Made by a program: the position numbers and the translations under genes. A stretch of DNA of 58,288 bases from a virus: IMG/VR virus record IMGVR_UViG_3300023174_000192, positions 1 to 58,288 of that record. The stretch is one strand, 5' to 3'. The number at the start of each line of letters is the position of its first letter. Within the stretch, counting starts at the first letter, position 1. The notes beneath the pieces were generated by a model that saw nothing but the letters and a program-made list of their open reading frames with translations, made no database searches and was not told where the DNA came from. Below are positions 1-58,288 of this stretch, piece by piece.

Positions 1-290
1 AAGGAGGTGGAGAATAAGGATCCACATAAGGAGGTGGAGAATAAGGATCCACATAAGGAGGTGGAGAATAAGGATCCACATAAGGAGGTGGAGAATAAGG
101 AGGTGGAGAATAAGGATCCACATAAGGAGGTGGACCATAAGGATCTATAGGAGGCGGAGAATAAGGATCCACATAAGGAGGCGGTGATGGATCATAAGGA
201 ATAGGGGGCGGAAGCGGTGATGGATCATAAGGAGGCGGAGAATAAGGAGGCGGAGAATAAGGATCCACATAAGGAGGCGGAAGAGGCGGT
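1..290. repeat. 27-bp tandem repeat array (left end)
   Basis: Units of the form AAGGAGGTGGAGAATAAGG followed by ATCCACAT repeat with a 27-bp period. They are near-identical at 1-140 and more degenerate to ~290, with shortened units such as an extra AAGGAGGTGGAGAAT. All changes keep the minus-strand frame. The same array forms the right end of the window, which is why the contig closes on itself here. True copy number cannot be known from this assembly. Confidence 0.95.
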
Positions 291-691
291 GAATAGTCGT
301 CGATATCCATAGAATACGAAGGTGGACCAAAATAAGAAGGCGGATCAAAGTACGAAGGTGGATCAAAGTACGTAGGTGGACCAAAATAAGAAGGTGGGTT
401 AAAATAAGAAGGTGGATCAAAGTACGTAGGTGGAGAATAATACGAAGGTGCATCGTAGTACGAAGGTGCAGAATAGTATGAAGGGGAAGAATAAACCGAA
501 TAACCGGAGTAGTCGCCTAATCCCTCGTCAAACTGCGTCAACCCCGTTTTAGGGTTAATGTCACCTTTACCACCTATAGCTTTCAAAAAAGCTGCCTCTT
601 GCAAGGTGATATGCGCGAGTTCTGTGTCGGAACCCTGACCTTGCCGAGCTAGAATATCAGCATAATCTTTTAAGCTATAGTGGTTGCTCAT
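1..691 (-). CDS. Tyr/Pro-repeat virion protein, N-terminal part (gene continues at 58288)
   Basis: The ATG at 691 overlaps the portal stop as ATGA, so translation is probably coupled. The first ~55 residues are ordered and carry the motif GSDTELAHITLQEAAFLKAIGG followed by DINPKTGLTQF (residues ~20-52). A close relative of this motif occurs in the 649-aa protein at 37530-39479. From residue ~60 the protein is Tyr/Pro-rich: first 6-residue units such as PPSYFD, then 9-residue units SPPPYVDPY encoded by 27-bp repeats. The frame is open through position 1 and matches the gene at 55691-58288 once the repeat is closed. Role is inferred: a virion protein with an extended stalk leading to the M15 peptidase domain. 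Confidence 0.85.
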   Translation of the reverse strand, partial: MSNHYSLKDYADILARQGQGSDTELAHITLQEAAFLKAIGGKGDINPKTGLTQFDEGLGDYSGYSVYSSPSYYSAPSYYDAPSYYSPPTYFDPPSYFNPPSYFGPPTYFDPPSYFDPPSYFGPPSYSMDIDDYSPPLPPPYVDPYSPPPYSPPPYDPSPLPPPIPYDPSPPPYVDPYSPPPIDPYGPPPYVDPYSPPPYSPPPYVDPYSPPPYVDPYSPPPYVDPYSPPP

Positions 692-3120
692 CTTAACCCC
701 GCCTTTTGGAGCTGTGCTTCTACCCGCATCTGAGCGATGTCCTCATTAGAGTGCATACGCTGGATATCCATACGGGTCTTATCGGCATTGCGCTGCTGTT
801 CAGCACTTATCTGTTGCTGTACTTCTTGTGCCCTGCGCTGACTATCCTGTTGACGGATGTCCAATTCGCGAGTTTTAAGCTCAACCAGAGGATCATCTTT
901 ATTAGAATCTTTGGTTAGCGGAGCCAGAACTTGCTGAACAAGCTGCGCTTCCATTTGAGATATTTTCTGCATAGCGATCTGCGGAGGAACCTGTTGTCCC
1001 ATCTGCTGCGCTTGCTGCATCTGCTGCTCTACTTGCTGTGTTGCAAGAGCAGTGATGTGTTCCATCACATGGCCTATTAGAATACCATACACGGGCGGAC
1101 TTGTTTGAACAATAGGCGTCTGAATAAAAGCCATATGCGCCATGATATGAGAAGCATGATCCTGATCGGGGAACACCTTCAAAGCCTTTACACCCTGCGG
1201 CATTTGCAAAGAACGACCGTTTTCTACAGGAGCCGTTTCCGGTTTCGGGGGTTGAGGAGGTGGAAGGATCGCATCGATCTCTTTTACATCAAGGGCAGCG
1301 TACATTCTGCGGTAAGCCTCGTACAGATTATGCTGGTCCGGAGCAGCCTGCGCTAACCGCAACTGCTCTTGTGCCAAAGTTATCCGTTGAGTCATACTGA
1401 AAATATTAGGATCGCTAACGGGGATGATATCCACCCGCCCATCGAAATCTTTAGCCTTAATAGTGCGCTCGCCACCAATTACATCGTAGGGGTATTCTTC
1501 TGGCAAATAGTCAGCAAATACCTGCGAAAGGAGCTGCAATTCCTGCTTTTGGGCATAGTGCATACGCTTATGGACAGCAGACATGACTCTGCTACCCCGC
1601 TCCAGCAGGGCAATGGTGGTCCCAACGGGCATTTCTTGGTTGCCATCGCTCATACCAAGGTCCGTGGTCCCAATAAACTTCTCCGCTGCCCCTACACAGA
1701 AGCCGAGGAGCTGCATCAGCGTACTAGATGGCTCTTTATAGGGCAAAGGTATCAGGTTCGCGGCAAGATCGCCTCCGGGAGCATCAACATCTCGCCATTC
1801 TCCGGGTTGTAGGGGGCTGTCTTGGTCTTGAATCCGCAACCCTTTAGATTTAAACCCTGCTGGGAGGTTGGCGAGGGTCCCTGAATCAATAAGCTGCCGC
1901 AAAATAGACGTGCTACTGCGCGAAAGGTTCCCCAACAGATGAACAAGGCCAAAACCATAGAACCCAAGTCCGGGAAGCAGCTTATAATGGACAAAATACT
2001 GCCGTTTGCGGTAAGACGGATCATCTTCTTGGTAGTTACGGCGGATAGCAAGGATCTCACCAGTGTCTGAATCCAATGTTACGATAAAGGGCAGCTTGAC
2101 ATTTTGCTTTTCTTTATCTTTTTTGTCTTTTTCAAGCCCCTTGATATCCAAATTGCAATGGCACTCATAAATAACATAGGTTTCTGGATCGCCATTGCGC
2201 TCGACACCCGTAATTTTGTCCTGACGGTCCTGAATGATGTCATCTGCTGCCTCGGCAGGCTCTGTCAAATCAACATCTTTGTAAAAACCGCTAGCCTGCT
2301 GCTTCAATAGTTCATTTTCGGACATCTGTAGAACATGCGTTACACGCTCTGCGGTACGCAAATCTCTCGCGGAGTAAGGTACTATCAGGTCTTTAGCCTG
2401 AATAAACAAACTCACCCCTCTACCGAGGACTCCGTCGTAGTAAACCTTTTTAAAGGTCGACCCACCATAGCCCAAATAGAACAGCATCTGGTCGTAATCA
2501 GGGTCATACTCTTCCATGACTTCCGTAATCTGGTAGTTCATGAAAGATCTTACGCGCTCTGCCTGTGCTTCCTTTTCAGAAGTAGACACACCAACAATCT
2601 GTGTGCGAACAGGACCACCAGCAGGAAGCATTTCCTTATAGGCTTGGGCCTGTAGCTGCGTGATAGCTTCGTTCAACAGGGGATGTGTTACACCTGTGGA
2701 CCCTTCAAACGGTTCCGAACGCTCATCGTAAGTGAGACCAAGGAGTCCCAACCCCTTTTCAAAAGTGTTTTTCCACTCTTCACGGCTGTCATCATCTTGT
2801 TTAATAAGGTCAAGCAGCTCTGAACTAATTTTGTTGAGGACACTTTCTTCCATAGATTCTGCAAGATTGTCTCCAAAGCCAAGAGAAGATAAGTCAGTAG
2901 ACGCTTCGTCTCCGAAAGTAATCGTTGCACCACCATCTGGTTCCTCTGCGATTTGAAAATTATCATCGGGTTGATCCTCGCCACTCATATCCACCGTGAC
3001 ATCTTTACCCAGCCCAGTTGGGTCCATGCCCTCGGGGTAATCGCTCATTTCGCCATCCAAAGGGAACATGCTCTCTGTGGCATTATCGCGATAAATATTA
3101 TTGTAAGAACCTTTAGCCAT
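688..3120 (-). CDS. Portal protein (P22-like head-tail connector)
   Basis: An 810-residue protein directly after terL, overlapping it by one base (TAATG), and followed by an ATGA overlap at its own end. The segment near residues 140-175 (FEGSTGVTHPLLNEAI, then QAYKEMLPAGGPVRTQIVG) is characteristic of P22-type portals of environmental phages. The N-terminal ~100 residues are acidic. The C-terminal ~150 residues are Gln-rich and helical, as expected for a portal barrel or crown. The product forms the dodecameric ring at the capsid vertex through which DNA is packaged and ejected. Call rests on motif, size and position. Confidence 0.9.
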   Translation of the reverse strand: MAKGSYNNIYRDNATESMFPLDGEMSDYPEGMDPTGLGKDVTVDMSGEDQPDDNFQIAEEPDGGATITFGDEASTDLSSLGFGDNLAESMEESVLNKISSELLDLIKQDDDSREEWKNTFEKGLGLLGLTYDERSEPFEGSTGVTHPLLNEAITQLQAQAYKEMLPAGGPVRTQIVGVSTSEKEAQAERVRSFMNYQITEVMEEYDPDYDQMLFYLGYGGSTFKKVYYDGVLGRGVSLFIQAKDLIVPYSARDLRTAERVTHVLQMSENELLKQQASGFYKDVDLTEPAEAADDIIQDRQDKITGVERNGDPETYVIYECHCNLDIKGLEKDKKDKEKQNVKLPFIVTLDSDTGEILAIRRNYQEDDPSYRKRQYFVHYKLLPGLGFYGFGLVHLLGNLSRSSTSILRQLIDSGTLANLPAGFKSKGLRIQDQDSPLQPGEWRDVDAPGGDLAANLIPLPYKEPSSTLMQLLGFCVGAAEKFIGTTDLGMSDGNQEMPVGTTIALLERGSRVMSAVHKRMHYAQKQELQLLSQVFADYLPEEYPYDVIGGERTIKAKDFDGRVDIIPVSDPNIFSMTQRITLAQEQLRLAQAAPDQHNLYEAYRRMYAALDVKEIDAILPPPQPPKPETAPVENGRSLQMPQGVKALKVFPDQDHASHIMAHMAFIQTPIVQTSPPVYGILIGHVMEHITALATQQVEQQMQQAQQMGQQVPPQIAMQKISQMEAQLVQQVLAPLTKDSNKDDPLVELKTRELDIRQQDSQRRAQEVQQQISAEQQRNADKTRMDIQRMHSNEDIAQMRVEAQLQKAGLR

Positions 3121-4580
3121 TAGTAGTACACCCTTCGTACGGGACCACCGTCGCGCTCATACACGTAATCTTCAGGGTGAGTAATAAATCCACCCTGACG
3201 GAATCGCATAAGAGCTTGCGTCATCGCGTCTACCATATCATCATGTTCCCCAAAAGGAAAGGCCGCACATTCCTCTATAACTTCTTCCGCCCAAGTCGCT
3301 TCGGGAGCCCAAACCAATCCACTTTCAAATAACGGGGCCACCGCATTCACTCGGGCATGTTTATCATTCCCACGGCTAGGGCTAAAATTTACCACAGGTA
3401 TCCCCATCTGCCGTAGTTCCTGAGTCAAAGGAATCCCCGCCGCCTTACTTTCAATCAGCACTGTATCCGGTTCCCAATAATCATACTCATCCTTAGCAAT
3501 TCGCTTTAGCTCGGGGAACTCCCAACGGCCCTTCCTCGCATCTAACAAAACAACATTAGGCGGTGAATCTTCCTTCGGGAAAAATACTCCCCACGTCTGA
3601 ATCGCACTATAATCCGCCGTCTGGCTTTTCAAAAACGCTGTATCATAACTCTGCATCACATACTGGAGCTTCGGAATTTTTTCTTTGGTCCACCGATTCC
3701 ACCACGACCGCTTGATAATACTGGACATATCAGCGGTAGGCTGCTGCATATACTGCGCCTGCCACTTACTAAGGTTAATGGAAGCCTTAACACTCTCCAG
3801 TTCCTCTAACTTCCAATACTCCGGCCACAACGCCTTACCACTCGGTAAGATCGCCGGAAACTCAACCACCTCCCACTTATCCGCCTTTGGGTCCATGGCC
3901 GACTGCTTCAACAACTTAGCCGTCAGGTCAAGTTCGGACCATCGAGTCATAACAACTACAATCGCACCTCCGGGCTGGAGACGCTGACGTGGCCCCCCCT
4001 GATACCACTCCCACGCATTTTCCAACGCCGCAGGGGACATCGCATCCTGCTCAGAATGAGGGTCATCCACAATAAACAAATCCGCACCACGGCCTGCAAT
4101 ATTACCACCCACCCCCGCAGCATAATATTCACCACCATCATTCGTCTCCCAACGGTACGCCGCCTTACTATCCGCCTTCAACGTGACACCAAAAACCTTC
4201 TGGTAATCCTCCGTCTCCATCAAAGTCTTAACCTTACGCCCAAATCGTACCGACAAATCAGCCGTATGCGTCGCCTGCATAATCTTCATATCCGGCCTAC
4301 GCCCAATCATCCACGCAGGGAACAAGAAAGACGCAAACTCCGACTTCGTATGGCGCGGCGGCATATTGATCACCAACCGCTTCAACTCACCCTTCGCCAC
4401 CAACTCCAGCTTTTCAGCAACAATCCTATGGTGTCGTCCTGCAATAAACGCAGGCCACACAAACTTTACAAACTCTAAAAAATTCATCGCCGCAAGCTCC
4501 GCCTGCGTCAACGCTCGCGCTCGCTCTACAAGTTTATAATACTTCTTAGCCACATCATCCGGTAGATTCAACTTCACCAT
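3120..4580 (-). CDS. terL: Terminase large subunit
   Basis: The ATPase/nuclease motor that packages DNA through the portal. I chose the ATG at 4580 (486 aa) over the one at 4610 because AAGGTGG lies just upstream. The N-terminal ATPase has a Walker A-like PPRHTKS (residues 74-80) and Walker B LFIVDD (168-173). The C-terminal nuclease has the acidic residues of QSYDTAF and of EHDDMVDAM near the C-terminus. Length is normal for the family. It overlaps the upstream gene by 26 nt and the portal by 1 nt. Confidence 0.95.
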   Translation of the reverse strand: MVKLNLPDDVAKKYYKLVERARALTQAELAAMNFLEFVKFVWPAFIAGRHHRIVAEKLELVAKGELKRLVINMPPRHTKSEFASFLFPAWMIGRRPDMKIMQATHTADLSVRFGRKVKTLMETEDYQKVFGVTLKADSKAAYRWETNDGGEYYAAGVGGNIAGRGADLFIVDDPHSEQDAMSPAALENAWEWYQGGPRQRLQPGGAIVVVMTRWSELDLTAKLLKQSAMDPKADKWEVVEFPAILPSGKALWPEYWKLEELESVKASINLSKWQAQYMQQPTADMSSIIKRSWWNRWTKEKIPKLQYVMQSYDTAFLKSQTADYSAIQTWGVFFPKEDSPPNVVLLDARKGRWEFPELKRIAKDEYDYWEPDTVLIESKAAGIPLTQELRQMGIPVVNFSPSRGNDKHARVNAVAPLFESGLVWAPEATWAEEVIEECAAFPFGEHDDMVDAMTQALMRFRQGGFITHPEDYVYERDGGPVRRVYY

Positions 4581-5385
4581 TCGCCACCTTCTTCGGTTCT
4601 TTATCCCCATTCATAGGGCATTTTTCAGGGTTAGAATAGCTGCCACCATCAACCACTAACTTCGTCTGGTGGTCAATCGGGCACTTACCACCATCAGGGT
4701 ACAACCCACGGAAATAATGCCGCTGCCATCCAGTTTTCGTTATTTCCGGGTCACGACGGTCTAATCCAGCATTAAACGCCTTCCGCTTACTGTGGAAATC
4801 ATCCACCTGAGCCTTCAACTCCGGATGGTCCGTCAACATCTCTCGCTTAACTTCAAACTCCTCAACCTGCCTACGCTTTATGGGAAAGAAAAAACAAATA
4901 GGGTCACCCTTTCTAAACTCCACAAACCCTCGCTCATGCACCTTCCAATTCATCGTAAACGTATACGGCGACCAATCAGCCTCATACAAACCAGTCATAG
5001 GGGCAGCATTCCGTATAAAAAAATTAGGCGCACCCGTTATCCACAAATCATAATCTGGGGGCGTCCGTATCAAAGCCGGAATCAAAAAAGTCAAAATCCC
5101 ATTTCCAAATATACTAACCGTCTCACCCTTACTCCCATTCAAAATCATCAACGTCTCCTTATCACGCTCACCCGTCCACACAGCACGTACATTCTGCTTC
5201 AACGTAACCTGCCAACCACTCTGGTTAGCCATCATCAAAGGCAAACATCTGTACGCATGGCCTCGGGGGGAATTCTGCGAATGGGTATCACTCATCCACG
5301 CTCGCTCCATAGGCGCAGGCTCTACAGTAAACACATTGTTCTCATATTCATAAAACGTAAGCGACAATTTCTCGGTCACCAGCAT
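4555..5385 (-). CDS. DUF6065-like protein upstream of terL
   Basis: About 276 residues from the ATG at 5385. Upstream in-frame ATGs at 5406 and 5436 have no better ribosome binding site, and recognisable sequence starts near LTFYEYENN. Conserved-looking motifs are ERAWM, RGHAYRCLPLMMANQSGW and CFFFPIKRR, followed by a charged C-terminus with Cys pairs (GKCPID, EKCPMNG). The pattern matches my memory of DUF6065, a family of unknown function found in phages and bacteria. The C-terminal Cys residues could bind metal. It is the first gene of the terL-portal operon, so a head or packaging role is possible but unproven. Confidence 0.7.
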   Translation of the reverse strand: MLVTEKLSLTFYEYENNVFTVEPAPMERAWMSDTHSQNSPRGHAYRCLPLMMANQSGWQVTLKQNVRAVWTGERDKETLMILNGSKGETVSIFGNGILTFLIPALIRTPPDYDLWITGAPNFFIRNAAPMTGLYEADWSPYTFTMNWKVHERGFVEFRKGDPICFFFPIKRRQVEEFEVKREMLTDHPELKAQVDDFHSKRKAFNAGLDRRDPEITKTGWQRHYFRGLYPDGGKCPIDHQTKLVVDGGSYSNPEKCPMNGDKEPKKVANGEVESTG

Positions 5386-5751
5386 CTCCAATAAAGCATG
5401 GTTCATCAACCACGAACAACTAACCAATATTATCATATACAAGGCGGGGCAAGGGGACCCTTCATCTAAACTAGAGAAAAAGGGGTAGGGTGATTTGGGG
5501 AAGTTACTAAGAGATTACCAAAAGTTGTGGAAAATTCTATAATTTTTGAAAATTGCCCATGAACCGTGGAAAACTTGGGTTCGGGTGTTGTGGCGGGTGC
5601 GGGAGTTCCTCAGGGGGGTTAAGAAATCGCAAGCTGCCGATGGTGCGATGCACAATAGGGCAAGGGACCCGTTGTGCGGTGCAACAGAAATGTTTGTTGC
5701 AACGCAACAGAAAGTTCAGTTGCACTGCAACAGAAATGTCGGTCCGTGTAT
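5386..5751. other. Leader region upstream of the packaging operon
   Basis: No convincing gene. It holds a direct repeat of a GGCAAGGGACCC-like string (near 5447 and 5660), a TGCAACAGAAATGT repeat (near 5681 and 5725) and, on the minus strand, an AT-rich TTATAGAAT near 5540 that could be a weak -10 without a good -35. Because a terminator at 5801-5829 precedes it, the DUF6065-terL-portal operon needs either readthrough or a promoter here. Confidence 0.4.
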
Positions 5752-5790
5752 GACTAACATGTTAGTCCGTGCACCACTGACATGTCAGTG
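5752..5790. promoter_or_regulatory. Pair of 16-bp perfect palindromes, operator-like
   Basis: GACTAACATGTTAGTC (5752-5767) and CACTGACATGTCAGTG (5775-5790) are each perfect palindromes. They share the ACATGT core and have centres 23 bp apart, about two helical turns. Paired related dyads of this kind usually bind a dimeric regulator. They lie between the terminator of the 5852-6304 gene and the terL operon. Function is inferred from geometry only. Confidence 0.55.
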
Positions 5791-5800
5791 TGCGGTGCAC

Positions 5801-5829
5801 AAAAAAGCACCGCACGATTTGTGCGGTGC
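5801..5829 (-). terminator. Rho-independent terminator after the 5852-6304 gene
   Basis: Read on the minus strand: GCACCGCAC, loop AAATC, GTGCGGTGC, then six T. A perfect 9-bp stem with a U tract, 23 nt after the stop codon. A third copy of the arm (5790-5798) can pair with the second arm to give an alternative hairpin. Confidence 0.9.
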
Positions 5830-5851
5830 AATATCGCTTGGTGCTTAATTT

Positions 5852-6304
5852 TTAAGCAACGACCAAGTGGACAAATGGTGTGCCGTAGGAGGCCTGACTC
5901 GCGCTATATCCGCCGTTGAGGAGGGCTAGCAGGCAGACCGGATTATTTGGTGTGTGTTGCGCGATTGTGCCGACACCCTTCTGAGACTTGCACCAGATCC
6001 AATGCTGAGCCAAATTTTCCACCGACAGGATGTGGTTCTGCAGGATTGCGCGGGTCCCCTGCGAATTTCCATTATAACCAAATGGGACCGGACCTTTCAA
6101 TCCCTGCCCGACATAATCGGCCACGACATTCGCTTGCGGGACAATTTTCACATTGGACCAATTTCCACCAGCATTAGTGTTGACCCATGCCCGAAGAGCT
6201 TGGACCGTGACCGGAGCATTGACCGCGCCGAATAATGCGACATTTTCTGCGACCGTATTTCCTGCGACCGCGACGGGGGACTTAGTGTTTTTTGTTTTAG
6301 TCAT
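5852..6304 (-). CDS. Isolated hypothetical protein between packaging genes
   Basis: 150 residues from the ATG at 6304, which is preceded by AAAGGA at good spacing; the longer frame to 6352 lacks a better site. No family recognised. The sequence begins MTKTKNTKSPVAVAGNTVAE and is otherwise neutral with several Trp, Asn and Gly (NTNAGGNWSNVKIVP, GTPFVHLVVA); no membrane segment or signal peptide. It sits alone: ~350 bp of non-coding DNA in front and its own terminator behind. That layout, interrupting the terS-terL order, is typical of a moron or independently regulated cassette. Confidence 0.65.
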   Translation of the reverse strand: MTKTKNTKSPVAVAGNTVAENVALFGAVNAPVTVQALRAWVNTNAGGNWSNVKIVPQANVVADYVGQGLKGPVPFGYNGNSQGTRAILQNHILSVENLAQHWIWCKSQKGVGTIAQHTPNNPVCLLALLNGGYSASQASYGTPFVHLVVA

Positions 6305-6352
6305 AATCAATATCCTTTGTTTATGTTGATAACCATTTACCAACAAATTCAT

Positions 6353-6652
6353 TCTGGCATTTTTACCAAAAGATTACAAACAAAAAATGATAAGTAAAAA
6401 TACGTACGTAAAAATACGTATTCGGTCCGTCCGTCCGGTCGTCGGATCATCCAATCTTCCCCAGGTCTATTAATCAAAGTCATCGGGTCATCAAATCATC
6501 ATCGGTTCTTCCTCTCTCTAGATCGGCGGTGACGATTTGACAATAAGAATTAAAGAAGATTAGACGATTTGATGATGAAGAAAATTTGACGACGGATGAA
6601 AAGAAGATTACCCATCCTCTAAATGAGCGGTTCCAAAAAACCATTCAAGATT
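6353..6652. other. Non-coding region with repeats
   Basis: No gene seen. It has two copies of GTAAAAATACGTA at a 14-bp period (6394-6406 and 6408-6420) containing the palindrome TACGTACGTA, then a GTCCGTCCGTCCGG run. A TCATCAAATC (near 6488) and GATTTGATGA (near 6566) inverted repeat and a duplicated AAGAAGATTA follow. It must contain the promoter for the 5852-6304 gene, but I could not pick one. A packaging-initiation (pac) site is possible given the neighbouring terS. Confidence 0.5.
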
Positions 6653-7144
6653 TCAAACGGCTCTCTCTGAATGAGCGGTCTCATCTTTCGGCGCAATAAT
6701 TCCCATCGTCGAATGTACGTGGTCCTTGATAAACGCTATCATACTCTCGGTCCAATCTTCCGTCTTTAAGGACGACCAGACAGGATTCACGGACCCCGAA
6801 CCTTCGTCCACTAATCGTCTCACTTGGCTACCCAAATAAATATATAGACAGCCCGACAAAGGGTGGCTGACCAAGTTGAAGACATTTGAACAAATTGACG
6901 ATCTCCTGTGTTGCCAAGCGATTTGTTGAGGACGCCACAGATTACTCGGTTTGTAGACCTTTGTTCTGCAAACCTTCAGCTCCAGCCAAAATTCAATCCC
7001 ATTTGCCGGAATCTGGGAGCCCGTGGAGACCGCTCCGTTGAGGTCAGGGATACCTGCCCCGACCCATGCTTCAATCCGCGTCCAGTGGACCTTCGTCTCC
7101 GTCTTCTTCTTCAAGTCTTGCCATAATTTCTTTTCCGGCGTCAT
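6653..7144 (-). CDS. VRR-NUC-like PD-(D/E)xK nuclease
   Basis: 163 residues. The core of a VRR-NUC/restriction-type nuclease is visible: RIEAWVGAGIPDLNG (Asp34) then EFWLELK (Glu55, Lys57), followed by a Gln in RPQQIAW. These supply the PD and ExK catalytic residues of the PD-(D/E)xK fold, a metal-dependent phosphodiesterase. It overlaps the end of terS by 74 nt and has GAGG upstream. Placement beside terS suggests a role in packaging or DNA processing, for example resolving branched DNA before packaging. The C-terminal half is not recognised. Confidence 0.75.
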   Translation of the reverse strand: MTPEKKLWQDLKKKTETKVHWTRIEAWVGAGIPDLNGAVSTGSQIPANGIEFWLELKVCRTKVYKPSNLWRPQQIAWQHRRSSICSNVFNLVSHPLSGCLYIYLGSQVRRLVDEGSGSVNPVWSSLKTEDWTESMIAFIKDHVHSTMGIIAPKDETAHSERAV

Positions 7145-7676
7145 CTACAATAGCCTCGTGTTCAATCATCTTTTTGGGGTTCGTATCCTGTATCAGCAGC
7201 GGGAATTCTGCTTGCAGCCTACGAATCTCAGTCATGACTTCTTCTTTAGACATTTGATCAATCTTGCCCACCAGAATTTCTTGGCGGGAGATGTACAGCC
7301 CTGCTGCCTGACCACGGGATTTTTCTGCCGAGACGGCGGCGGGGAAATTGCTTGCGAGTAATGCAGCGTCTCTGATTTCTGCCAGCTTGCGTACATGATT
7401 ATCAAACGTGACTTCGTATTTAACAGAGAGTTCTAATTTCAGTTCCTTTATACGATCAATGATGTGAGGATAATCTCTGTTGTTAAGGAATCTGCTGGCT
7501 ACCCATGCAGAATTCTTTTCGTCATACCCAGCGAGACGAGCGGCTTCTGTCTGCGTTACGTCACTGGTTGCATAAATCCTGCAGAATTTCTCTTGCTTAA
7601 CGGTAAGACCACGCTCGGTCCTAGGGTTGGCTAAGATGTTCATTAGCGGCTTATGAGTCTCTTTGGCGACTGCCAT
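7071..7676 (-). CDS. terS: Terminase small subunit
   Basis: 201 residues. LTVKQEKFCRIYAT followed by TQTEAARLAGY is the helix-turn-helix signature of the Terminase_2 family that recognises phage DNA to start packaging. The middle is helical and would form the oligomerisation domain. The C-terminus is strongly acidic (LEEEDGDEGPLDAD). It is the first gene of the late region and is separated from terL by a nuclease, a lone gene and a DUF6065-like gene. The ribosome binding site is weak. Confidence 0.88.
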   Translation of the reverse strand: MAVAKETHKPLMNILANPRTERGLTVKQEKFCRIYATSDVTQTEAARLAGYDEKNSAWVASRFLNNRDYPHIIDRIKELKLELSVKYEVTFDNHVRKLAEIRDAALLASNFPAAVSAEKSRGQAAGLYISRQEILVGKIDQMSKEEVMTEIRRLQAEFPLLIQDTNPKKMIEHEAIVDDAGKEIMARLEEEDGDEGPLDAD

Positions 7677-8245
7677 GCTTCTGCCCTTTCTGTTACGGTG
7701 AAGACCTTCTTTTTAACCTGTTTCAAAGCGTCTTACCAGTGCTTTGCAGACTTCTCTCTTAAGGGAGTGAAGCTATTGGATTCAATATCTCTGAAACTAG
7801 AACAAAATAAGGAAGATACGGATATACGCTGAAGTTCGCCAAGATCGTGTTTTTATTTTCTGTTTTTTCCATTTCGCGTAGCGGAAATAGTTTTGATTGA
7901 TATTGGGAGATATCGGACAGATAGTGGACTAACCTATTGGAAACGTTAGATGATACTAAATATCACAGAAAAGGACTTTCCAAAAAACAAAAATGGACTC
8001 CGCTGGAAAAACCATATCTCATATCTTTGTTGTTTTGTTCTAGTTTGCTCCTGTATCTCCATTTCCCTTAAGAGAAAAGTCCGTAGTCCGTGGTCCAGCC
8101 ACCAAAAAACCCATAAGATGCCCCCAAATCACCTGTTTTGCGAGGGTTTGCGATTGCATAGAATTACTGGTTGGTGGTTAGGTATGGCTGGTAAATGGAC
8201 TAATCGCAGCCGTATGTGATGAATAGATGATTGCCGATGGTTAAG
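7677..8245. other. Long non-coding region before terS
   Basis: About 570 bp between the early terminator and terS. I see no credible gene; the one plus-strand frame (7950-8219) has no ribosome binding site or family resemblance. There is an imperfect dyad CTTCTCTCTTAAGGGAGTGAAG at 7751-7772, a small hairpin around ATTTCGC/GCGGAAAT at 7871-7888, and an echo of CTTAAGAGA near 8068. This is where a late promoter should lie, but no clear -35/-10 was found. Confidence 0.5.
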
Positions 8246-8268
8246 AAAAAGGGGAGCGATGCCCCCCC
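8246..8268 (-). terminator. Rho-independent terminator at end of early region
   Basis: On the minus strand a G-run GGGGGG, loop GCATCG, CTCCCC and TTTTT form a 6-bp stem with U tract, 7 nt after the stop of the last early gene at 8275. Confidence 0.85.
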
Positions 8269-8274
8269 TAAGAT

Positions 8275-8523
8275 TTATTTTTTAACGACTTCCAGTGATT
8301 TTTCTGACATGGTGTGAGAAATAACGAGATCCCCTGCAATTTGGAGTGCGACTTGTAGCCTGATGTGGTCAGGCATTGCTGGACCACTGGCGTATTGATT
8401 TTCACCCCACTCGTTATTCCACTCTGCGTAGGTAAGATAATGATTACCTGTTTCTTTTGGAGAGAGGTCAAATTCAATGAGAGTGATTTCGCATTTAAAT
8501 TTAGTTGGATTTTGGTATTTCAT
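8275..8523 (-). CDS. Hypothetical protein
   Basis: 82 residues from the ATG at 8523, preceded by AAAGG; an upstream start at 8562 would overlap the previous gene. Begins MKYQNPTKFKCEITLIEFD and ends LVISHTMSEKSLEVVKK; soluble, no motif recognised. Last gene of the early operon, directly before the terminator. Confidence 0.65.
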   Translation of the reverse strand: MKYQNPTKFKCEITLIEFDLSPKETGNHYLTYAEWNNEWGENQYASGPAMPDHIRLQVALQIAGDLVISHTMSEKSLEVVKK

Positions 8524-8534
8524 ATCGCGAGCCT

Positions 8535-8963
8535 TTACACGGTTGGATTTATGAAGAACCAAGCGGCGACGGAGGGACCGAATACCCCTATGACTTTATT
8601 GGTGTGACCGTCGTAAATTTTGACATCTTTCTCTCCGCCGTGTGCCAACACCCTGTCGGTAACCACTTCCATCGCTTCACTAAGTTCTTCACAGCCTACA
8701 GTGTCGTAGTACTTAGCCTCTGTCTCCACGATGTACTTGGGCAATGGTTGCTCTTCCGCTTTATCAAATTCTTGTATAAAGTCGGAGTAATCCCAGTTAG
8801 TGACCCTTTGGAATATCGCTGCCAGATCTTCTGGGGTGTTATTACGGCTGACGTCCCCAAGGATGTTACCGTCCATGAGGAGAGCGACTTCTGTTGTGTC
8901 GTGCGTATCTGGCACTAGGCTCAGTTCTGCGCCCCTAGTCAGTCTGATTTTAAGCTGTTGCAT
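8535..8963 (-). CDS. Hypothetical protein
   Basis: 142 residues from the ATG at 8963 (AAGGA upstream), overlapping the preceding gene by 14 nt. Begins MQQLKIRLTRGAELSLV. Acidic middle (TNWDYSDFIQEFDKAEEQPL); no membrane segment and no recognised family. Part of the promoter-P1 operon that ends at 8246. Confidence 0.65.
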   Translation of the reverse strand: MQQLKIRLTRGAELSLVPDTHDTTEVALLMDGNILGDVSRNNTPEDLAAIFQRVTNWDYSDFIQEFDKAEEQPLPKYIVETEAKYYDTVGCEELSEAMEVVTDRVLAHGGEKDVKIYDGHTNKVIGVFGPSVAAWFFINPTV

Positions 8964-9162
8964 GGTAACCGTCCTTGTCGTAGGTTTCAATTAGAATCTC
9001 AAGACCTTTATTGGTAATATGAGACATATCCTGCGTAATACGCTCTTGTAGATAACGCTGGAGATCGTGCACATTAAGTGTCTGTATGTACTCGGCATCC
9101 TGCATACTAAGAGTACGCAGTAACTCGTTGCGATGGCGAGCTTCAAATACTTTGTCTTCCAT
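8950..9162 (-). CDS. Small helical hypothetical protein
   Basis: 70 residues. The ATG at 9162 overlaps the stop of the preceding tiny membrane gene (TGATG), which decides the start. Charged and helical, e.g. RHRNELLRTLSMQDAEYI and LQRYLQERITQDM. Function unknown. Confidence 0.6.
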   Translation of the reverse strand: MEDKVFEARHRNELLRTLSMQDAEYIQTLNVHDLQRYLQERITQDMSHITNKGLEILIETYDKDGYHATA

Positions 9163-9260
9163 CACACCATACTCCACACGATAATTGCTGCGATAAAGCA
9201 GGCGATGCCTACTAGTTCAAACAGATCTTCCAAAAAGTTTACGACGAATTGCTTAATCAT
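9162..9260 (-). CDS. Tiny single-span membrane protein (32 aa)
   Basis: Reads MIKQFVVNFLEDLFELVGIA then CFIAAIIVWSMV: a short amphipathic N-terminus and one hydrophobic span of ~16 residues. The ATG overlaps the upstream stop as ATGA and the stop overlaps the next start as TGATG, so it is placed exactly between two coupled genes. Too short for standard gene callers. Function unknown; small phage membrane peptides can affect host membrane enzymes or superinfection. Confidence 0.65.
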   Translation of the reverse strand: MIKQFVVNFLEDLFELVGIACFIAAIIVWSMV

Positions 9261-9502
9261 GCCGCCACCTCGTCACTTACAAACAAAGCTGGCATACCGT
9301 CTTCAATGCAGATTTGGTTAAACCATTCTGCGTAGTCTGCCCAGTCTGGCTCTTTGCCACCAGCTTTCCACAGGGCTGTTTCTTCTTTAACCATTGCCAT
9401 TGGTTCATGCAGCTCGCACTGCATCCAGTCGGACATATCGTCAAAGTGCATACGCAGGATGCGATAAGCCATTGTGAATTCTTGGTAAGACATCTTGGTC
9501 AT
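9257..9502 (-). CDS. Hypothetical protein, first gene after promoter P1
   Basis: 81 residues, ATG at 9502 with AAAGGG upstream (a second ATG at 9493 is possible). Trp/Met-rich and acidic: MHFDDMSDWMQCELHEPMAM, EPDWADYAEWFNQ. No family recognised. It follows promoter P1 by ~40 nt and is coupled by ATGA to the tiny membrane gene downstream. Confidence 0.65.
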   Translation of the reverse strand: MTKMSYQEFTMAYRILRMHFDDMSDWMQCELHEPMAMVKEETALWKAGGKEPDWADYAEWFNQICIEDGMPALFVSDEVAA

Positions 9503-9544
9503 TGGTCGGCCCTTTCTGTGGCTCAGACATTTATTTACAATACC

Positions 9545-9587
9545 AGTATAGCTGTAGATATTGCCCTGACAATCACTATTTTGTCAA
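9545..9587 (-). promoter_or_regulatory. Promoter P1 of the shared early-promoter family
   Basis: Minus strand: box TTGACAAAATAGT (9587-9575), -35 TTGTCA (9572-9567), 16-bp spacer, -10 TATACT (9550-9545), then GGTA. Box-to-(-35) offset is 15 nt, as in the other members. It overlaps the last bases of the 9584-9757 gene. Confidence 0.75.
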
Positions 9588-9757
9588 GTAATTATCTCGA
9601 GTTCGTAACTATAGAATTTGACAATTTTAGTATTGATTTTCACATGGATTTTGGCGGCGATCTTCACCACCGTGCCTTTTTCGTTGGAGAGGGTGGAGAC
9701 CGAAGTCCCCACCTTGAAAATACGGAAGCTCCCGTTAGGGTCACGGTCAAAGGCCAC
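9584..9757 (-). CDS. Small protein with GTG start
   Basis: 57 residues. I place the start at the GTG at 9757 because GGGAGGAG lies just upstream and it overlaps the preceding gene by only 11 nt. Begins MAFDRDPNGSFRIFKVGTSV and continues with NEKGTVVKIAAK, reminiscent of a small beta-barrel with a G-x-V turn (KOW-like), but this is a guess. Basic C-terminal half. Its last codons overlap the P1 upstream box. Confidence 0.55.
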   Translation of the reverse strand: MAFDRDPNGSFRIFKVGTSVSTLSNEKGTVVKIAAKIHVKINTKIVKFYSYELEIIT

Positions 9758-10049
9758 TGACGCTCCTCCCAAACAGCTTTTCAAGTGTTTCGTACCGCCC
9801 GTAGGCAGACCAGCACTTGAAGTCAGCACTGCCTTTCCAGTCCCAAATGGCGCAGATGTCACCATCTATTTTAAAGGACCAGCTCCACCGCACTTTATCT
9901 TCATCGTCACTGACATTAGGCTCAAAGCCTATTGCCTTCACCATCATGGGGTAGTCGTACCCTACGATGCTGTGGGTTTTGCTACTCAGTATGGGGTGGT
10001 CACATACTTCAATAGCGGGTTTTTTGCGAAACATCAATACCGTGTTCAT
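9747..10049 (-). CDS. Hypothetical protein
   Basis: 100 residues from the ATG at 10049, which has AAGGGG 6 nt upstream; earlier in-frame ATGs lack this. Begins MNTVLMFRKKPAIEVCDHPI. Trp-rich C-terminal half (WSWSFKIDGDICAIWDW) suggests a compact beta fold. Function unknown. Confidence 0.65.
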   Translation of the reverse strand: MNTVLMFRKKPAIEVCDHPILSSKTHSIVGYDYPMMVKAIGFEPNVSDDEDKVRWSWSFKIDGDICAIWDWKGSADFKCWSAYGRYETLEKLFGRSVSGL

Positions 10050-10059
10050 GTTCATCCCC

Positions 10060-10425
10060 TTAAATGTCAATGGTTATTCTTGCGCCGTTGAGGGTATCGC
10101 GGATTTTGTCTGTGATACCATCTTCCGAAGCTGACTCTTCAAGGTTGTCAAGCCTGCTTTCAGTGTCCGCAACTTTGTCGTCTAGTGTAGAAAAGTCTTC
10201 TTCTAGCCTAGCTGTGCGCTCGTCAAGAATTTGCAGGCTGCTCGTTATGTTTTCAATACCTTGTAGTCCGTCAAACAAAAGCTCAAAGCGGCGCAAGCGG
10301 TTTTCTAGTTTTTCTATTTGTTCGGCTTGAGAAACAGTTTTATCTACCAGCGTACTGAAATACCGGACGGTGTTGGATATGCTGTACTCAAACTGTTCAC
10401 TTAACTTTTCATTGATGTCGGTCAT
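10060..10425 (-). CDS. Coiled-coil hypothetical protein
   Basis: 121 residues from the ATG at 10425, preceded by AGGAGAG; the start overlaps the stop of the 23-aa membrane gene as ATGA. Residues ~30-100 are heptad-like (EQIEKLENRLRRFELLFDGL, LDERTARLEEDFSTLDDKV, ESRLDNLEES), so an elongated trimeric or dimeric coiled coil is expected. No catalytic motif. Function unknown. Confidence 0.7.
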   Translation of the reverse strand: MTDINEKLSEQFEYSISNTVRYFSTLVDKTVSQAEQIEKLENRLRRFELLFDGLQGIENITSSLQILDERTARLEEDFSTLDDKVADTESRLDNLEESASEDGITDKIRDTLNGARITIDI

Positions 10426-10493
10426 TTCCACTCTCCTGAAAAAACATAGCTGACTACGATAAATATGGCGACTGCCACTACTAGTCCGTGCAT
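10422..10493 (-). CDS. Tiny membrane peptide (23 aa)
   Basis: Reads MHGLVVAVAIFIVVSYVFSG then EWK: one hydrophobic span almost end to end. AAGGA lies 9 nt before the ATG and the stop overlaps the next start (ATGA). Second of several such peptides in this operon. Function unknown. Confidence 0.6.
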   Translation of the reverse strand: MHGLVVAVAIFIVVSYVFSGEWK

Positions 10494-10505
10494 GGTTGAA
10501 GTTCC

Positions 10506-10838
10506 TTAGGTATGGATGGACCATTCGTGGTTTTCGCCATCACTGACCATGCGGACACTAAGGTTGTCTTTAGTTTGTGATGTGCCGTGATAAATTAGGC
10601 CACCGTTGAGCAAACGGCCTGTTTTATCGCTGATGGCCCAACCAAAACTATACTCTGCCCAGTCCTTGCCAATGGACAAGGTTACTTCTTCATGGCGAGG
10701 ATTGTGTGCGTAGTTTGCAGCTAGAAACGTAAGTCTAGACCATGCCTTGCTGAATTGGTCGTAAGCATCAACAGTTTCTGCAAAGCTACGAACATCGTGG
10801 AGATGTTCTAGGTCATGGATAACTACATTGCATTTCAT
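10506..10838 (-). CDS. Hypothetical protein, first gene after promoter P2
   Basis: 110 residues; AAAGGAG upstream of the ATG at 10838 is a strong site. Begins MKCNVVIHDLEHLHDV; contains YSFGWAISDKTGRLLNGG. Soluble, unrecognised. Preceded by promoter P2. Confidence 0.65.
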   Translation of the reverse strand: MKCNVVIHDLEHLHDVRSFAETVDAYDQFSKAWSRLTFLAANYAHNPRHEEVTLSIGKDWAEYSFGWAISDKTGRLLNGGLIYHGTSQTKDNLSVRMVSDGENHEWSIHT

Positions 10839-10880
10839 AACGAGGCTCCTTTCTACGAGCTAATACCAGTAACAAACCCT

Positions 10881-10923
10881 ATAGTAATGTATGACTTACT
10901 ACAGACAACAGTTATTTTATCTT
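10881..10923 (-). promoter_or_regulatory. Promoter P2 of the shared early-promoter family
   Basis: Minus strand: box AAGATAAAATAAC (10923-10911), -35 TTGTCT (10908-10903), 16-bp spacer, -10 TACTAT (10886-10881) followed by AGGG. Spacing matches P1 exactly (box start to -10 start 37 nt). Confidence 0.7.
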
Positions 10924-11108
10924 TATTTTTCAGTATTTTCTCGTTTGTATCGCCGTGCTTTATCAAATCCTTCGTGCACACATTCTTCGCAGATAATACC
11001 GATGTGATTTGTGTGCTCTAACACGGTGAGTTCTACGCAGAGTGCGATTTTCTGACAGCGTTCACACTCTTCGTCTACGTAAAAGAAGAAAGGAAGTTCT
11101 TTAGCCAT
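10923..11108 (-). CDS. Small zinc-finger-like protein
   Basis: 61 residues from the ATG at 11108, which overlaps the stop of the GcrA-like gene (TAATG). Two CxxC pairs (ECERCQ near residue 15 and CEECVHEG near 45) with a basic C-terminus (KARRYKRENTEK) suggest a one-zinc ribbon that may bind nucleic acid or protein. No specific family assigned. Confidence 0.65.
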   Translation of the reverse strand: MAKELPFFFYVDEECERCQKIALCVELTVLEHTNHIGIICEECVHEGFDKARRYKRENTEK

Positions 11109-11569
11109 TAGAGGATATTCTTTCTGAATACGATATCTCTGTGAGTTTGACACCAGCTCCCGAACCCGACAACTGACTCTCCACAGCAGATTGTATCTTT
11201 TCCTTGGGTCTCTCCTATCACATAGGAACATTCAAAACCTGCCCTGCGATAAATGAGCTTTACATAACTACCCTCTCTCTCTTTGAGCGGTGAGGCCATT
11301 GCAAAGTCAATTCCTGTTTCAGGCTCGATGGGAGATCGTATAATTTTCCCAAGACGAGGCACGGCTTTGGGAGCGACTTTTTTCGGGCGAGAGACAGCAG
11401 ACATAACATTTACACGGGTGAATGCCTGCTTACCACGAGCCCTAAACAACATGCCTATCACGCTGTTGCGAGTTCTCCCTAACCTTTGGGCTATAGCAGC
11501 AGCAGTAGCCCCGCGTTTGGACTCTTCGATGGCAAAGATACGGTCCTCGACACTCCAATCATTATACAT
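11108..11569 (-). CDS. gcrA: GcrA-family cell-cycle regulator homologue
   Basis: 153 residues from the ATG at 11569, which has GGAGG 5 nt upstream. The N-terminus (DWSVEDRIFAIEESKRG, then AAAIAQRLGRTRNSVIGMLF) matches the GcrA helix-turn-helix. The C-terminus (CSYVIGE, CCGESVVGFGSWCQTHR) matches the GcrA sigma-interacting region with its Cys/His pattern. In Caulobacter and relatives GcrA binds sigma-70 and activates promoters carrying methylated GANTC sites. A phage copy could redirect host transcription or serve phage promoters; this is inference. The family is essentially alphaproteobacterial, which points to the host. Confidence 0.85.
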   Translation of the reverse strand: MYNDWSVEDRIFAIEESKRGATAAAIAQRLGRTRNSVIGMLFRARGKQAFTRVNVMSAVSRPKKVAPKAVPRLGKIIRSPIEPETGIDFAMASPLKEREGSYVKLIYRRAGFECSYVIGETQGKDTICCGESVVGFGSWCQTHRDIVFRKNIL

Positions 11570-11795
11570 GGTGTCCTCCATTAAACAGTTCGTGCACAGA
11601 GTGGGCAATTTGTTCTTCTAACTTGTTGTGTTTGATTTCCTCGCCTACTTCCATTTCCAGCAGCTTTTTGAACTTCCGCCGAGCGAGGATTTCTGCCACA
11701 GCATACAGATCTTGTGTTTCTTGGTCCCTACGGATGTCCGCTCCAGCGGTTTCAATTTGCACCCATCTATAAGCAGCTTCTAACAGTGCACTCAT
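11562..11795 (-). CDS. Hypothetical protein
   Basis: 77 residues, ATGA-coupled to the gene upstream and overlapping the GcrA-like start by 8 nt. Helical and charged (AVAEILARRKFKKLLEMEVG), His-rich end (HELFNGGHHV). Unknown. Confidence 0.6.
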   Translation of the reverse strand: MSALLEAAYRWVQIETAGADIRRDQETQDLYAVAEILARRKFKKLLEMEVGEEIKHNKLEEQIAHSVHELFNGGHHV

Positions 11796-12004
11796 TTTCT
11801 TTCTCCTGTTTCCCTTGTTTGGTCCATTGAAATATTTTCTTGTAGCCTGACTTTTGGGTTAGGCCATGTCCAGCACTCACCCGTGTCATCTTGAAAGCAT
11901 ACCCAGAGCAGATGGTGTTCCTGCCCATAGTCAATCAGGAAGTGGGCCTTGGCTGGGCCTTTGGGCGTGTCCATTGGGATGGTTGGGGTTAGCTGGATGA
12001 TCAC
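11792..12004 (-). CDS. Small conserved phage protein
   Basis: 70 residues, ATGA overlaps at both ends. The pattern IPMDTPKGPAKAHFLIDYG then HHLLWVCFQDDTGECWTWPN is one I recall from many phages of Alpha- and Betaproteobacteria, without known function. It forms a likely compact beta domain. Confidence 0.7.
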   Translation of the reverse strand: MIIQLTPTIPMDTPKGPAKAHFLIDYGQEHHLLWVCFQDDTGECWTWPNPKVRLQENISMDQTRETGERK

Positions 12005-12201
12005 TCAGTCAATTCCTTTATTTCATTTTGATATTTTTCTCTTGGGCCATTAACAGACGCAGGAGGAAGCCACTCAACTGCATCGGTGGCAATCTCAGCT
12101 AATCTTTTATTGGCTTCCCGCAACCGTTCAATCTCGTCAGCGGCCGCGTCAATGTCATATCTGCCTATGACGCAAAACCGCAACTTTTCAACAATGTCCA
12201 T
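12001..12201 (-). CDS. MDIVE-family small protein, copy 3
   Basis: 66 residues; the ATG at 12201 overlaps the previous stop (TGATG). Begins MDIVEKLRFCVIGRYDIDAA followed by ADEIERLRE, nearly the same first 30 residues as the gene at 12652-12855, then diverges. N-terminal module with a short coiled coil. Function unknown. Confidence 0.65.
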   Translation of the reverse strand: MDIVEKLRFCVIGRYDIDAAADEIERLREANKRLAEIATDAVEWLPPASVNGPREKYQNEIKELTE

Positions 12202-12425
12202 CACTTAGCCCCCCGTGCTTTCATCATGGCATCGGCAATCTTGTAAGACCACACCCCCCATTGATCAAATTGATCAGTGTCAAAGTATGTTCCAGACCGA
12301 GTGATTAACCCTGTTAGTGCCGCCATTGCTAACTTGTCGCGCAGGGCTTTGCGTTCTTGCTCTTTCTCCATCCGAAAACGCATTACTGCGGGATCAGCGT
12401 CCGCCATATCAATCATATGATCCAT
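12201..12425 (-). CDS. Small conserved phage protein
   Basis: 74 residues from the ATG at 12425 (TGATG with the gene before). The C-terminal part LRDKLAMAALTGLITRSG ... YKIADAMMKARG matches a small phage protein I recall from many phage and prophage genomes, usually seen near replication or recombination genes. Role unknown. Confidence 0.65.
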   Translation of the reverse strand: MDHMIDMADADPAVMRFRMEKEQERKALRDKLAMAALTGLITRSGTYFDTDQFDQWGVWSYKIADAMMKARGAK

Positions 12426-12652
12426 CACTTTTTCTCCGCTAGTGCTTCTATTGTTTTCCTCATCTCTTCGGGCAGTAAGGCGTAATCATCATCAGGAATA
12501 ACCATGTTCAATCTGATAACAATTTTCCGCAACCGTTCAATCTCGCCTAACAACCCATCGACAAGCACGTCTGGATGCAAAGCATAACTTCTTTTGTTTT
12601 CCATAGGTGGTCGGAAGGATAGGTATTTTTTTGCGTCGTCTACGGCACTCAT
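12425..12652 (-). CDS. Hypothetical protein
   Basis: 75 residues, ATG at 12652 in a TGATG overlap. MSAVDDAKKYLSFRPPMENK, then a helix LLGEIERLRKIVIRLN. The EIERLR element resembles the neighbouring MDIVE-family genes. Unknown function. Confidence 0.6.
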   Translation of the reverse strand: MSAVDDAKKYLSFRPPMENKRSYALHPDVLVDGLLGEIERLRKIVIRLNMVIPDDDYALLPEEMRKTIEALAEKK

Positions 12653-12855
12653 CACTCACCTCCCGTTGCTTTGGCGATGGCGGTTTTTGCTTTGGCGATG
12701 TCGTTTGCAGAAAGCTGATCATGCCAATGCACTATGTGTTTCAGTGCACCTAACAGCTCTGCTTTATCTTGGCGCAGCCGTTCAATCTCGTCAGCGGCAG
12801 CGTTGATGTCGTATCTGCCTGTAACGTAGAATCGTAACTTTTCAACAATGTCCAT
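12652..12855 (-). CDS. MDIVE-family small protein, copy 2
   Basis: 67 residues, ATG at 12855 (TGATG). MDIVEKLRFYVTGRYDINAA then ADEIERLRQ is nearly identical to the start of the 12001-12201 gene; the C-terminus (DIAKAKTAIAKATGGE) is different. A diverged tandem duplicate. Confidence 0.65.
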   Translation of the reverse strand: MDIVEKLRFYVTGRYDINAAADEIERLRQDKAELLGALKHIVHWHDQLSANDIAKAKTAIAKATGGE

Positions 12856-13031
12856 CACTTGCCTCCCAAGGCTTCACGAGCTCTTTCTTTGTAGTCATCT
12901 ACTGAATGGTAGGTGGTGCTTGCTAACTCACGCAATGCTTCCCGCAACCGTTCAATTTCTTCCCATGCTTCGCGGTGTAAAGGGTCTCCTAAAAACCCAT
13001 GCGAGTCTTTTAATACTTCAACGATGTCCAT
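12855..13031 (-). CDS. MDIVE-family small protein, copy 1
   Basis: 58 residues, ATG at 13031 with AAAGG upstream, stop coupled to the next gene (TGATG). MDIVEVLKDSHGFLGD, then EAWEEIERLREALRELAS: the same MDIVE start and EIERLRE helix as copies 2 and 3 with a different linker. Overlaps the end of the 49-aa membrane gene by 22 nt. Confidence 0.6.
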   Translation of the reverse strand: MDIVEVLKDSHGFLGDPLHREAWEEIERLREALRELASTTYHSVDDYKERAREALGGK

Positions 13032-13159
13032 TGGATTTTCCTTTCACACTTAGGCATACTAGCGACCTTGTCGACTACGGTTACGATGGTGAACGCTATA
13101 GAAATGGTGAACACTACAGCTACAGCCCCAAGGAAAAGTGTTTCAAAGATCCTAAACAT
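13010..13159 (-). CDS. Small single-span membrane protein (49 aa)
   Basis: Begins MFRIFETLFLGAVAVVFTIS and continues IAFTIVTVV: a hydrophobic span of ~23 residues, then a basic cytoplasm-type tail (MPKCERKIQWTSLKY). The ATG overlaps the preceding stop (TGATG) and has AAAGGA upstream. Overlaps the next gene by 22 nt in another frame. Function unknown. Confidence 0.6.
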   Translation of the reverse strand: MFRIFETLFLGAVAVVFTISIAFTIVTVVDKVASMPKCERKIQWTSLKY

Positions 13160-13470
13160 CACGAATCCTTTAACAGCTTAGGGGCGAAGGTCCGTGGCTC
13201 GTGTTTCTTTAGCCATTTAGCTTCGTACCCGTTAGGAGTGTAGTATGGATCGTATGCGAATTTGACTTGCATCCACATCTTTCCATCTTTGGTAGATTGA
13301 AGCGGAGCGTGGTGAAGGGAGTACTTTTTAGCCAGATCTGCCATTTCTTTATTGAACGGGACGTATATGTCCCCGTTGTAAATATCCATTGGCACACCTA
13401 GTTTAAGAGCTTCGGTGTAGAAAGTTTGTTCTGTTTCAAACTTACTGTCTGCTGATCGTTTTTTGGACAT
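13159..13470 (-). CDS. Hypothetical protein
   Basis: 103 residues from the ATG at 13470 (a GTG at 13482 is the alternative). Begins MSKKRSADSKFETEQTFYTE; aromatic-rich middle (VKFAYDPYYTPNGYEAKWL). No motif recognised. Confidence 0.6.
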   Translation of the reverse strand: MSKKRSADSKFETEQTFYTEALKLGVPMDIYNGDIYVPFNKEMADLAKKYSLHHAPLQSTKDGKMWMQVKFAYDPYYTPNGYEAKWLKKHEPRTFAPKLLKDS

Positions 13471-13478
13471 CCAGCCAC

Positions 13479-13550
13479 TCACGTTCGTGTGTACCCGATA
13501 TAGATAAAAATTAACAAAATAAGGATATAAACAATAGCGATTTGTACCAT
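13479..13550 (-). CDS. Tiny membrane peptide (23 aa)
   Basis: MVQIAIVYILILLIFIYIGY then TRT: almost wholly hydrophobic. The ribosome binding site (AAAAGGA) is 13 nt upstream, a long spacing, and a competing 17-codon frame starts just before, so this is the least certain of the tiny membrane genes. Confidence 0.42.
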   Translation of the reverse strand: MVQIAIVYILILLIFIYIGYTRT

Positions 13551-13560
13551 TGCTTTGGTA

Positions 13561-13926
13561 TCATCCTTTTGCATGTCCGTACTCCGCTATAAGTTTTTTC
13601 GTTTTCTTTTGATGTTCGGGGGTCATGTAGTACCCGTGCCCGTTGGAAGAGAGAATTTGGATGTCATGCGGTGCGAGTTTTTTCCTTATCCTGTGAATAA
13701 GGACTTTGGGCATCGAATAACTGTAGTGATCTTTCTGCCTGCCGTTAAGTGAAGCAAGCGCGTCTAAAGCATTGTTGGAAATTAAAATTCTTTCATACAA
13801 TGCTTTGAACACCGCATTTTCCTGCGGGGTTAATTCAAATATAATCGCCGCTACCTTGTCACCCCCTAGAGTTTCCTCTAGGGAGCGCAATTTCTCGCGG
13901 AGCAAATCTACTTCCGCTCTGGTCAT
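13561..13926 (-). CDS. OmpR/PhoB-type winged-helix protein without receiver domain
   Basis: 121 residues, ATGA-coupled to the gene upstream. LTPQENAVFKALYERILI, then MPKVLIHRIRKKLAPH and ILSSNGHGYYM follow the order of the Trans_reg_C fold: opening LT-x-QE, recognition helix HxxRxKL, and the G-GY wing. A short coiled N-terminus (LLREKLRSLEETLGG) replaces the receiver domain. Expected to bind DNA; a candidate phage regulator. Confidence 0.7.
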   Translation of the reverse strand: MTRAEVDLLREKLRSLEETLGGDKVAAIIFELTPQENAVFKALYERILISNNALDALASLNGRQKDHYSYSMPKVLIHRIRKKLAPHDIQILSSNGHGYYMTPEHQKKTKKLIAEYGHAKG

Positions 13927-14300
13927 GCAGGGTTTTCCCCATTGTTAGGAGCAAGTTTCTGGGCCATGTCCCGTATATCTTGGGTAAGGCGTTCTTCAAC
14001 TTCTGCTACAAACGATGGGCGACCGGATTTATCAACCACATCTGTTTTAGCATAGCCTCCAGCCAAGCTCGCAAGTGTGGCTAGGGTACTGTATGCCTGC
14101 AAATCGAGACGGTTCAAGGTCATTTGTGCTTCGGTAAAAGCCATTTGCATAATGACAATATCGTATTCTGTAACTTCTTTGCCTATTTTGACAGTGGCAC
14201 TGAGTGCTGCTTGCCGATACAGGTGATAGATACTGCCGTATGCTTCTGTGGTTTTGTTAATCCCACGGGCGGCTTCAGTTAGTACGTCTTGCATTTCCAT
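13923..14300 (-). CDS. Hypothetical helical protein
   Basis: 125 residues; the ATG at 14300 has AAAGGA upstream and overlaps the previous stop (TAATG). All-helical in appearance (AFTEAQMTLNRLDLQAYSTL). It loosely recalls dATP/dGTP-type or MazG-like helical phage proteins but no signature is visible. Function unknown. Confidence 0.65.
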   Translation of the reverse strand: MEMQDVLTEAARGINKTTEAYGSIYHLYRQAALSATVKIGKEVTEYDIVIMQMAFTEAQMTLNRLDLQAYSTLATLASLAGGYAKTDVVDKSGRPSFVAEVEERLTQDIRDMAQKLAPNNGENPA

Positions 14301-14806
14301 TAAATTAATCCTTTCGCTGCAAAGTCACTACGACCAGTTACGTCTTTGGCAAGGGACATCATTGCTTTTGTCCCTCTAGGTATGATGCCGCCCAGTTTTG
14401 CTACGAGTTCATAGCTAACGCTTGGCGGGACAAAAACAGTTTCATCTGTGCCTTCAACCACACCAAACATTATGGGATGCCCATTGACGCTGTGCCCATG
14501 ACGTTGAATAGCTACCAAATCCTCAACGAAAGTAGGTTTTGGCAGTCTATTAACTTGCACGGGGCTAGATTCAGCGCGGGTGAATTCGTGTTTAACAGGT
14601 GCATAGCCTATGTTTTCTATTTCTATTTCTATGCCGAGGTATTTTTGTAGCTTTTCAATGGAATACTCACTAGGGACGTTTTTAAACTTCAGCCATCCGT
14701 AAATGGTTGAAGTATCAAGGCCCGTCGCGTAAGTGAGCGGTTTAATCCCACCTGCCCTTTGTAGGGAAATAGCTATTATCATGAGTGGGGAGTCATTTAA
14801 TTTCAT
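14300..14806 (-). CDS. HTH DNA-binding protein
   Basis: 168 residues from the ATG at 14806 (GGAG upstream). Residues ~10-50 form a Cro/CI-like helix-turn-helix: QRAGGIKPLTYATGLDTSTI then YGWLKFKNVP. The rest (e.g. RHGHSVNGHPIMFGVVEGTD) is not recognised and has no LexA-type peptidase signature. A likely transcription regulator of the early region. Confidence 0.65.
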   Translation of the reverse strand: MKLNDSPLMIIAISLQRAGGIKPLTYATGLDTSTIYGWLKFKNVPSEYSIEKLQKYLGIEIEIENIGYAPVKHEFTRAESSPVQVNRLPKPTFVEDLVAIQRHGHSVNGHPIMFGVVEGTDETVFVPPSVSYELVAKLGGIIPRGTKAMMSLAKDVTGRSDFAAKGLI

Positions 14807-15272
14807 GTTGTTTCTCCATAAACCACGGTACTTCACGTTTAGTCCACACAGCGATATCAGATTTTGCACCCCTGTAGTAATTGTGATATGCAAAAACTGT
14901 ATCACGATGTTTGTATTCGTCAGGCATTGCCTGCGCGAATTTAGTAAAACCCCTACTAGTAAGCCCTACGGGAGGGCACTTGACTAGCGTTAATACTTCA
15001 GCACACGCATGTATTTTTCTGTAACGATAAGTATACTCATCGCATAGAGCGCGACCTAAGTTCCAAAGCCATTTATAGTTCTCAATACTTTGTCCCGCCC
15101 ACACAGTACATGGATGGTTAGCATGAGTAGCTTTGTAAGGAGCTTCTTCGCCATAGCGATCGTACACAGCACAAAGCATCTGTGCTGTTTCCAGCGGCAT
15201 TTTAACGATGTGCTTATCGCAATGGAACTTGGCTGCTTCTACAGGTTGAGTGCTCAGAACAAATATATTCAT
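14793..15272 (-). CDS. Conserved phage protein, Pyr_excise-like by some annotations
   Basis: 159 residues. The N-terminal pattern MNIFVLSTQPVEAAKFHCDK, HIVKMPLETAQMLCAVYDRY, then NHPCTVWAGQSIENYKWLW and EYTYRYRKIH is highly characteristic of a widespread phage family. Members are sometimes named pyrimidine-dimer glycosylase-like, but evidence for repair activity is weak. Conserved His/Cys/Glu residues suggest a catalytic site. ATGA-coupled to the gene upstream. Confidence 0.75.
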   Translation of the reverse strand: MNIFVLSTQPVEAAKFHCDKHIVKMPLETAQMLCAVYDRYGEEAPYKATHANHPCTVWAGQSIENYKWLWNLGRALCDEYTYRYRKIHACAEVLTLVKCPPVGLTSRGFTKFAQAMPDEYKHRDTVFAYHNYYRGAKSDIAVWTKREVPWFMEKQHEIK

Positions 15273-15508
15273 GGCACTAACGTCTGGTGGGTTGGCCCTA
15301 GTGGACCAACAACAATAGCATAGATCAGAATACGAGCATGGGGGAAAGCAGCCCGTATTTCGTCACGTTCTTCGTGTGCTTCTTTCAGGGTAGGAAAATA
15401 GTTAGTCGTGTATTTTCCAGAACCATGATACCAGCAACAGGAGTAAGCGTTAGCTTCTGCCTGAACCTGCTGGTCGAAAGTTTCACGTGTGAGTTCTGCG
15501 TACTTCAT
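15269..15508 (-). CDS. Hypothetical protein, first gene after promoter P3
   Basis: 79 residues from the ATG at 15508 (AAAGGA upstream; a longer frame to 15529 lacks one). MKYAELTRETFDQQVQAEAN; ends in a hydrophobic stretch ILIYAIVVGPLGPTHQ. Unknown. Preceded by promoter P3 and ATGA-coupled downstream. Confidence 0.6.
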   Translation of the reverse strand: MKYAELTRETFDQQVQAEANAYSCCWYHGSGKYTTNYFPTLKEAHEERDEIRAAFPHARILIYAIVVGPLGPTHQTLVP

Positions 15509-15535
15509 AGGCGTTCCTTTCTTGAACACCTTACC

Positions 15536-15578
15536 AGTATATTACGTTACAATATCATTGCAAGCATCATTTTGTCAA
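15536..15578 (-). promoter_or_regulatory. Promoter P3 of the shared early-promoter family
   Basis: Minus strand: box TTGACAAAATGAT (15578-15566), -35 TTGCAA (15563-15558), 16-bp spacer, -10 TATACT (15541-15536), then GGTA. Same spacing as P1 and P2. It overlaps the final bases of the 15575-16120 gene. Confidence 0.75.
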
Positions 15579-16120
15579 ACACCCTTTAATTTTTGTCTGG
15601 TGCTTTCGATCCACTGGATCACGGGTTTTACCCTGTCAAATTCCAGTGTGCCGAGGAATTTGACATGCAGGTACTTATACGCATTGATGTATACGGGGTC
15701 AAAATAGTGGTTACCGAGTTTAATCTGCTCGGCACTGAACATAAGTAGTTCCAGCATATCGCAAATTTTTAGCTGCCGTTCTTCAATTTCGCTCAAAGCG
15801 AATTGCAGCCCCAACATTTGCTCGGCTTTCTTTTCGGCTTTTTGCAAGGCTTCTGCAAACTCAGGAAAATTCCATTTACTTGTAGAAGGGATATCTCCAA
15901 TGAGAATTTCTGCTACATCATGGTAAAGGGTTGCTAGAATAAGCTGCTTACTCGCATCCGGCCATACTTCGTTCAGCAGGGTAGCAACACCCCAAGAATG
16001 TGCGCTCACTGTTTGGCTGTCTCCCACAGTAGGTACGGTATGAAATCTTTTGATATACGCCGCCGAACGCACTGTCTGCATACGTTCAATGAGCGGCGGC
16101 TTATCCGTCGTGCTTATCAT
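15575..16120 (-). CDS. HD-domain 5'-deoxynucleotidase (YfbR-like)
   Basis: 181 residues. The HD-superfamily metal ligands are visible: RFHT (residues ~25-28), VSAHSWGVA, LYHDVAEILIGDIPS with the HD pair, and a later DMLELL aspartate. The combination HD-x-x-E-x-x-x-GD-x-P matches YfbR-type enzymes, which remove phosphate from dNMPs. In this phage it could trim dNMP pools, for instance discarding unmodified dTMP or salvaging host nucleotides. ATGA-coupled to polA. Confidence 0.85.
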   Translation of the reverse strand: MISTTDKPPLIERMQTVRSAAYIKRFHTVPTVGDSQTVSAHSWGVATLLNEVWPDASKQLILATLYHDVAEILIGDIPSTSKWNFPEFAEALQKAEKKAEQMLGLQFALSEIEERQLKICDMLELLMFSAEQIKLGNHYFDPVYINAYKYLHVKFLGTLEFDRVKPVIQWIESTRQKLKGV

Positions 16121-17997
16121 TTCTTTGCCTTTTCAAAACTTAGTTTCGCTTCCCCCCAATTAGGGCCGAATTCTGCGTCCACCACACTTGGTACTGCGAG
16201 TTCCACGCAGTTTTCCATAATCTCTGCTATTTTCTTAGCTACAGCGGGATCACCCACACTAATATCCAGCTCGTCATGAACTTGGATCATGGGCATAATG
16301 CCTTGTTCATACAGCAGCACCATTGCCTGCTTTGTTTGATCGGCAGCAGACCCCTGTATGAGCCTGTTCAGAGCCTTGTAGGTAAAAGCCCTACGTATAC
16401 TAGCCCCGTGCTCTGCATGGGCGTCCTTGTAGCTTTGTGGCTTATGTATGCCATACTTCATAGGTTCCCAAAGGTCAAAGCGGCATCGCCTGCCTAGCAG
16501 TGTCCGTATAACCCCTTTAGTAGAAGCCCTGTTAGAAGTGTAGTCACTTAACTGCCGCACGAAGGGGACGCGCTCATGGTAAATTTTAAACAGTTCTTCA
16601 GCTTCCGGCAGGTCTAGCCCAAGCTGGTCCGCCAATTTATTTTTGCCCATCCCATAGAAAAGCCCTAAATTGATATCCTTAGCCTTTTTGCGTGGGACAC
16701 CCACAATATCGGCAGCAATCTGGTGGAAGTCTGAATACTTATCTTTTTGGTACTCCTCTACAAAATCGGCAGCACCCGTAAGATCTAGCAAACTCGCATA
16801 ATGAGCCACTAACCGAGGTTCTTGGCTGCTATAGTCAAAAGCCCCCCACAACTGCCCTTCTTCTGGCAGAAACAAGCTACGGATCATAGGGCCAATTTCT
16901 TGGTCACGGGCAGGCAACTGCTGTAGATTAGGGTCGCTATAGCTAAAGCGTCCTGTTACCGTGCCGCCTTCGTCGCTACGCAATGGGTGTATTTCAGCAT
17001 GGATACGGCCCTTGTGCTGATGTTTAAGGATTGCGTCGATAAAGGTAGTGTACGCCTTATTCAATTCGCGAGCCTGAACAATCATCCTAGGAAGCGGATG
17101 TTTATGGGTTTTTAAAAAGCTCTTACCAAAACTAGGTGCGTCGGTCTTAGCTGTCCTGCCGTATTCTAATTTAGCAGCATCAAAAGCGCGAGCAACACTA
17201 GCAGCAGCCCATATATCAACAGGGACACCATACTCTCGTAAAATATGACTGAGAATATCTCGCTCTTTATTCTGTAGCTCGATTTTAATTTTCTCAGCCT
17301 TTTCCAAATCAACTCGTACACCTTTTTCCCTCATCTTTATCGTGACACGTTGAACTTTGAGCTCTAACTCAACAATGCTACTGATTTCTTCCTTTATAAT
17401 CAGCCCTTTAAAATGCTGATACAACCGTAAAGTCATTGCAGCATCTTGCTCTGCGTAGGCTCCTACAAAAACGGCAGGAAGTCGGTACATCTCACTTTTA
17501 GCGTTAACCCCGAAGTCTTTAGCTGACTCGTTTAGCAAGCGTTCATCTTTACGCTCGTTTAGGTAATCCCTGCCCAGATTGTTCAAGCTGTAGCTAAAGC
17601 GGTTCTCATCTAACAAAGGTGCAATAACCATCGTATCTGCAATAAAGCCTAGGACTTCTATCCCCTCAGCTTTAAGCCAACCGACATCATATGGCGCGTT
17701 ATGGAAAACATAGGTTTTTGTAGCATCACTGCAAAGGTCTTTAACCCATGCAAGGGTGCGACGAGGATCCAGATTACCACCATTAAGATGACGGATAGGG
17801 AAGTACCAAGCATCACCGTCAACAGCAACAGCCACTCCAATAACGTGACCATCGCCGCGAGGCCAACCACTTCCACGAACAGTAAGGTGCGGATCATACG
17901 TTTCAAGGTCAATCGCCACTTCTTTTGCGTGTGATAAATTGGGGAAGCTGTCCGGCATCACCCATTCGGTCGGCTGTGTGAACAAAGGTATTTGCAT
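16117..17997 (-). CDS. polA: DNA polymerase I family A (3'-5' exonuclease + polymerase)
   Basis: 626 residues, the replicative polymerase. The exonuclease has VAIDLETYDP (Asp30, Glu32), a middle DTMVIAPLLDENRFSYSL and EQDAAMTLRLY. The polymerase has GRFSYSDPNLQQLPARD, motif A GAFDYSSQEPRL, the O-helix RKKAKDINLGLFYGMG (fingers) and motif C VHDELD (His574-Glu576). No 5'-3' exonuclease domain. The residue equivalent to E. coli Phe762 is Leu (Leu444). It overlaps the Zn-ribbon gene upstream by 89 nt and the nucleotidase downstream by ATGA. Confidence 0.96.
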   Translation of the reverse strand: MQIPLFTQPTEWVMPDSFPNLSHAKEVAIDLETYDPHLTVRGSGWPRGDGHVIGVAVAVDGDAWYFPIRHLNGGNLDPRRTLAWVKDLCSDATKTYVFHNAPYDVGWLKAEGIEVLGFIADTMVIAPLLDENRFSYSLNNLGRDYLNERKDERLLNESAKDFGVNAKSEMYRLPAVFVGAYAEQDAAMTLRLYQHFKGLIIKEEISSIVELELKVQRVTIKMREKGVRVDLEKAEKIKIELQNKERDILSHILREYGVPVDIWAAASVARAFDAAKLEYGRTAKTDAPSFGKSFLKTHKHPLPRMIVQARELNKAYTTFIDAILKHQHKGRIHAEIHPLRSDEGGTVTGRFSYSDPNLQQLPARDQEIGPMIRSLFLPEEGQLWGAFDYSSQEPRLVAHYASLLDLTGAADFVEEYQKDKYSDFHQIAADIVGVPRKKAKDINLGLFYGMGKNKLADQLGLDLPEAEELFKIYHERVPFVRQLSDYTSNRASTKGVIRTLLGRRCRFDLWEPMKYGIHKPQSYKDAHAEHGASIRRAFTYKALNRLIQGSAADQTKQAMVLLYEQGIMPMIQVHDELDISVGDPAVAKKIAEIMENCVELAVPSVVDAEFGPNWGEAKLSFEKAKK

Positions 17998-18127
17998 TTG
18001 ACTTCACTTTCATGGCGTGACCACACGGGCAGCGGGGCCATCTATTCTTTAGGTTTCGGAAGGTCACTGTGCGACTTTCCTTGCCACACTCACAAACCGC
18101 TTGCATTGTCTTGTTCAACAATTCCAT
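17909..18127 (-). CDS. Small Zn-ribbon protein
   Basis: 72 residues. VCECGKESRTVTFRNLKNRW then CPCGHAMKVK gives two CxC-type pairs of a zinc ribbon. The ATG at 18127 has GGAGATG upstream; an ATG at 18106 is the alternative. The C-terminal 30 residues overlap the polA start in another frame, which is unusually long but the ribbon itself is upstream of the overlap. May bind nucleic acid. Function unknown. Confidence 0.6.
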   Translation of the reverse strand: MELLNKTMQAVCECGKESRTVTFRNLKNRWPRCPCGHAMKVKSNANTFVHTADRMGDAGQLPQFITRKRSGD

Positions 18128-18416
18128 TACCGATCATCTCCGCTTCTACAAGTAGCAGATATCTACGTAGATCGCGTATATCATCAATGATGCCTGTGCT
18201 GCTAGGGTCGTCAGCAATAGTTGCAAAAACATCGTATTTCATTTTCCCAACCTGATTTTCTATGCGGTCCCATTTACGGGCAAGCATCATAAAAGCCCCT
18301 ACTCCGCCGCGACGTTTCCAGCTATTGCCATAGCTTTCTTGTGCGTGGCAGAGCTTAACGAAGTCTTCATTGGCTAAGTTCTGCACAATATTCAAATTAT
18401 GTGTAGGTTCTGTCAT
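18090..18416 (-). CDS. DUF1599-like (nucleotide-modification-associated) small protein
   Basis: 108 residues; the ATG at 18416 overlaps the ThyA-family stop (ATGA). The pattern QESYGNSWKRRGGVGAFMML then ARKWDRIEN and IIDDIRDLRRYLLLVEAEM resembles DUF1599/Nmad1-type helical proteins that accompany nucleotide-modification genes. The family's biochemical role is not established; a nucleotide pyrophosphohydrolase-like fold has been suggested for similar helical families. Position directly after the thymidylate-synthase homologue fits. Confidence 0.6.
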   Translation of the reverse strand: MTEPTHNLNIVQNLANEDFVKLCHAQESYGNSWKRRGGVGAFMMLARKWDRIENQVGKMKYDVFATIADDPSSTGIIDDIRDLRRYLLLVEAEMIGNGIVEQDNASGL

Positions 18417-19387
18417 TTTAGCCTCCGCTGCATCCATTCTACACATGCCTTACGCCAATCGAGAGATGTGATTGTTTCAGCTATGCGAATACCGTCTAGC
18501 TTGTCTCCGTTTTTCCAAACCCTGTATGCTCTACGCATGGGTCCGGCCACGCCATTGAAAAATGAATTGGAGTACAGTTCATCTTCAAAGTCTAAGAAAA
18601 AACAGCTAAGGTCAAACATAAACATTTGGGGGTCCGTAACCAGTGGTTCAGGCTTGTAGTGCCCCCCATTTTCGCCGAGATGTAGGTATGGGTCGTAATC
18701 TGGCGAGATGTTTTCTACCTTCTTAAGCGTTTCCACATAAGCATGGAAACTGTCGCTCATCTGATGGTAGTAACCGACACTAACTCCGATCATAGCTGCA
18801 ATGTATTCTTGCAGCATAGACATGTGCACAGCATTGGCTCCGTATGCCCCCCACACCATATCATTGCTGCGACAGCACACTGTCATATCCAACCTGCCTT
18901 CCCGCACTTTAAAGTAGATATGGGTATTGCACGGGATATCTTTGTAGTCGTTATCTGACCGCAGATCATGGACAGGATCCCACATAGCAAGGACCGTTCG
19001 CCTGTCATTGGGGTAGTTTTTCAACCTGTAGATAACATTAACAAGCTGGTCTTTATCAAACCAGTTACGCCATCTTGCGCCATAAGCACCGTGGAAGCTG
19101 TGCCCATTAGTAGAATATTCTTTCATACGCTTATTGTAGTAGCTAATCCACTCTACATCGTCACGACCAGCCAACATCCAAAGCCCTTCTAGGCAATGGA
19201 AAAACGGGTTAGCATCGCGTTCAGGGTAAAACAAAACGCGCTCACACGGATTTGTGTAAGTAGTGATAACAGGGCCAATCATTTCATGAACTGCCCCTGC
19301 ACGGCTTTCAGCCAAAGGAGCAGTTTTTATCATTTGTACGCCTAAGTAGAGTGCCTCAGAGACGTTTCTAGCCTGTATTGTAAACAT
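18413..19387 (-). CDS. Thymidylate synthase-family enzyme, candidate dUMP hydroxymethylase
   Basis: 324 residues. ThyA landmarks: HGAYGARWRNW, the catalytic-cysteine segment KDIPCNTHIYFKV, and RSNDMVWGAYGANAVHMSM equivalent to the QRS-D-LG-PFN segment. The Asn (GAN) favours a uracil rather than cytosine substrate. The C-terminus (WRKACVEWMQRRLK) differs from ThyA, whose terminal residues close over folate. Both methylating (dTMP) and hydroxymethylating (5-hmdUMP) members exist in this superfamily. The neighbouring 5-hmdU-kinase-like, glycosyltransferase and methyltransferase genes make the hydroxymethylase role the more interesting reading, unproven. Confidence 0.82.
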   Translation of the reverse strand: MFTIQARNVSEALYLGVQMIKTAPLAESRAGAVHEMIGPVITTYTNPCERVLFYPERDANPFFHCLEGLWMLAGRDDVEWISYYNKRMKEYSTNGHSFHGAYGARWRNWFDKDQLVNVIYRLKNYPNDRRTVLAMWDPVHDLRSDNDYKDIPCNTHIYFKVREGRLDMTVCCRSNDMVWGAYGANAVHMSMLQEYIAAMIGVSVGYYHQMSDSFHAYVETLKKVENISPDYDPYLHLGENGGHYKPEPLVTDPQMFMFDLSCFFLDFEDELYSNSFFNGVAGPMRRAYRVWKNGDKLDGIRIAETITSLDWRKACVEWMQRRLK

Positions 19388-19394
19388 AACCCAC

Positions 19395-20363
19395 CTATAT
19401 GCTTTTAAAGAACTCGCGGTATTGCTCGCCTATTACAACGTAGTTGTGCAGATTAACTAGGGAAGTAAGCCCGTTAGCACGTATGTCGCGCAAGCCTTCT
19501 TCGCTAGGGATACTGTTAAGGATGTCGGCTAGTTCCTCAGCATTTTCTACTGCCAAGCAATTTACAAACGGGACCATATCGTCGTTGGGCCGTATCCAGC
19601 TTTTATGAATAATGTTCACACATTCAGCATCAAATGCCTCAAGGAAAGTGTACTGACTACCCCCGCCATCACCCTTAATTTGGCTCATATCTACATTGTA
19701 GTGAGACTGAAACAGTAATTCAAGGGCCGCTGTTTTTGTGCGGGGATACGCAGCTTTTGATTGAACCCATTCTGGATAATTGGGAATAATCTTAAACCGA
19801 GTATAGATACGGTTTTCAAAACCACGGATCTGTATTTTAAAGTCGTCTGGCAACAGCCTGTTTGCATCCAACAGGATATCGGTGTGCTTATCAAAATCAA
19901 TACGGCTGACGCTTATTGCATGGGTGCGTTTATCGTTAATTTCGTACACACCCCTCATCATATAGGGGTGACGGATAAAGGTAGCTTGTGGGATTGTTTC
20001 AAGCCCCACCTTACGAATAACAATGACCCGACCATCCAAAGCAGGAAGATTCTTGAGTTCCGTAGGATCATGAACAACTAATCCAGCCCCACCTTCTTTA
20101 TATAGGGTTGAACTTTCTTCTTGGAAGGTTTTTGCCGCCGCTACAATCAGTTTCTTATTAGTGCGGGATAAGGCTTCAGCCATACTAATATTACGATAAC
20201 GCTTACCGTAACCGAAATCACGGGTAGTTTTTTCAGAACGCGAACGAATTTTAAATAATTCGACTTCAACTTCTGATTCTTGCAGAACATCAATAAGATG
20301 TGATGTGTAGGTGACCCAACCCCCATAAGGATTAGGGCTAAGATAAAATAGGTCAACTTTCAT
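19395..20363 (-). CDS. GT-B type glycosyltransferase
   Basis: 322 residues. The N-terminus MKVDLFYLSPNPYGGWVTYT has the Gly-rich loop of GT4-like GT-B enzymes; the C-terminal domain starts near HAISVSRIDFDKHTDILLDA and has FLEAFDAECVNII in the position of the sugar-nucleotide-binding E-x7-E motif. It should move a sugar from an activated donor. Embedded between the ThyA-family gene and the 5-hmdU-kinase-like gene, DNA base glycosylation is the leading hypothesis; surface-glycan modification is the alternative. Confidence 0.8.
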   Translation of the reverse strand: MKVDLFYLSPNPYGGWVTYTSHLIDVLQESEVEVELFKIRSRSEKTTRDFGYGKRYRNISMAEALSRTNKKLIVAAAKTFQEESSTLYKEGGAGLVVHDPTELKNLPALDGRVIVIRKVGLETIPQATFIRHPYMMRGVYEINDKRTHAISVSRIDFDKHTDILLDANRLLPDDFKIQIRGFENRIYTRFKIIPNYPEWVQSKAAYPRTKTAALELLFQSHYNVDMSQIKGDGGGSQYTFLEAFDAECVNIIHKSWIRPNDDMVPFVNCLAVENAEELADILNSIPSEEGLRDIRANGLTSLVNLHNYVVIGEQYREFFKSI

Positions 20364-20376
20364 AGCATACCCTTTC

Positions 20377-21240
20377 TTAGGCTGATGCTTTGTATAAACT
20401 ACGGGGAGTTCCTTGGCCTAGCTTAACACGCATATATTTATCCCACTCGCACAAGCTGTGTTCAATCGTACGCATATCAACTTCATTCATCGGGACATGT
20501 GGCTCTAGGTATTCACTGCTGCATTGCAACAATTCATACATTTCTGTATTCCAGTCGCGCTTGCTAGGGGTATCTGTTAGCATACGACCATGAATACGAT
20601 TCAGCCCACGCTTTGCTCCGGGACCAGCATTAGCCCATGTCATCCTATCGTGTGCCAATGGCATGATCGTGTGGTTTAGATCTGTAACCACTTCATAAGC
20701 CATAAAGCCTCCGCCACCCCAGCCTACAAACAGACCGAGATGGTTGTGTATTTGCTGGAGGGAGTTGCTGCCCAACCCTGTTTCAGTGATTTGTTTACGA
20801 TCATTCCAAACAGGAGTGAGAAAGTAGTCTACAACCACCTGCTCTTTAGGCAAACTAAGCCCCTGATTAGTGATTATGTAGGCTCCTGTAAACACTTTTT
20901 GCTTTTTATCTAGCATAGACCTAGCAAGCTGCTTAGTGCTTTCAGGATCCCACTCTGTTACCCAGTCATGGGCCGCTGCAAATTCCATCGTACCGAACAT
21001 GCGGAAAAAGCAGCAGTTGAAAAATATTTCTTCAGGAGGCCTGTTGTGATGCGGACCCGTAAACTTCTTACGCATCCACACCGTTGTTTTATCTAACTCA
21101 CGGAAAGCATTCGTAAACTTATACGTTTGCAAGATAGTATCCGTGGTCCAAGGCTGCGGTTCCCCCGCAGCCTTTTTGAGGTAGATACGATGCCGCTCAT
21201 TGATCCAATAGAAAAACAATTCTACGTTTTCTTTGATCAT
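20377..21240 (-). CDS. 5-hmdU DNA kinase / aGPT-pyrophosphorylase-like base hypermodification protein
   Basis: 287 residues. Family landmarks in order: WINERHRIYLKKAAGEPQPW (residues ~12-31), TDTILQTYKFTNAFRELDKT, KVFTGAYII (middle), and GPGAKRGLNR near residues 216-225. These are the signature segments of the helical (HhH-related) domain shared by phage 5-hydroxymethyl-deoxyuridine DNA kinases and alpha-glutamyl/putrescinyl-thymine pyrophosphorylases. I see no separate P-loop kinase domain, so it looks like the helical domain alone. Predicted to activate or modify 5-hmdU in phage DNA. It lies 4 nt from its upstream neighbour. Confidence 0.78.
   Translation of the reverse strand: MIKENVELFFYWINERHRIYLKKAAGEPQPWTTDTILQTYKFTNAFRELDKTTVWMRKKFTGPHHNRPPEEIFFNCCFFRMFGTMEFAAAHDWVTEWDPESTKQLARSMLDKKQKVFTGAYIITNQGLSLPKEQVVVDYFLTPVWNDRKQITETGLGSNSLQQIHNHLGLFVGWGGGGFMAYEVVTDLNHTIMPLAHDRMTWANAGPGAKRGLNRIHGRMLTDTPSKRDWNTEMYELLQCSSEYLEPHVPMNEVDMRTIEHSLCEWDKYMRVKLGQGTPRSLYKASA
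21151..21177 (+). terminator. Terminator-like hairpin on the antisense strand, inside a gene
   Basis: Plus strand: AGGCTGCGG, loop TTCCC, CCGCAGCCT, then TTTT. A 9-10 bp perfect stem with U tract, but it lies inside the coding region of the 20377-21240 gene, on the opposite strand. It would stop antisense transcription only. Confidence 0.5.
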
Positions 21241-21244
21241 AGCA

Positions 21245-21829
21245 TTAATTACCGAGTGCGATCATTTTCTGGTTAACCGCCCAACGGATAAACGTAATCG
21301 CTGTTTTACGATCACTACCGCTTTCAATGTAAGCATCTACTGCTTCACCTACAGTTTTGCTCGCATAGATCATTTCAAGGTTTTTCTTGCGGACGCTGTT
21401 GTCGCGACCGGAGATCTTTTCTACCAAGATTGTAATGGTATCTTTATCATTAGACTTAGGAGCAGGGGCCGCTTTAGGGGCTTTTTCAACTTTCGGGGTA
21501 TTTTCAACGGCGACAGCTTCGTTCATAACAGTTTCCCTTTTCTGGTGGGTGATAGCTTCTTTCCGCACATAGTCGTGCAGTTTAGAAGCGGATACTTTCT
21601 TGTTTGGAAACCCTCTTTTAAAAGACCAAAGGGGGTCACTAACAGAAAGATTCATGCTACGCCAGATGGCGTCAAGTTCTTCTTTAGAATAGTTTTCTTC
21701 TAACTGCCCTAACTCTTTGTAAACAATGCTTGAATCGTTCACGATTTTAGCTTCATGGGCCTGTTTTAAGGAAGAAAACTGATAAAACTCGTAAGGAGCT
21801 TTATCACCTTCGCAGATTATAAAGTACAT
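21245..21829 (-). CDS. Unknown protein in the modification block
   Basis: 194 residues from the ATG at 21829, preceded by AAAGGAG. Three parts: an N-terminal domain (MYFIICEGDKAPYEFYQFSS), a Lys/Ala/Pro linker (VEKAPKAAPAPKSNDKD), and a C-terminal helical domain (TILVEKISGRDNSVRKKNLE, then TAITFIRWAVNQKMIAL). The last domain looks like a small winged-helix or DNA-binding fold, but no family is recognised. Its place between the methyltransferase and the 5-hmdU-kinase-like gene suggests a part in DNA modification. Confidence 0.65.
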   Translation of the reverse strand: MYFIICEGDKAPYEFYQFSSLKQAHEAKIVNDSSIVYKELGQLEENYSKEELDAIWRSMNLSVSDPLWSFKRGFPNKKVSASKLHDYVRKEAITHQKRETVMNEAVAVENTPKVEKAPKAAPAPKSNDKDTITILVEKISGRDNSVRKKNLEMIYASKTVGEAVDAYIESGSDRKTAITFIRWAVNQKMIALGN

Positions 21830-21863
21830 ATTCTGTCTCCTTTCTACGACAGTTACCATACCA

Positions 21864-21906
21864 AGGTAAGGGGTGATTATTGCACTGACAACTGCTTTTT
21901 TCTCCA
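21864..21906 (-). promoter_or_regulatory. Weak candidate member of the early-promoter family (P6)
   Basis: Minus strand: box TGGAGAAAAAAGC (21906-21894) and -35 TTGTCA (21891-21886) at the usual 15-nt offset, and GTGCAATAATC resembles the P1 spacer. The -10 is poor (TTACCT/TACCTT). It would serve the 21245-21829 gene and those below. Confidence 0.35.
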
Positions 21907-22551
21907 CCCGCCGATTGTATGCCACAATTTTTCGTTGCGCTTTGGTTCCTTCACAGTTTCCCAATTCGCGAACATTGCAGTGATCTTTAATGCTTGGTGA
22001 TACCACTTAGGGCTGGTCCCCGCAGGACAGTTGTAGTGCAGTTCCATGACGACTTGCTCGACACTTTCTGGCATACGGGTTACAAAAAAGTCGTATTCTG
22101 CACCTTCGCAATCACACTTAATGCACTGCGGTTTGACTTTATCGAGAACCTTGGAATACTGATGGGCTTTTACAGTGATTTTTTCACGACCACGGTAAGA
22201 AAACATAGAGTAGCTCCCGTGATTCGTACCCGTAGTGAGGTAAAAGTCAATGGTTGTATTTTCACCACGGATAATTGCCCCATTGAAGATCTTAGCCCGT
22301 GGGTCATCGCCCACATTCTTTTGCAGAAGGGCGAAGTTTTCTGGTTCAGGCTCAAAGGCCCAAACTTCTTTCGCGCCATTTTTCAAAGCATAAGAGGTAT
22401 ATGCTCCAAAGTTAGCACCGATATCCAGTACCACTTTGTCTTTAACATCCATCCAGCCGTAGCTACGGGCTACTTCTTTGATGATTTCAGTATCGAACGA
22501 GTTTTTCCTAATGGTCAAGCCACTAGGATGAACAACGAGTTCTTTTTCCAC
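21877..22551 (-). CDS. FkbM-family SAM-dependent methyltransferase
   Basis: 224 residues from the GTG at 22551 (GAGGG upstream); a TTG at 22554 is the alternative. SAM-binding motif I is KVVLDIGANFGAYTSYAL (residues ~36-53), acidic strand WAFEPEPENFALL, and IKCDCEGAEYDFF is the FkbM signature. Family members O-methylate sugars and other small groups. Beside a glycosyltransferase and base-modification genes, methylation of a base-attached sugar or side chain is plausible. Confidence 0.85.
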   Translation of the reverse strand: MEKELVVHPSGLTIRKNSFDTEIIKEVARSYGWMDVKDKVVLDIGANFGAYTSYALKNGAKEVWAFEPEPENFALLQKNVGDDPRAKIFNGAIIRGENTTIDFYLTTGTNHGSYSMFSYRGREKITVKAHQYSKVLDKVKPQCIKCDCEGAEYDFFVTRMPESVEQVVMELHYNCPAGTSPKWYHQALKITAMFANWETVKEPKRNEKLWHTIGGWRKKQLSVQ

Positions 22552-22575
22552 CAAGCACCCTCTTTCTTAAAGTGT

Positions 22576-22604
22576 ACGGGGACCATTTTGCACATGATCC
22601 CCGT
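22576..22604 (-). promoter_or_regulatory. Intergenic 11-bp hairpin
   Basis: Minus strand ACGGGGATCAT, loop GTGCAAA, ATGGTCCCCGT with one G-U pair, between DUF932 and the methyltransferase. No U tract follows, so it is more likely an mRNA processing/stability element or a leaky terminator. Confidence 0.5.
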
Positions 22605-22619
22605 TAAGACAAGCCCTAG

Positions 22620-23651
22620 TTAGGCGGCTTCTGCGTACTGCAGAGCTTTTTCCATTGCCTTGCGTTTCAGGTTCGCACCAGAGCCGAACCATGCGCTATA
22701 CAATGCGCTGCCTTCTGTACTAGACCGTGTGGGGTGGTCCACAACGTACGTGACAGCGTTTAGTGCACCCCACCACGTTCCTTTGGCAGAAGCCATCGTG
22801 CTTCCTGGAGAGGACTCGTAGGCTTCGGCCACCGCCAAGGCATTGCGCTTGAACTCATCGCGCAGGGGTGGCATATCGTTAGCTGCAACTGCCTTCGCCC
22901 GTTCAATAAGGGTCTGGGGCTGCAACAATTCGGCAATGAAGTTATCCACATCAAAGGTGTTTGCCCTTTTGTTGGACAGGAAGGTGCTTGCTTCCTTGAA
23001 CTTGTCCATTTGCCCTTGGCTCAGTCCCAGTGCTTCTTCGGCGGAATTAATAATGTCTTGGTCAAACATTTGTACATGCAAGACTCGGAACTTATTAGCC
23101 GCCTTGTCGTTCAAAGCAAGGGTGAGAGTATTATTGCAAACCACACGGATGGGGGTCAACATAGCTACCATTGACTTACCTACCTGATGGCTATTGTTCA
23201 ACAGCATGTAGACGTTGATTTCATCGCCACCCGCAAGCTCAAAACCAGTTTTCAACTTAGCCAATGCCCAAATTTCTTTACCGCCTTTCAGGCTACCAGC
23301 AGTTTCCATATTCATGGAACCCGCATCGGTGAACCGTTTAAAAAACGACATAATTTCAGCATTTTGGAAAGGTGTGTATCCAGTTCCACAATGGCTCAAT
23401 ACAGTGTTATCGCTATCACGCACTGTAAAGAAGCTGTCTTCTACCAACTGCATTTCGCTAGTAGCCTGCGGATTAAACAGGTTAGGAACGAAAGTATTTT
23501 TTGCAACGTACGCCGGACGCTTGCTAACGGTCCAGTCGAGACCAGCCGCTACAAGCATTTCATCGGGAGACATAGTGCTGTCAACCTTAGTGCCGAGGCC
23601 GTGCCAAGGAACTTCACCAGCGTATGCCATTGTTTCAATCAAATGTGCCAT
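22620..23651 (-). CDS. DUF932 (TIGR03299) phage/plasmid-like protein
   Basis: 343 residues. MAHLIETMAYAGEVPWHGLG at the start, then VSKRPAYV, FFTVRDSDNTVLSHCGTGYT and NTLTLALND: the classic order for this family (phage/plasmid-like protein TIGR03299). Widely carried by phages and plasmids; function unknown, often near replication or recombination genes. GAAGGAGA precedes the ATG at 23651. Confidence 0.9.
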   Translation of the reverse strand: MAHLIETMAYAGEVPWHGLGTKVDSTMSPDEMLVAAGLDWTVSKRPAYVAKNTFVPNLFNPQATSEMQLVEDSFFTVRDSDNTVLSHCGTGYTPFQNAEIMSFFKRFTDAGSMNMETAGSLKGGKEIWALAKLKTGFELAGGDEINVYMLLNNSHQVGKSMVAMLTPIRVVCNNTLTLALNDKAANKFRVLHVQMFDQDIINSAEEALGLSQGQMDKFKEASTFLSNKRANTFDVDNFIAELLQPQTLIERAKAVAANDMPPLRDEFKRNALAVAEAYESSPGSTMASAKGTWWGALNAVTYVVDHPTRSSTEGSALYSAWFGSGANLKRKAMEKALQYAEAA

Positions 23652-23680
23652 GATCTTTCTCCTTCTATGGCGGGTTATTT

Positions 23681-23968
23681 TCAGTGGATAGTGGTAGGTA
23701 TTTCACAAACTAAGGATGGAAGTTTTTGCAGGTATTCCCACGTAACATCCAACCAGCCTTCATCACCTTGTGCGTTAAAAACAATTTTCAAACGCGCATG
23801 GGTATCGTGTTCATACACATCGGCTATAGGGTATTTAACCCCTGCTTCCAGTGCAGATTCTAGTGTGCTTGGTGCGAAACAACGGTTGAAACCTTTTGCA
23901 ATAGCTTCATCGTTGGCTTGCAACATGCTTTCTTTGGTAAAGTACGGGACGCTAACTTCCTGCAACAC
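23681..23968 (-). CDS. Hypothetical protein, first gene after promoter P4
   Basis: About 95 residues. The start is GTG at 23968 (AGGAGG 4 nt upstream) or TTG at 23965 (7 nt); no ATG fits. LQEVSVPYFTKESMLQANDE, ends LPSLVCEIPTTIH. Unknown function. Confidence 0.6.
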   Translation of the reverse strand: MLQEVSVPYFTKESMLQANDEAIAKGFNRCFAPSTLESALEAGVKYPIADVYEHDTHARLKIVFNAQGDEGWLDVTWEYLQKLPSLVCEIPTTIH

Positions 23969-23991
23969 AAGACCTCCTAAACAACTTACAA

Positions 23992-24038
23992 CCTATTAAG
24001 CCACTGGATATTGTTGTTGACTACAACTATTTTATCAA
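23992..24038 (-). promoter_or_regulatory. Promoter P4 of the shared early-promoter family
   Basis: Minus strand: box TTGATAAAATAGT (24038-24026), -35 TAGTCA (24023-24018), -10 around CTTAAT/TTAATA (24000-23994) followed by GG. The box overlaps the last codons of the helicase gene upstream. Confidence 0.6.
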
Positions 24039-25564
24039 TGGGGTATCAAATAACCTCGGGTACGCATTGGGTGCACTAGATGCAGCCCATACTTAGCCCG
24101 AGTTAATCCTACGTAAAACACCCGTGTTTCATCTTCATCTGATGTTCCTGTTTTACGCCACATGCTTTGAGTACTACCGCTAGAATCAGTGGTCAGTAGT
24201 ACATTTTCCGCCTCACGCCCTTTAGAAGCATGGATAGTGGAAATCGTTATACGGGGCTTTGTATCCAGCGTCTGGCCTTTTTTCATACAGGCTACAAGAT
24301 ACCTACGGTCCCTGTCTGTAATGCGACCTAATCCATCTTCCCAAGAGAGGGTGTGCATCAACCCGTGGTGTTCCATCAGGTCTTCAATACCTAAATACGA
24401 TTCCTCACGTACATTGGGGAGGGTCTTATACCCGTATTGAACCTGCGTATTTAGCAGCATGTATTTATATACGGTACGAATATCTACAGGCCGTGCTTTT
24501 TCGCCATTACGGAGAGCTTCCCAAATACGTACTGCGTGTAGCACATCACTGTCTATCGAACGGCTTGCGTTATGCGTGTAGAGCAACCCTCGTTGCCTGA
24601 CTTCTTCCTCTAGTTTAGCCGCGCCTTTCCTAGTGCGACTAAGCAGCAGCCACTCTCCCTTTTCTAAATTCACTTCTTCACTATGGCGATGCCACTGAAC
24701 TTCGCCATTTTCTAGGCGGGGCTTAAACAGTTTTTGTCTGCGCTTAGGTATTCTTTCTACAACCTTTTGGCTAACGAGATGATGGCTTATGGGCATCCTG
24801 TAACTTTGCCCTAGAACTTCTGTATTGCCCTCAAGATTAATGAACTGTTCAATATCTGCACCAGCCCATCTGTAAATAGCTTGGTCATCGTCGCCTGCTA
24901 CGTAGGCGTGGTCTGCCTTGGCTATAATTTTACGGACCATTAACCACTGTAAGGCTGAAAGATCTTGGGCTTCATCAATGAATACGACTTCTAATTTCGG
25001 GGATAAATCTCTTGTGACAAATTCGCTGATAAGGTCTGTGTAATCAAATAAGTTTAGGTTATCTTTGTAATGCTGTAATCCTCGATTTACGTAGTCTACC
25101 CTTTGCCAGTCTGTTTTGAGCGGTACGGTGGAATAATTGTAAATTTCACGTAGCGGCTTACACATGATCCTAGACATATTTATTAATTCTAAAAATTTAT
25201 CCCCGTAACCAAAATCCAACTGCAATACGTTTTCTGAGTGCAGCATCCCTTCAGAGGTGCTTACAAATCCACCGACCTTTAGCCAGCTCGCCACTTCGCC
25301 ATAATGGTCAGAGGTCATTACCTGTTGGCGCGTAATCCCGATTTGACCATACGCTAGGCTATGCAATGTTTTGAAATACGGTAACTCTTTCTCGCTAATA
25401 CGAAACTTGTACATCGCCCGCATCATCGCTTCGTTTGCTGCCGCTCGCGTAAAAGCGAAGTAACCTATTTTATCTGGGGCTACTCCGCTTTCCATGTAGT
25501 GTTCAACAAGGGATAAAAGCCTCGTTGTTTTCCCTGTTCCCGGAGGACCAAGGATAATATTCAT
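24035..25564 (-). CDS. UvrD/Rep-like superfamily 1 helicase
   Basis: 509 residues from the ATG at 25564, 1 nt after the primase stop. Walker A LGPPGTGKTTRLL (residues ~4-16), motif Ia YFAFTRAAANEAM, motif II EVVFIDEAQDLSALQ, motif III AGDDDQAIYRWAGAD, motif IV GQSYRMP, motif V ITISTIHASKGREAENV and motif VI RVFYVGLTRAKYGL are all present. A 3'-5' DNA helicase for replication or recombination; in the absence of any DnaB it may be the fork helicase. Confidence 0.93.
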   Translation of the reverse strand: MNIILGPPGTGKTTRLLSLVEHYMESGVAPDKIGYFAFTRAAANEAMMRAMYKFRISEKELPYFKTLHSLAYGQIGITRQQVMTSDHYGEVASWLKVGGFVSTSEGMLHSENVLQLDFGYGDKFLELINMSRIMCKPLREIYNYSTVPLKTDWQRVDYVNRGLQHYKDNLNLFDYTDLISEFVTRDLSPKLEVVFIDEAQDLSALQWLMVRKIIAKADHAYVAGDDDQAIYRWAGADIEQFINLEGNTEVLGQSYRMPISHHLVSQKVVERIPKRRQKLFKPRLENGEVQWHRHSEEVNLEKGEWLLLSRTRKGAAKLEEEVRQRGLLYTHNASRSIDSDVLHAVRIWEALRNGEKARPVDIRTVYKYMLLNTQVQYGYKTLPNVREESYLGIEDLMEHHGLMHTLSWEDGLGRITDRDRRYLVACMKKGQTLDTKPRITISTIHASKGREAENVLLTTDSSGSTQSMWRKTGTSDEDETRVFYVGLTRAKYGLHLVHPMRTRGYLIPH

Positions 25565-25565
25565 A

Positions 25566-27095
25566 TCACAACACATCTTTCCCCCGCTTTAGCTCAGGTA
25601 AATCAATTTGTTCTTCTGGCTGCAATGGTCCTGTAAAGTATTCCTGTGGCAAGCTCCAAACATGGATCCCCTTACCTTTGATGCGCCAAAACATTTTTTC
25701 AGCACTAAGGTCGGTTAGCCGTAGCGTGACACGATTTGAAGTGTAGTGGTTAAAGTTATTCACAGACAAATGTTTTTTAATGTCTTTGATCTGAAAATAA
25801 ACTTTTCCCTCTAGCCATACTGCAATCCCCTGCAAAATATCGTCACGTGTTTCACCACGTGCCCTATCACAGCAGAAAGAAAACAACAGGTCTTCAAACT
25901 CACCCTTATGCGTAGCGTCTGGCGGCACTTCCACAATAGTGACATTATCCAGCAACATCTGCATACGTGTTTGCCATGCCCGACCATTAACCGTGATAGG
26001 AAACTTATTGATTTGAGACACACACTCCCTTTGGAACTGAGACTGCGTAACCAAAGCCTCCGTGCTTAACTCTACACGCTTACTGTCTACAGTAAGGATC
26101 CAGATGGGTGGGTCGCCATCAATTTTGGTTAAGCTGGAAAGGTCATTGTTCGTTTGTCCAGGACCAACCCCAAACTTACGTGTCAAGCACATACTTTTGT
26201 TGCAGAAACTAGCAATAGGTTGATCTTCACACTTGTAGAAATAATCTTTTTTCTGCAACTGCTTTATGATGGTTCCTACTTCTGCATGGCCCAATGGCGG
26301 CTTGAGGTACTCCAGATTGTATTTAGCAATGAGCTGTTCCCAGTTATCGGGATCGGAAAGCCGAGCATACACCCCTAAACTAAAAAGGGAGTTGTTACGA
26401 CTGCCTTCACCAAAACCCTGAGCACATAGCTGTTGCAAGCATGGCGGACCGTCTGGCAGCAGTTCTTGTGCCTTGGAGGGGGCTATCTTAGTGGCTAGGA
26501 ACTTAGCGGGGTCTGATACCCGTTTGGTAGCAAAAGCTATGAATTCTTCAACCCCTAGCGAATTGCCTTCCAAATCAAACCCGTAGCGTGTAGTCCTGTC
26601 TCCAGCGAAATAAGGCATATTCAAGAAATTGCCTGTATCACCACGATCTACAAGCAGGTGTGTTTGTTTTGGAAACACTTCGCAACCAGCGGACCCAAGA
26701 GCAGCGGCAATTTCTGTCAGCTTTGGTTGAAGGTCCTCGGCAGGTATTTCTTTCTTAAAGAAAAAGAAAATATGCGCCCCGCCACTCTTACTACGGCAAA
26801 CCACTGCGGGGAGATTATACTTTTCTAGGCGTTTGGTATAATCCGCATGATTGATATTATACTCATCTATATCAATAGCACCCCAATGGCATGAGTTATT
26901 ATCTTTGATAGGGATAATGCCCAGCCCAACTTCACCATCTAAATGCTTTTGCCAATGTTCAATGGTGGTTTGTTCACGCAGAACTCTTGCAGCACCTTTT
27001 TTCTTGCCTTCTGCGTCTGAATTAGAAACTTGGAATGTACCATGTGCACGGTCATTGCCTGCGAAAAGTTCAAATAACTTTTGAGCATTCTTCAT
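25566..27095 (-). CDS. Archaeo-eukaryotic-type (AEP) DNA primase
   Basis: 509 residues from the ATG at 27095; the upstream frame reads through a terminator and is not used. Catalytic hDhD is HWGAIDIDEYNI (Asp75, Asp77), followed by VVCRSKSGGAHIFFFFK with His108. A Cys cluster (CEDQPIASFCNKSMC) near residue 305 may bind zinc, as in primases of the TOTE/phage AEP group. The C-terminal third is a separate domain, probably winged helix. It makes primers for PolA and is adjacent to the SF1 helicase, so a primase-helicase pair. Confidence 0.85.
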   Translation of the reverse strand: MKNAQKLFELFAGNDRAHGTFQVSNSDAEGKKKGAARVLREQTTIEHWQKHLDGEVGLGIIPIKDNNSCHWGAIDIDEYNINHADYTKRLEKYNLPAVVCRSKSGGAHIFFFFKKEIPAEDLQPKLTEIAAALGSAGCEVFPKQTHLLVDRGDTGNFLNMPYFAGDRTTRYGFDLEGNSLGVEEFIAFATKRVSDPAKFLATKIAPSKAQELLPDGPPCLQQLCAQGFGEGSRNNSLFSLGVYARLSDPDNWEQLIAKYNLEYLKPPLGHAEVGTIIKQLQKKDYFYKCEDQPIASFCNKSMCLTRKFGVGPGQTNNDLSSLTKIDGDPPIWILTVDSKRVELSTEALVTQSQFQRECVSQINKFPITVNGRAWQTRMQMLLDNVTIVEVPPDATHKGEFEDLLFSFCCDRARGETRDDILQGIAVWLEGKVYFQIKDIKKHLSVNNFNHYTSNRVTLRLTDLSAEKMFWRIKGKGIHVWSLPQEYFTGPLQPEEQIDLPELKRGKDVL

Positions 27096-27112
27096 AACTA
27101 CCCCATAAAACA

Positions 27113-27138
27113 AAAGGGGACGGCACAATGCCGCCCCC
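27113..27138 (-). terminator. Rho-independent terminator after the SSB-like gene
   Basis: Minus strand: GGGGGCGGCA, loop TTG, TGCCGTCCCC, TTTTG. Strong stem between the SSB-like gene (stop 27153) and the primase start (27095). The primase has no visible promoter of its own, so partial readthrough is likely. Confidence 0.85.
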
Positions 27139-27152
27139 TACTTCCTCACTTA

Positions 27153-27953
27153 TTAGAAAGGAACATTATCGCTTGCTTCACGGAGTTCTTCAGTAGGCTC
27201 TTTAACCTTAACTTCACCCGCACGAACGGATTGGCTGAAAGCCACTGCCATTTGGAAAAGTTCTACATCTTCCTCTGCTTTTTCATCAAGCATACGACCA
27301 CGGGTAATTTCCCACCCGAACCAATTACCCTTATCATTGCTTTCAGGGACAGTGCGGAGGTCGTATACGTGTGACATCATAGGCAGAGTGTACAACTTAC
27401 CTTCGCTATTACGCGCTGTAAGTGACTGCATATTGGTAGTCCAAACACGAGCCTTTTTAAGCTGAGTGCTTGTCATTGTAATCAGGCAACGCTGTGGTCC
27501 AAGTTCAGGATGCAGGAGCAATACGAAATACTGCGCCGTATTAGTCAACAAGTTACCGTTAGGAAGGATATCGTTGTTACGATCATCCTTACGGGTAGTG
27601 TGGACAGCATGGTCGTCTGGGCCATAGCTTGTAACATAGCCACCACCCTTTTCACGAGGTGTCCACTCAACATAGCGGCGATTGTAGTAGCAAGGGATTA
27701 CAGAAACCCCCACAGTACCATCGTACGCTTCGTTAAGTACCGTGTTGTACATCATGCCTGCTTCAGCATCCTTCACATAAGCCCCATCACGCTTATTAAC
27801 CTGTGGCGACAACTGCCCCAGAATACGCAGGAAGGGGATAGCTAAGTCTTGAGTGCTGACATCTTCTAGCCCGACACCAGCAAAGTTTTCAAAACTCATC
27901 GGTGAAACAGTGGTTAAAGCTGTTTCTTTTTTAGCAACCATATCTTTCGCCAT
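27153..27953 (-). CDS. Probable single-stranded DNA-binding protein
   Basis: 266 residues. LEDVSTQDLAIPFLRILGQL, GVSVIPCYYNRRYVEWTPRE and KGGGYVTSYG are characteristic of a phage family often found among replication genes. The C-terminus (ELREASDNVPF) ends acidic-then-NVPF, like the DDIPF tip by which SSB proteins recruit partners. This supports an SSB role. Followed by a strong terminator, so it is likely made in excess over the primase and helicase. Confidence 0.65.
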   Translation of the reverse strand: MAKDMVAKKETALTTVSPMSFENFAGVGLEDVSTQDLAIPFLRILGQLSPQVNKRDGAYVKDAEAGMMYNTVLNEAYDGTVGVSVIPCYYNRRYVEWTPREKGGGYVTSYGPDDHAVHTTRKDDRNNDILPNGNLLTNTAQYFVLLLHPELGPQRCLITMTSTQLKKARVWTTNMQSLTARNSEGKLYTLPMMSHVYDLRTVPESNDKGNWFGWEITRGRMLDEKAEEDVELFQMAVAFSQSVRAGEVKVKEPTEELREASDNVPF

Positions 27954-27956
27954 GAC

Positions 27957-28499
27957 TCATTTTCCTTTGATCTTTGTTTTACGCCCAGTGAAAACACCGA
28001 ACAAATCTTGAGGTACTGGACGCCCTGCCTCGATTTGCTCTTTTACAAACGCCTTTAAAGTCATAGGTTCTACCCATTCTTTTTGTGACGTATTGTAACC
28101 CTTGTCGGAAAGATCATTTATAAGATCTTTCGCTACATTGTCTTCGTTACGCCCGAAGCCAATGGAAACTACGTTTTTAATCAGGTCACCAAAACTGTTA
28201 GACCGCAGCCAATTAAAGGCATCTTGTGTGCGGTCTTTTGGAATATTGGCCCCATAAAAAGGTGTGACAGTAACAATAGAACCATCCGCCATGCGAAGCT
28301 CACGCAACCCGTGCTCTTCCAAAGCGGCGGGAAGCAGGTCTTCCGAAACTTTACGGAGTTCTTCCTTTTTGGCTTTTGCGAGGTAGTCAAGTGATTCTAT
28401 TTCATGCTCCAGATCCAACTGCCTACGGACCAAATTAGCGACACCTTTTAAATCCCCTTCGCCAAGCGACGAAAGGCTAGTAGCTGCTTGTTCAAACAT
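27957..28499 (-). CDS. Conserved phage coiled-coil protein
   Basis: 180 residues. N-terminal coiled coil (LEHEIESLDYLAKAKKEELR), then MADGSIVTVTPFYGANIPKD, NWLRSNSFGDLIKNVVSIGF and KEWVEPMTLKAFVKEQIEAG. A frequent neighbour of SSB-like and primase genes in phages; resembles Gp157/nuclease-inhibitor-like helical proteins only in outline. Function unknown. Confidence 0.7.
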   Translation of the reverse strand: MFEQAATSLSSLGEGDLKGVANLVRRQLDLEHEIESLDYLAKAKKEELRKVSEDLLPAALEEHGLRELRMADGSIVTVTPFYGANIPKDRTQDAFNWLRSNSFGDLIKNVVSIGFGRNEDNVAKDLINDLSDKGYNTSQKEWVEPMTLKAFVKEQIEAGRPVPQDLFGVFTGRKTKIKGK

Positions 28500-28508
28500 A
28501 CTGCTCTC

Positions 28509-28823
28509 CTATACTTTCTGATATAGATCTATGCTTATTGGAAGATACCTGTTTTCCAACCTGTCCCACTTCAATACTTTAAACTTCCCATTATTACTTA
28601 GTGCAGCGATAGCACAGGAAATACCTATGCACACGGGGTCGCCTGAAAGTATAAGGAAATCGTTATCCGTAAACTTACTCAGCTTACGTTCTATGCGCCT
28701 AACAGTAGGCATTGCAGACAAAGCAATTTGGTCTTTGGCAGGGACAAGTATATCAAGGTCGCCGAAACTAGCGGCATCGGATATATCCCGTCCACGCATT
28801 TCCTGAGTAATATAAACTGTCAC
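28509..28823 (-). CDS. Conserved phage protein, first gene of early operon (P5)
   Basis: 104 residues. MTVYITQEMRGRDISDAASF, then DFLILSGDPVCIGISCAIAA and KFKVLKWDRLENRYLPISID form a pattern I recall from many Alpha/Betaproteobacterial phages. Alpha/beta fold likely; function unknown. First gene after promoter P5. Confidence 0.7.
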   Translation of the reverse strand: MTVYITQEMRGRDISDAASFGDLDILVPAKDQIALSAMPTVRRIERKLSKFTDNDFLILSGDPVCIGISCAIAALSNNGKFKVLKWDRLENRYLPISIDLYQKV

Positions 28824-28849
28824 GGCTTTCTCCCCGTTATTGGAAACCT

Positions 28850-28893
28850 ATAATGCCCGTGCCAAAAATATAAGACAAGCACTATTTTATCTT
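28850..28893 (-). promoter_or_regulatory. Promoter P5 of the shared early-promoter family
   Basis: Minus strand: box AAGATAAAATAGT (28893-28881), -35 TTGTCT (28878-28873), 17-bp spacer, -10 CATTAT (28855-28850), overlapping TATAGG. Divergent from the plus-strand promoter P7, ~120 bp away. Confidence 0.7.
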
Positions 28894-29011
28894 ACTTTTA
28901 CTAATAGGGGGGGTTTTGGCAAACGGATGCAATAAAAATATTTACACGCCAATATCTGATATCCCGCTATCCCACTATATTTAGTTTTTCCGTCGGCGCA
29001 ATTTTTGTCCG

Positions 29012-29055
29012 ATGAGAAAATAGTTTTTGTTTTTTGCCCAGCCCCCCTATATAGT
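29012..29055 (+). promoter_or_regulatory. Promoter P7 of the shared early-promoter family, plus strand
   Basis: Box ATGAGAAAATAGT (29012-29024), -35 TTGTTT (29027-29032), 17-bp spacer, -10 TATAGT (29050-29055). The same layout as the minus-strand members, now facing the SNF2-like helicase. The ~270-bp gap 28824-29088 holds this, P5 and AT-rich repeats (ATATCTGATATCCCGCTAT) and is a candidate replication origin. Confidence 0.7.
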
Positions 29056-29088
29056 AAAGTTCCAGCCAACAGAAAGGGCAGTGGTCAA

Positions 29089-30534
29089 ATGTTAAGATAT
29101 AATTTCAAACTCAAGCCGTTTCAGCATCAAATGGACGCGCTAGTTAAGTCCCATGACAAGCAAGAGTATGCTTTGTTTTGTGAGATGGGCACAGGTAAGT
29201 CTAAAATACTTATTGATACAATGTGTATGCTTTACGATTCTGGTAAAATCCGAGGTGCTTTAATCATTGCACCTAAAGGGGTTTATAGAAATTGGGAACG
29301 TAACGAGCTACCCACGCACATGCCAGACCACGTGCAGTATGAAATTATTGTATGGTCGCCCTCGCAAACACAGCGTCAGTTAAAAGAACTGGACCGTGCC
29401 TTTGTCACAGATGATGACCTACTAAAAATTGTTGTCATGAACATTGAAGCCTTTAGCACGGACAAAGGCACTGCTTTCGCCAACAACTTTACGCGAAGAG
29501 TGCCATGTTTAATGGTCGTTGATGAAAGTACCACAATTAAATCGCGTAAGGCTAAACGCACTAAGAATGTGGTAAAGGTCGGGCAAAACGCAGCGTACCG
29601 CAGGATCATGACGGGTTCGCCCATTACCCAATCACCATTGGACCTTTACAGCCAATGTGAATTCTTGGGTGACTATTTGTTAGGGTTTCAATCCTATTGG
29701 TCTTTTCAAAACAGGTATGCTGTTATGGTCAGGCGCAGCATAGGATCACACAGTTTTAATAAAATCACGGGCTTCCAAAACTTGTCCGAGCTCACAGAAC
29801 TTATTGAAAAGTTTAGTTTCAGAGTCCGTAAGGAAGACTGTTTAGATCTACCACCCAAGCTGTACACCAAGCGTACCGTAGAACTTACAGATGAGCAGCT
29901 TAAAATCTATAGTCAGCTAAAACGCCTAGCCCTAGCAGAACTTGAAAATGGCGAAACCGTCACAGCCCAAAACATCCTTACTCAGTTGCTACGCCTGCAA
30001 CAGGTATGCTCTGGCTTTGTGAAACTCGACACAGGGGAAATACAGGAAATACCCTCCAATAAGCTAAACGAGCTTATGGAAACTTTGGAAGAAGTTACAG
30101 GGAAAGTTATCATTTGGGCTAACTACACCCACGATATCCTCATGATTGAAAAAGCTATTGCTGAGGTATATGGTAAAGACTCTTGCAATACCTACTACGG
30201 TGCTACAGGAGATAAAGAACGCCCTGAGATTGTAAAAAACTTCCAAGATATGGACCACCCACTGCGTTTTTTCATTGGTCAACCGCGCACGGGGGGTTAT
30301 GGTCTCACCCTGACTGCCGCTACAACAATGATCTACTTCAGTAATGGATACGATTTGGAAGTGCGGCTACAAAGCGAAGATCGCGCACATAGAATCGGAC
30401 AAACTAAAAATGTTACTTATATTGATATTGTCGTTGAGAAAACTGTGGATGAAAAAATCTTGGTGGCCCTGCGTAACAAGATAAATATTGCTACGCAGGT
30501 ATTGGCAGAAGATTATAAACAGTGGTTGATTTAG
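29089..30534 (+). CDS. SNF2-like DEAD/DEAH-box helicase, only plus-strand gene
   Basis: 481 residues from the ATG at 29089, with AAAGGG upstream; a longer frame to 29005 would start inside the promoter. N-terminal lobe: LKPFQHQMDAL (Q-like motif), Walker A FCEMGTGKSKI (33-38), Walker B LMVVDESTTIKS with DEST in place of DEAH, MTGSP motif III. C-terminal lobe: GYGLTLTAATTMIYFSN and RLQSEDRAHRIGQ (motif VI). The SF2/SNF2 type is common in phages, probably remodelling DNA or removing proteins at replication forks. Its stop overlaps the convergent endolysin stop by 4 nt. Confidence 0.92.
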   Translation: MLRYNFKLKPFQHQMDALVKSHDKQEYALFCEMGTGKSKILIDTMCMLYDSGKIRGALIIAPKGVYRNWERNELPTHMPDHVQYEIIVWSPSQTQRQLKELDRAFVTDDDLLKIVVMNIEAFSTDKGTAFANNFTRRVPCLMVVDESTTIKSRKAKRTKNVVKVGQNAAYRRIMTGSPITQSPLDLYSQCEFLGDYLLGFQSYWSFQNRYAVMVRRSIGSHSFNKITGFQNLSELTELIEKFSFRVRKEDCLDLPPKLYTKRTVELTDEQLKIYSQLKRLALAELENGETVTAQNILTQLLRLQQVCSGFVKLDTGEIQEIPSNKLNELMETLEEVTGKVIIWANYTHDILMIEKAIAEVYGKDSCNTYYGATGDKERPEIVKNFQDMDHPLRFFIGQPRTGGYGLTLTAATTMIYFSNGYDLEVRLQSEDRAHRIGQTKNVTYIDIVVEKTVDEKILVALRNKINIATQVLAEDYKQWLI

Positions 30535-31046
30535 GCGGTAGCCATTTGGAAAGCGTGTTTTTCAACTTCTGAAACACGCGCTGTCCAACCTTTCCCAAAC
30601 GTAGGGAAAATTGGCAATGATTCAAGGAACTTCTGCCGTTCTTCACACAGTTCTGTTACCAGTTCACTTGCGTTGCAGGCTTCAAGAGCTTTCAACGTAG
30701 CTGGTCCTATTGCACCATCTTGGTTAGCACCAACGATGCGCTGCAAGAACTTGGCTGCACGACCTGTGCCGCTGTTTACAGAAAAATCAAACGCAGCGTA
30801 ATCTAGTCCTTCGGGAAGATCGTCACCACGGATTTTGTCCCAATACAGTTTCTTGTAAAGGGGCTTTACGTCATCTATTGAAAGATGGCGCATTGTCATC
30901 TCATCAATTTCATGTCCTACGTATTCTTCCCAAACTTTTTTAGTTACCCCAAGGTTTGTCATGCCTCCGGGATCTTTTGGGTTATTTACGTAACCACCTT
31001 CGTGTTTGATAACCAACGAGAAGGCTTCATCAAAATTCTCTCTCAC
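30531..31046 (-). CDS. Endolysin, GH108 family with peptidoglycan-binding domain
   Basis: 171 residues. IKHEGGYVNNPKDPGGMTNLG carries the GH108 catalytic Glu (HEGGY) and typical Gly loop; the C-terminal half (GANQDGAIGPATLKALEA) is a PG_binding_3-type domain. A muramidase that degrades host peptidoglycan at lysis. No signal peptide or membrane anchor, so it needs a holin. Last gene of the late operon; ATGA overlap with the large gene upstream, and stop overlap with the plus-strand helicase. Confidence 0.92.
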   Translation of the reverse strand: MRENFDEAFSLVIKHEGGYVNNPKDPGGMTNLGVTKKVWEEYVGHEIDEMTMRHLSIDDVKPLYKKLYWDKIRGDDLPEGLDYAAFDFSVNSGTGRAAKFLQRIVGANQDGAIGPATLKALEACNASELVTELCEERQKFLESLPIFPTFGKGWTARVSEVEKHAFQMATA

Positions 31047-34000
31047 CCTGCTCTCCTTTGTGCGAGAATTGCCCCCAACGGGTCGTTAGGGAACAAGTTT
31101 TGGTATTCCATGGAACTGCGTTTTTGAGGAGCGGCTGGTCCTACGGGAGGGGCAGCAGGAGTAGGGTAGCCAGTTCCGGGTCTTGGATTAACTGTGATGG
31201 TATTCCCACTTACCCCTGATTCAGGGTTAGTGGTGGGTGTGCTAGGCACAACAACAGGTGCTCCACGAGTATCTACAGGGGTCGGAGATACCTGTGGGAT
31301 AACCAAGGGCTTGTTTTGTATGGCAGGCATCTCTTTAAAAGTACGAGGCTGCTTAGGGGCAGGCAATTGATTAGAGGGCAGCACCGAAGAAGGTTCTACA
31401 GGAGTTTCTTCAGGTTTTTCTTCTTTTGCATACGGACGTCCATCAGGACGTAGCCCTAAATTGTACATATACCCCTGAAGTTTATCCTGCTGGCGTTTAG
31501 TAGGAGTACCGTTTGCCCCTGCTTTTTCAGCAAGAAGTTTTGCAAAATCTGAATCATACATAACTTTTTCCATGACCTGATCAAATGCCGCCCGTTGGCG
31601 AGCATTGATGAACCTTCCGCCGAAAGCAAAAGCGAGATACTCTGGAGAAACTTGTTTTTGACCTGCGGAACGGACAGCATTAAATAAACTTGGAAGAGTA
31701 ATGCCCGTGTACCGTTCAAATTTATCAACTCCCGTAAGAGTTTGCATAGCAGAACCCTGTGCTCCTGCATCTGCATAGAGTGCTAATCCCATCCCCTTCG
31801 CAGCAGTCTCTAAGTTTTTAAGATGCTCTTTTCCCAAAGACATTTCAAGAGCTCTGCGGTTATCGTTAATTGCTTGCAGGAACCCTCCTGGATTAGAAAT
31901 ATCATTTGTCTCCCGTAAACGGGTCCAAACAGCTTGATTAAAAGCCTCTTTAAGTCCAGAATCATTAGCTGCATCTATTTTACTGACTATGGCCTTCATA
32001 TCTGCTGGTCTAGAAATAAGCTGGTCAATGTACTGTTCCGGAGAGAGCTCGGCAGATTTAACTCTATCCAACAGTTTATTTACCCTATCGCTATTAATAG
32101 CTGCCTGACGAGCTTTTAATTCAACCTGCCTTTCAGCCATAGCAGAAGCAGCAGATTGCACATTAGACAATTCGTCGTGCAAACCGAGAGTTGTTAAAAT
32201 CTCTCTATTCTTAGTGATAAATGTTTCTAGTTTACTAGGAATAATGACACCATCTTTCACAGCGGTATCTTTAGCCCCATCTAAAATAACATTTCTCATA
32301 GAAGCAACAGCTTCTGGTTTATCTTTATAAAGATTTAAAAAGTCTGTAGCATTTTCAACATTTTTCGTGAAAGATTTCGCAACAGCCTCATCACTCGTTA
32401 CGTAACGAATGTCATTGGGCCGTGAGGCACTGCTAGGAGATAAAACTTGATAGGCTATCCCACGTTCAAAAGGCAGGGCATACTCTTCGCGATATCGATC
32501 TTTAAACTTCACCCAATTTTCATTGGTAGAATAATACAAATTACCAAATGTATCCAACCGTTCTTTAAACTCGGCAAGATGTTTAATATCACTGCCTTGA
32601 TTATTCGCAATAGCAGCAGAAAGTTCATCGCCTACCTTATCGCGATATTTTTTCCAAGTTTGAAAATTTATGACGCTAGCTTGATCGTTCACAAAATCAC
32701 GAATGACTTTTGGCAAATAACGATCTACATCATTAGGTTTATCAACTGTTCCTTCAAAAAAGGCTTCTCTAATCGCTTTTTTCACAGGATTAAACAAGGC
32801 TCCAGGATTAGCCTCGTCAAGACCAATATCCGTCGCTAATTTATCTAATTCAACCTTTTTATCGTCTTTTGCTTTTTGCAAAGCACGACGAATATTAGCA
32901 CCCTCTGTAGCCCTATTTTCTACATTAGGGAATGTACCAGCGAGTCCTTCTGATTCTTCGCGAAGAGCGCGTTGTGCAGCAGATAAAGCTCCTTGTTCGC
33001 CTTCTGTGATGCTATGGAGCTGAGAAACTACTGCTGTAGGAGCGGCTTCTTTATAAGGGTTTTTCAAATCAAGAAAATTTTGTACGGTTTCTATGTTCGT
33101 ATTAATACGTTCCACATTCCTACGCGCAGATTCTCCGGAAGCAGCGCGTTGTGATGCTTCTTGGCCTAACCGCAAAGTAGTATCTTGCGATAATTCAGCA
33201 GGAGTCAGGGTTAAAGGAGTCCCTGCTTTTTTAAATTCTTCGGCAATCCGCTGGGCTTCTTGCAAATTACCATTTTTCATCGCGCTGTCAAATGCTTTTT
33301 GCATTTCAACACCGATAGTTTCTTGCGCTTTATCTTCTAGAGCTTGTTTACCAGAACCAAAAGGCAAAGACTCATGCGCCCACGAAAGTAAATTACGAGT
33401 AGGAGACCATTTATAAAGCAGTTTTGCTCCTGCTACTGCCAGAGTAGGGAGAGTGCCCCCTGCAATATCTCCCACACCTGTGCGGTGACCTGTGAATTCT
33501 TCTTCAGCAGTACCCGTTGCTCCAGAAGCAGCATTAGAAAGTAACTCTGCCAAAGTTACTCGTGCTGGATTTGCTGCGAAAGCATTAAGTCCTTCATTAG
33601 CAGCACCGACTAAAGCGCGACCTGCGTAATCTAAACTACCTCTAATCCCAGGAACTGCAGGAATAAGAGCATCGCGTTGTATCGCCTCACGAGCAGCGGT
33701 ACCTGAACCAGTACCTATTTCTTGCAAAACACCATTTCTGTTCACAACAATAGCAGGGGTAAACGGACGTTGCCCTGCTATCATGTACGGAACATACGCT
33801 GACGCTTCACCTGCTCCAGCCAAAACTTTTTCACCAAAAGTTGTCGGTTTCCTAGGTTCTCCTGCGCCCATACTGACACTACCAAGACCAAAAGGAAGAG
33901 ACAACAACTCCTGTTTTTGTTTATAATCGGCAGCGTTAAAAAACCGAGTAAGGATATTTCGGTTTGCCTGCGGATCATCAGAAGCCTCGAGCAGCCCAGA

Positions 34001-34306
34001 TTTTTCTGCCCCGTATGCTAAAGCATTGATAGCTATGTCGGGGAGTGCGAGCAACGTCTTATTGAAACTACCGAAATAAGCACTCGTAAGACCAGTTCCT
34101 TCATCGGGAACCTTTTTAGAATACAAAGTATCTTGATTAGCCGCATCAGGAAGGACCATAGTCCGTTGTCCTGCCGCCGTCATTCCAGGAGACTGAACAT
34201 CAATAGAACGTGCAGGGGTAGGTTTTCCCGAGTCAGAGCTGGATACGGGAACTCCCCCAAGCTGCTCGGAAAGATCAGGTGTCTCCACTGTATCTTGTTT
34301 CGACAT
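31043..34306 (-). CDS. Large probable internal virion / DNA-ejection protein
   Basis: 1087 residues. The first ~320 residues contain several hydrophobic, Ala/Gly-rich stretches (ALPDIAINALAYGAEKSGLL, LVGAANEGLNAFAANPA), then ~550 residues of coiled coil (e.g. EGANIRRALQKAKDDKKVEL) and a Pro-rich tail (PTPVDTRGAPVVVPSTPTTN). No catalytic motif. Size, composition and position between the tail genes and endolysin resemble podovirus ejection proteins that form a trans-envelope channel. Tail-length (tape-measure) function is the alternative. Confidence 0.65.
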   Translation of the reverse strand: MSKQDTVETPDLSEQLGGVPVSSSDSGKPTPARSIDVQSPGMTAAGQRTMVLPDAANQDTLYSKKVPDEGTGLTSAYFGSFNKTLLALPDIAINALAYGAEKSGLLEASDDPQANRNILTRFFNAADYKQKQELLSLPFGLGSVSMGAGEPRKPTTFGEKVLAGAGEASAYVPYMIAGQRPFTPAIVVNRNGVLQEIGTGSGTAAREAIQRDALIPAVPGIRGSLDYAGRALVGAANEGLNAFAANPARVTLAELLSNAASGATGTAEEEFTGHRTGVGDIAGGTLPTLAVAGAKLLYKWSPTRNLLSWAHESLPFGSGKQALEDKAQETIGVEMQKAFDSAMKNGNLQEAQRIAEEFKKAGTPLTLTPAELSQDTTLRLGQEASQRAASGESARRNVERINTNIETVQNFLDLKNPYKEAAPTAVVSQLHSITEGEQGALSAAQRALREESEGLAGTFPNVENRATEGANIRRALQKAKDDKKVELDKLATDIGLDEANPGALFNPVKKAIREAFFEGTVDKPNDVDRYLPKVIRDFVNDQASVINFQTWKKYRDKVGDELSAAIANNQGSDIKHLAEFKERLDTFGNLYYSTNENWVKFKDRYREEYALPFERGIAYQVLSPSSASRPNDIRYVTSDEAVAKSFTKNVENATDFLNLYKDKPEAVASMRNVILDGAKDTAVKDGVIIPSKLETFITKNREILTTLGLHDELSNVQSAASAMAERQVELKARQAAINSDRVNKLLDRVKSAELSPEQYIDQLISRPADMKAIVSKIDAANDSGLKEAFNQAVWTRLRETNDISNPGGFLQAINDNRRALEMSLGKEHLKNLETAAKGMGLALYADAGAQGSAMQTLTGVDKFERYTGITLPSLFNAVRSAGQKQVSPEYLAFAFGGRFINARQRAAFDQVMEKVMYDSDFAKLLAEKAGANGTPTKRQQDKLQGYMYNLGLRPDGRPYAKEEKPEETPVEPSSVLPSNQLPAPKQPRTFKEMPAIQNKPLVIPQVSPTPVDTRGAPVVVPSTPTTNPESGVSGNTITVNPRPGTGYPTPAAPPVGPAAPQKRSSMEYQNLFPNDPLGAILAQRRAG

Positions 34307-34321
34307 AGTTTTCCACCTTTA

Positions 34322-36463
34322 TCACTGGATGACTCTTAGTCCATCTTTAGTACGGTAATGTACGCCATTCAAATTAATACCATTATTTTTGAGTTCCAAC
34401 AAATAACCCTGTTTATCAGCAGGAAACGGATCGTTTTCTGTCCCTGTTGGAATACGCTCTAAATACAAAGGAGGCCTATTTTCTTGGCGAGCCCGTTCAA
34501 ATTCAATTTGATTACGTAGTTCCCTACCAAGTGTTTGAATTCTGACCATTGCCTCTTTAGGATTTTGAAAAAACTTTTCTGGTTGAGCGACAAGATCATC
34601 GGTAATTTTAATTTCACCGAGCGGATGTCTATCGTTTTGAGAAAAGGCTTCTCTAACCTGTTGACGAGCAATTTTCATTTGCTCTACAGCAGCGGCATTA
34701 TTATAAAATTCAGTCCAACCACTAAACTTTTCAGGGGTGAATGTTCCAAGATACCGAGTAGACAGGCTTTTCATTGTACCCACTGGACCCGTTGCGTTGG
34801 AAGTAGCTGCTAAAAGATCGTCCAAACTACGCAGGTATTTCTGACCAGCATCGATTTTATTATTGGATTCTTCCAACTGTTTATCCGTCATTTTGCTATA
34901 TGTGACGAAAGGTTTGTCATCTTTTTTAACAAAATAGCGTTCCGGACCATCCCCTGTAATCGCACCGATAGTACGTGCGGGGTTATTAGCAGCCCTTTGA
35001 ACAGTAGCGTTCTGAGCTTGTGCGACAGCTTGCGACAACTCATCGCCACCGCCTGCTGCCGTGGTAGCTGCTGCCATTGTAGTGGTCGCCGCAGGTGCTC
35101 CCGCAGCCGCCTGCTTCCTAAGAATTTCCTCTGCCAACTTAGGATCACTGTTTGGAATAGGTATTTTATCCCCAGCACCAGTCGGCTCATTAGGAAACTT
35201 AAAGTTTTGACCTTGATACGGGCCAAAGGTCGGTGTTTGAATAGTAGCATTACCATCTTGACGAGTTTTAAGAACATCAGTAAGTTTGCCTTGAATCCCT
35301 TTGCCAGAATCAAAGAAAACTTTCATCCCACCTTCAACATAGAAATTCTGTTTACTGACTGGGTCAGTAAAGCCGATAACTTCTCTGATACCGAAATTAC
35401 TATTCGGATCCAAAATAACGAATGGATTAGATGTACCGCCTGCTGTTTCCATTTTCTCATTAAAGAGTCGGAACGGTGCTGTGATCGGCTTGCCATTAGT
35501 AGCATCGTGGAAAGTTTGGCCTTTCTGTACGGCTGTTGTACGAGGGCCATATGTTCCATCTGGTTGCATGATCTGAATATCAACAGCCGCTTTAACATCT
35601 TTATCACGCAAACTGGCGAGGAAGGTAGGATCAGCAGGGAAAGCACCTTGAGGAAGAGGCTTACCATCCAACCCAACAATACCATTTTCTGTTCTACGCG
35701 CACCCATAATAGTGTAACCAAGCGGAGCAGATGAGTCAGGCACGGCAAAGGAATCAGTACCCGTAACCCCATACTGAGCAGCAATAGTACGAGTTAGGCG
35801 ATCTTCTCCAGCAGCTTCAGTGAAAGCTGTTTTCAATGCGTCAAGACCAACTGTCTGGCGTTGTAGTTTATCACGCTCATAAGTATCCATGGCCGAAGCA
35901 CGAATCTGCTGCCGCAGCTTTTGTTCTTCACTAGAAATTTTGCCCATAGTAGCAGCAAACTCTGGCAACGCAGCACCAATAGCAGAGCCGACACTTCCTG
36001 GAGTAGACATGATCCTACCACCAAGGGCCATGATCCCCAAAGCCTGCTGGAATTTAGTGTCCTGTGGACCAATGATCTTTTCGCGCTGTGCAACCAAATC
36101 TTCATAACTACGCTCTGGACCAAGGGCTTTATTAGCTAGACCCTGATACCGTGCAAGAATATTCTCATAGTTGGAAGGACCAACTGCGCCTTTAGCACTC
36201 ATAGTAGCGGTGGGAGCATTTGTGATCTTTTGCCCTGTAATAGCATCGTACTGATCAGAAGGCAGACCAACATCCTGTACGTCATTATTTTCAGCATAAA
36301 CAGAATTATCAGGTGTTGCAGCAACAACACCCTGTGGACCAGTACCCCCTGCAAGATGCTGAGCACCCTCATCATCCACAACAAGTTTGGTTATCCCAGT
36401 ACCATGAGCACGGGCTTTAGGGGTGTATTTTGAAAACAGGTTGCGAGCTAAAACCTTATTCAT
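34322..36463 (-). CDS. Probable internal virion protein
   Basis: 713 residues from the ATG at 36463 (TGATG with the gene upstream). Begins MNKVLARNLFSKYTPKARAH. A hydrophobic helical region near residues 150-190 (GIMALGGRIMSTPGSVGSAI) is followed by coiled coil, a beta-rich middle and a Gln/Ala-rich linker (PAATTTMAAATTAAGGGDEL). C-terminal helical domain. No enzyme signature. Part of the set of three large proteins that likely form the ejectosome. Confidence 0.6.
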   Translation of the reverse strand: MNKVLARNLFSKYTPKARAHGTGITKLVVDDEGAQHLAGGTGPQGVVAATPDNSVYAENNDVQDVGLPSDQYDAITGQKITNAPTATMSAKGAVGPSNYENILARYQGLANKALGPERSYEDLVAQREKIIGPQDTKFQQALGIMALGGRIMSTPGSVGSAIGAALPEFAATMGKISSEEQKLRQQIRASAMDTYERDKLQRQTVGLDALKTAFTEAAGEDRLTRTIAAQYGVTGTDSFAVPDSSAPLGYTIMGARRTENGIVGLDGKPLPQGAFPADPTFLASLRDKDVKAAVDIQIMQPDGTYGPRTTAVQKGQTFHDATNGKPITAPFRLFNEKMETAGGTSNPFVILDPNSNFGIREVIGFTDPVSKQNFYVEGGMKVFFDSGKGIQGKLTDVLKTRQDGNATIQTPTFGPYQGQNFKFPNEPTGAGDKIPIPNSDPKLAEEILRKQAAAGAPAATTTMAAATTAAGGGDELSQAVAQAQNATVQRAANNPARTIGAITGDGPERYFVKKDDKPFVTYSKMTDKQLEESNNKIDAGQKYLRSLDDLLAATSNATGPVGTMKSLSTRYLGTFTPEKFSGWTEFYNNAAAVEQMKIARQQVREAFSQNDRHPLGEIKITDDLVAQPEKFFQNPKEAMVRIQTLGRELRNQIEFERARQENRPPLYLERIPTGTENDPFPADKQGYLLELKNNGINLNGVHYRTKDGLRVIQ

Positions 36464-37530
36464 CACGCAGTACCACCTAGCTTATTAAGAGCTGCCGCCC
36501 CACCGAGGGCCGCGATGCCGCCACCAATAACCTGAGAACCGATAGAAGCAGAAGGAGCACTTGCAGATGTAAGTGTCTGCTGAGAAGTAGGAACTCCTTT
36601 GTAGATATCAGAACGGAAGCCGAGGCGTTGGTAAGGCTCATACATCTGCTGTAAAGTAGATTGACGTTGAGCATCCAAAACCTGTTGCTGTTGTTTTTGT
36701 TGGGCTTCGCCAATCTGGTACAGCTGATTAACCTCGTTACCGCGCAGTTTAGATTGCAGTTCGCCAAGAGCAGCTTGCTGCACTCCGAGTTTACCGAATT
36801 CAGTACCAATACTGCCTATGCCAAGACCCAATGATCGACTAATTTCAGCTTGCTGCGCTGCAAGACTACCACCCATTTGGGCAGTTGCTAAGTAACCTTG
36901 GGCCGCTTGACCTTGACGAGACATTTGGTTTTGAAAATTCTGCATAGAAGCCTGCTGGGCAGCATTATAATCACGCCCATAGGCTTCACCAATACTGTTT
37001 CCAAGATTACGTTGATTTTCTGCTGTCTGAACACCGAATCTGCTGCCGCCAAAAGCTCCCGCCTTAGTGGCTGCTCCAGCATTATTTAAATTGTTTTGAG
37101 CATATTGCCGACGGATAGCATCTTCAACATAGCTTTGATAAGGGTTAAGGAACCCCTGAACAGAGTTAGGATCATACTGTTGAGTCATGCCTTGGAAGGC
37201 TTGTCCACCTCTTTGTGCGTAATCCATCGCTCCTGGAAATGCAGATAAAGAACTTAACCCGCCTGCAATAACATCCCGCCCTTCGCCTAACGTCGAAGCA
37301 GAACCCGTAAGAGCACTAGCCCCTGCATTAATAAAAGGTAAAAAAGAACCCACACCAGAAGCAGCTAACTCACCTGCTTGAGTCTGCAAAGGAGATACTG
37401 CTGCCGTATTATAAGTAGGAAGCTGAAGCGGAGTGCTTGTAAGGGCGGTAGCATCCTCCAAAATACCAAGACGTTTGGCTTCTACATCAGGGGCTTCCCT
37501 GACAATTGACTCTGTGGTTGTATTTGCCAT
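36463..37530 (-). CDS. Probable internal virion protein, Ala/Gln-rich
   Basis: 355 residues. QGFLNPYQSYVEDAIRRQYA, then AGAFGGSRFGVQTAENQRNL and many Gln/Ala helices. This LNPY-GxFGGSR pattern is frequent in phage structural proteins next to tail genes. C-terminal Gly/Ala hydrophobic segment (GGGIAALGGAAALNKLGG). Starts in a TAATG overlap. Confidence 0.65.
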   Translation of the reverse strand: MANTTTESIVREAPDVEAKRLGILEDATALTSTPLQLPTYNTAAVSPLQTQAGELAASGVGSFLPFINAGASALTGSASTLGEGRDVIAGGLSSLSAFPGAMDYAQRGGQAFQGMTQQYDPNSVQGFLNPYQSYVEDAIRRQYAQNNLNNAGAATKAGAFGGSRFGVQTAENQRNLGNSIGEAYGRDYNAAQQASMQNFQNQMSRQGQAAQGYLATAQMGGSLAAQQAEISRSLGLGIGSIGTEFGKLGVQQAALGELQSKLRGNEVNQLYQIGEAQQKQQQQVLDAQRQSTLQQMYEPYQRLGFRSDIYKGVPTSQQTLTSASAPSASIGSQVIGGGIAALGGAAALNKLGGTA

Positions 37531-39479
37531 TATGCCCTAGCCTCTAATTTGTGCATCAGCTTGTACATTTTTTTCGCACCTTGAATGCGACTTCCGTTGC
37601 CCATACCACGAACAGCTTTAGCAGTCATAACAAACTCGCCATCGCTTAGTTTAGCAGGAATAGAATCACTGGTCCCTGTTCCAGGACCATTTAAATGGCC
37701 CCCTGACATACGAAGATCTGTAATCCCACCTTTAGCTGCCCGCATGGGGGAGCGCAGTTTAGGATTATTAAAATATTTATTCAGATCTTCTACCGTCATA
37801 ATCGGCGAATTAGCTGTTCTCACAGGGGTGTAATTAGCTCCTGCAACCTGCTTACTCGTAGGGGTAAAGTTTTCTTGGTACGGGATGAACTGGTAAGGGT
37901 TAAATCCGGCATCCCTTTTAGCTGCGTCCGGTAGATTATTCCCAGGACCAGTCACATACTTTTCTGGGTTTGCCGCTATCAACTCATTAGCTGTCGGACC
38001 TGAAAACTGTGGACTCGCAGCGGTAGGAACTGCCGTAGTTTTAGGAGTATCGAACAACCCAAACGCCGCCGCTCCGCCAGCCGCGACTGCCGCGAGTGGA
38101 AGGTAACTCATAAGTCCTGGAGTAGCCTGCTTCATAGCTAAAGCTAAGGCTTGATTAGCAGTAACCCCTGTAGATTCTGCAATAGCTTTTGCTTTTGCAA
38201 TGATAGCCGGATCCGTAGGGCTTGGGTCGGACGGGAGAAGAATATTTTTAATTTTATCGGTAGCACTGTCAAGAGCAGAAGGCACACCTGTTTTTGGAGC
38301 TCCGCCACCACCGCCCGCCGCCTGTTGTTGCGGGGCAGGAGCTCCACCGCTATTTGCTGTGGTATCGGCAACCCCACGGGTAGCGTCTCCCGGATCATAA
38401 GAAATAGGTTTAGAAGATTCAACAGGTTGTCCCATTACCTGTTTAACAGGTTGATCCGTACGGGGCGTTTCTGTAAGCGGCGTTTCCGCAGGAGTTCCAA
38501 TAGTTTTAGCTTCTGACCCACCCAAGAAAGAAGGTAGAATAGAACGTTCCATGGCGTATTGTCCGGAAAGCCCGAGGCCCGAAGGAAGTCCTGCCTGAAT
38601 ACCTGCCAAGAACCCCTCGCCAGAAGCAGAACCGACATTGGGCAAAATACCTTTGAAAGCCCCCGTGATGCCTGTGGCGTCACTAGAAATCATACCACTA
38701 ATACCAGACAACGCTGCCCCTGTAGCACCACCAATCAAAGCAGATTTAAGTGCATCGGCAGGTTTATCACCATTGATTAAAGAAGCTAGTCCAGAGCCAA
38801 CCGCTGCCCCTGCGATCGGGCCAAGACCAGAAGCTCCAAACACCACAGGAAGAATAATTTGAGTAGCAACTTTAAAAACACTTTTAAAGTTAAAAAACTC
38901 ATGAAGACCTGTTTTAGGGTTAATTGTCCCACTACCCCCACGTGCACGAAGCATCGCCATTTCTTGAGGGTTAACATGGGCCAAAACTGTATCACCATAC
39001 CTGCCTGCGTCTTGCAGCTTCTGGGCCATTTGCGGAAGGTTCGCGATGCCTCCCTGTGCCATCCCGATAGGTGGCTGCATTTGGGCCATAGGAGGGGCCA
39101 TAGGTGGCTGCATTGGAGCGGTAGCCCCCTGCATTTGCTTTTTCACCACATTAGATAAAACAGAAAGATATTCCGCACTATACTCAGGAGGGAGATCTCC
39201 TTGATTAACCATTCCTTGTGCAATAAGTTGTTGCACTGCTTGAGCATAGTTTTGTTTGTTCTGACGCAAAAATTCAATAATCTGCAATAGTTTGTTTAGT
39301 TCTTCCGGAGGAAGTTGAGAAATCATTTCTGAAATAGATTTAAGTTGTTGAGTCAGTTCAGGAGTAAGACCTCTGAACATAGAGTCAACAGCTTTAACCG
39401 CTGCCATAGGCACTTGCGGTTCTTGCTGCGGAGGAGCCGCCATATTCATTTGTGGAGCGAGTGTCTCAATGCCCTGCAT
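37530..39479 (-). CDS. Modular structural protein sharing motifs with the repeat protein
   Basis: 649 residues. N-terminal helical part (TPELTQQLKSISEMISQLPP) and a Pro/Met-rich linker, then AQGGIANLPQMAQKLQDAGR and YGDTVLAHVNPQEMAMLRAR, followed by INPKTGLHEFFNF. A hydrophobic Gly/Ala stretch follows (ILPVVFGASGLGPIAGAAVG). The C-terminus has HLNGPGTGTSDSIPAKLSDG then EFVMTAKAVRGMG, a motif repeated in many phage tail/ejection proteins. Relatives of the AQGGIA and GDTxLAH elements occur in the gene at 55691-691. Probably a virion protein. Confidence 0.65.
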   Translation of the reverse strand: MQGIETLAPQMNMAAPPQQEPQVPMAAVKAVDSMFRGLTPELTQQLKSISEMISQLPPEELNKLLQIIEFLRQNKQNYAQAVQQLIAQGMVNQGDLPPEYSAEYLSVLSNVVKKQMQGATAPMQPPMAPPMAQMQPPIGMAQGGIANLPQMAQKLQDAGRYGDTVLAHVNPQEMAMLRARGGSGTINPKTGLHEFFNFKSVFKVATQIILPVVFGASGLGPIAGAAVGSGLASLINGDKPADALKSALIGGATGAALSGISGMISSDATGITGAFKGILPNVGSASGEGFLAGIQAGLPSGLGLSGQYAMERSILPSFLGGSEAKTIGTPAETPLTETPRTDQPVKQVMGQPVESSKPISYDPGDATRGVADTTANSGGAPAPQQQAAGGGGGAPKTGVPSALDSATDKIKNILLPSDPSPTDPAIIAKAKAIAESTGVTANQALALAMKQATPGLMSYLPLAAVAAGGAAAFGLFDTPKTTAVPTAASPQFSGPTANELIAANPEKYVTGPGNNLPDAAKRDAGFNPYQFIPYQENFTPTSKQVAGANYTPVRTANSPIMTVEDLNKYFNNPKLRSPMRAAKGGITDLRMSGGHLNGPGTGTSDSIPAKLSDGEFVMTAKAVRGMGNGSRIQGAKKMYKLMHKLEARA

Positions 39480-39572
39480 AGCGCGTCCCTACGATACGTA
39501 TATTCACTTTGGCAGGGCCAGAGCCTGATACTGGCAACTGACAACTTACCCGTTTATGTTTAAAAAAACAAG

Positions 39573-39869
39573 TCACACAGTAGTCACAGAAACAGAGCCA
39601 ACTGTTCCGGTAGCGAAAAGACCTCGAACGTAAGACGAATTAAGTTGCGGGATACGCAAAGCTCCTGCCGCCTGAAAGATAGTCCCTACTTCTAAACCAT
39701 ACTCATCGCTTTGAAGGTTAGTCAGAACAATAGTTGTCTGGCGACCTTCTCCAGGATTTCTAATGGCAACCACCAAGGCATCTAATGCTCTGATTAAATC
39801 TTGAAAATACCGTTGATCGTACGCTTCAGGGGGACGAGAAAAAGCAGGGAATATACCACCATAATCCAT
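39573..39869 (-). CDS. Conserved phage structural-region protein
   Basis: 98 residues from the ATG at 39869 (TGATG). MDYGGIFPAFSRPPEAYDQR YF is a frequent marine-phage pattern; the C-terminal part (GALRIPQLNSSYVRGLFATG) is beta-like. Unknown role; sits between the tail-hub-like gene and the ejection-protein set, followed by a T-run and ~90 bp without a gene. Confidence 0.65.
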   Translation of the reverse strand: MDYGGIFPAFSRPPEAYDQRYFQDLIRALDALVVAIRNPGEGRQTTIVLTNLQSDEYGLEVGTIFQAAGALRIPQLNSSYVRGLFATGTVGSVSVTTV

Positions 39870-41986
39870 CAACGACCCCCATCTGGACTTACATCAATAC
39901 GGGGAGACCCAAGACCCCAACGAGTCCCGACCTTGTTACTTTCGATACGAAAAATTAAAGAGCGACCCCGAACACGAACATTCGCAACCGTAGTATACTG
40001 GTCTACTGGAACTGTCGATGTCCTAGTTACGGCAGAAGTAGAGCCACTAACATAGTTTGAACCCGTGTAATTTTGAGTTTTCAAAATCATAGAAACTTCA
40101 GGATTGTTCACGGAGTTGAAAAACTTTATATCGGGGACTAATCGGCGAACAAAAGTAAATTTATCCCCATCAGCAATGTCAACCGGAGAAGCCTCAATGT
40201 AAGCGTTTAGTGCGGAAGGCGGAGTTGTGCTCCCATCATCCGTCCCGTATTCGTGATTATAGAGGTATTTATCTGTACTAGCAGCTATCGAAAGTTGGCG
40301 TACACCATCATCAAGCCATGCTGTACGAGCTAGTATCCCATACGACCATACCTTATCGACGTAGTTATATGTCACATAACGGTCATTTTCACTTGAGGCA
40401 GCGGAAGGATATAGCCAGCTAACCTCGTTGAATTGGGCGGTCAGGTACGCGAAAACTTTATCTGATTGATCTGCATTAAAATCTCCAAAAACATAAGATT
40501 GAATAGGGCAGGGCATCGGTTGAGTTTGTCCTGCATAAACATAAAAATTACTATGCCCCATCCAAAAAACTGCATCATCAACAGCCACGGCAGAGTTATA
40601 TCCCATGATCGTAGTATTTGCGGCAAGCTGCTGCAATCCAAAAGTATAGGGAGGCCCAAGATACTGCATGGAGTAGACCGCCGTATCCGAGAAGATGACG
40701 ATTTCGCGCTTGGTTTCAACGGCCTTAACGATCTTGGTCCCCGAACCAATACGAAGATCACCTGCCGTATTTGTAGAAGTAGGATACCAAGTGAAGGGGT
40801 CTTCCCCGTCGCTGAACCGAACAAGCAGTGGATCAGGGGTAGCCCCTCCTCCTAAATTTGCTCCGAAAGCGATAACATGCCGATCACGGTCCGAGACCAT
40901 GATTTGGGTAACAACGTCTGGTGTCGTTAGGTCCGTGGACAACGAGCTTAGGGTAACGGCTCTAGTTGTGATGCTCCCACCGCCATACCAATAGTAAACC
41001 CCACCATTCCGGACGTTAAAGATAAGGTCTTCACCATAGTTGTCTTGTGACCACAGCCGAAGGCTATTACCTACCGAGATAGTAGTGCCAGAACCCCAGC
41101 CGCGACTGCCGTTCTGATAGAAGGCGGTCACCGTTCCGCCACCCGTAGCTGTGGACGTAGCTGTGGACGTGGTAGTTATCGTATAACTATTAGCGTTAAG
41201 GACAGTCACTTGAAAAGTAGATTGCAACGCACTAGCTGGAATACCACCAACAGAAGAAGCCGCAGAGTAGGAGACATACTGCCCTGTGGAAAGTCCGTGA
41301 GAGGTATGTGTAACGGTCACAACGGCACTGCTGCTACTAGTCGTAAAAGGTCCAGACAACGTGTATGAAAGCAGGGTGGAAAAGGTTCCCGCACCCCAGC
41401 CGATACCGCCAACTTGGGTATCAAGACCCGTATTGATTTGATAGGCCGCAGTAATAGTCGTGCCGCCATGAGCTGTATCGGAACCATTGGCAGTCACAGG
41501 AACTGTAATGCTGTAGCTGTTTGGATCAATGTAGGTAATCTGGTACTCAGCATTGAGGACGGTAGCAGTAACATTCCCACCAAGAGAAGTAGCACCACTA
41601 AAGGTGACAAAGTCGCCAGTGACGCATCCGTGACTGGTATCTGCCACTACAACCGTAGAAAGACCGTTTGTAGCAGTGAATGCCCCGTTTAGGACAACGG
41701 TTCTACGAATTGGGGTGATGTCATAGTACCCACCGCTCTTCTCTATATAGAACTTTAGGTTAGTCCCAAGCGAAAGGTAATTGTTACCGTTAAGAGTTAC
41801 CCATGCCAAAAGGGTACGAGCAGAACCGAGAAAGGTGCTGCTCGATAGTTTCTCCCAACCGCCAATTGATTCCGGAAACCCCAAGCGGAAACGAACGAGA
41901 TTGCAGTCAAACCAACCGCCCTCGTTTGTGTACCCTGTGACATCACGAACGACTCCAGGAGTAAACCGGAATTTTTGAAAAGGCAT
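39869..41986 (-). CDS. Tail hub / DNA-stabilisation-like protein
   Basis: 705 residues. The opening FQKFRFTPGVVRDVTGYTNE, then GGWFDCNLVRFRLGFPESIG, is typical of a widespread phage tail family; several repeated beta units (TSHGCVTGDFVTFSGATSLG and TSHGLSTGQYVSYSAASSVG) look like duplicated immunoglobulin-like or hub domains at residues ~120-280. Proteins with this opening are compared with P22 gp10 tail hub, but I infer that from pattern only. Confidence 0.65.
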   Translation of the reverse strand: MPFQKFRFTPGVVRDVTGYTNEGGWFDCNLVRFRLGFPESIGGWEKLSSSTFLGSARTLLAWVTLNGNNYLSLGTNLKFYIEKSGGYYDITPIRRTVVLNGAFTATNGLSTVVVADTSHGCVTGDFVTFSGATSLGGNVTATVLNAEYQITYIDPNSYSITVPVTANGSDTAHGGTTITAAYQINTGLDTQVGGIGWGAGTFSTLLSYTLSGPFTTSSSSAVVTVTHTSHGLSTGQYVSYSAASSVGGIPASALQSTFQVTVLNANSYTITTTSTATSTATGGGTVTAFYQNGSRGWGSGTTISVGNSLRLWSQDNYGEDLIFNVRNGGVYYWYGGGSITTRAVTLSSLSTDLTTPDVVTQIMVSDRDRHVIAFGANLGGGATPDPLLVRFSDGEDPFTWYPTSTNTAGDLRIGSGTKIVKAVETKREIVIFSDTAVYSMQYLGPPYTFGLQQLAANTTIMGYNSAVAVDDAVFWMGHSNFYVYAGQTQPMPCPIQSYVFGDFNADQSDKVFAYLTAQFNEVSWLYPSAASSENDRYVTYNYVDKVWSYGILARTAWLDDGVRQLSIAASTDKYLYNHEYGTDDGSTTPPSALNAYIEASPVDIADGDKFTFVRRLVPDIKFFNSVNNPEVSMILKTQNYTGSNYVSGSTSAVTRTSTVPVDQYTTVANVRVRGRSLIFRIESNKVGTRWGLGSPRIDVSPDGGR

Positions 41987-41995
41987 GTCGATCCT

Positions 41996-42169
41996 TTATT
42001 GATCAGCAGAAGCCTCAATAGGGGCAACCAAATCGGAAGCCTGTAGTTGTGATTGTGCTGAAGCCTTAACCTTTGCGATAAGATCTACCACTTCTCCAAA
42101 AGGACGCTGGGACAAAGCCATCAGTACATAGTTCACTTCGTCAACAGAAAATTCCAACGTAACTTTCAT
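41996..42169 (-). CDS. Small conserved phage protein (57 aa)
   Basis: MKVTLEFSVDEVNYVLMALS, then QRPFGEVVDLIAKVKASAQS and QLQASDLVAPIEASADQ. AGAGGAAG lies upstream. The start resembles a family of ~60-aa phage proteins that follow tail genes (EFTVDEVN-L--L--LPF). Sits in the 200-bp gap between two larger genes. Function unknown. Confidence 0.65.
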   Translation of the reverse strand: MKVTLEFSVDEVNYVLMALSQRPFGEVVDLIAKVKASAQSQLQASDLVAPIEASADQ

Positions 42170-42187
42170 ATTCTTTCTTCCTCTGGT

Positions 42188-42520
42188 TTATGCTGCCCAA
42201 GGTGGCGGCAAGTTGACAACGGTAGGTGATACCTGCTGCTGAATTTGATTGTCAATATTTGCTTGCAGTTCCGCAACACGATCTGCACCAAGACTTTCGG
42301 TGGTCCATGCGATGACCTGAGATTCAGTTAGGCTTGCGTAAGGCGTGAATGGGCTACCAGCGGCATATGTCACGCCTACCGTGCCGTAGACAGAACCGTT
42401 ATGACCATTGCCGTCGGTGCCATTCAGCACCCAATGAACGGTGAACACAACATCGGTTTCGCCTTCATGGGAAGGATAGGCAGACAGCGTGGGAAAAAAC
42501 CAAGTGTAAGTGTTGGACAT
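42188..42520 (-). CDS. Conserved tail-region protein (DUF7936-like)
   Basis: 110 residues. TYTWFFPTLSAYPSHEGETD, then VVFTVHWVLNGTDG and SPFTPYASLTESQVIAWTTE match a small family common after phage tail fibre genes. Function unknown, perhaps fibre attachment or assembly. Start overlaps the fibre stop (TAATG). Confidence 0.65.
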   Translation of the reverse strand: MSNTYTWFFPTLSAYPSHEGETDVVFTVHWVLNGTDGNGHNGSVYGTVGVTYAAGSPFTPYASLTESQVIAWTTESLGADRVAELQANIDNQIQQQVSPTVVNLPPPWAA

Positions 42521-44433
42521 TATCTTGACTCCAGTGCGGTAACTTTTGCGGATAGTTCTTTGATGGCGGCAACGAGAAGCGGGATGACATCCGTATATTG
42601 AACGCCCAGCTTATCAGGATTGTTTGCATCAACAGCTTCTGGAAGCACTGCCTGAACGTCCTGCGCGATCAGAAATGCGCGGCTTGTGCCTTCTTCATCG
42701 GTTTTGAACCGACCTGTGACTGCGCGAAGCGACGATACTTTTGACGCGGCATTTTCAATAGGTATAAGGTCTGTTTTTAACCGTTCATCCGAATTTGCTG
42801 TCCATGCGATATTACCGTAAAGCATATACATACCTAAAGAGGCATCCGTAAGGACTAAAAAGTTACCATTTTCATCTGGCCCGGTAGACCATTTTTTGGT
42901 TGATTGACTTGTGTTTACAAGTGATACAACGCCAACACCAACAACGGATGCCCCACTAATACCGACCCTTGAAGTTGAAATTGGCAAGGTTGTCGTCCCC
43001 ACCAGCAGATTGCCGCCAGCTTCATTCAATGTGATGTTATAAGCCGTTGCACTGCCGTCAGTGCGCTGTGCTTGCAACCATACATGCCCGTCAGAAGCAT
43101 TTGTCCCAACCAGCAAACCATAAGAAGGATCACTATTTGTTACATAAAACGGCGCACTTGTTGCGCTGCCCAAAGACGGAGCATTCAATGTCGTTGCTGC
43201 TGTAGACTGCAACCTTGTTTTGGGCGAACTCGTCCCAATCCCCACGTTGCCGGAGGAGTCGATACGCATACGTTCTGACGAGTTTGTAAATATAGACCAG
43301 TAGTTTGGTGCTACCAAAAAACTTCCGCCATTTCCATCTTGGCGCATATAGGCGGTATTAGAACCAGCTTGAGCTATTACGAATGCCTGATCTGACCCAG
43401 TCGACCCAGCCACGCGAACAGTCAAACCGAGGACACCGCTTGCCGCATATACGTCAAATTTTTGCGTGGGCGAACTTGTCCCAATCCCCACGTTGCCGGA
43501 GGAGTCGATTCTTAAACGCTCCGTCATAGATGTATCTGAAGTTGCATTGCGTGTGTATGCAGCTAAGTAGCCAACAGTATTGGATGTTCCGTCATTTAAA
43601 CCGCCTTTCCAAGCCGCAAAAGTTGTAGAGGTTTGACCCCCAAATTCAATAGCACCGCCGCAATTTGTAGAATTTTGGTTAGCTGTCGCATAAATAGTTG
43701 CTGTTTTTGCTCCACTAGTGGAAGGCGCAGCAGTTTCCCCAATACCATTGACATGCAATTTTGTGCTTATCGAGCTTGTCCCAATCCCTACGTTGCCGGA
43801 GGAGTCGATAGTTGCGCGGACGGCATTGTTTGTTACAATGGTAAGTGCATATGCCCCAGTTGAACCAACATACATTGAGTTAGGGGAGTAAATAAAGCTA
43901 TTTGTAGCGTCTGTGCTCAAATATAATGGAACAGAAGATGCCGTAGACCCAACAATCGCAAGCCTATAGCCACTGTTCGAAGTCGTCCCAATCCCTACGT
44001 TGCCGCTGGAGTCAACGGTGATGTTGGAGAGGACATTACGAACATCGGTACCGTCGCAATAGACAATGGCCTTGGTACCGTTGGGAATAGATACACCTGT
44101 TTGCCCAGTCACTTTTACCGTGACAGCAAAACCACCTGTGGTAGTGTTATAGAAAATGTAGGATTTTGTTTTGGCGGGGACTTCAACCACACGGGCAAGA
44201 GTCAACGCCCCAGTAAGAACGATCACCGCATTACGGCCCGTGGACGACGCACCGTTGGAAATGGTCAAGACGGTAGGAGATGCCGAATCGGCTACAGCCT
44301 GAGAACCATAACCGGCAATGGCCTGTTCCAACAGGGTACCAAGATTGGTATTGGTCGTAGCACCCCATGTACCGGACTGATCGCCAGTCCCCATGAGTTC
44401 GATACCAAGATTCGTTGAATAAGTGCTAGCCAT
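42520..44433 (-). CDS. Tail fibre with S74 intramolecular chaperone
   Basis: 637 residues. The N-terminus (LGIELMGTGDQSGTWGATTN) is the common attachment domain of environmental-phage fibres. The shaft has at least five RIDSSGNVGIGTSSP-type repeats at ~residues 140-420, expected to form a trimeric beta structure. The C-terminal ~95 residues begin WTANSDERLKTDLIPIENA, the peptidase S74 (endosialidase chaperone) domain, whose Ser in SDERLK cleaves the chaperone after trimerisation. Host receptor binding is the expected role. Confidence 0.9.
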   Translation of the reverse strand: MASTYSTNLGIELMGTGDQSGTWGATTNTNLGTLLEQAIAGYGSQAVADSASPTVLTISNGASSTGRNAVIVLTGALTLARVVEVPAKTKSYIFYNTTTGGFAVTVKVTGQTGVSIPNGTKAIVYCDGTDVRNVLSNITVDSSGNVGIGTTSNSGYRLAIVGSTASSVPLYLSTDATNSFIYSPNSMYVGSTGAYALTIVTNNAVRATIDSSGNVGIGTSSISTKLHVNGIGETAAPSTSGAKTATIYATANQNSTNCGGAIEFGGQTSTTFAAWKGGLNDGTSNTVGYLAAYTRNATSDTSMTERLRIDSSGNVGIGTSSPTQKFDVYAASGVLGLTVRVAGSTGSDQAFVIAQAGSNTAYMRQDGNGGSFLVAPNYWSIFTNSSERMRIDSSGNVGIGTSSPKTRLQSTAATTLNAPSLGSATSAPFYVTNSDPSYGLLVGTNASDGHVWLQAQRTDGSATAYNITLNEAGGNLLVGTTTLPISTSRVGISGASVVGVGVVSLVNTSQSTKKWSTGPDENGNFLVLTDASLGMYMLYGNIAWTANSDERLKTDLIPIENAASKVSSLRAVTGRFKTDEEGTSRAFLIAQDVQAVLPEAVDANNPDKLGVQYTDVIPLLVAAIKELSAKVTALESR

Positions 44434-44444
44434 TTATCTGCCTC

Positions 44445-45356
44445 CTACGCGGCAACTTGATTCCAGTTGGGGGTCTGAGATGGAGAGGTGGGGGTCCAAG
44501 CAGGGCTTCCACTTGGGACCACTTGTGTCCAACTAGGCGTTTGACTCGGGACAATATTTCCCCAAACGAGAACTTGCCCACCATATCCTATTGCGGAAAC
44601 CCCCGCAAGGCTGACATTGGCATCTGCTGTGATGGTGACTGAGCCAGCACTGCCCGTGGCCTCTAGGCCCGTGACATCGATCAAGTTGACCGAGGTAATG
44701 TCTACTTGACCAACCGAACCTGACCCAGATACACCTGTTACAGAAACATTTGGACTCTGGATGAAGTCAACTGTTCCAATATATCCGGTGGCTTCAACTC
44801 CAGTCAGATTGATATTGGCATCTGCCGTAACAGTAGCAGCCCCAACACTCCCCGTAGAAGTAAGACCAGTCGGGCTGACATTGGCATCCGCCGTAACCGT
44901 AGCAGAAGATCCAACATCCCCAGTAGCAGAAACCCCCGTTGGACTGATATTGGGGCTCAGTATAAAATCAACTGTCCCAATACCACCTGTTGCCTCAACG
45001 CCCGTTGGGCTAACATTGGCATCTGCCGTGACCGTAGCAGAGCCCACACTTCCAGTGGAAGAAAGGCCGGTTGGGCTAACATTGGCATCTGCCGTAACTA
45101 TGGCGGAGGACGCCACATCCCCCGTAGCTGATACTCCCGTCAGATTGATGCTGACATCAACTACTGCTACAACAGAGCCCACACTTGCTGTTGCCTCAAC
45201 GCCCGTTGGACTGACGTTAGCATCTGCAACAACGGTAGCTGACGAAGCTACATCACCGGTAGCCAGACCGATAGCAATCGCACCCGTGCCAAATGCGCCC
45301 AGTCCCCAACCTTGGGACCGGTCCCATCCTTCAAAGGCTACGATTGCATCGGTCAT
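44445..45356 (-). CDS. Repetitive virion protein with ~22-residue repeats
   Basis: 303 residues. After MTDAIVAFEGWDRSQGWGLG, about ten copies of a unit like VTADANVSPTGVEATGSVGS (one beta-turn pattern) follow, then three PSWTQV/PSQTP-like short repeats at the C-terminus. No catalytic motif. A beta-solenoid or decoration/adhesion protein of the tail is likely. Adjacent to the fibre. Confidence 0.65.
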   Translation of the reverse strand: MTDAIVAFEGWDRSQGWGLGAFGTGAIAIGLATGDVASSATVVADANVSPTGVEATASVGSVVAVVDVSINLTGVSATGDVASSAIVTADANVSPTGLSSTGSVGSATVTADANVSPTGVEATGGIGTVDFILSPNISPTGVSATGDVGSSATVTADANVSPTGLTSTGSVGAATVTADANINLTGVEATGYIGTVDFIQSPNVSVTGVSGSGSVGQVDITSVNLIDVTGLEATGSAGSVTITADANVSLAGVSAIGYGGQVLVWGNIVPSQTPSWTQVVPSGSPAWTPTSPSQTPNWNQVAA

Positions 45357-45814
45357 TACGCAATACGAATGATAGCGTTGGAAGCGTCGGCGGTGGGGAA
45401 TACAACCGTGAATGTACCGGCTGAAGCGGTTTTATCCGCACCGAAATCCAGCACAACCACTGCTTTATTGCCTTGGGTTGAGTTATAGATTAACGCACCA
45501 CGAGCCGTGAAAGATGCTGTGGTCCACGAGCTATCGGCAAAATCTGCCCAAGCCGTTGTGCCACTTGAAGAAGTGGTTGGGCTTGTCAGCGTATTACCAC
45601 CAGCCGTGTAGGCAGAACCCGCCGTATTGGTTGTTTCGTTGGTCGAGGAGTATACCGTCGTCGAGGCATCAAGAGTTGCCGAAGATGTGTATAGTGCAAT
45701 CTTAAAGGTATCCGCGCCCGTACCCGCACGAATGACGGAAGTGTTGAAAGCATGGATACCGCTCAACAACTGCAACTTGAAGGAAGTTGCCATGAAATTG
45801 CCAGTGAATGCCAT
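45356..45814 (-). CDS. Conserved phage structural protein
   Basis: 152 residues. MATSFKLQLLSGIHAFNTSV, DTFKIALYTSSATLDASTTV and ALIYNSTQGNKAVVVLDFG are typical of a common tail-associated family in environmental phages. Ser/Thr-rich and beta-like. Coupled to genes on both sides by TAATG. Confidence 0.7.
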   Translation of the reverse strand: MAFTGNFMATSFKLQLLSGIHAFNTSVIRAGTGADTFKIALYTSSATLDASTTVYSSTNETTNTAGSAYTAGGNTLTSPTTSSSGTTAWADFADSSWTTASFTARGALIYNSTQGNKAVVVLDFGADKTASAGTFTVVFPTADASNAIIRIA

Positions 45815-46104
45815 TATGGCCTCCTTAAAAGTTCAGCTAATTGTGGGTGACCAGCTTCTGTCACCAGATGACTGACCGTGGTCCTGTCACAGGATATAGC
45901 ACGTTTCATATGATCAAGCACTACTTGTTCTACCAAATCCTTGAAGGCTACAGCCTGTTCACGGATAGCGGGATGCGCTGTTTCGGAAACAGAAACAATG
46001 CGGTCAGCGGCCCGCTTTGCCCAAAACTCGGGGGGGTGACCACCGTTAGAAGAGGTTTCAACATCAACTCTAAACCCCCCTGTAGTGCCTTGACTGCCAA
46101 CCAT
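45814..46104 (-). CDS. Conserved phage protein
   Basis: 96 residues. VDVETSSNGGHPPEFWAKRA, ADRIVSVSETAHPAIREQAV and DRTTVSHLVTEAGHPQLAEL match a helical family found in many phages; function unknown, probably structural or assembly. Overlaps the next start by TAATG. Confidence 0.7.
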   Translation of the reverse strand: MVGSQGTTGGFRVDVETSSNGGHPPEFWAKRAADRIVSVSETAHPAIREQAVAFKDLVEQVVLDHMKRAISCDRTTVSHLVTEAGHPQLAELLRRP

Positions 46105-46105
46105 T

Positions 46106-46741
46106 CTATGTTGCCTTTACCTTTACCAAACCGTCCCGATAAGCATCTTCATCCTCAAGACCCTCACCATAATTTTTCAAACGAGATAACGCCTCCATAA
46201 ACCTTTGATTATAAAGGTTCAACAAATCTTGCTCGCCCTTCATAAAGGTATAAGCCTCAAACAACGTCCCGTAAAGGAGTGCTTGCTCTGCATTATCTCC
46301 TAGCCATGAAGTTCCTGAAGTTACAATAGATGCAGGTTGATAAAAATAATGCAGTTCTACCGAATACGCTCCTGCCGGAGTAGGAGCTAACAAAAAATTA
46401 TTTTTATCATACAAAGCATAATATTTTGGGGTTCCTGTGGTTCCTGAAGGATTATACTCTTGAAGAAATTCAACATCTTTGTTCAAAAGGAAAGAAGTGG
46501 TACTACCCACTGTCACACTTAATGAATAAGAAGATAAAAAATCAGTAGGGGCTGCAAGAAACTTATTACTAGCCGTAGTTGTCCCAGACACATTCTGACG
46601 AAAATCAACTAATTGAACAGAGAATAAAATTCGCTCTTCACAGTTACGAATAAACGTATCGATGTACGAATTAAAAGTTGTTTCATCGTATTCAGTGAAA
46701 TCTTTTACCGCTTGTACCAGCGTCGCATACGTCCAAGCCAT
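46106..46741 (-). CDS. Head-tail adaptor (SU10-type)
   Basis: 211 residues. MAWTYATLVQAVKDFTEYDE, ETTFNSYIDTFIRNCEERIL and PTDFLSSYSLSVTVG form the opening typical of short-tailed phage adaptor proteins that sit under the portal. The final helices (LFEAYTFMKGEQDLLNLYNQ) are also typical. Inferred to link portal and tail. Confidence 0.75.
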   Translation of the reverse strand: MAWTYATLVQAVKDFTEYDETTFNSYIDTFIRNCEERILFSVQLVDFRQNVSGTTTASNKFLAAPTDFLSSYSLSVTVGSTTSFLLNKDVEFLQEYNPSGTTGTPKYYALYDKNNFLLAPTPAGAYSVELHYFYQPASIVTSGTSWLGDNAEQALLYGTLFEAYTFMKGEQDLLNLYNQRFMEALSRLKNYGEGLEDEDAYRDGLVKVKAT

Positions 46742-47046
46742 TAGCTAATCTCCACCCTAACGATTCCGATTTGCATAACACCTTGAGTACTGATGTTTTC
46801 CAAAAAGGGAAAAATATCTTGTCCAACAGGAACACTCATGACTTCTTTATTGGCTGGACGCGGTTGATACAAGGCTTGTGGCTCAGGAGGCGGATAAATG
46901 GGGTCTAATTGCGGGTGTTTAGCTTCCCAACATTCTGGGCAAACACGAAGACCAGTCCATAGTTTAGATATTTGATTATAGGGGTACTGTAACCCACAAC
47001 GGTCGCATATGGCTATTGCTCGGCTACCGCTCGCATATCTAGCCAT
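46741..47046 (-). CDS. Zinc-ribbon structural-region protein
   Basis: 101 residues from the ATG at 47046. MARYASGSRAIAICDRCGLQ and WTGLRVCPECWEAKHPQLDP give two CxxC pairs; then Pro-rich PPEPQALYQPRPAN. A conserved neighbour of head-tail adaptor genes in phages; likely a small virion or assembly protein. The frame to 47100 overlaps the upstream gene and is not used. Confidence 0.7.
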   Translation of the reverse strand: MARYASGSRAIAICDRCGLQYPYNQISKLWTGLRVCPECWEAKHPQLDPIYPPPEPQALYQPRPANKEVMSVPVGQDIFPFLENISTQGVMQIGIVRVEIS

Positions 47047-47047
47047 A

Positions 47048-47731
47048 TCACACCCTGTAAAAGTCTCTTGTAGGCGTAAGCATGAGAGAAGCTCTATCAC
47101 GATCTTCGCCCTTAGCCCTATCGAACTCTTCTTCGTAGGCAGCTTTCAAAAGTTGAATCCGCTCAGGAGCCTTTTTCATAGCAATATAATAAGCAAGACC
47201 AGCCGCCAAACAAGGATAGAACCTGAAAGGCATCTGCAAGGTATTCATACCAGAACTAGCGTCATCCATGCGAACCAATTTATCTACAACTAATGTGTAG
47301 CTTTGATCTGGTTTAGGCCAAACGTATAAGATTGGCACAACTCGCCTATCTACATAATACTGCGTAGGACGTGCCTGTGCCAGTTTAGCAGGAATAGTCA
47401 AATAATAATCTCTGCTAATGCGCTCAATCACAAGATCCGACTGTGAAGCAGTACCTACTCCCGTAGGGAGTCTCACTGCTGCTGAAATGATATCGATCGT
47501 AGATTCTGGTAAGGTATACGTCACATTCGAAGAATCTAAGGCAATTTCAACACGCTCAATAGTCCACTGGTTTAACCCACGGTTAGCCCATTCCGCCAAC
47601 AAAAGATTCAAGCTGCGTCTAGCTGTGCGTTGGTCGTAACCTGTACGAACTTCCAACCCACAGCGTTCAAACGCTTCTTCGATGTATTCTACAACATCTA
47701 GCTCAAATGTTTTTGTACCGGATGTGGTCAT
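47048..47731 (-). CDS. Head-tail connector / tail accessory factor (P22 gp4-like)
   Basis: 227 residues. [40 protein letters not shown], then [17 protein letters not shown] and [20 protein letters not shown]. This helical-beta-helical layout matches P22 gp4-type connector proteins that bind the portal. ATGA overlap with the small basic gene after it. Confidence 0.75.
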
Positions 47732-47994
47732 GTGATTTTACAGCTCTTGTAACGGGAAGCCCCAAATCCACGGACAGCAACTTCACCACCTGCTTTATAC
47801 ATACCACCCTTATTGAGACCTTTCATAGATTTTTGGGTATCGTGTTTTTCATCCTCAGCAGAGGATTCCCATTCGGCTTTAGACATACCACGCTTTGCAG
47901 CCAGTTTTTTGTCTTGAGCATTATCTTTTTTAGAACCTTCCCACATACCGATATTCATCAGTCCTGCGGAAGAACGATTACTAGTTCTAGCCAT
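47728..47994 (-). CDS. Lys/Gly-rich small protein 1
   Basis: 88 residues. [20 protein letters not shown], then [15 protein letters not shown] and [28 protein letters not shown]. Highly basic with GG-K turns. First of four consecutive small proteins with a KKGG/KGG element. Unknown; typical of environmental-phage structural regions. Confidence 0.65.
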
Positions 47995-48360
47995 TTACTT
48001 CTTCCTTCCTTTAGATTTTCCTGCTTCGGAAAGAGCGATTGCAATAGCTTGTTTACGAGAGGTTACTGTTGGGCCTTTTTTGCTAGTAGAATGCAATTTA
48101 CCCGCTTTAAACTCTTTCATAACTTTTTCAACTTTGCCACCCTTTTTCATTTTCCCAGCAGGGGCAATCTTACTCGGCATTGTCATACGCCCCATTTTCA
48201 TAGGATCCGTATTTTTCATAGCCGTATCAGACATGCCCGTAGAACCCATAGTAGCCGAATCCATAGAGGAATTTAGGTTATCGTATGAAACTTTCATTCC
48301 CTTAAGAGCAGATTCTCTAGCACTACGTGTGTCCTCGGAGGTGTCACGAAGTTTTGCCAT
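47995..48360 (-). CDS. DUF6496-like basic protein
   Basis: 121 residues. The C-terminal KKGGKVEKVMKEFKAGKLHS then SKKGPTVTSRKQAIAIALSE AG is the DUF6496 pattern (DNA- or protein-binding basic helix). The N-terminal half is Met/Ser/Thr-rich. Probably a virion or DNA-associated protein. Second of the KKGG series. Confidence 0.75.
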   Translation of the reverse strand: MAKLRDTSEDTRSARESALKGMKVSYDNLNSSMDSATMGSTGMSDTAMKNTDPMKMGRMTMPSKIAPAGKMKKGGKVEKVMKEFKAGKLHSTSKKGPTVTSRKQAIAIALSEAGKSKGRKK

Positions 48361-48654
48361 TTATTTGCCCTTCTTTTTCCCGAGAGCAATTACAACCATA
48401 AGACCACCCTTCTTACGGCTTCCTTCTTTAGACTCCATTTGGCGGCTTTCTTTTTTCTCGTGTTTACGGCCTTCTTCTTTAACACGACCACCTTTTTTCA
48501 TTGCAGGGGCCATTGCCCCCATAGAAGCAGGTGAAGGAGCCATCATAGGTGCAGGAGGAACTTTGGTAGCCATCATAGTAGCAGGGGCTTCTGAGGCCAT
48601 TCTGCGACGCTTTGGCATCATCTGACTAGCTTTAGGACCACGCATCATAGCCAT
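48361..48654 (-). CDS. Met/Ala/Pro- and Lys-rich small protein
   Basis: 97 residues, low complexity. MAMMRGPKASQMMPKRRRMA, a Met/Pro/Ala stretch, then MKKGGRVKEEGRKHEKKESR and a basic tail GKKKGK. Expected to be disordered and nucleic-acid binding. Third of the series. Function unknown. Confidence 0.6.
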   Translation of the reverse strand: MAMMRGPKASQMMPKRRRMASEAPATMMATKVPPAPMMAPSPASMGAMAPAMKKGGRVKEEGRKHEKKESRQMESKEGSRKKGGLMVVIALGKKKGK

Positions 48655-48655
48655 T

Positions 48656-48805
48656 TTAGCAACCTTTCCCGCTGGACATACCGCCTTTTTTCATAGCGAT
48701 GCCCTTACCTTTAACAGCAATACCACCACCTTTAAGAGCCATCCCTTTGCCCTTAACAGCAATACCACCACCTTTTTTAGCCATAGGCTTCATCATTTTA
48801 GCCAT
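48656..48805 (-). CDS. Gly/Lys repeat small protein (49 aa)
   Basis: Reads MAKMMKPMAKKGGGIAVKGK, GMALKGGGIAVKGKGIAMKK and GGMSSGKGC, so GGGIAVKGKG is duplicated in tandem. It exactly fills the gap between the genes on either side and starts with a clean ATG; the last Cys is notable. Fourth of the KKGG series. Function unknown. Confidence 0.6.
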   Translation of the reverse strand: MAKMMKPMAKKGGGIAVKGKGMALKGGGIAVKGKGIAMKKGGMSSGKGC

Positions 48806-48808
48806 AAC

Positions 48809-49069
48809 TTATCTCCGTGTTTGTTGCAGTTGATCTGCAATAAGACGATCTATTTTCTCTTCTAGCCGATCAAACCGCTTATGGATGTTAGCTAAATCGT
48901 TATGCAAGTCGGCTTTAGTAACGTACATTTTAGGCATTTCTTCTCTGGTGTCTGAAACAGATTTCCAAAGATTATTGATATGCGAGTTCAGATAAATCAA
49001 AGCCCACGCCATAGGCATAAGGATCAAGCTGTGGATGATATTCCAAATGAAATTCATATCTACCGACAT
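48809..49069 (-). CDS. Small membrane protein with C-terminal coiled coil
   Basis: 86 residues. A hydrophobic N-terminus (FIWNIIHSLILMPMAWALIY, residues ~7-26) and a heptad-like C-terminus (LANIHKRFDRLEEKIDRLIA). The layout matches small phage membrane proteins sometimes called holin- or spanin-like; no direct evidence. ATG at 49069 or 49057. Confidence 0.6.
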   Translation of the reverse strand: MSVDMNFIWNIIHSLILMPMAWALIYLNSHINNLWKSVSDTREEMPKMYVTKADLHNDLANIHKRFDRLEEKIDRLIADQLQQTRR

Positions 49070-49080
49070 CGGAATACCAC

Positions 49081-49479
49081 TCAGTACAATTTACGCATGA
49101 CAAGGATGATTGTGTAGGCATCCCCCGAACTAGCATCTAAGGTTGAAAACAAGATATTACCCGTTTTCCCAGTTGTAGTGTTGTTGTCCAACCCGCCAAA
49201 GTCATCAAACGACATTGTTTGCATAACATTTTGTGGGACAGTCAAGATGGTTCCGTTTGCAGTGGCTTCCCAAAACAAACGTACTTCCATCCCATGCGTA
49301 AGAGCGTAGATGCGGTCAATCTGGACAGCCGAACACGCTTTCCCCAGATATGAGGAAAGTGTTGTCACGTCGACCTTCTTAACGGTGGTTTCGCCAGTGC
49401 CATCCGAGGCATTGGTAAACTTCATGATGGCTTGTTTTGCGCCATCATAGAGCAGTTGTGTTGCTACTGTGTCAGCCAT
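49081..49479 (-). CDS. Conserved structural protein
   Basis: 132 residues. ADTVATQLLYDGAKQAIMKF, TNASDGTGETTVKKVDVTTL and HGMEVRLFWEATANGTILTV. Beta-rich; a common neighbour of capsid genes, possibly a decoration or minor head protein. Preceded by hairpin 49501-49516 in its leader. Confidence 0.65.
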   Translation of the reverse strand: MADTVATQLLYDGAKQAIMKFTNASDGTGETTVKKVDVTTLSSYLGKACSAVQIDRIYALTHGMEVRLFWEATANGTILTVPQNVMQTMSFDDFGGLDNNTTTGKTGNILFSTLDASSGDAYTIILVMRKLY

Positions 49480-49500
49480 AATTATCTCCCTGTAAGAGGA

Positions 49501-49516
49501 GCGGGATTTCTCCCGC
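49501..49516 (-). promoter_or_regulatory. GNRA-loop hairpin in leader
   Basis: Minus strand GCGGGA, loop GAAA, TCCCGC; no U tract. A GAAA tetraloop hairpin placed between two structural genes, 5 nt after the upstream stop and just before the AGGGAG ribosome binding site of the downstream gene. Could protect or process mRNA. Confidence 0.5.
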
Positions 49517-49521
49517 CCGAC

Positions 49522-49995
49522 TTATGATACGGCAGCACTGAATGGGGTGACAACTGTTCCCGAACCAAGGAGATTGGCGCGAACAACAAACACACCGGCA
49601 GCAACATCCATGATTTCAACATAGGACCCAGCAAGTCCGCCTTGCGTAGTGCCATTCATCGTAAGCGTGTCGGAAGCTGGAACTGTCCCGAAGACCGTGC
49701 CCGTTGTACCTGCAACACTTGCAGTCCCAACCATCACGTCTGTGGCGTTTGCCACCTGAACCTTGTAGCTGTTGCTTGTAACGCTTGTTGAAATAACAAA
49801 ACGGTAGATTGCATTAGTACCTGTAGCCGCAGGAAGAGTAGCGGTGATACCAGTAGCAAGGCTAAGGTTAATGATCTGACCGTTGTAGGTAGAGTCTACC
49901 GTAAGGGTAGCTGCGGTAACGGTTGTGTTGGCATCTGTGCCAGTGATAAAGCCAGCTTTCGACGTAACTGGACCTGAAAAGGTAGTTGAACCCAT
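49522..49995 (-). CDS. Probable head decoration / minor structural protein
   Basis: 157 residues from the ATG at 49995 (GGGAG upstream; a GTG at 50004 is the alternative). MGSTTFSGPVTSKAGFITGT, ATLPAATGTNAIYRFVISTS and YKVQVANATDVMVGTASVAG. Gly/Thr/Val-rich beta repeats. The SKAGFITG start is common in phage head fibre and decoration proteins. Separated from the capsid gene by a terminator. Confidence 0.65.
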   Translation of the reverse strand: MGSTTFSGPVTSKAGFITGTDANTTVTAATLTVDSTYNGQIINLSLATGITATLPAATGTNAIYRFVISTSVTSNSYKVQVANATDVMVGTASVAGTTGTVFGTVPASDTLTMNGTTQGGLAGSYVEIMDVAAGVFVVRANLLGSGTVVTPFSAAVS

Positions 49996-50092
49996 AATAC
50001 GCACTCCCGCACGATGTAAGCTATGTTGTCTGTGCAGCGTCCGCCGGAACGGTCAACATAGCCGGAAATTCCGGACTGATTCTAACTTATAC

Positions 50093-50120
50093 GAAAAAAA
50101 GGGCCAGCACAAGCTGACCC
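50093..50120 (-). terminator. Terminator after the major capsid gene
   Basis: Minus strand GGGTCAGC, loop TTGT, GCTGGCCC, TTTTTTTT: an 8-bp stem with one mismatch and an 8-U tract, ~25 nt after the capsid stop. It should leave capsid transcripts more abundant than downstream tail transcripts. Confidence 0.85.
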
Positions 50121-50145
50121 CTCTATTTTTCACCAACTGCTCAAT

Positions 50146-51054
50146 TTACGCGCCTTGCGAGCCGTAAAGTGTGCGTGGATCAGACCAACCGAAGCTGTAA
50201 CGCTCACGAGCCTTATAACGGACGTTGCCCGTTTCAAAGTCGCCTTCCATTGAAGTTTTGATCGGCGAGCGAACAAAATGCTTCAGACCATTTGGTGCAT
50301 CCGTTTTAATGAAGAAAGCATCAGGGTCGGTCAGGAAGTGGTTAACAGTGAAGCCGCTTGGCAGATAACCACCAGAACGCAGAGCGTTGATGTCGTTATC
50401 CGCTGTCGAGACACGCTGTTCTGACTTCAAAATACGCTCGGCAGTGAACTGAAGGGCTGGGTTGATAATCAACTTCATACCACGAAGAGCGATTTTGAGA
50501 CCGCGTTCGTCGATGAAAGCTGCAATATCAATCAGAGCCTGTTCGAGCGAAGTTTCGTTCAAATCAGATTGAGTAGTTGGAGTGTTCGAGAAGTTACCAC
50601 CACCAACGGTAGGATGTGCGCTGTTGACCAACGACACGCCGTCACCGCCCAGAAAGGACGAAGAGAAAGCGTTGTTGAGAACAGCCGCACCTTTGACCTG
50701 TTTGGTGTTGGACATGGAACGAGCCAACGCACGGGTATAGCGAGAGCTGAGTTTGTCGTAGAGGTTATCCTCAACGGCTTCTTCAGTGATCGCAAAAGCC
50801 AGTGCAATGGTGTCATGGGTGTAACGAGCAGTAAAGGATTCACCAGACGTATCGTACGTGATGGCAGCACCTTCTCCCTTAATGGGAGCCTGACCAAAGC
50901 CCGAAAGCATGACCTCTTCTTCAAACGCACGGTCCGAAGATTCGGTATCAAAGATTTCAGTATGCTCGTTATCATAACGATCATATTCAAGGCCAAACAA
51001 GGCATTGAGTCCGGGTTCAAGCTCTTTGAGGAGTTGTGAACGTGTAATAGCCAT
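50146..51054 (-). CDS. Major capsid protein (HK97 fold)
   Basis: 302 residues. MAITRSQLLKELEPGLNALF, DRAFEEEVMLSGFGQAPIKG, EGAAITYDT, then ARYTHDTIALAFAITEEAVE and MKLIINPALQFTAERILKSE. This matches the Mu gpT/SU10-type HK97 capsids of environmental phages: E-loop near residues 50-80, P-domain helices, and a C-terminal FGWSDPRTLYGSQGA. Gene order (scaffold, capsid, head-tail adaptors) agrees. Followed by a strong terminator. Confidence 0.92.
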   Translation of the reverse strand: MAITRSQLLKELEPGLNALFGLEYDRYDNEHTEIFDTESSDRAFEEEVMLSGFGQAPIKGEGAAITYDTSGESFTARYTHDTIALAFAITEEAVEDNLYDKLSSRYTRALARSMSNTKQVKGAAVLNNAFSSSFLGGDGVSLVNSAHPTVGGGNFSNTPTTQSDLNETSLEQALIDIAAFIDERGLKIALRGMKLIINPALQFTAERILKSEQRVSTADNDINALRSGGYLPSGFTVNHFLTDPDAFFIKTDAPNGLKHFVRSPIKTSMEGDFETGNVRYKARERYSFGWSDPRTLYGSQGA

Positions 51055-51067
51055 TGTTCTTTACTCC

Positions 51068-51685
51068 TTAAATACCCGCGCCAGTGCCATTGGCATTGTA
51101 GCGGTAGAAGTGATTGTTAAGCATGACGAGAGCCAAACGACCCGCAACCGTTGCATCTGCGTTTGAAGGAGTATCTTCAAAACCTGTGATACGAAGGTTG
51201 AGTGTGTTAGTCGTAGTAGCTGTCGACACCGCCAACACGCCCGCAGATTGACCAGTAACAGTGCTACCAGTAGTTGCAGTGGCGAAATTAGCGTTAGCGT
51301 GAATGATACTATCTGCCGCTGCTGCATCACAGTTGATCAAAAACACCTGATCTGGGTTAGTGACCAAAAATGCCGTAGCAGGAGTACTAGATTTTACAGC
51401 AGCAGTTCCGGGCCAATACGGTGACCAACGAGGCTTGCCCGTCAAATCCGTATAGTTACAGCCCAAGAAAACACCCAGAATTGGAACAGTACCACCCGTA
51501 GCAGTGCCGACAATGTCGATCATGCCATTGGTCAATGGAATAACAGGAGAACCCTGATAAATCACACTGGACGTACCCGCTGTAGCAGCCGTTTGGATGC
51601 TCATAACAGTATCGCCGTTGGTATTCGCACCGCTTCCAAGCATACGATACGGGCGAAGCCCGAATGCGGCATTAATATTTGCCAT
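51068..51685 (-). CDS. Capsid-associated decoration protein
   Basis: 205 residues. MANINAAFGLRPYRMLGSGA is a near-invariant opening of a family found just upstream of capsid genes in many environmental phages. The rest is Ala/Thr-rich beta (GTATGGTVPILGVFLGCNYT, LRITGFEDTPSNADATVAGR). Presumed head-stabilising protein. Confidence 0.7.
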   Translation of the reverse strand: MANINAAFGLRPYRMLGSGANTNGDTVMSIQTAATAGTSSVIYQGSPVIPLTNGMIDIVGTATGGTVPILGVFLGCNYTDLTGKPRWSPYWPGTAAVKSSTPATAFLVTNPDQVFLINCDAAAADSIIHANANFATATTGSTVTGQSAGVLAVSTATTTNTLNLRITGFEDTPSNADATVAGRLALVMLNNHFYRYNANGTGAGI

Positions 51686-51702
51686 TGCTTAGATCCTTTA
51701 CA

Positions 51703-52161
51703 TTATTCGGAGGAACGATTTCCACCGAAAGTGACTCGAGATTGCCGTTCTGGTTTGATGATCGGCATTGAAGGATGCTGATCCCGCATCAAATCATTAT
51801 CAACAGCATCCATCTGCTGTTGTGACTGCTTGCGGTAATAAGCACTACGCTGTTTTACAAGATCAATAGGAATACGAGCAAGGATCAAACCACCAACAGC
51901 TATGACTCCGGCATGTTTGCCATCGTTAATAGTGGGCAAATCCCAATCGGGGTATTCCTCGGCGCGAACGAGCTCAAAGCCTTCGCGTAATCGTGCGGAC
52001 AGATTCTTCCGATCATCATACCCATTGGTTTCTACTCGAATCCAACGGTGTGAATACCCCTCAGGTGCAGGGGGTGCGTCCAAAGAGGACGGAGGCTTCC
52101 ACGTTTGTACACGGGAAGTGGAACTGCGTGAATCAGCGGAACGGGGTGTCTTATCTACCAT
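51703..52161 (-). CDS. Conserved head-module protein
   Basis: 152 residues. MVDKTPRSADSRSSTSRVQT, WKPPSSLDAPPAPEGYSHRW IR, then NLSARLREGFELVRAEEYPD and ILARIPIDLVKQRSAYYRKQ. This pattern is common next to scaffold genes. Function unknown; probably head assembly. Confidence 0.7.
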   Translation of the reverse strand: MVDKTPRSADSRSSTSRVQTWKPPSSLDAPPAPEGYSHRWIRVETNGYDDRKNLSARLREGFELVRAEEYPDWDLPTINDGKHAGVIAVGGLILARIPIDLVKQRSAYYRKQSQQQMDAVDNDLMRDQHPSMPIIKPERQSRVTFGGNRSSE

Positions 52162-52173
52162 AGCTAATACTCC

Positions 52174-53076
52174 TTAACCGTTCATACGCTGAAGCTGCCG
52201 TGCATAATCTTTTAAACTAACTCCTAGGCGTTTGGCAATAGCTACCTGACTAGGAGTCAATTTAACTTGTCTTTGGCCACCTGCATTGGAGGTGGAATTA
52301 GCGGAGGCAACCATCGTAGTCGGCCTTTTTGCTTGATCCTGTTGGAACTTGTGGGGGAACTCTTTACGAATACGTTTATCCAGTTCTTGGTAATAATCTT
52401 CAGACGCAGGGTCAAAACCCTCGTTTTCTACCAAAGATTTATGAAGGCTAAACGCAGTATATGTCATAGGTTCATCAACACCGAACCATACATTTTTCTC
52501 TGCCCAATCCTGAGCCTTAGGATCAGGTTGCACAGGGGTAGGCGCAGGAACAAATTCTGGTACACGGCGTGACTCTTGTACTTCTTGCTCACGACGATAA
52601 GTAGCTACTCGCAATCGTTCATTTTCAATGGCAAGCGATGCCATTTCTTTTTGGGCCGCGATCTGAGTATCAATGTCTCCGCGATCAATAGCCGTCCGCA
52701 GACGATCATTAATCAACTGCTCTTGAGTCTTAAGTCTATGACCTGATTCTGAAATCAAAGACTGATCGAGCATGGAACTTCTATGTTTAGAGGCTTCCAA
52801 CTCTGCTTTGACACCTTTAGCGAAATCTAACGCCGCTTGCTCGCGTCGCTCTGCCTCGCGAAATTTAAACGTAAGTTTTTCTATGCGCTTACGAACCGAT
52901 TCACGGTAAGCCGACAAATCTTCTTCATCATCTTCACCCGTAGCAGGTGCTTTCTTTTCGACAAACTCTCGTGGAGACGAGGTTTCAACTTTTACTTCGA
53001 CTTCAGCAGGCGAATCGATATCTACTTCGATGCCGACTTCATCTTCTCCGATGGTGATATTTTTTTCTTCAGCCAT
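52174..53076 (-). CDS. Scaffolding-like protein
   Basis: 300 residues. Acidic N-terminus (GEDEVGIEVDIDSPAEVEVK), a long helical middle (KRIEKLTFKFREAERREQAA) and a basic C-terminus (LTPSQVAIAKRLGVSLKDYA). Acidic-helical-basic layout, no enzyme motif and position just before the capsid genes indicate an internal scaffold. Confidence 0.75.
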   Translation of the reverse strand: MAEEKNITIGEDEVGIEVDIDSPAEVEVKVETSSPREFVEKKAPATGEDDEEDLSAYRESVRKRIEKLTFKFREAERREQAALDFAKGVKAELEASKHRSSMLDQSLISESGHRLKTQEQLINDRLRTAIDRGDIDTQIAAQKEMASLAIENERLRVATYRREQEVQESRRVPEFVPAPTPVQPDPKAQDWAEKNVWFGVDEPMTYTAFSLHKSLVENEGFDPASEDYYQELDKRIRKEFPHKFQQDQAKRPTTMVASANSTSNAGGQRQVKLTPSQVAIAKRLGVSLKDYARQLQRMNG

Positions 53077-53098
53077 AATATTTCTCCTGTTGCGCTGC

Positions 53099-53575
53099 TC
53101 AAAGACTCATAACGTCATCTGGGCTTGCGATGGTTGCGATGATTTCATCATCGTTAATAATACGAACTTCTCCACCTTCAATACGGAAACGCGCCCCCGC
53201 ATATCGGCCGATCATTACCCAATCCCCTTTTTTACACCACGGACCAGCAGAAAACTTTTTTGTATCAAAGTAAGCATCTGGACCAACCACCAAAACATAC
53301 GCAACAACAGTCGCAAGAGACTGACGTTCAACGTATTCTTCAGGAAGATAAACATCCCCCTTAGTTTTTGCTTTTCCACGATAAGGTAGAACAAGAATTC
53401 GCCATCCAGTAGGTTGGGGCAGGCGTTCCAACGCTGATTTATCTAAAAGGGTTGGATCTAATACTCGCTCTTCAGGGGCAATATAGGCTTGCTCTAGGAC
53501 AAGTTTTTCTTCTTCTTTAGGAGGCATAGCTTTAATTTTACGAGCGACATGCTCGGGCAGAATGAGATCAGTCAT
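53099..53575 (-). CDS. groES: GroES-like co-chaperonin
   Basis: 158 residues. The Cpn10 core begins near residue 50: QPTGWRILVLPYRGKAKTKG, then DVYLPEEYVERQSLATVVAY VLVVGPDAYFD, GDWVMIGRYAGARFRIEGGE and VRIINDDEIIATI. This gives the beta-barrel and the DDEI-type end of GroES. The ~50-residue N-terminal extension (MTDLILPEHVARKIKAMPPK) is not in cellular GroES. Like T4 gp31, it would cap host GroEL to fold the phage capsid protein. It lies just upstream of scaffold and capsid. Confidence 0.88.
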   Translation of the reverse strand: MTDLILPEHVARKIKAMPPKEEEKLVLEQAYIAPEERVLDPTLLDKSALERLPQPTGWRILVLPYRGKAKTKGDVYLPEEYVERQSLATVVAYVLVVGPDAYFDTKKFSAGPWCKKGDWVMIGRYAGARFRIEGGEVRIINDDEIIATIASPDDVMSL

Positions 53576-53762
53576 CTAAATCTTCCTGTTTGTGCAGAGA
53601 ACGAACAATTTCTTCCAACTCATTCCACACTTCGAATTTACCTCGTAAGTGCCGGAATGCGGCGAAATCAGAAATAACACCCTCTGTTAGTGCCTCTCTG
53701 ACTACTTCCCGCCGTTCGCGGACGATTTTTAGCAGTTTTTCAACCGTGTAGTGGTCTGTCAC
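53568..53762 (-). CDS. Small helical hypothetical protein
   Basis: 64 residues. MTDHYTVEKLLKIVRERREV, then VISDFAAFRHLRGKFEVWNE L. Charged helices; ATGA-coupled to the holin gene upstream and overlapping the GroES start by 8 nt. A common head-module neighbour; function unknown. Confidence 0.65.
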   Translation of the reverse strand: MTDHYTVEKLLKIVRERREVVREALTEGVISDFAAFRHLRGKFEVWNELEEIVRSLHKQEDLDD

Positions 53763-54283
53763 TTTTTCTCCTTCATATCGGCTAATTGATCTGTTTTAGC
53801 TTTCGAGCCAGCCGAAGACCCATAGTAAAAATTCACAACACCTGTCCATGCAGTGCCTAGCGCACCGAGCATCATCAGCAGGGCTTCTGTCCCTGTTGGC
53901 GGCATACCTTTTAAAAGCATCCATACAAGGATACCAAAAAAGCCGATTGTGATCATAATAGCAAGAACACGAGGTATCCAGTCGTTAGTATGAATCTGCA
54001 TATTACGGGCAGAATCACGGTCTCCCGCAGAGATCTTTTCAAGATCGATATCAAGTTCCTTCATTCGTGTTTTGAAAGATGCGTCGATTTCTTTCAGCTT
54101 CTGCAATTGCTCTGGCGTGGCGTTCATTAGAGCGGCTGACACATCGGATTCGCTTCCGTCCTGATGTCCAAACAATGCTTCTGAAAGAGTTTTCACCGCG
54201 AGGCCCGCTAGGGGACCACCAAGTGCTGTCGCTACTGTTGGTGCTACTTGAGCCAAAAGGCCACCGATCTTTGAAAGGTCCAT
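53759..54283 (-). CDS. Three-helix holin-like protein (GTA_holin_3TM family)
   Basis: 174 residues. Weakly hydrophobic N-terminus (VAPTVATALGGPLAGLAVKT), a cytoplasmic coiled stretch (LQKLKEIDASFKTRMKELDI), then WIPRVLAIMITIGFFGILVW and TGTEALLMMLGALGTAWTGV membrane segments and a Lys-rich tail. The RDSARNMQIHT...WIPRVLA order is characteristic of the GTA_holin_3TM family. Likely the holin partner of the GH108 endolysin, although it is far from it. Confidence 0.85.
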   Translation of the reverse strand: MDLSKIGGLLAQVAPTVATALGGPLAGLAVKTLSEALFGHQDGSESDVSAALMNATPEQLQKLKEIDASFKTRMKELDIDLEKISAGDRDSARNMQIHTNDWIPRVLAIMITIGFFGILVWMLLKGMPPTGTEALLMMLGALGTAWTGVVNFYYGSSAGSKAKTDQLADMKEKK

Positions 54284-54760
54284 TCACTTTATCCTCGCTT
54301 CAATGAGTGCAATTCGTTTGTCCAGTTCTGCGCGGGCAGCGGCAGCGTCAGCTCGAATTGCTGCACGAGCTATTGAGGCATCCGCGTTCATTTCAAGACG
54401 TTGCCGGTCAATAGCAGCCATCGACTTCTCGCGGTCTAGCGTCATAGCCGCCCGAGCCAGTGCCGCATCCCGTTCAACTTTGTCAATCTTGTCATTCAAC
54501 TGCTCACGGATTTGAGCCATGTCTATAGTTGTTCCTTGCGGCGGAATAGCCTTGTTTTCGCTATTCACCACAATGGCAACTCTGGATTTCAGTTGGATGA
54601 TTTCATTGTTTGCAGTGCTAAGAGCGGTCATAAGATAGACCACGCAAGAGAACAAGATCGGGATACCCGCAAACACAATTTTCTCAATCAATGCCCCTTT
54701 GCTTGCAGCAGCAGCAAGGACTTCTTGCATTTTGACCTGAGCTGTTTCTGTCTCGTTCAT
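54284..54760 (-). CDS. Membrane protein with coiled-coil tail
   Basis: 158 residues. One hydrophobic span IEKIVFAGIPILFSCVVYLM (residues ~25-45) and then a long Ala/Arg coiled coil (LARAAMTLDREKSMAAIDRQ RLEM). Type II topology with a periplasmic or cytoplasmic coil. Next to holin-like genes, so a role in lysis or membrane scaffolding is possible. Function unknown. Confidence 0.7.
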   Translation of the reverse strand: MNETETAQVKMQEVLAAAASKGALIEKIVFAGIPILFSCVVYLMTALSTANNEIIQLKSRVAIVVNSENKAIPPQGTTIDMAQIREQLNDKIDKVERDAALARAAMTLDREKSMAAIDRQRLEMNADASIARAAIRADAAAARAELDKRIALIEARIK

Positions 54761-55230
54761 GGTTTAAACCCTAGAAAAGCAACACCAACCAATAAAATAA
54801 GACCTAAAATAGACATTACGATAACAGTGACTACTGTCGCTTCTTTGATTTCTTCCATTTTAGCCCTACGTAGCTTATCTTGTTCCCACTTTTCCCGCTC
54901 AATTTCTTTACGGATATTGATCACTTCTCTTTGTACCTGATCCCATGCAGATAAGCCATACTGACCCACGAACAAATTTCTAGCTTTTAACGCTAAATCT
55001 TGCGCTTCCGCCTTAGCTGTGTAGCGTTCTACCGCGATTTGCTCTGGGCTTTTATTGGAGAAAAAAACTTTCTTAGGGGGTTCGGCAGCTATTTGCGTTA
55101 GTTTGGCAAGACTCCCCCAAAGATCGGATAAGTCTTTCGCCATGTGTTGAATTTCTTTACCCGCAGCAATGCCTGCCTTCACCCCCGCGAAAGCTGTTTG
55201 CGCTAGTGCCAAAATTGTCAACGGATCCAT
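54757..55230 (-). CDS. Holin-like membrane protein family
   Basis: 157 residues. MDPLTILALAQTAFAGVKAG then a coiled region (YTAKAEAQDLALKARNLFVG QYG), REVINIRKEIEREKWEQDKL and a C-terminal membrane span ATVVTVIVMSILGLILLVGV. The MDPLTI...GKEIQ opening is common in environmental-phage lysis or membrane genes. Function not shown. ATGA-coupled downstream. Confidence 0.7.
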   Translation of the reverse strand: MDPLTILALAQTAFAGVKAGIAAGKEIQHMAKDLSDLWGSLAKLTQIAAEPPKKVFFSNKSPEQIAVERYTAKAEAQDLALKARNLFVGQYGLSAWDQVQREVINIRKEIEREKWEQDKLRRAKMEEIKEATVVTVIVMSILGLILLVGVAFLGFKP

Positions 55231-55231
55231 A

Positions 55232-55390
55232 TTATTTTTTCTTTGCAGCTCGCATATTATCTACGAGATTAGGGTAAGGGCGACCTGCCGCCTTAGCCGC
55301 AGCTTTGGCAGAAGATTTTTGTTTAGAAGACAACGCTTTAGATTTACCTAACCCTTTAGGGCGAGGTTTGTCCCAAACATCTTTTTTCAT
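55232..55390 (-). CDS. Small basic conserved protein (52 aa)
   Basis: MKKDVWDKPRPKGLGKSKAL, then SSKQKSSAKAAAKAAGRPYP and NLVDNMRAAKKK. A well-recognised small phage protein with Lys/Ala repeats; ATGA with the gene before. Likely nucleic-acid binding or a head component. Function unknown. Confidence 0.75.
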   Translation of the reverse strand: MKKDVWDKPRPKGLGKSKALSSKQKSSAKAAAKAAGRPYPNLVDNMRAAKKK

Positions 55391-55686
55391 TTACCCTTAT
55401 TCCTTTTGCTGATAGCCGCAGCCTTTGCCTTGGCATCCGCCTTGGAAGAAGCACCCCACACCTGAAGAGACTTCAGCAAACGAGTCGGCCTGCCCTTTTC
55501 ATCGTGTTCTGGACCATTCATACCGCCCATACGCGCAAGGAAACTTGCCCTACGAGGATTATCCCCTTTAGGAACAGGCGGCTTCAAGTTATGCCCTTGC
55601 GCTTTAGCAGAAGCGCGACCTTTAGCATTAAGACCACCTTTTGGGTTCTTGCCTTCAGATCGTGCCCAAGCAGGAGATTTTGCCAT
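55387..55686 (-). CDS. DUF6321-like basic protein
   Basis: 99 residues. WARSEGKNPKGGLNAKGRAS AKAQ, then NPRRASFLARMGGMNGPEHD and VWGASSKADAKAKAAAISKR. This is the DUF6321 pattern, small basic proteins of phages with unknown function, probably nucleic-acid binding. Confidence 0.8.
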   Translation of the reverse strand: MAKSPAWARSEGKNPKGGLNAKGRASAKAQGHNLKPPVPKGDNPRRASFLARMGGMNGPEHDEKGRPTRLLKSLQVWGASSKADAKAKAAAISKRNKGK

Positions 55687-55690
55687 GAAC

Positions 55691-58288
55691 CTACCCTTTT
55701 TTCAAAGAAGCTATCCCACCTTGTGCATAGGGTCTAAATCCGGAGTAACTATAACGCGGATTACTGCCTTGCAACTGAGCTGCTTGATAAGCTCTGGTGA
55801 ATTGCGTCGGAATATTTTGTAACGAAGAATAATCAATAGAAGAAGTTTGCGTATAAGGAGAAGTAGGATTGCTCATTTTCCCTAGGGGGGCAGAACCTAT
55901 ATAACCTAGTGATGGAGTAACTGATTGGCCGAAGTTAGGATCATTAACATCGACCACATTTGTCGTGCCTGTCGTGCCTGTCGTGCCTGTCGTGCCTGTC
56001 GTACCTGTCGTACCTGTCGTGCCTGTCGTGCCTGTCGTGCCTGTCGTGCCTGTCGTGCCTGTCGTGCCTGTTGTAGTAGGAACAACAGTGCCCGCAATGT
56101 TCGTACGAGCGACTGTAGCAGGAGCTCCGCCGCCGCCGCCTCCGCCTCCGCCTCCGCCACCGCCACCGCCACCGCTACTTTTTACGACAGATGATCCCCC
56201 CCCACCTTCAATACGAGAGACAAAAGGAGAAATCGGATAACCGAATGAAAAATCATTTGAAAGTATTTTACTACCTCCGCCGAAATTACTCGGTAATGTT
56301 TGTCCTGGAGTAAAGGGGATCCCAGCCAGTACGTTTCCATCATCAAACCTATCTTGCCCAAAAAATTCTGCACGTGCTTCATCGGAAAGTAGGTCATCTA
56401 TTCTAGCAACGTCATCGTAGTTAGTGTTAAGGAAATGATCGGGGATAGCAACGGTACTCCCTGTTTGTTCAATAGGGTCAGTCGCTTCCTTAAACATATC
56501 CGAAACAATACCCATCGTGCTAGAACCTACAGATTCTCCCCCCAGCATTCGACTAGCAGCAGAGCCAAGGGTGTACGCCGCCGCCATCAAAGGACCAGCA
56601 ACAGGTCCACCTGCTATGCCTAAGATACCTGCGGTAGTGTAGTCAATAGCCCCTGTTCCTACCTGTTTTGTGATATTTTCAGGAGTAAATGTTTTCGCAG
56701 CCTTATCTGCAAGGTAATCATACCCCTGTGTCGCAGTATCTATCGGATTCTGTGTCAGCACCTTACCAATGGTACTTCCTACATCTTTAGCACCCTGAAC
56801 AGTGCTATCTATAAGACCTTGGCCCTTCATACCTGCATATTCGGTGAAGCTCACAGGCTTTTGGGGAGTATCACCCGCTACGGTAGTGCCTGCCATAGGA
56901 GCACTGCCAACATTCCCATAGATAGAAGTAAGCGCAGGATTAGCTCCTGCTTGCAACGTACCACCTCTGCCTGCGGAGGGGCCAGTATCGAAGTGCATCA
57001 AATCAAGAGCATTCTTACCGCCCAAGAAATACCCGCCCCAATTTAATGGGGTATTAGGAAAGTTTTCGGTTTGGTATTGTTTAGCTGTTTGAGCAAAATT
57101 CTCATAAAGCCTAAAATTATTACTTTTAGGATCATAACCCATATTAGGCACAGGAATGCCTTTAGGGTCATAAATTTGAATATCTACAGCCTTACCATAG
57201 CCATGTTGAGAAGGTGTGTCCGTACCAGAAATTATCGCTCCGGGACGGTAACTAGAAATAATCCCTGCCGTATATCCGGGAGGCAGAGCTCCTGTCAAAG
57301 CAGCATCCTTAACTGTTTGCTGTACAATGGCAGAGAGAGACTGCTCTGTTCGTGGATCTACCGTCAAAGCCTTGGTCTGAGCTTCGCGGCCTTCCGGAGT
57401 GTACCGACTGAACAAGTAATCAGCAATGCCCTTAGCTTCTGGGCTTGCATGATATACCCCCTGCCTATCTGTGTACCCTGTGTCTTTAGCCGAAATAATC
57501 GGGTCACGAACATCCGTCAAAACAGAATTTTGAGCGGCGGCATACTGCCCACCCAATCCCGTGTTAAGGATACTGGAAACATCCGTTTCAGAAGAAGGCG
57601 GCGAGAAAAACCCATACGGAGAAAGCTGCGGGGTATCTGTTAAAGGATCAACCTTCTCTGATGCAAAAAGTGCAGGATTTACCGCAGGTGATAACGATTC
57701 TTCAAAAGGATTTGCAATATCAAGAAAAGCCATCCTATTGGCTAACGACCCCGTATCTGCGTAAGAAGGCGTAACATTACTAGGAGATGAAAATGAAGAA
57801 ATCATGTCCGAAGGGGAATACGAAGTTGGGTAATTACTTTCGTAAGGAGAATCCGAAATTTGGGAAGCGCGTTCATAATTAGGAACACTATAAGATCCCG
57901 GAGATTGAGGAAAAGCAGCAGGTCCCATGATTTTTGCTTGTGCAAAGTCAGGAAGGGTGAAACTACCGTTGTAAAGATTACTGGGAGAATAACCAGAATC
58001 TAAAAAGCTAATATAGTTACTCGCGTCAGGAAGCGTTACCGTCCCATAGGGCAGTGGCGAGTAAAGATCTGGAAGCGGTAACGGTGGAGAATAAGGATCC
58101 ACATAAGGAGGCGGAGAATAAGGATCCACATAAGGAGGTGGCGAATAAGGATCCACATAAGGAGGCGGAGAATAAGGATCCACATAAGGAGGTGGAGAAT
58201 AAGGATCCACATAAGGAGGTGGAGAATAAGGATCCACATAAGGAGGTGGAGAATAAGGATCCACATAAGGAGGAGGAGAATAAGGATC
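55691..58288 (-). CDS. Tyr/Pro-repeat virion protein with M15 peptidase domain, C-terminal part (continues at 1-691)
   Basis: 866 codons here, open to the right end and joining the frame that starts at 691. Order: SPPPYVDPY repeats (to ~58080); Ser/Tyr/Pro-rich region with YSPS, NP motifs; M15-type peptidase near 57190-56990 with the metal motif SQHGYGKAVDIQIYD, WGGYFLGGKNALDLMHFD; linker; Gly-rich tract (GGGGGGGG) and 12 TGT-encoding 9-bp repeats; C-terminal YSYSGFRPYAQGGIASLKKG. The M15 fold cuts D-Ala/L-Ala peptide bonds in peptidoglycan. As a virion-associated lysin it would open the cell wall during infection. The AQGGIASL tail recurs in the 649-aa gene. Confidence 0.85.
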   Translation of the reverse strand, partial: DPYSPPPYVDPYSPPPYVDPYSPPPYVDPYSPPPYVDPYSPPPYVDPYSPPPYVDPYSPPPYVDPYSPPLPLPDLYSPLPYGTVTLPDASNYISFLDSGYSPSNLYNGSFTLPDFAQAKIMGPAAFPQSPGSYSVPNYERASQISDSPYESNYPTSYSPSDMISSFSSPSNVTPSYADTGSLANRMAFLDIANPFEESLSPAVNPALFASEKVDPLTDTPQLSPYGFFSPPSSETDVSSILNTGLGGQYAAAQNSVLTDVRDPIISAKDTGYTDRQGVYHASPEAKGIADYLFSRYTPEGREAQTKALTVDPRTEQSLSAIVQQTVKDAALTGALPPGYTAGIISSYRPGAIISGTDTPSQHGYGKAVDIQIYDPKGIPVPNMGYDPKSNNFRLYENFAQTAKQYQTENFPNTPLNWGGYFLGGKNALDLMHFDTGPSAGRGGTLQAGANPALTSIYGNVGSAPMAGTTVAGDTPQKPVSFTEYAGMKGQGLIDSTVQGAKDVGSTIGKVLTQNPIDTATQGYDYLADKAAKTFTPENITKQVGTGAIDYTTAGILGIAGGPVAGPLMAAAYTLGSAASRMLGGESVGSSTMGIVSDMFKEATDPIEQTGSTVAIPDHFLNTNYDDVARIDDLLSDEARAEFFGQDRFDDGNVLAGIPFTPGQTLPSNFGGGSKILSNDFSFGYPISPFVSRIEGGGGSSVVKSSGGGGGGGGGGGGGGGGAPATVARTNIAGTVVPTTTGTTGTTGTTGTTGTTGTTGTTGTTGTTGTTGTTGTTNVVDVNDPNFGQSVTPSLGYIGSAPLGKMSNPTSPYTQTSSIDYSSLQNIPTQFTRAYQAAQLQGSNPRYSYSGFRPYAQGGIASLKKG
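55962..56069. repeat. 9-bp tandem repeat encoding Thr-Gly-Thr
   Basis: Twelve copies of GTCGTGCCT (two read GTCGTACCT) directly in tandem, encoding a TGT linker in the M15-repeat protein on the minus strand. Confidence 0.95.
56127..56174. repeat. Poly-Gly coding tract
   Basis: CCGCCGCCGCCTCCG-type triplets encode ~16 consecutive Gly, a flexible linker beside the TGT repeat. Confidence 0.9.
58083..58288. repeat. 27-bp tandem repeat array (right end)
   Basis: Seven to eight copies of the same 27-bp unit as at 1-290, with GGC/GGT and GGA third-position changes that keep SPPPYVDPY. The array ends mid-unit; joining to position 1 needs CACAT (5 bp) plus a multiple of 27. Confidence 0.95.

Follow-up and report, generated by a model that had tools for sequence, protein, structure and literature searches.

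A predicted thymidine-glycosylation cassette in a marine-type bacterial virus, with a glycosyltransferase in the apparent place of the 5-hmdU DNA kinase

What is known of thymidine hypermodification in phages comes mainly from a route that combines a kinase with amino-acid transfer. This route was reportedly established by Lee et al. (2018, 2022) for phages M6, ViI, phiW-14 and SP10, and the 2022 work is said to describe combinatorial permutations in metagenomes. A sugar-bearing counterpart occurs in trypanosomes, whose base J is beta-glucosyl-5-hydroxymethyluracil made from T that is oxidized in the DNA by JBP dioxygenases. The DNA of M6 contains a base derived from 5-hmdU (PMC6449724), the thymidine of Yersinia phage YerA41 has an oligosaccharide-like substituent (PMC9023294), and TAGT is a DNA glucosyltransferase in T2 and T6 (PMC13216743). 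A 2022 report describes HTVC023P-type pelagiphages as having a thymidylate synthase (TS) and aGPT-PPlase1 (the PF18723 family). In some of them a 5'-deoxynucleotidase is also present, along with a putative glucosyltransferase given as beta-glucosyl-HMC-alpha-glucosyltransferase, and the authors propose a broadened function for the gene set (PMC9599517).

We analyzed a viral record of 58,288 bases, the whole of which is referred to here as the window, from a marine-type bacterial virus. Its DNA polymerase and portal protein were both closest to those of HTVC023P-type phages (polymerase, 56% to phage 023Pt_psg01; portal, 46-48% to DSL-LC04, HTVC023P and relatives). The modification genes formed a single minus-strand run flanked by the genes for the helicase and for DNA polymerase A, with an HD nucleotidase gene past the polymerase and outside the main run. 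Scores of other viral contigs contain the same block, which is therefore not a chance assembly of genes. Its features are:

15575..16120, minus strand: HD-domain 5'-deoxynucleotidase, YfbR-like (PF12917, E 4.5e-14)
18090..18416, minus strand: conserved small partner gene after ThyA (previously labeled DUF1599-like, at 18090-18446)
18413..19387, minus strand: ThyA-family enzyme, predicted dUMP 5-hydroxymethylase (PF00303, E 5e-21; phrog_5131, E 9e-107)
19395..20363, minus strand: GT-B glycosyltransferase (GT), predicted DNA 5-hmdU glycosyltransferase (AlphaFold GT-B fold)
20377..21240, minus strand: PF18723 'HMUDK_hel' protein, predicted shared partner for 5-hmdU-DNA recognition or presentation (PF18723, E 5e-50)
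21245..21859, minus strand (start 21859 or 21829): small accessory protein whose C-terminal domain is conserved, encoded immediately upstream of PF18723
21877..22554, minus strand: FkbM-family SAM methyltransferase with a TTG start, predicted sugar O-methyltransferase (PF05050, E 4e-12; TIGR01444, E 4e-22)

All the genes named in an earlier note on this DNA were found in their places on the minus strand, with the sole exception of the DUF1599-like label. Neither the window protein encoded at 18090-18446 nor ten relatives matched any Pfam family at E<0.01, other family libraries were also negative, and the label was rejected; the partner gene is a conserved neighbor, with relatives in 183 surveyed loci. 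The gene with the small C-terminal domain was present, and since a GTG start at 22006 would overlap the FkbM gene, its start is probably 21859 or 21829. Relatives of this accessory protein were found in 84 surveyed loci, some of them retaining just the C-terminal domain (80-110 residues).

We consider it probable that these genes constitute a post-replicative thymidine-glycosylation cassette, whose catalytic activities, sugar and order of steps we infer as follows. The ThyA-family enzyme would produce 5-hydroxymethyl-dUMP, which would then replace some of the dTMP incorporated into DNA. Purging of dTMP by the HD nucleotidase, whose M6 counterpart is gp59, adjoining the M6 TS, may assist in this. 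In the DNA, the GT-B enzyme would use a nucleotide sugar as donor to glycosylate the 5-hydroxymethyl oxygen, which would be the same oxygen that is phosphorylated by the P-loop kinase in M6/ViI-type phages. The PF18723 protein would most likely serve both pathways by binding 5-hmdU in DNA and presenting it to the enzyme of first transfer, and the FkbM enzyme may O-methylate the added sugar. Such a sugar-decorated thymine would probably serve to conceal the DNA from bacterial defences. The earlier note had also proposed that thymidine is modified by way of 5-hmdUMP, in steps that add glycosyl and methyl groups, and that remains the best reading, without the kinase step that it included. Its description of the locus as a new variant was right in outline, although a similar gene set is already on record for related pelagiphages (PMC9599517).

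The protein with the GPGAKRGLNR motif, in which the earlier note had seen helical landmarks of a 5-hmdU kinase or pyrophosphorylase, was confirmed as a member of PF18723. Pfam titles this family '5-hmdU DNA kinase, helical domain', and it was formerly aGPT-PPlase clade 1. The structural model of the protein was confident (pLDDT 93) and had no meaningful match among PDB folds. Among viral models its fold matched the 637-residue 5-hmdU DNA kinase of SP10 and also amino acid:DNA transferases (ADDT; TM 0.59), and there was a faint match to endonuclease III. Homology between PF18723 and ADDT was unsupported by profile-profile comparison (probability 2-5%), despite the likeness in fold. The invariant residues of PF18723 were identical in loci with a glycosyltransferase (GT-type) and loci with a kinase (kinase-type). 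SPO1, which has plain 5-hmdU, is without PF18723, and phiW-14 has it. No genes fusing PF18723 to a GT or to a kinase were seen among the surveyed loci; the long PF18723 frames in these loci resembled out-of-frame upstream extensions. Based on gene context and fold resemblance, the PF18723 protein probably acts no later than the first transfer onto 5-hmdU, by recognizing or presenting the base.

The family name, the presence of the fold in the SP10 kinase and its lack of resemblance to any solved structure are all consistent with PF18723 being the 5-hmdU DNA kinase itself, with the GT acting on phospho-5-hmdU to give a phosphodiester-linked sugar, along the lines of SP-15. We consider this unlikely, as a separate P-loop kinase was found in addition to PF18723 in M6, ViI, phiW-14, Ab19 and LysYB1, the PF18723 protein has no Walker A motif, and the SP10 protein, at 637 residues, is long enough to hold a fused P-loop domain. 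The ViI kinase gene adjoins thyA and lies approximately 49 kb from the PF18723 gene, so the two are separate proteins in that phage. Given a fold for which no solved structure provides a parallel, PF18723 might nonetheless carry an enzymatic function that has gone unrecognized.

The relationship between the GT and the kinase was studied in 249 PF18723 loci from viral contigs and annotated phages, which formed 131 non-redundant clusters at 80% identity, with neighbors defined as same-strand genes no more than 5 kb away. On these contigs, which may be incomplete, PF18723 was accompanied by a GT only in 64 clusters, by a kinase only in 30, by neither in 37 and by both in none, as against about 15 with both that would be expected if the two were independent (Fisher 3e-11). 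Clustering at 60% identity gave the same picture (GT only 19, kinase only 17, neither 22, both 0; p 4e-4). ADDT was likewise near PF18723 in 0/64 GT-type clusters and 21/67 others. Weak ADDT matches in three records (L051, L056 and L058) were below the cut-off and none was counted; those of L051 and L056 fell within the PF18723 coordinates.

In many loci a glycosyltransferase of one of four families occupied the slot between PF18723 and ThyA: the GT-B type of the window, TAGT (PF20691), a PF00534 type of approximately 430 residues, and GTL003, typified by L003, whose glycosyltransferase nature is weakly supported. The PF18723 tree implied a minimum of 5-6 switches between kinase and GT and a minimum of 24-33 changes of slot family. 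No PF20691 match was found in the window record, and in its sister on the tree (L002) a TAGT (PF20691, 4e-22) occupied the slot of the window GT-B gene. Two further loci, L217 and L252, both had the order PolA, two PF18723 genes, a variable slot and TS, with TAGT and a radical SAM gene in the slot of one and a P-loop kinase in that of the other. In the cultured Brevibacterium phage LuckyBarnes the order was TS-TAGT-TAGT-PF18723 and a kinase was absent. Together, these comparisons of gene content suggest that the GT takes the place of the kinase across loci, instead of acting after it. A tree-corrected sign test on the exclusion was not significant (median p 0.25), and we thus regard the exclusion as a strong pattern and not as proof. 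The pattern is confounded by common ancestry.

A wider proposal can be made tentatively, and we hold it to be possible though somewhat doubtful. PF18723 would be a general adaptor, and not part of the kinase, that presents 5-hmdU to interchangeable transferases (kinase, GT-B, TAGT and others) and shares a fold with ADDT and perhaps with DNA glycosylases. The DNA of the window would then carry an O-methylated glycosyl-oxymethyl-deoxyuridine, a base that was not found in the literature examined.

The GT itself had no Pfam, PHROG or NCBIfam match, and tblastn gave no match in cultured phages. The earlier assignment of it as a GT-B glycosyltransferase was supported by an AlphaFold model built from eight sequences (pLDDT 77), which had a GT-B fold, with parts of residues 181-236 poor and a portion of the C-terminal half modeled at low confidence. 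The model matched T4 alpha-glucosyltransferase bound to 5-hydroxymethyluracil DNA (E 9e-7, TM 0.61), as well as GT4-type enzymes in the PDB, and a homologue in L009 had a weak Glyco_transf_4 match. Based on the model, we predict that the enzyme is a DNA 5-hmdU glycosyltransferase. As GT-B enzymes accept many acceptors, glycosylation of a protein or of a surface sugar is also conceivable. The GT and the FkbM enzyme would then modify a virion protein or host surface sugar, with ThyA and PF18723 only handling 5-hmdU. The versatility of both enzyme types is in keeping with this explanation, and the GT family is without a tested member. We nevertheless find it improbable given that several unrelated GT families share the slot between PF18723 and ThyA, that one of these is TAGT, the T2/T6 DNA glycosyltransferase (PMC13216743), and that GT and kinase are mutually exclusive.

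The FkbM assignment was upheld by scores above the curated cut-offs (PF05050, 46.9 vs 22.7 bits; TIGR01444, 79.1 vs 37.7). An FkbM gene was nearby in 13/64 GT-type clusters vs 2/67 others (p 0.002). For a radical SAM family the corresponding numbers were 17/64 and 0/67. Both enrichments would fit additional tailoring of the group after its transfer. FkbM was present in only about a fifth of the GT-type loci.

The ThyA homologue had 44% identity to M6 gp58, and its best PDB relative was MilA, a CMP 5-hydroxymethylase. Alignment of the homologue with ThyA of E. coli showed that its catalytic Cys and RSxD residues are retained, with D at the position of L143 and N at that of H147. This pattern, with N177 retained, was common to the window protein, M6, ViI and LuckyBarnes, and W80 was lost in the window protein as in M6 and ViI. 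An Asp at the L143 position is also present in T4 dCMP hydroxymethylase. N177, on the uracil side, is not retained in T4 gp42; its retention in the homologue leads us to expect a uracil substrate and sets the protein apart from the T-even, dCMP-specific type of hydroxymethylase. The best prediction, as far as the sequence allows, is that the enzyme is a dUMP hydroxymethylase with an M6/ViI-type active site, in agreement with the 5-hmdUMP-forming role that had been suggested for it. Automatic annotations read thymidylate synthase and the catalytic residues are kept, as would be expected if ThyA were an ordinary thymidylate synthase amid unrelated auxiliary genes; that explanation is very unlikely, as the hydroxymethylase-type substitutions are those of M6 and ViI, and TS and PF18723 are missing together in HTVC023P-type relatives. 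Three such relatives were without PF18723 and any thymidylate synthase, and the block thus behaves as a unit.

Profile searches of the whole 58-kb record found neither the P-loop 5-hmdU DNA kinase (PF18748) nor the amino acid:DNA transferase (PF18724), both of which were detected in M6 and Sonora. The gene that the earlier note had taken for a kinase activating 5-hmdU in DNA is that of the PF18723 helical protein, and the kinase and aGPT-PPlase profiles that it had named gave a match to PF18723 and none to PF18748. A broader P-loop kinase profile, built from 18 kinase sequences, detected the kinase in M6, Ab19, ViI and phiW-14, and had no match in the window, LuckyBarnes or 12 GT-type records. 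The record contained a single Walker A motif, in the helicase. With all three approaches negative, a hidden kinase in the window was rejected. PhiW-14 had no PF18748 match, yet the broader profile detected its kinase (E 2e-25), and it was rejected as a kinase-less exception. The M6, ViI and phiW-14 type of route, in which a kinase activates 5-hmdU and a transferase and pyrophosphorylase-type step add a group, fits the relatedness of the ThyA and PF18723 proteins and is the least likely of the explanations, as the record has no PF18748, PF18724 or second Walker A motif.

To the described systems this analysis adds the absence of the kinase, the kinase/GT exclusion pattern, the repeated exchange of one for the other, and PF18723 as their shared element. 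We found no description of these points in the portions of the literature compared, PMC9599517 among them; the combinatorial permutations reportedly described by Lee et al. (2022) may include some of them. If kinase-type and glycosyl-type branches do act on the same hydroxyl with a common partner, it is likely that many marine phages carry glycosylated thymines, the function of PF18723 can be put to the test, and a new group of DNA glycosyltransferases comes within reach. LuckyBarnes is a cultured phage with the glycosyl-type arrangement, so the chemistry is directly accessible.

The predicted cassette shares with the M6, ViI, phiW-14 and SP10 pathway a dUMP hydroxymethylase-type ThyA and a PF18723 gene near the DNA polymerase, as well as the post-replicative modification of 5-hmdU, and M6 also has the HD nucleotidase. 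It differs in having neither the P-loop kinase nor the amino acid:DNA transferase, with a GT filling the slot. Sugar-bearing thymine is also found in YerA41 (PMC9023294) and Bacillus phage SP-15 (PMC5977210), whose groups are larger or linked differently; PF18723 and PF18748 were both absent from the SP-15 record. Like base J, the product predicted for the window would be hmU in DNA with its hydroxymethyl group glycosylated, although its hmdU would be made as a nucleotide by the ThyA homologue. In T-even phages, a ThyA-homologue hydroxymethylase is likewise followed by a DNA glycosyltransferase (T4 AGT/BGT, T2/T6 TAGT; PMC13216743, PMC13390438), and the modeled fold of the window GT is similar to that of T4 AGT. 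Theirs is a cytosine pathway, whereas the window ThyA retains the uracil-type Asn, and T4 is without PF18723. The HTVC023P-type pelagiphages belong to the same phage group and have nearly the same gene set (PMC9599517), from which the window differs in that its transferase is a GT-B enzyme accompanied by an FkbM methyltransferase.

The gene set of one surveyed locus, L163, may combine sugar and amine chemistry. Its gene for PF18723, the helical protein predicted to recognize and present 5-hmdU in DNA, is followed by a glycosyltransferase gene of the window type, a radical SAM gene of the M6 type, two PLP-enzyme genes and a thymidylate synthase gene; an amino acid:DNA transferase (ADDT) gene was absent from this set.

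L163 7800-8867, PF18723 gene

A class I methyltransferase (~280 aa) lay immediately upstream of PF18723 in loci with neither a glycosyltransferase nor a kinase (L188, L192, L193, L205, L207, L220, L225, L226, L228, L239, L241, L243, and L250), often accompanied by a 193-aa gene that appeared AlkB-like by eye. Upstream of PF18723 in L102, L107 and L116 was a PIG-L deacetylase-like gene, for which the L107 copy, the only one of the three tested, gave a Pfam match (E 3e-4). L217 and L252 each had two tandem PF18723 genes, then a TAGT (PF20691 glycosyltransferase) or P-loop kinase gene.

Elsewhere in the window, a pyrimidine dimer DNA glycosylase-like protein had relatives at 60 surveyed loci, and a 1087-aa protein was without a match in PHROG or Pfam.

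14793-15272, minus strand, pyrimidine dimer DNA glycosylase-like protein matching PF03013 (E 2e-6) and phrog_624
31043-34306, minus strand, 1087-aa protein

In the known kinase-type phages M6 and ViI, the P-loop 5-hmdU DNA kinases are labeled "terminase small subunit" in GenBank.

L010 8426-8989, M6 gp54
L255 1704-2366, ViI orf67
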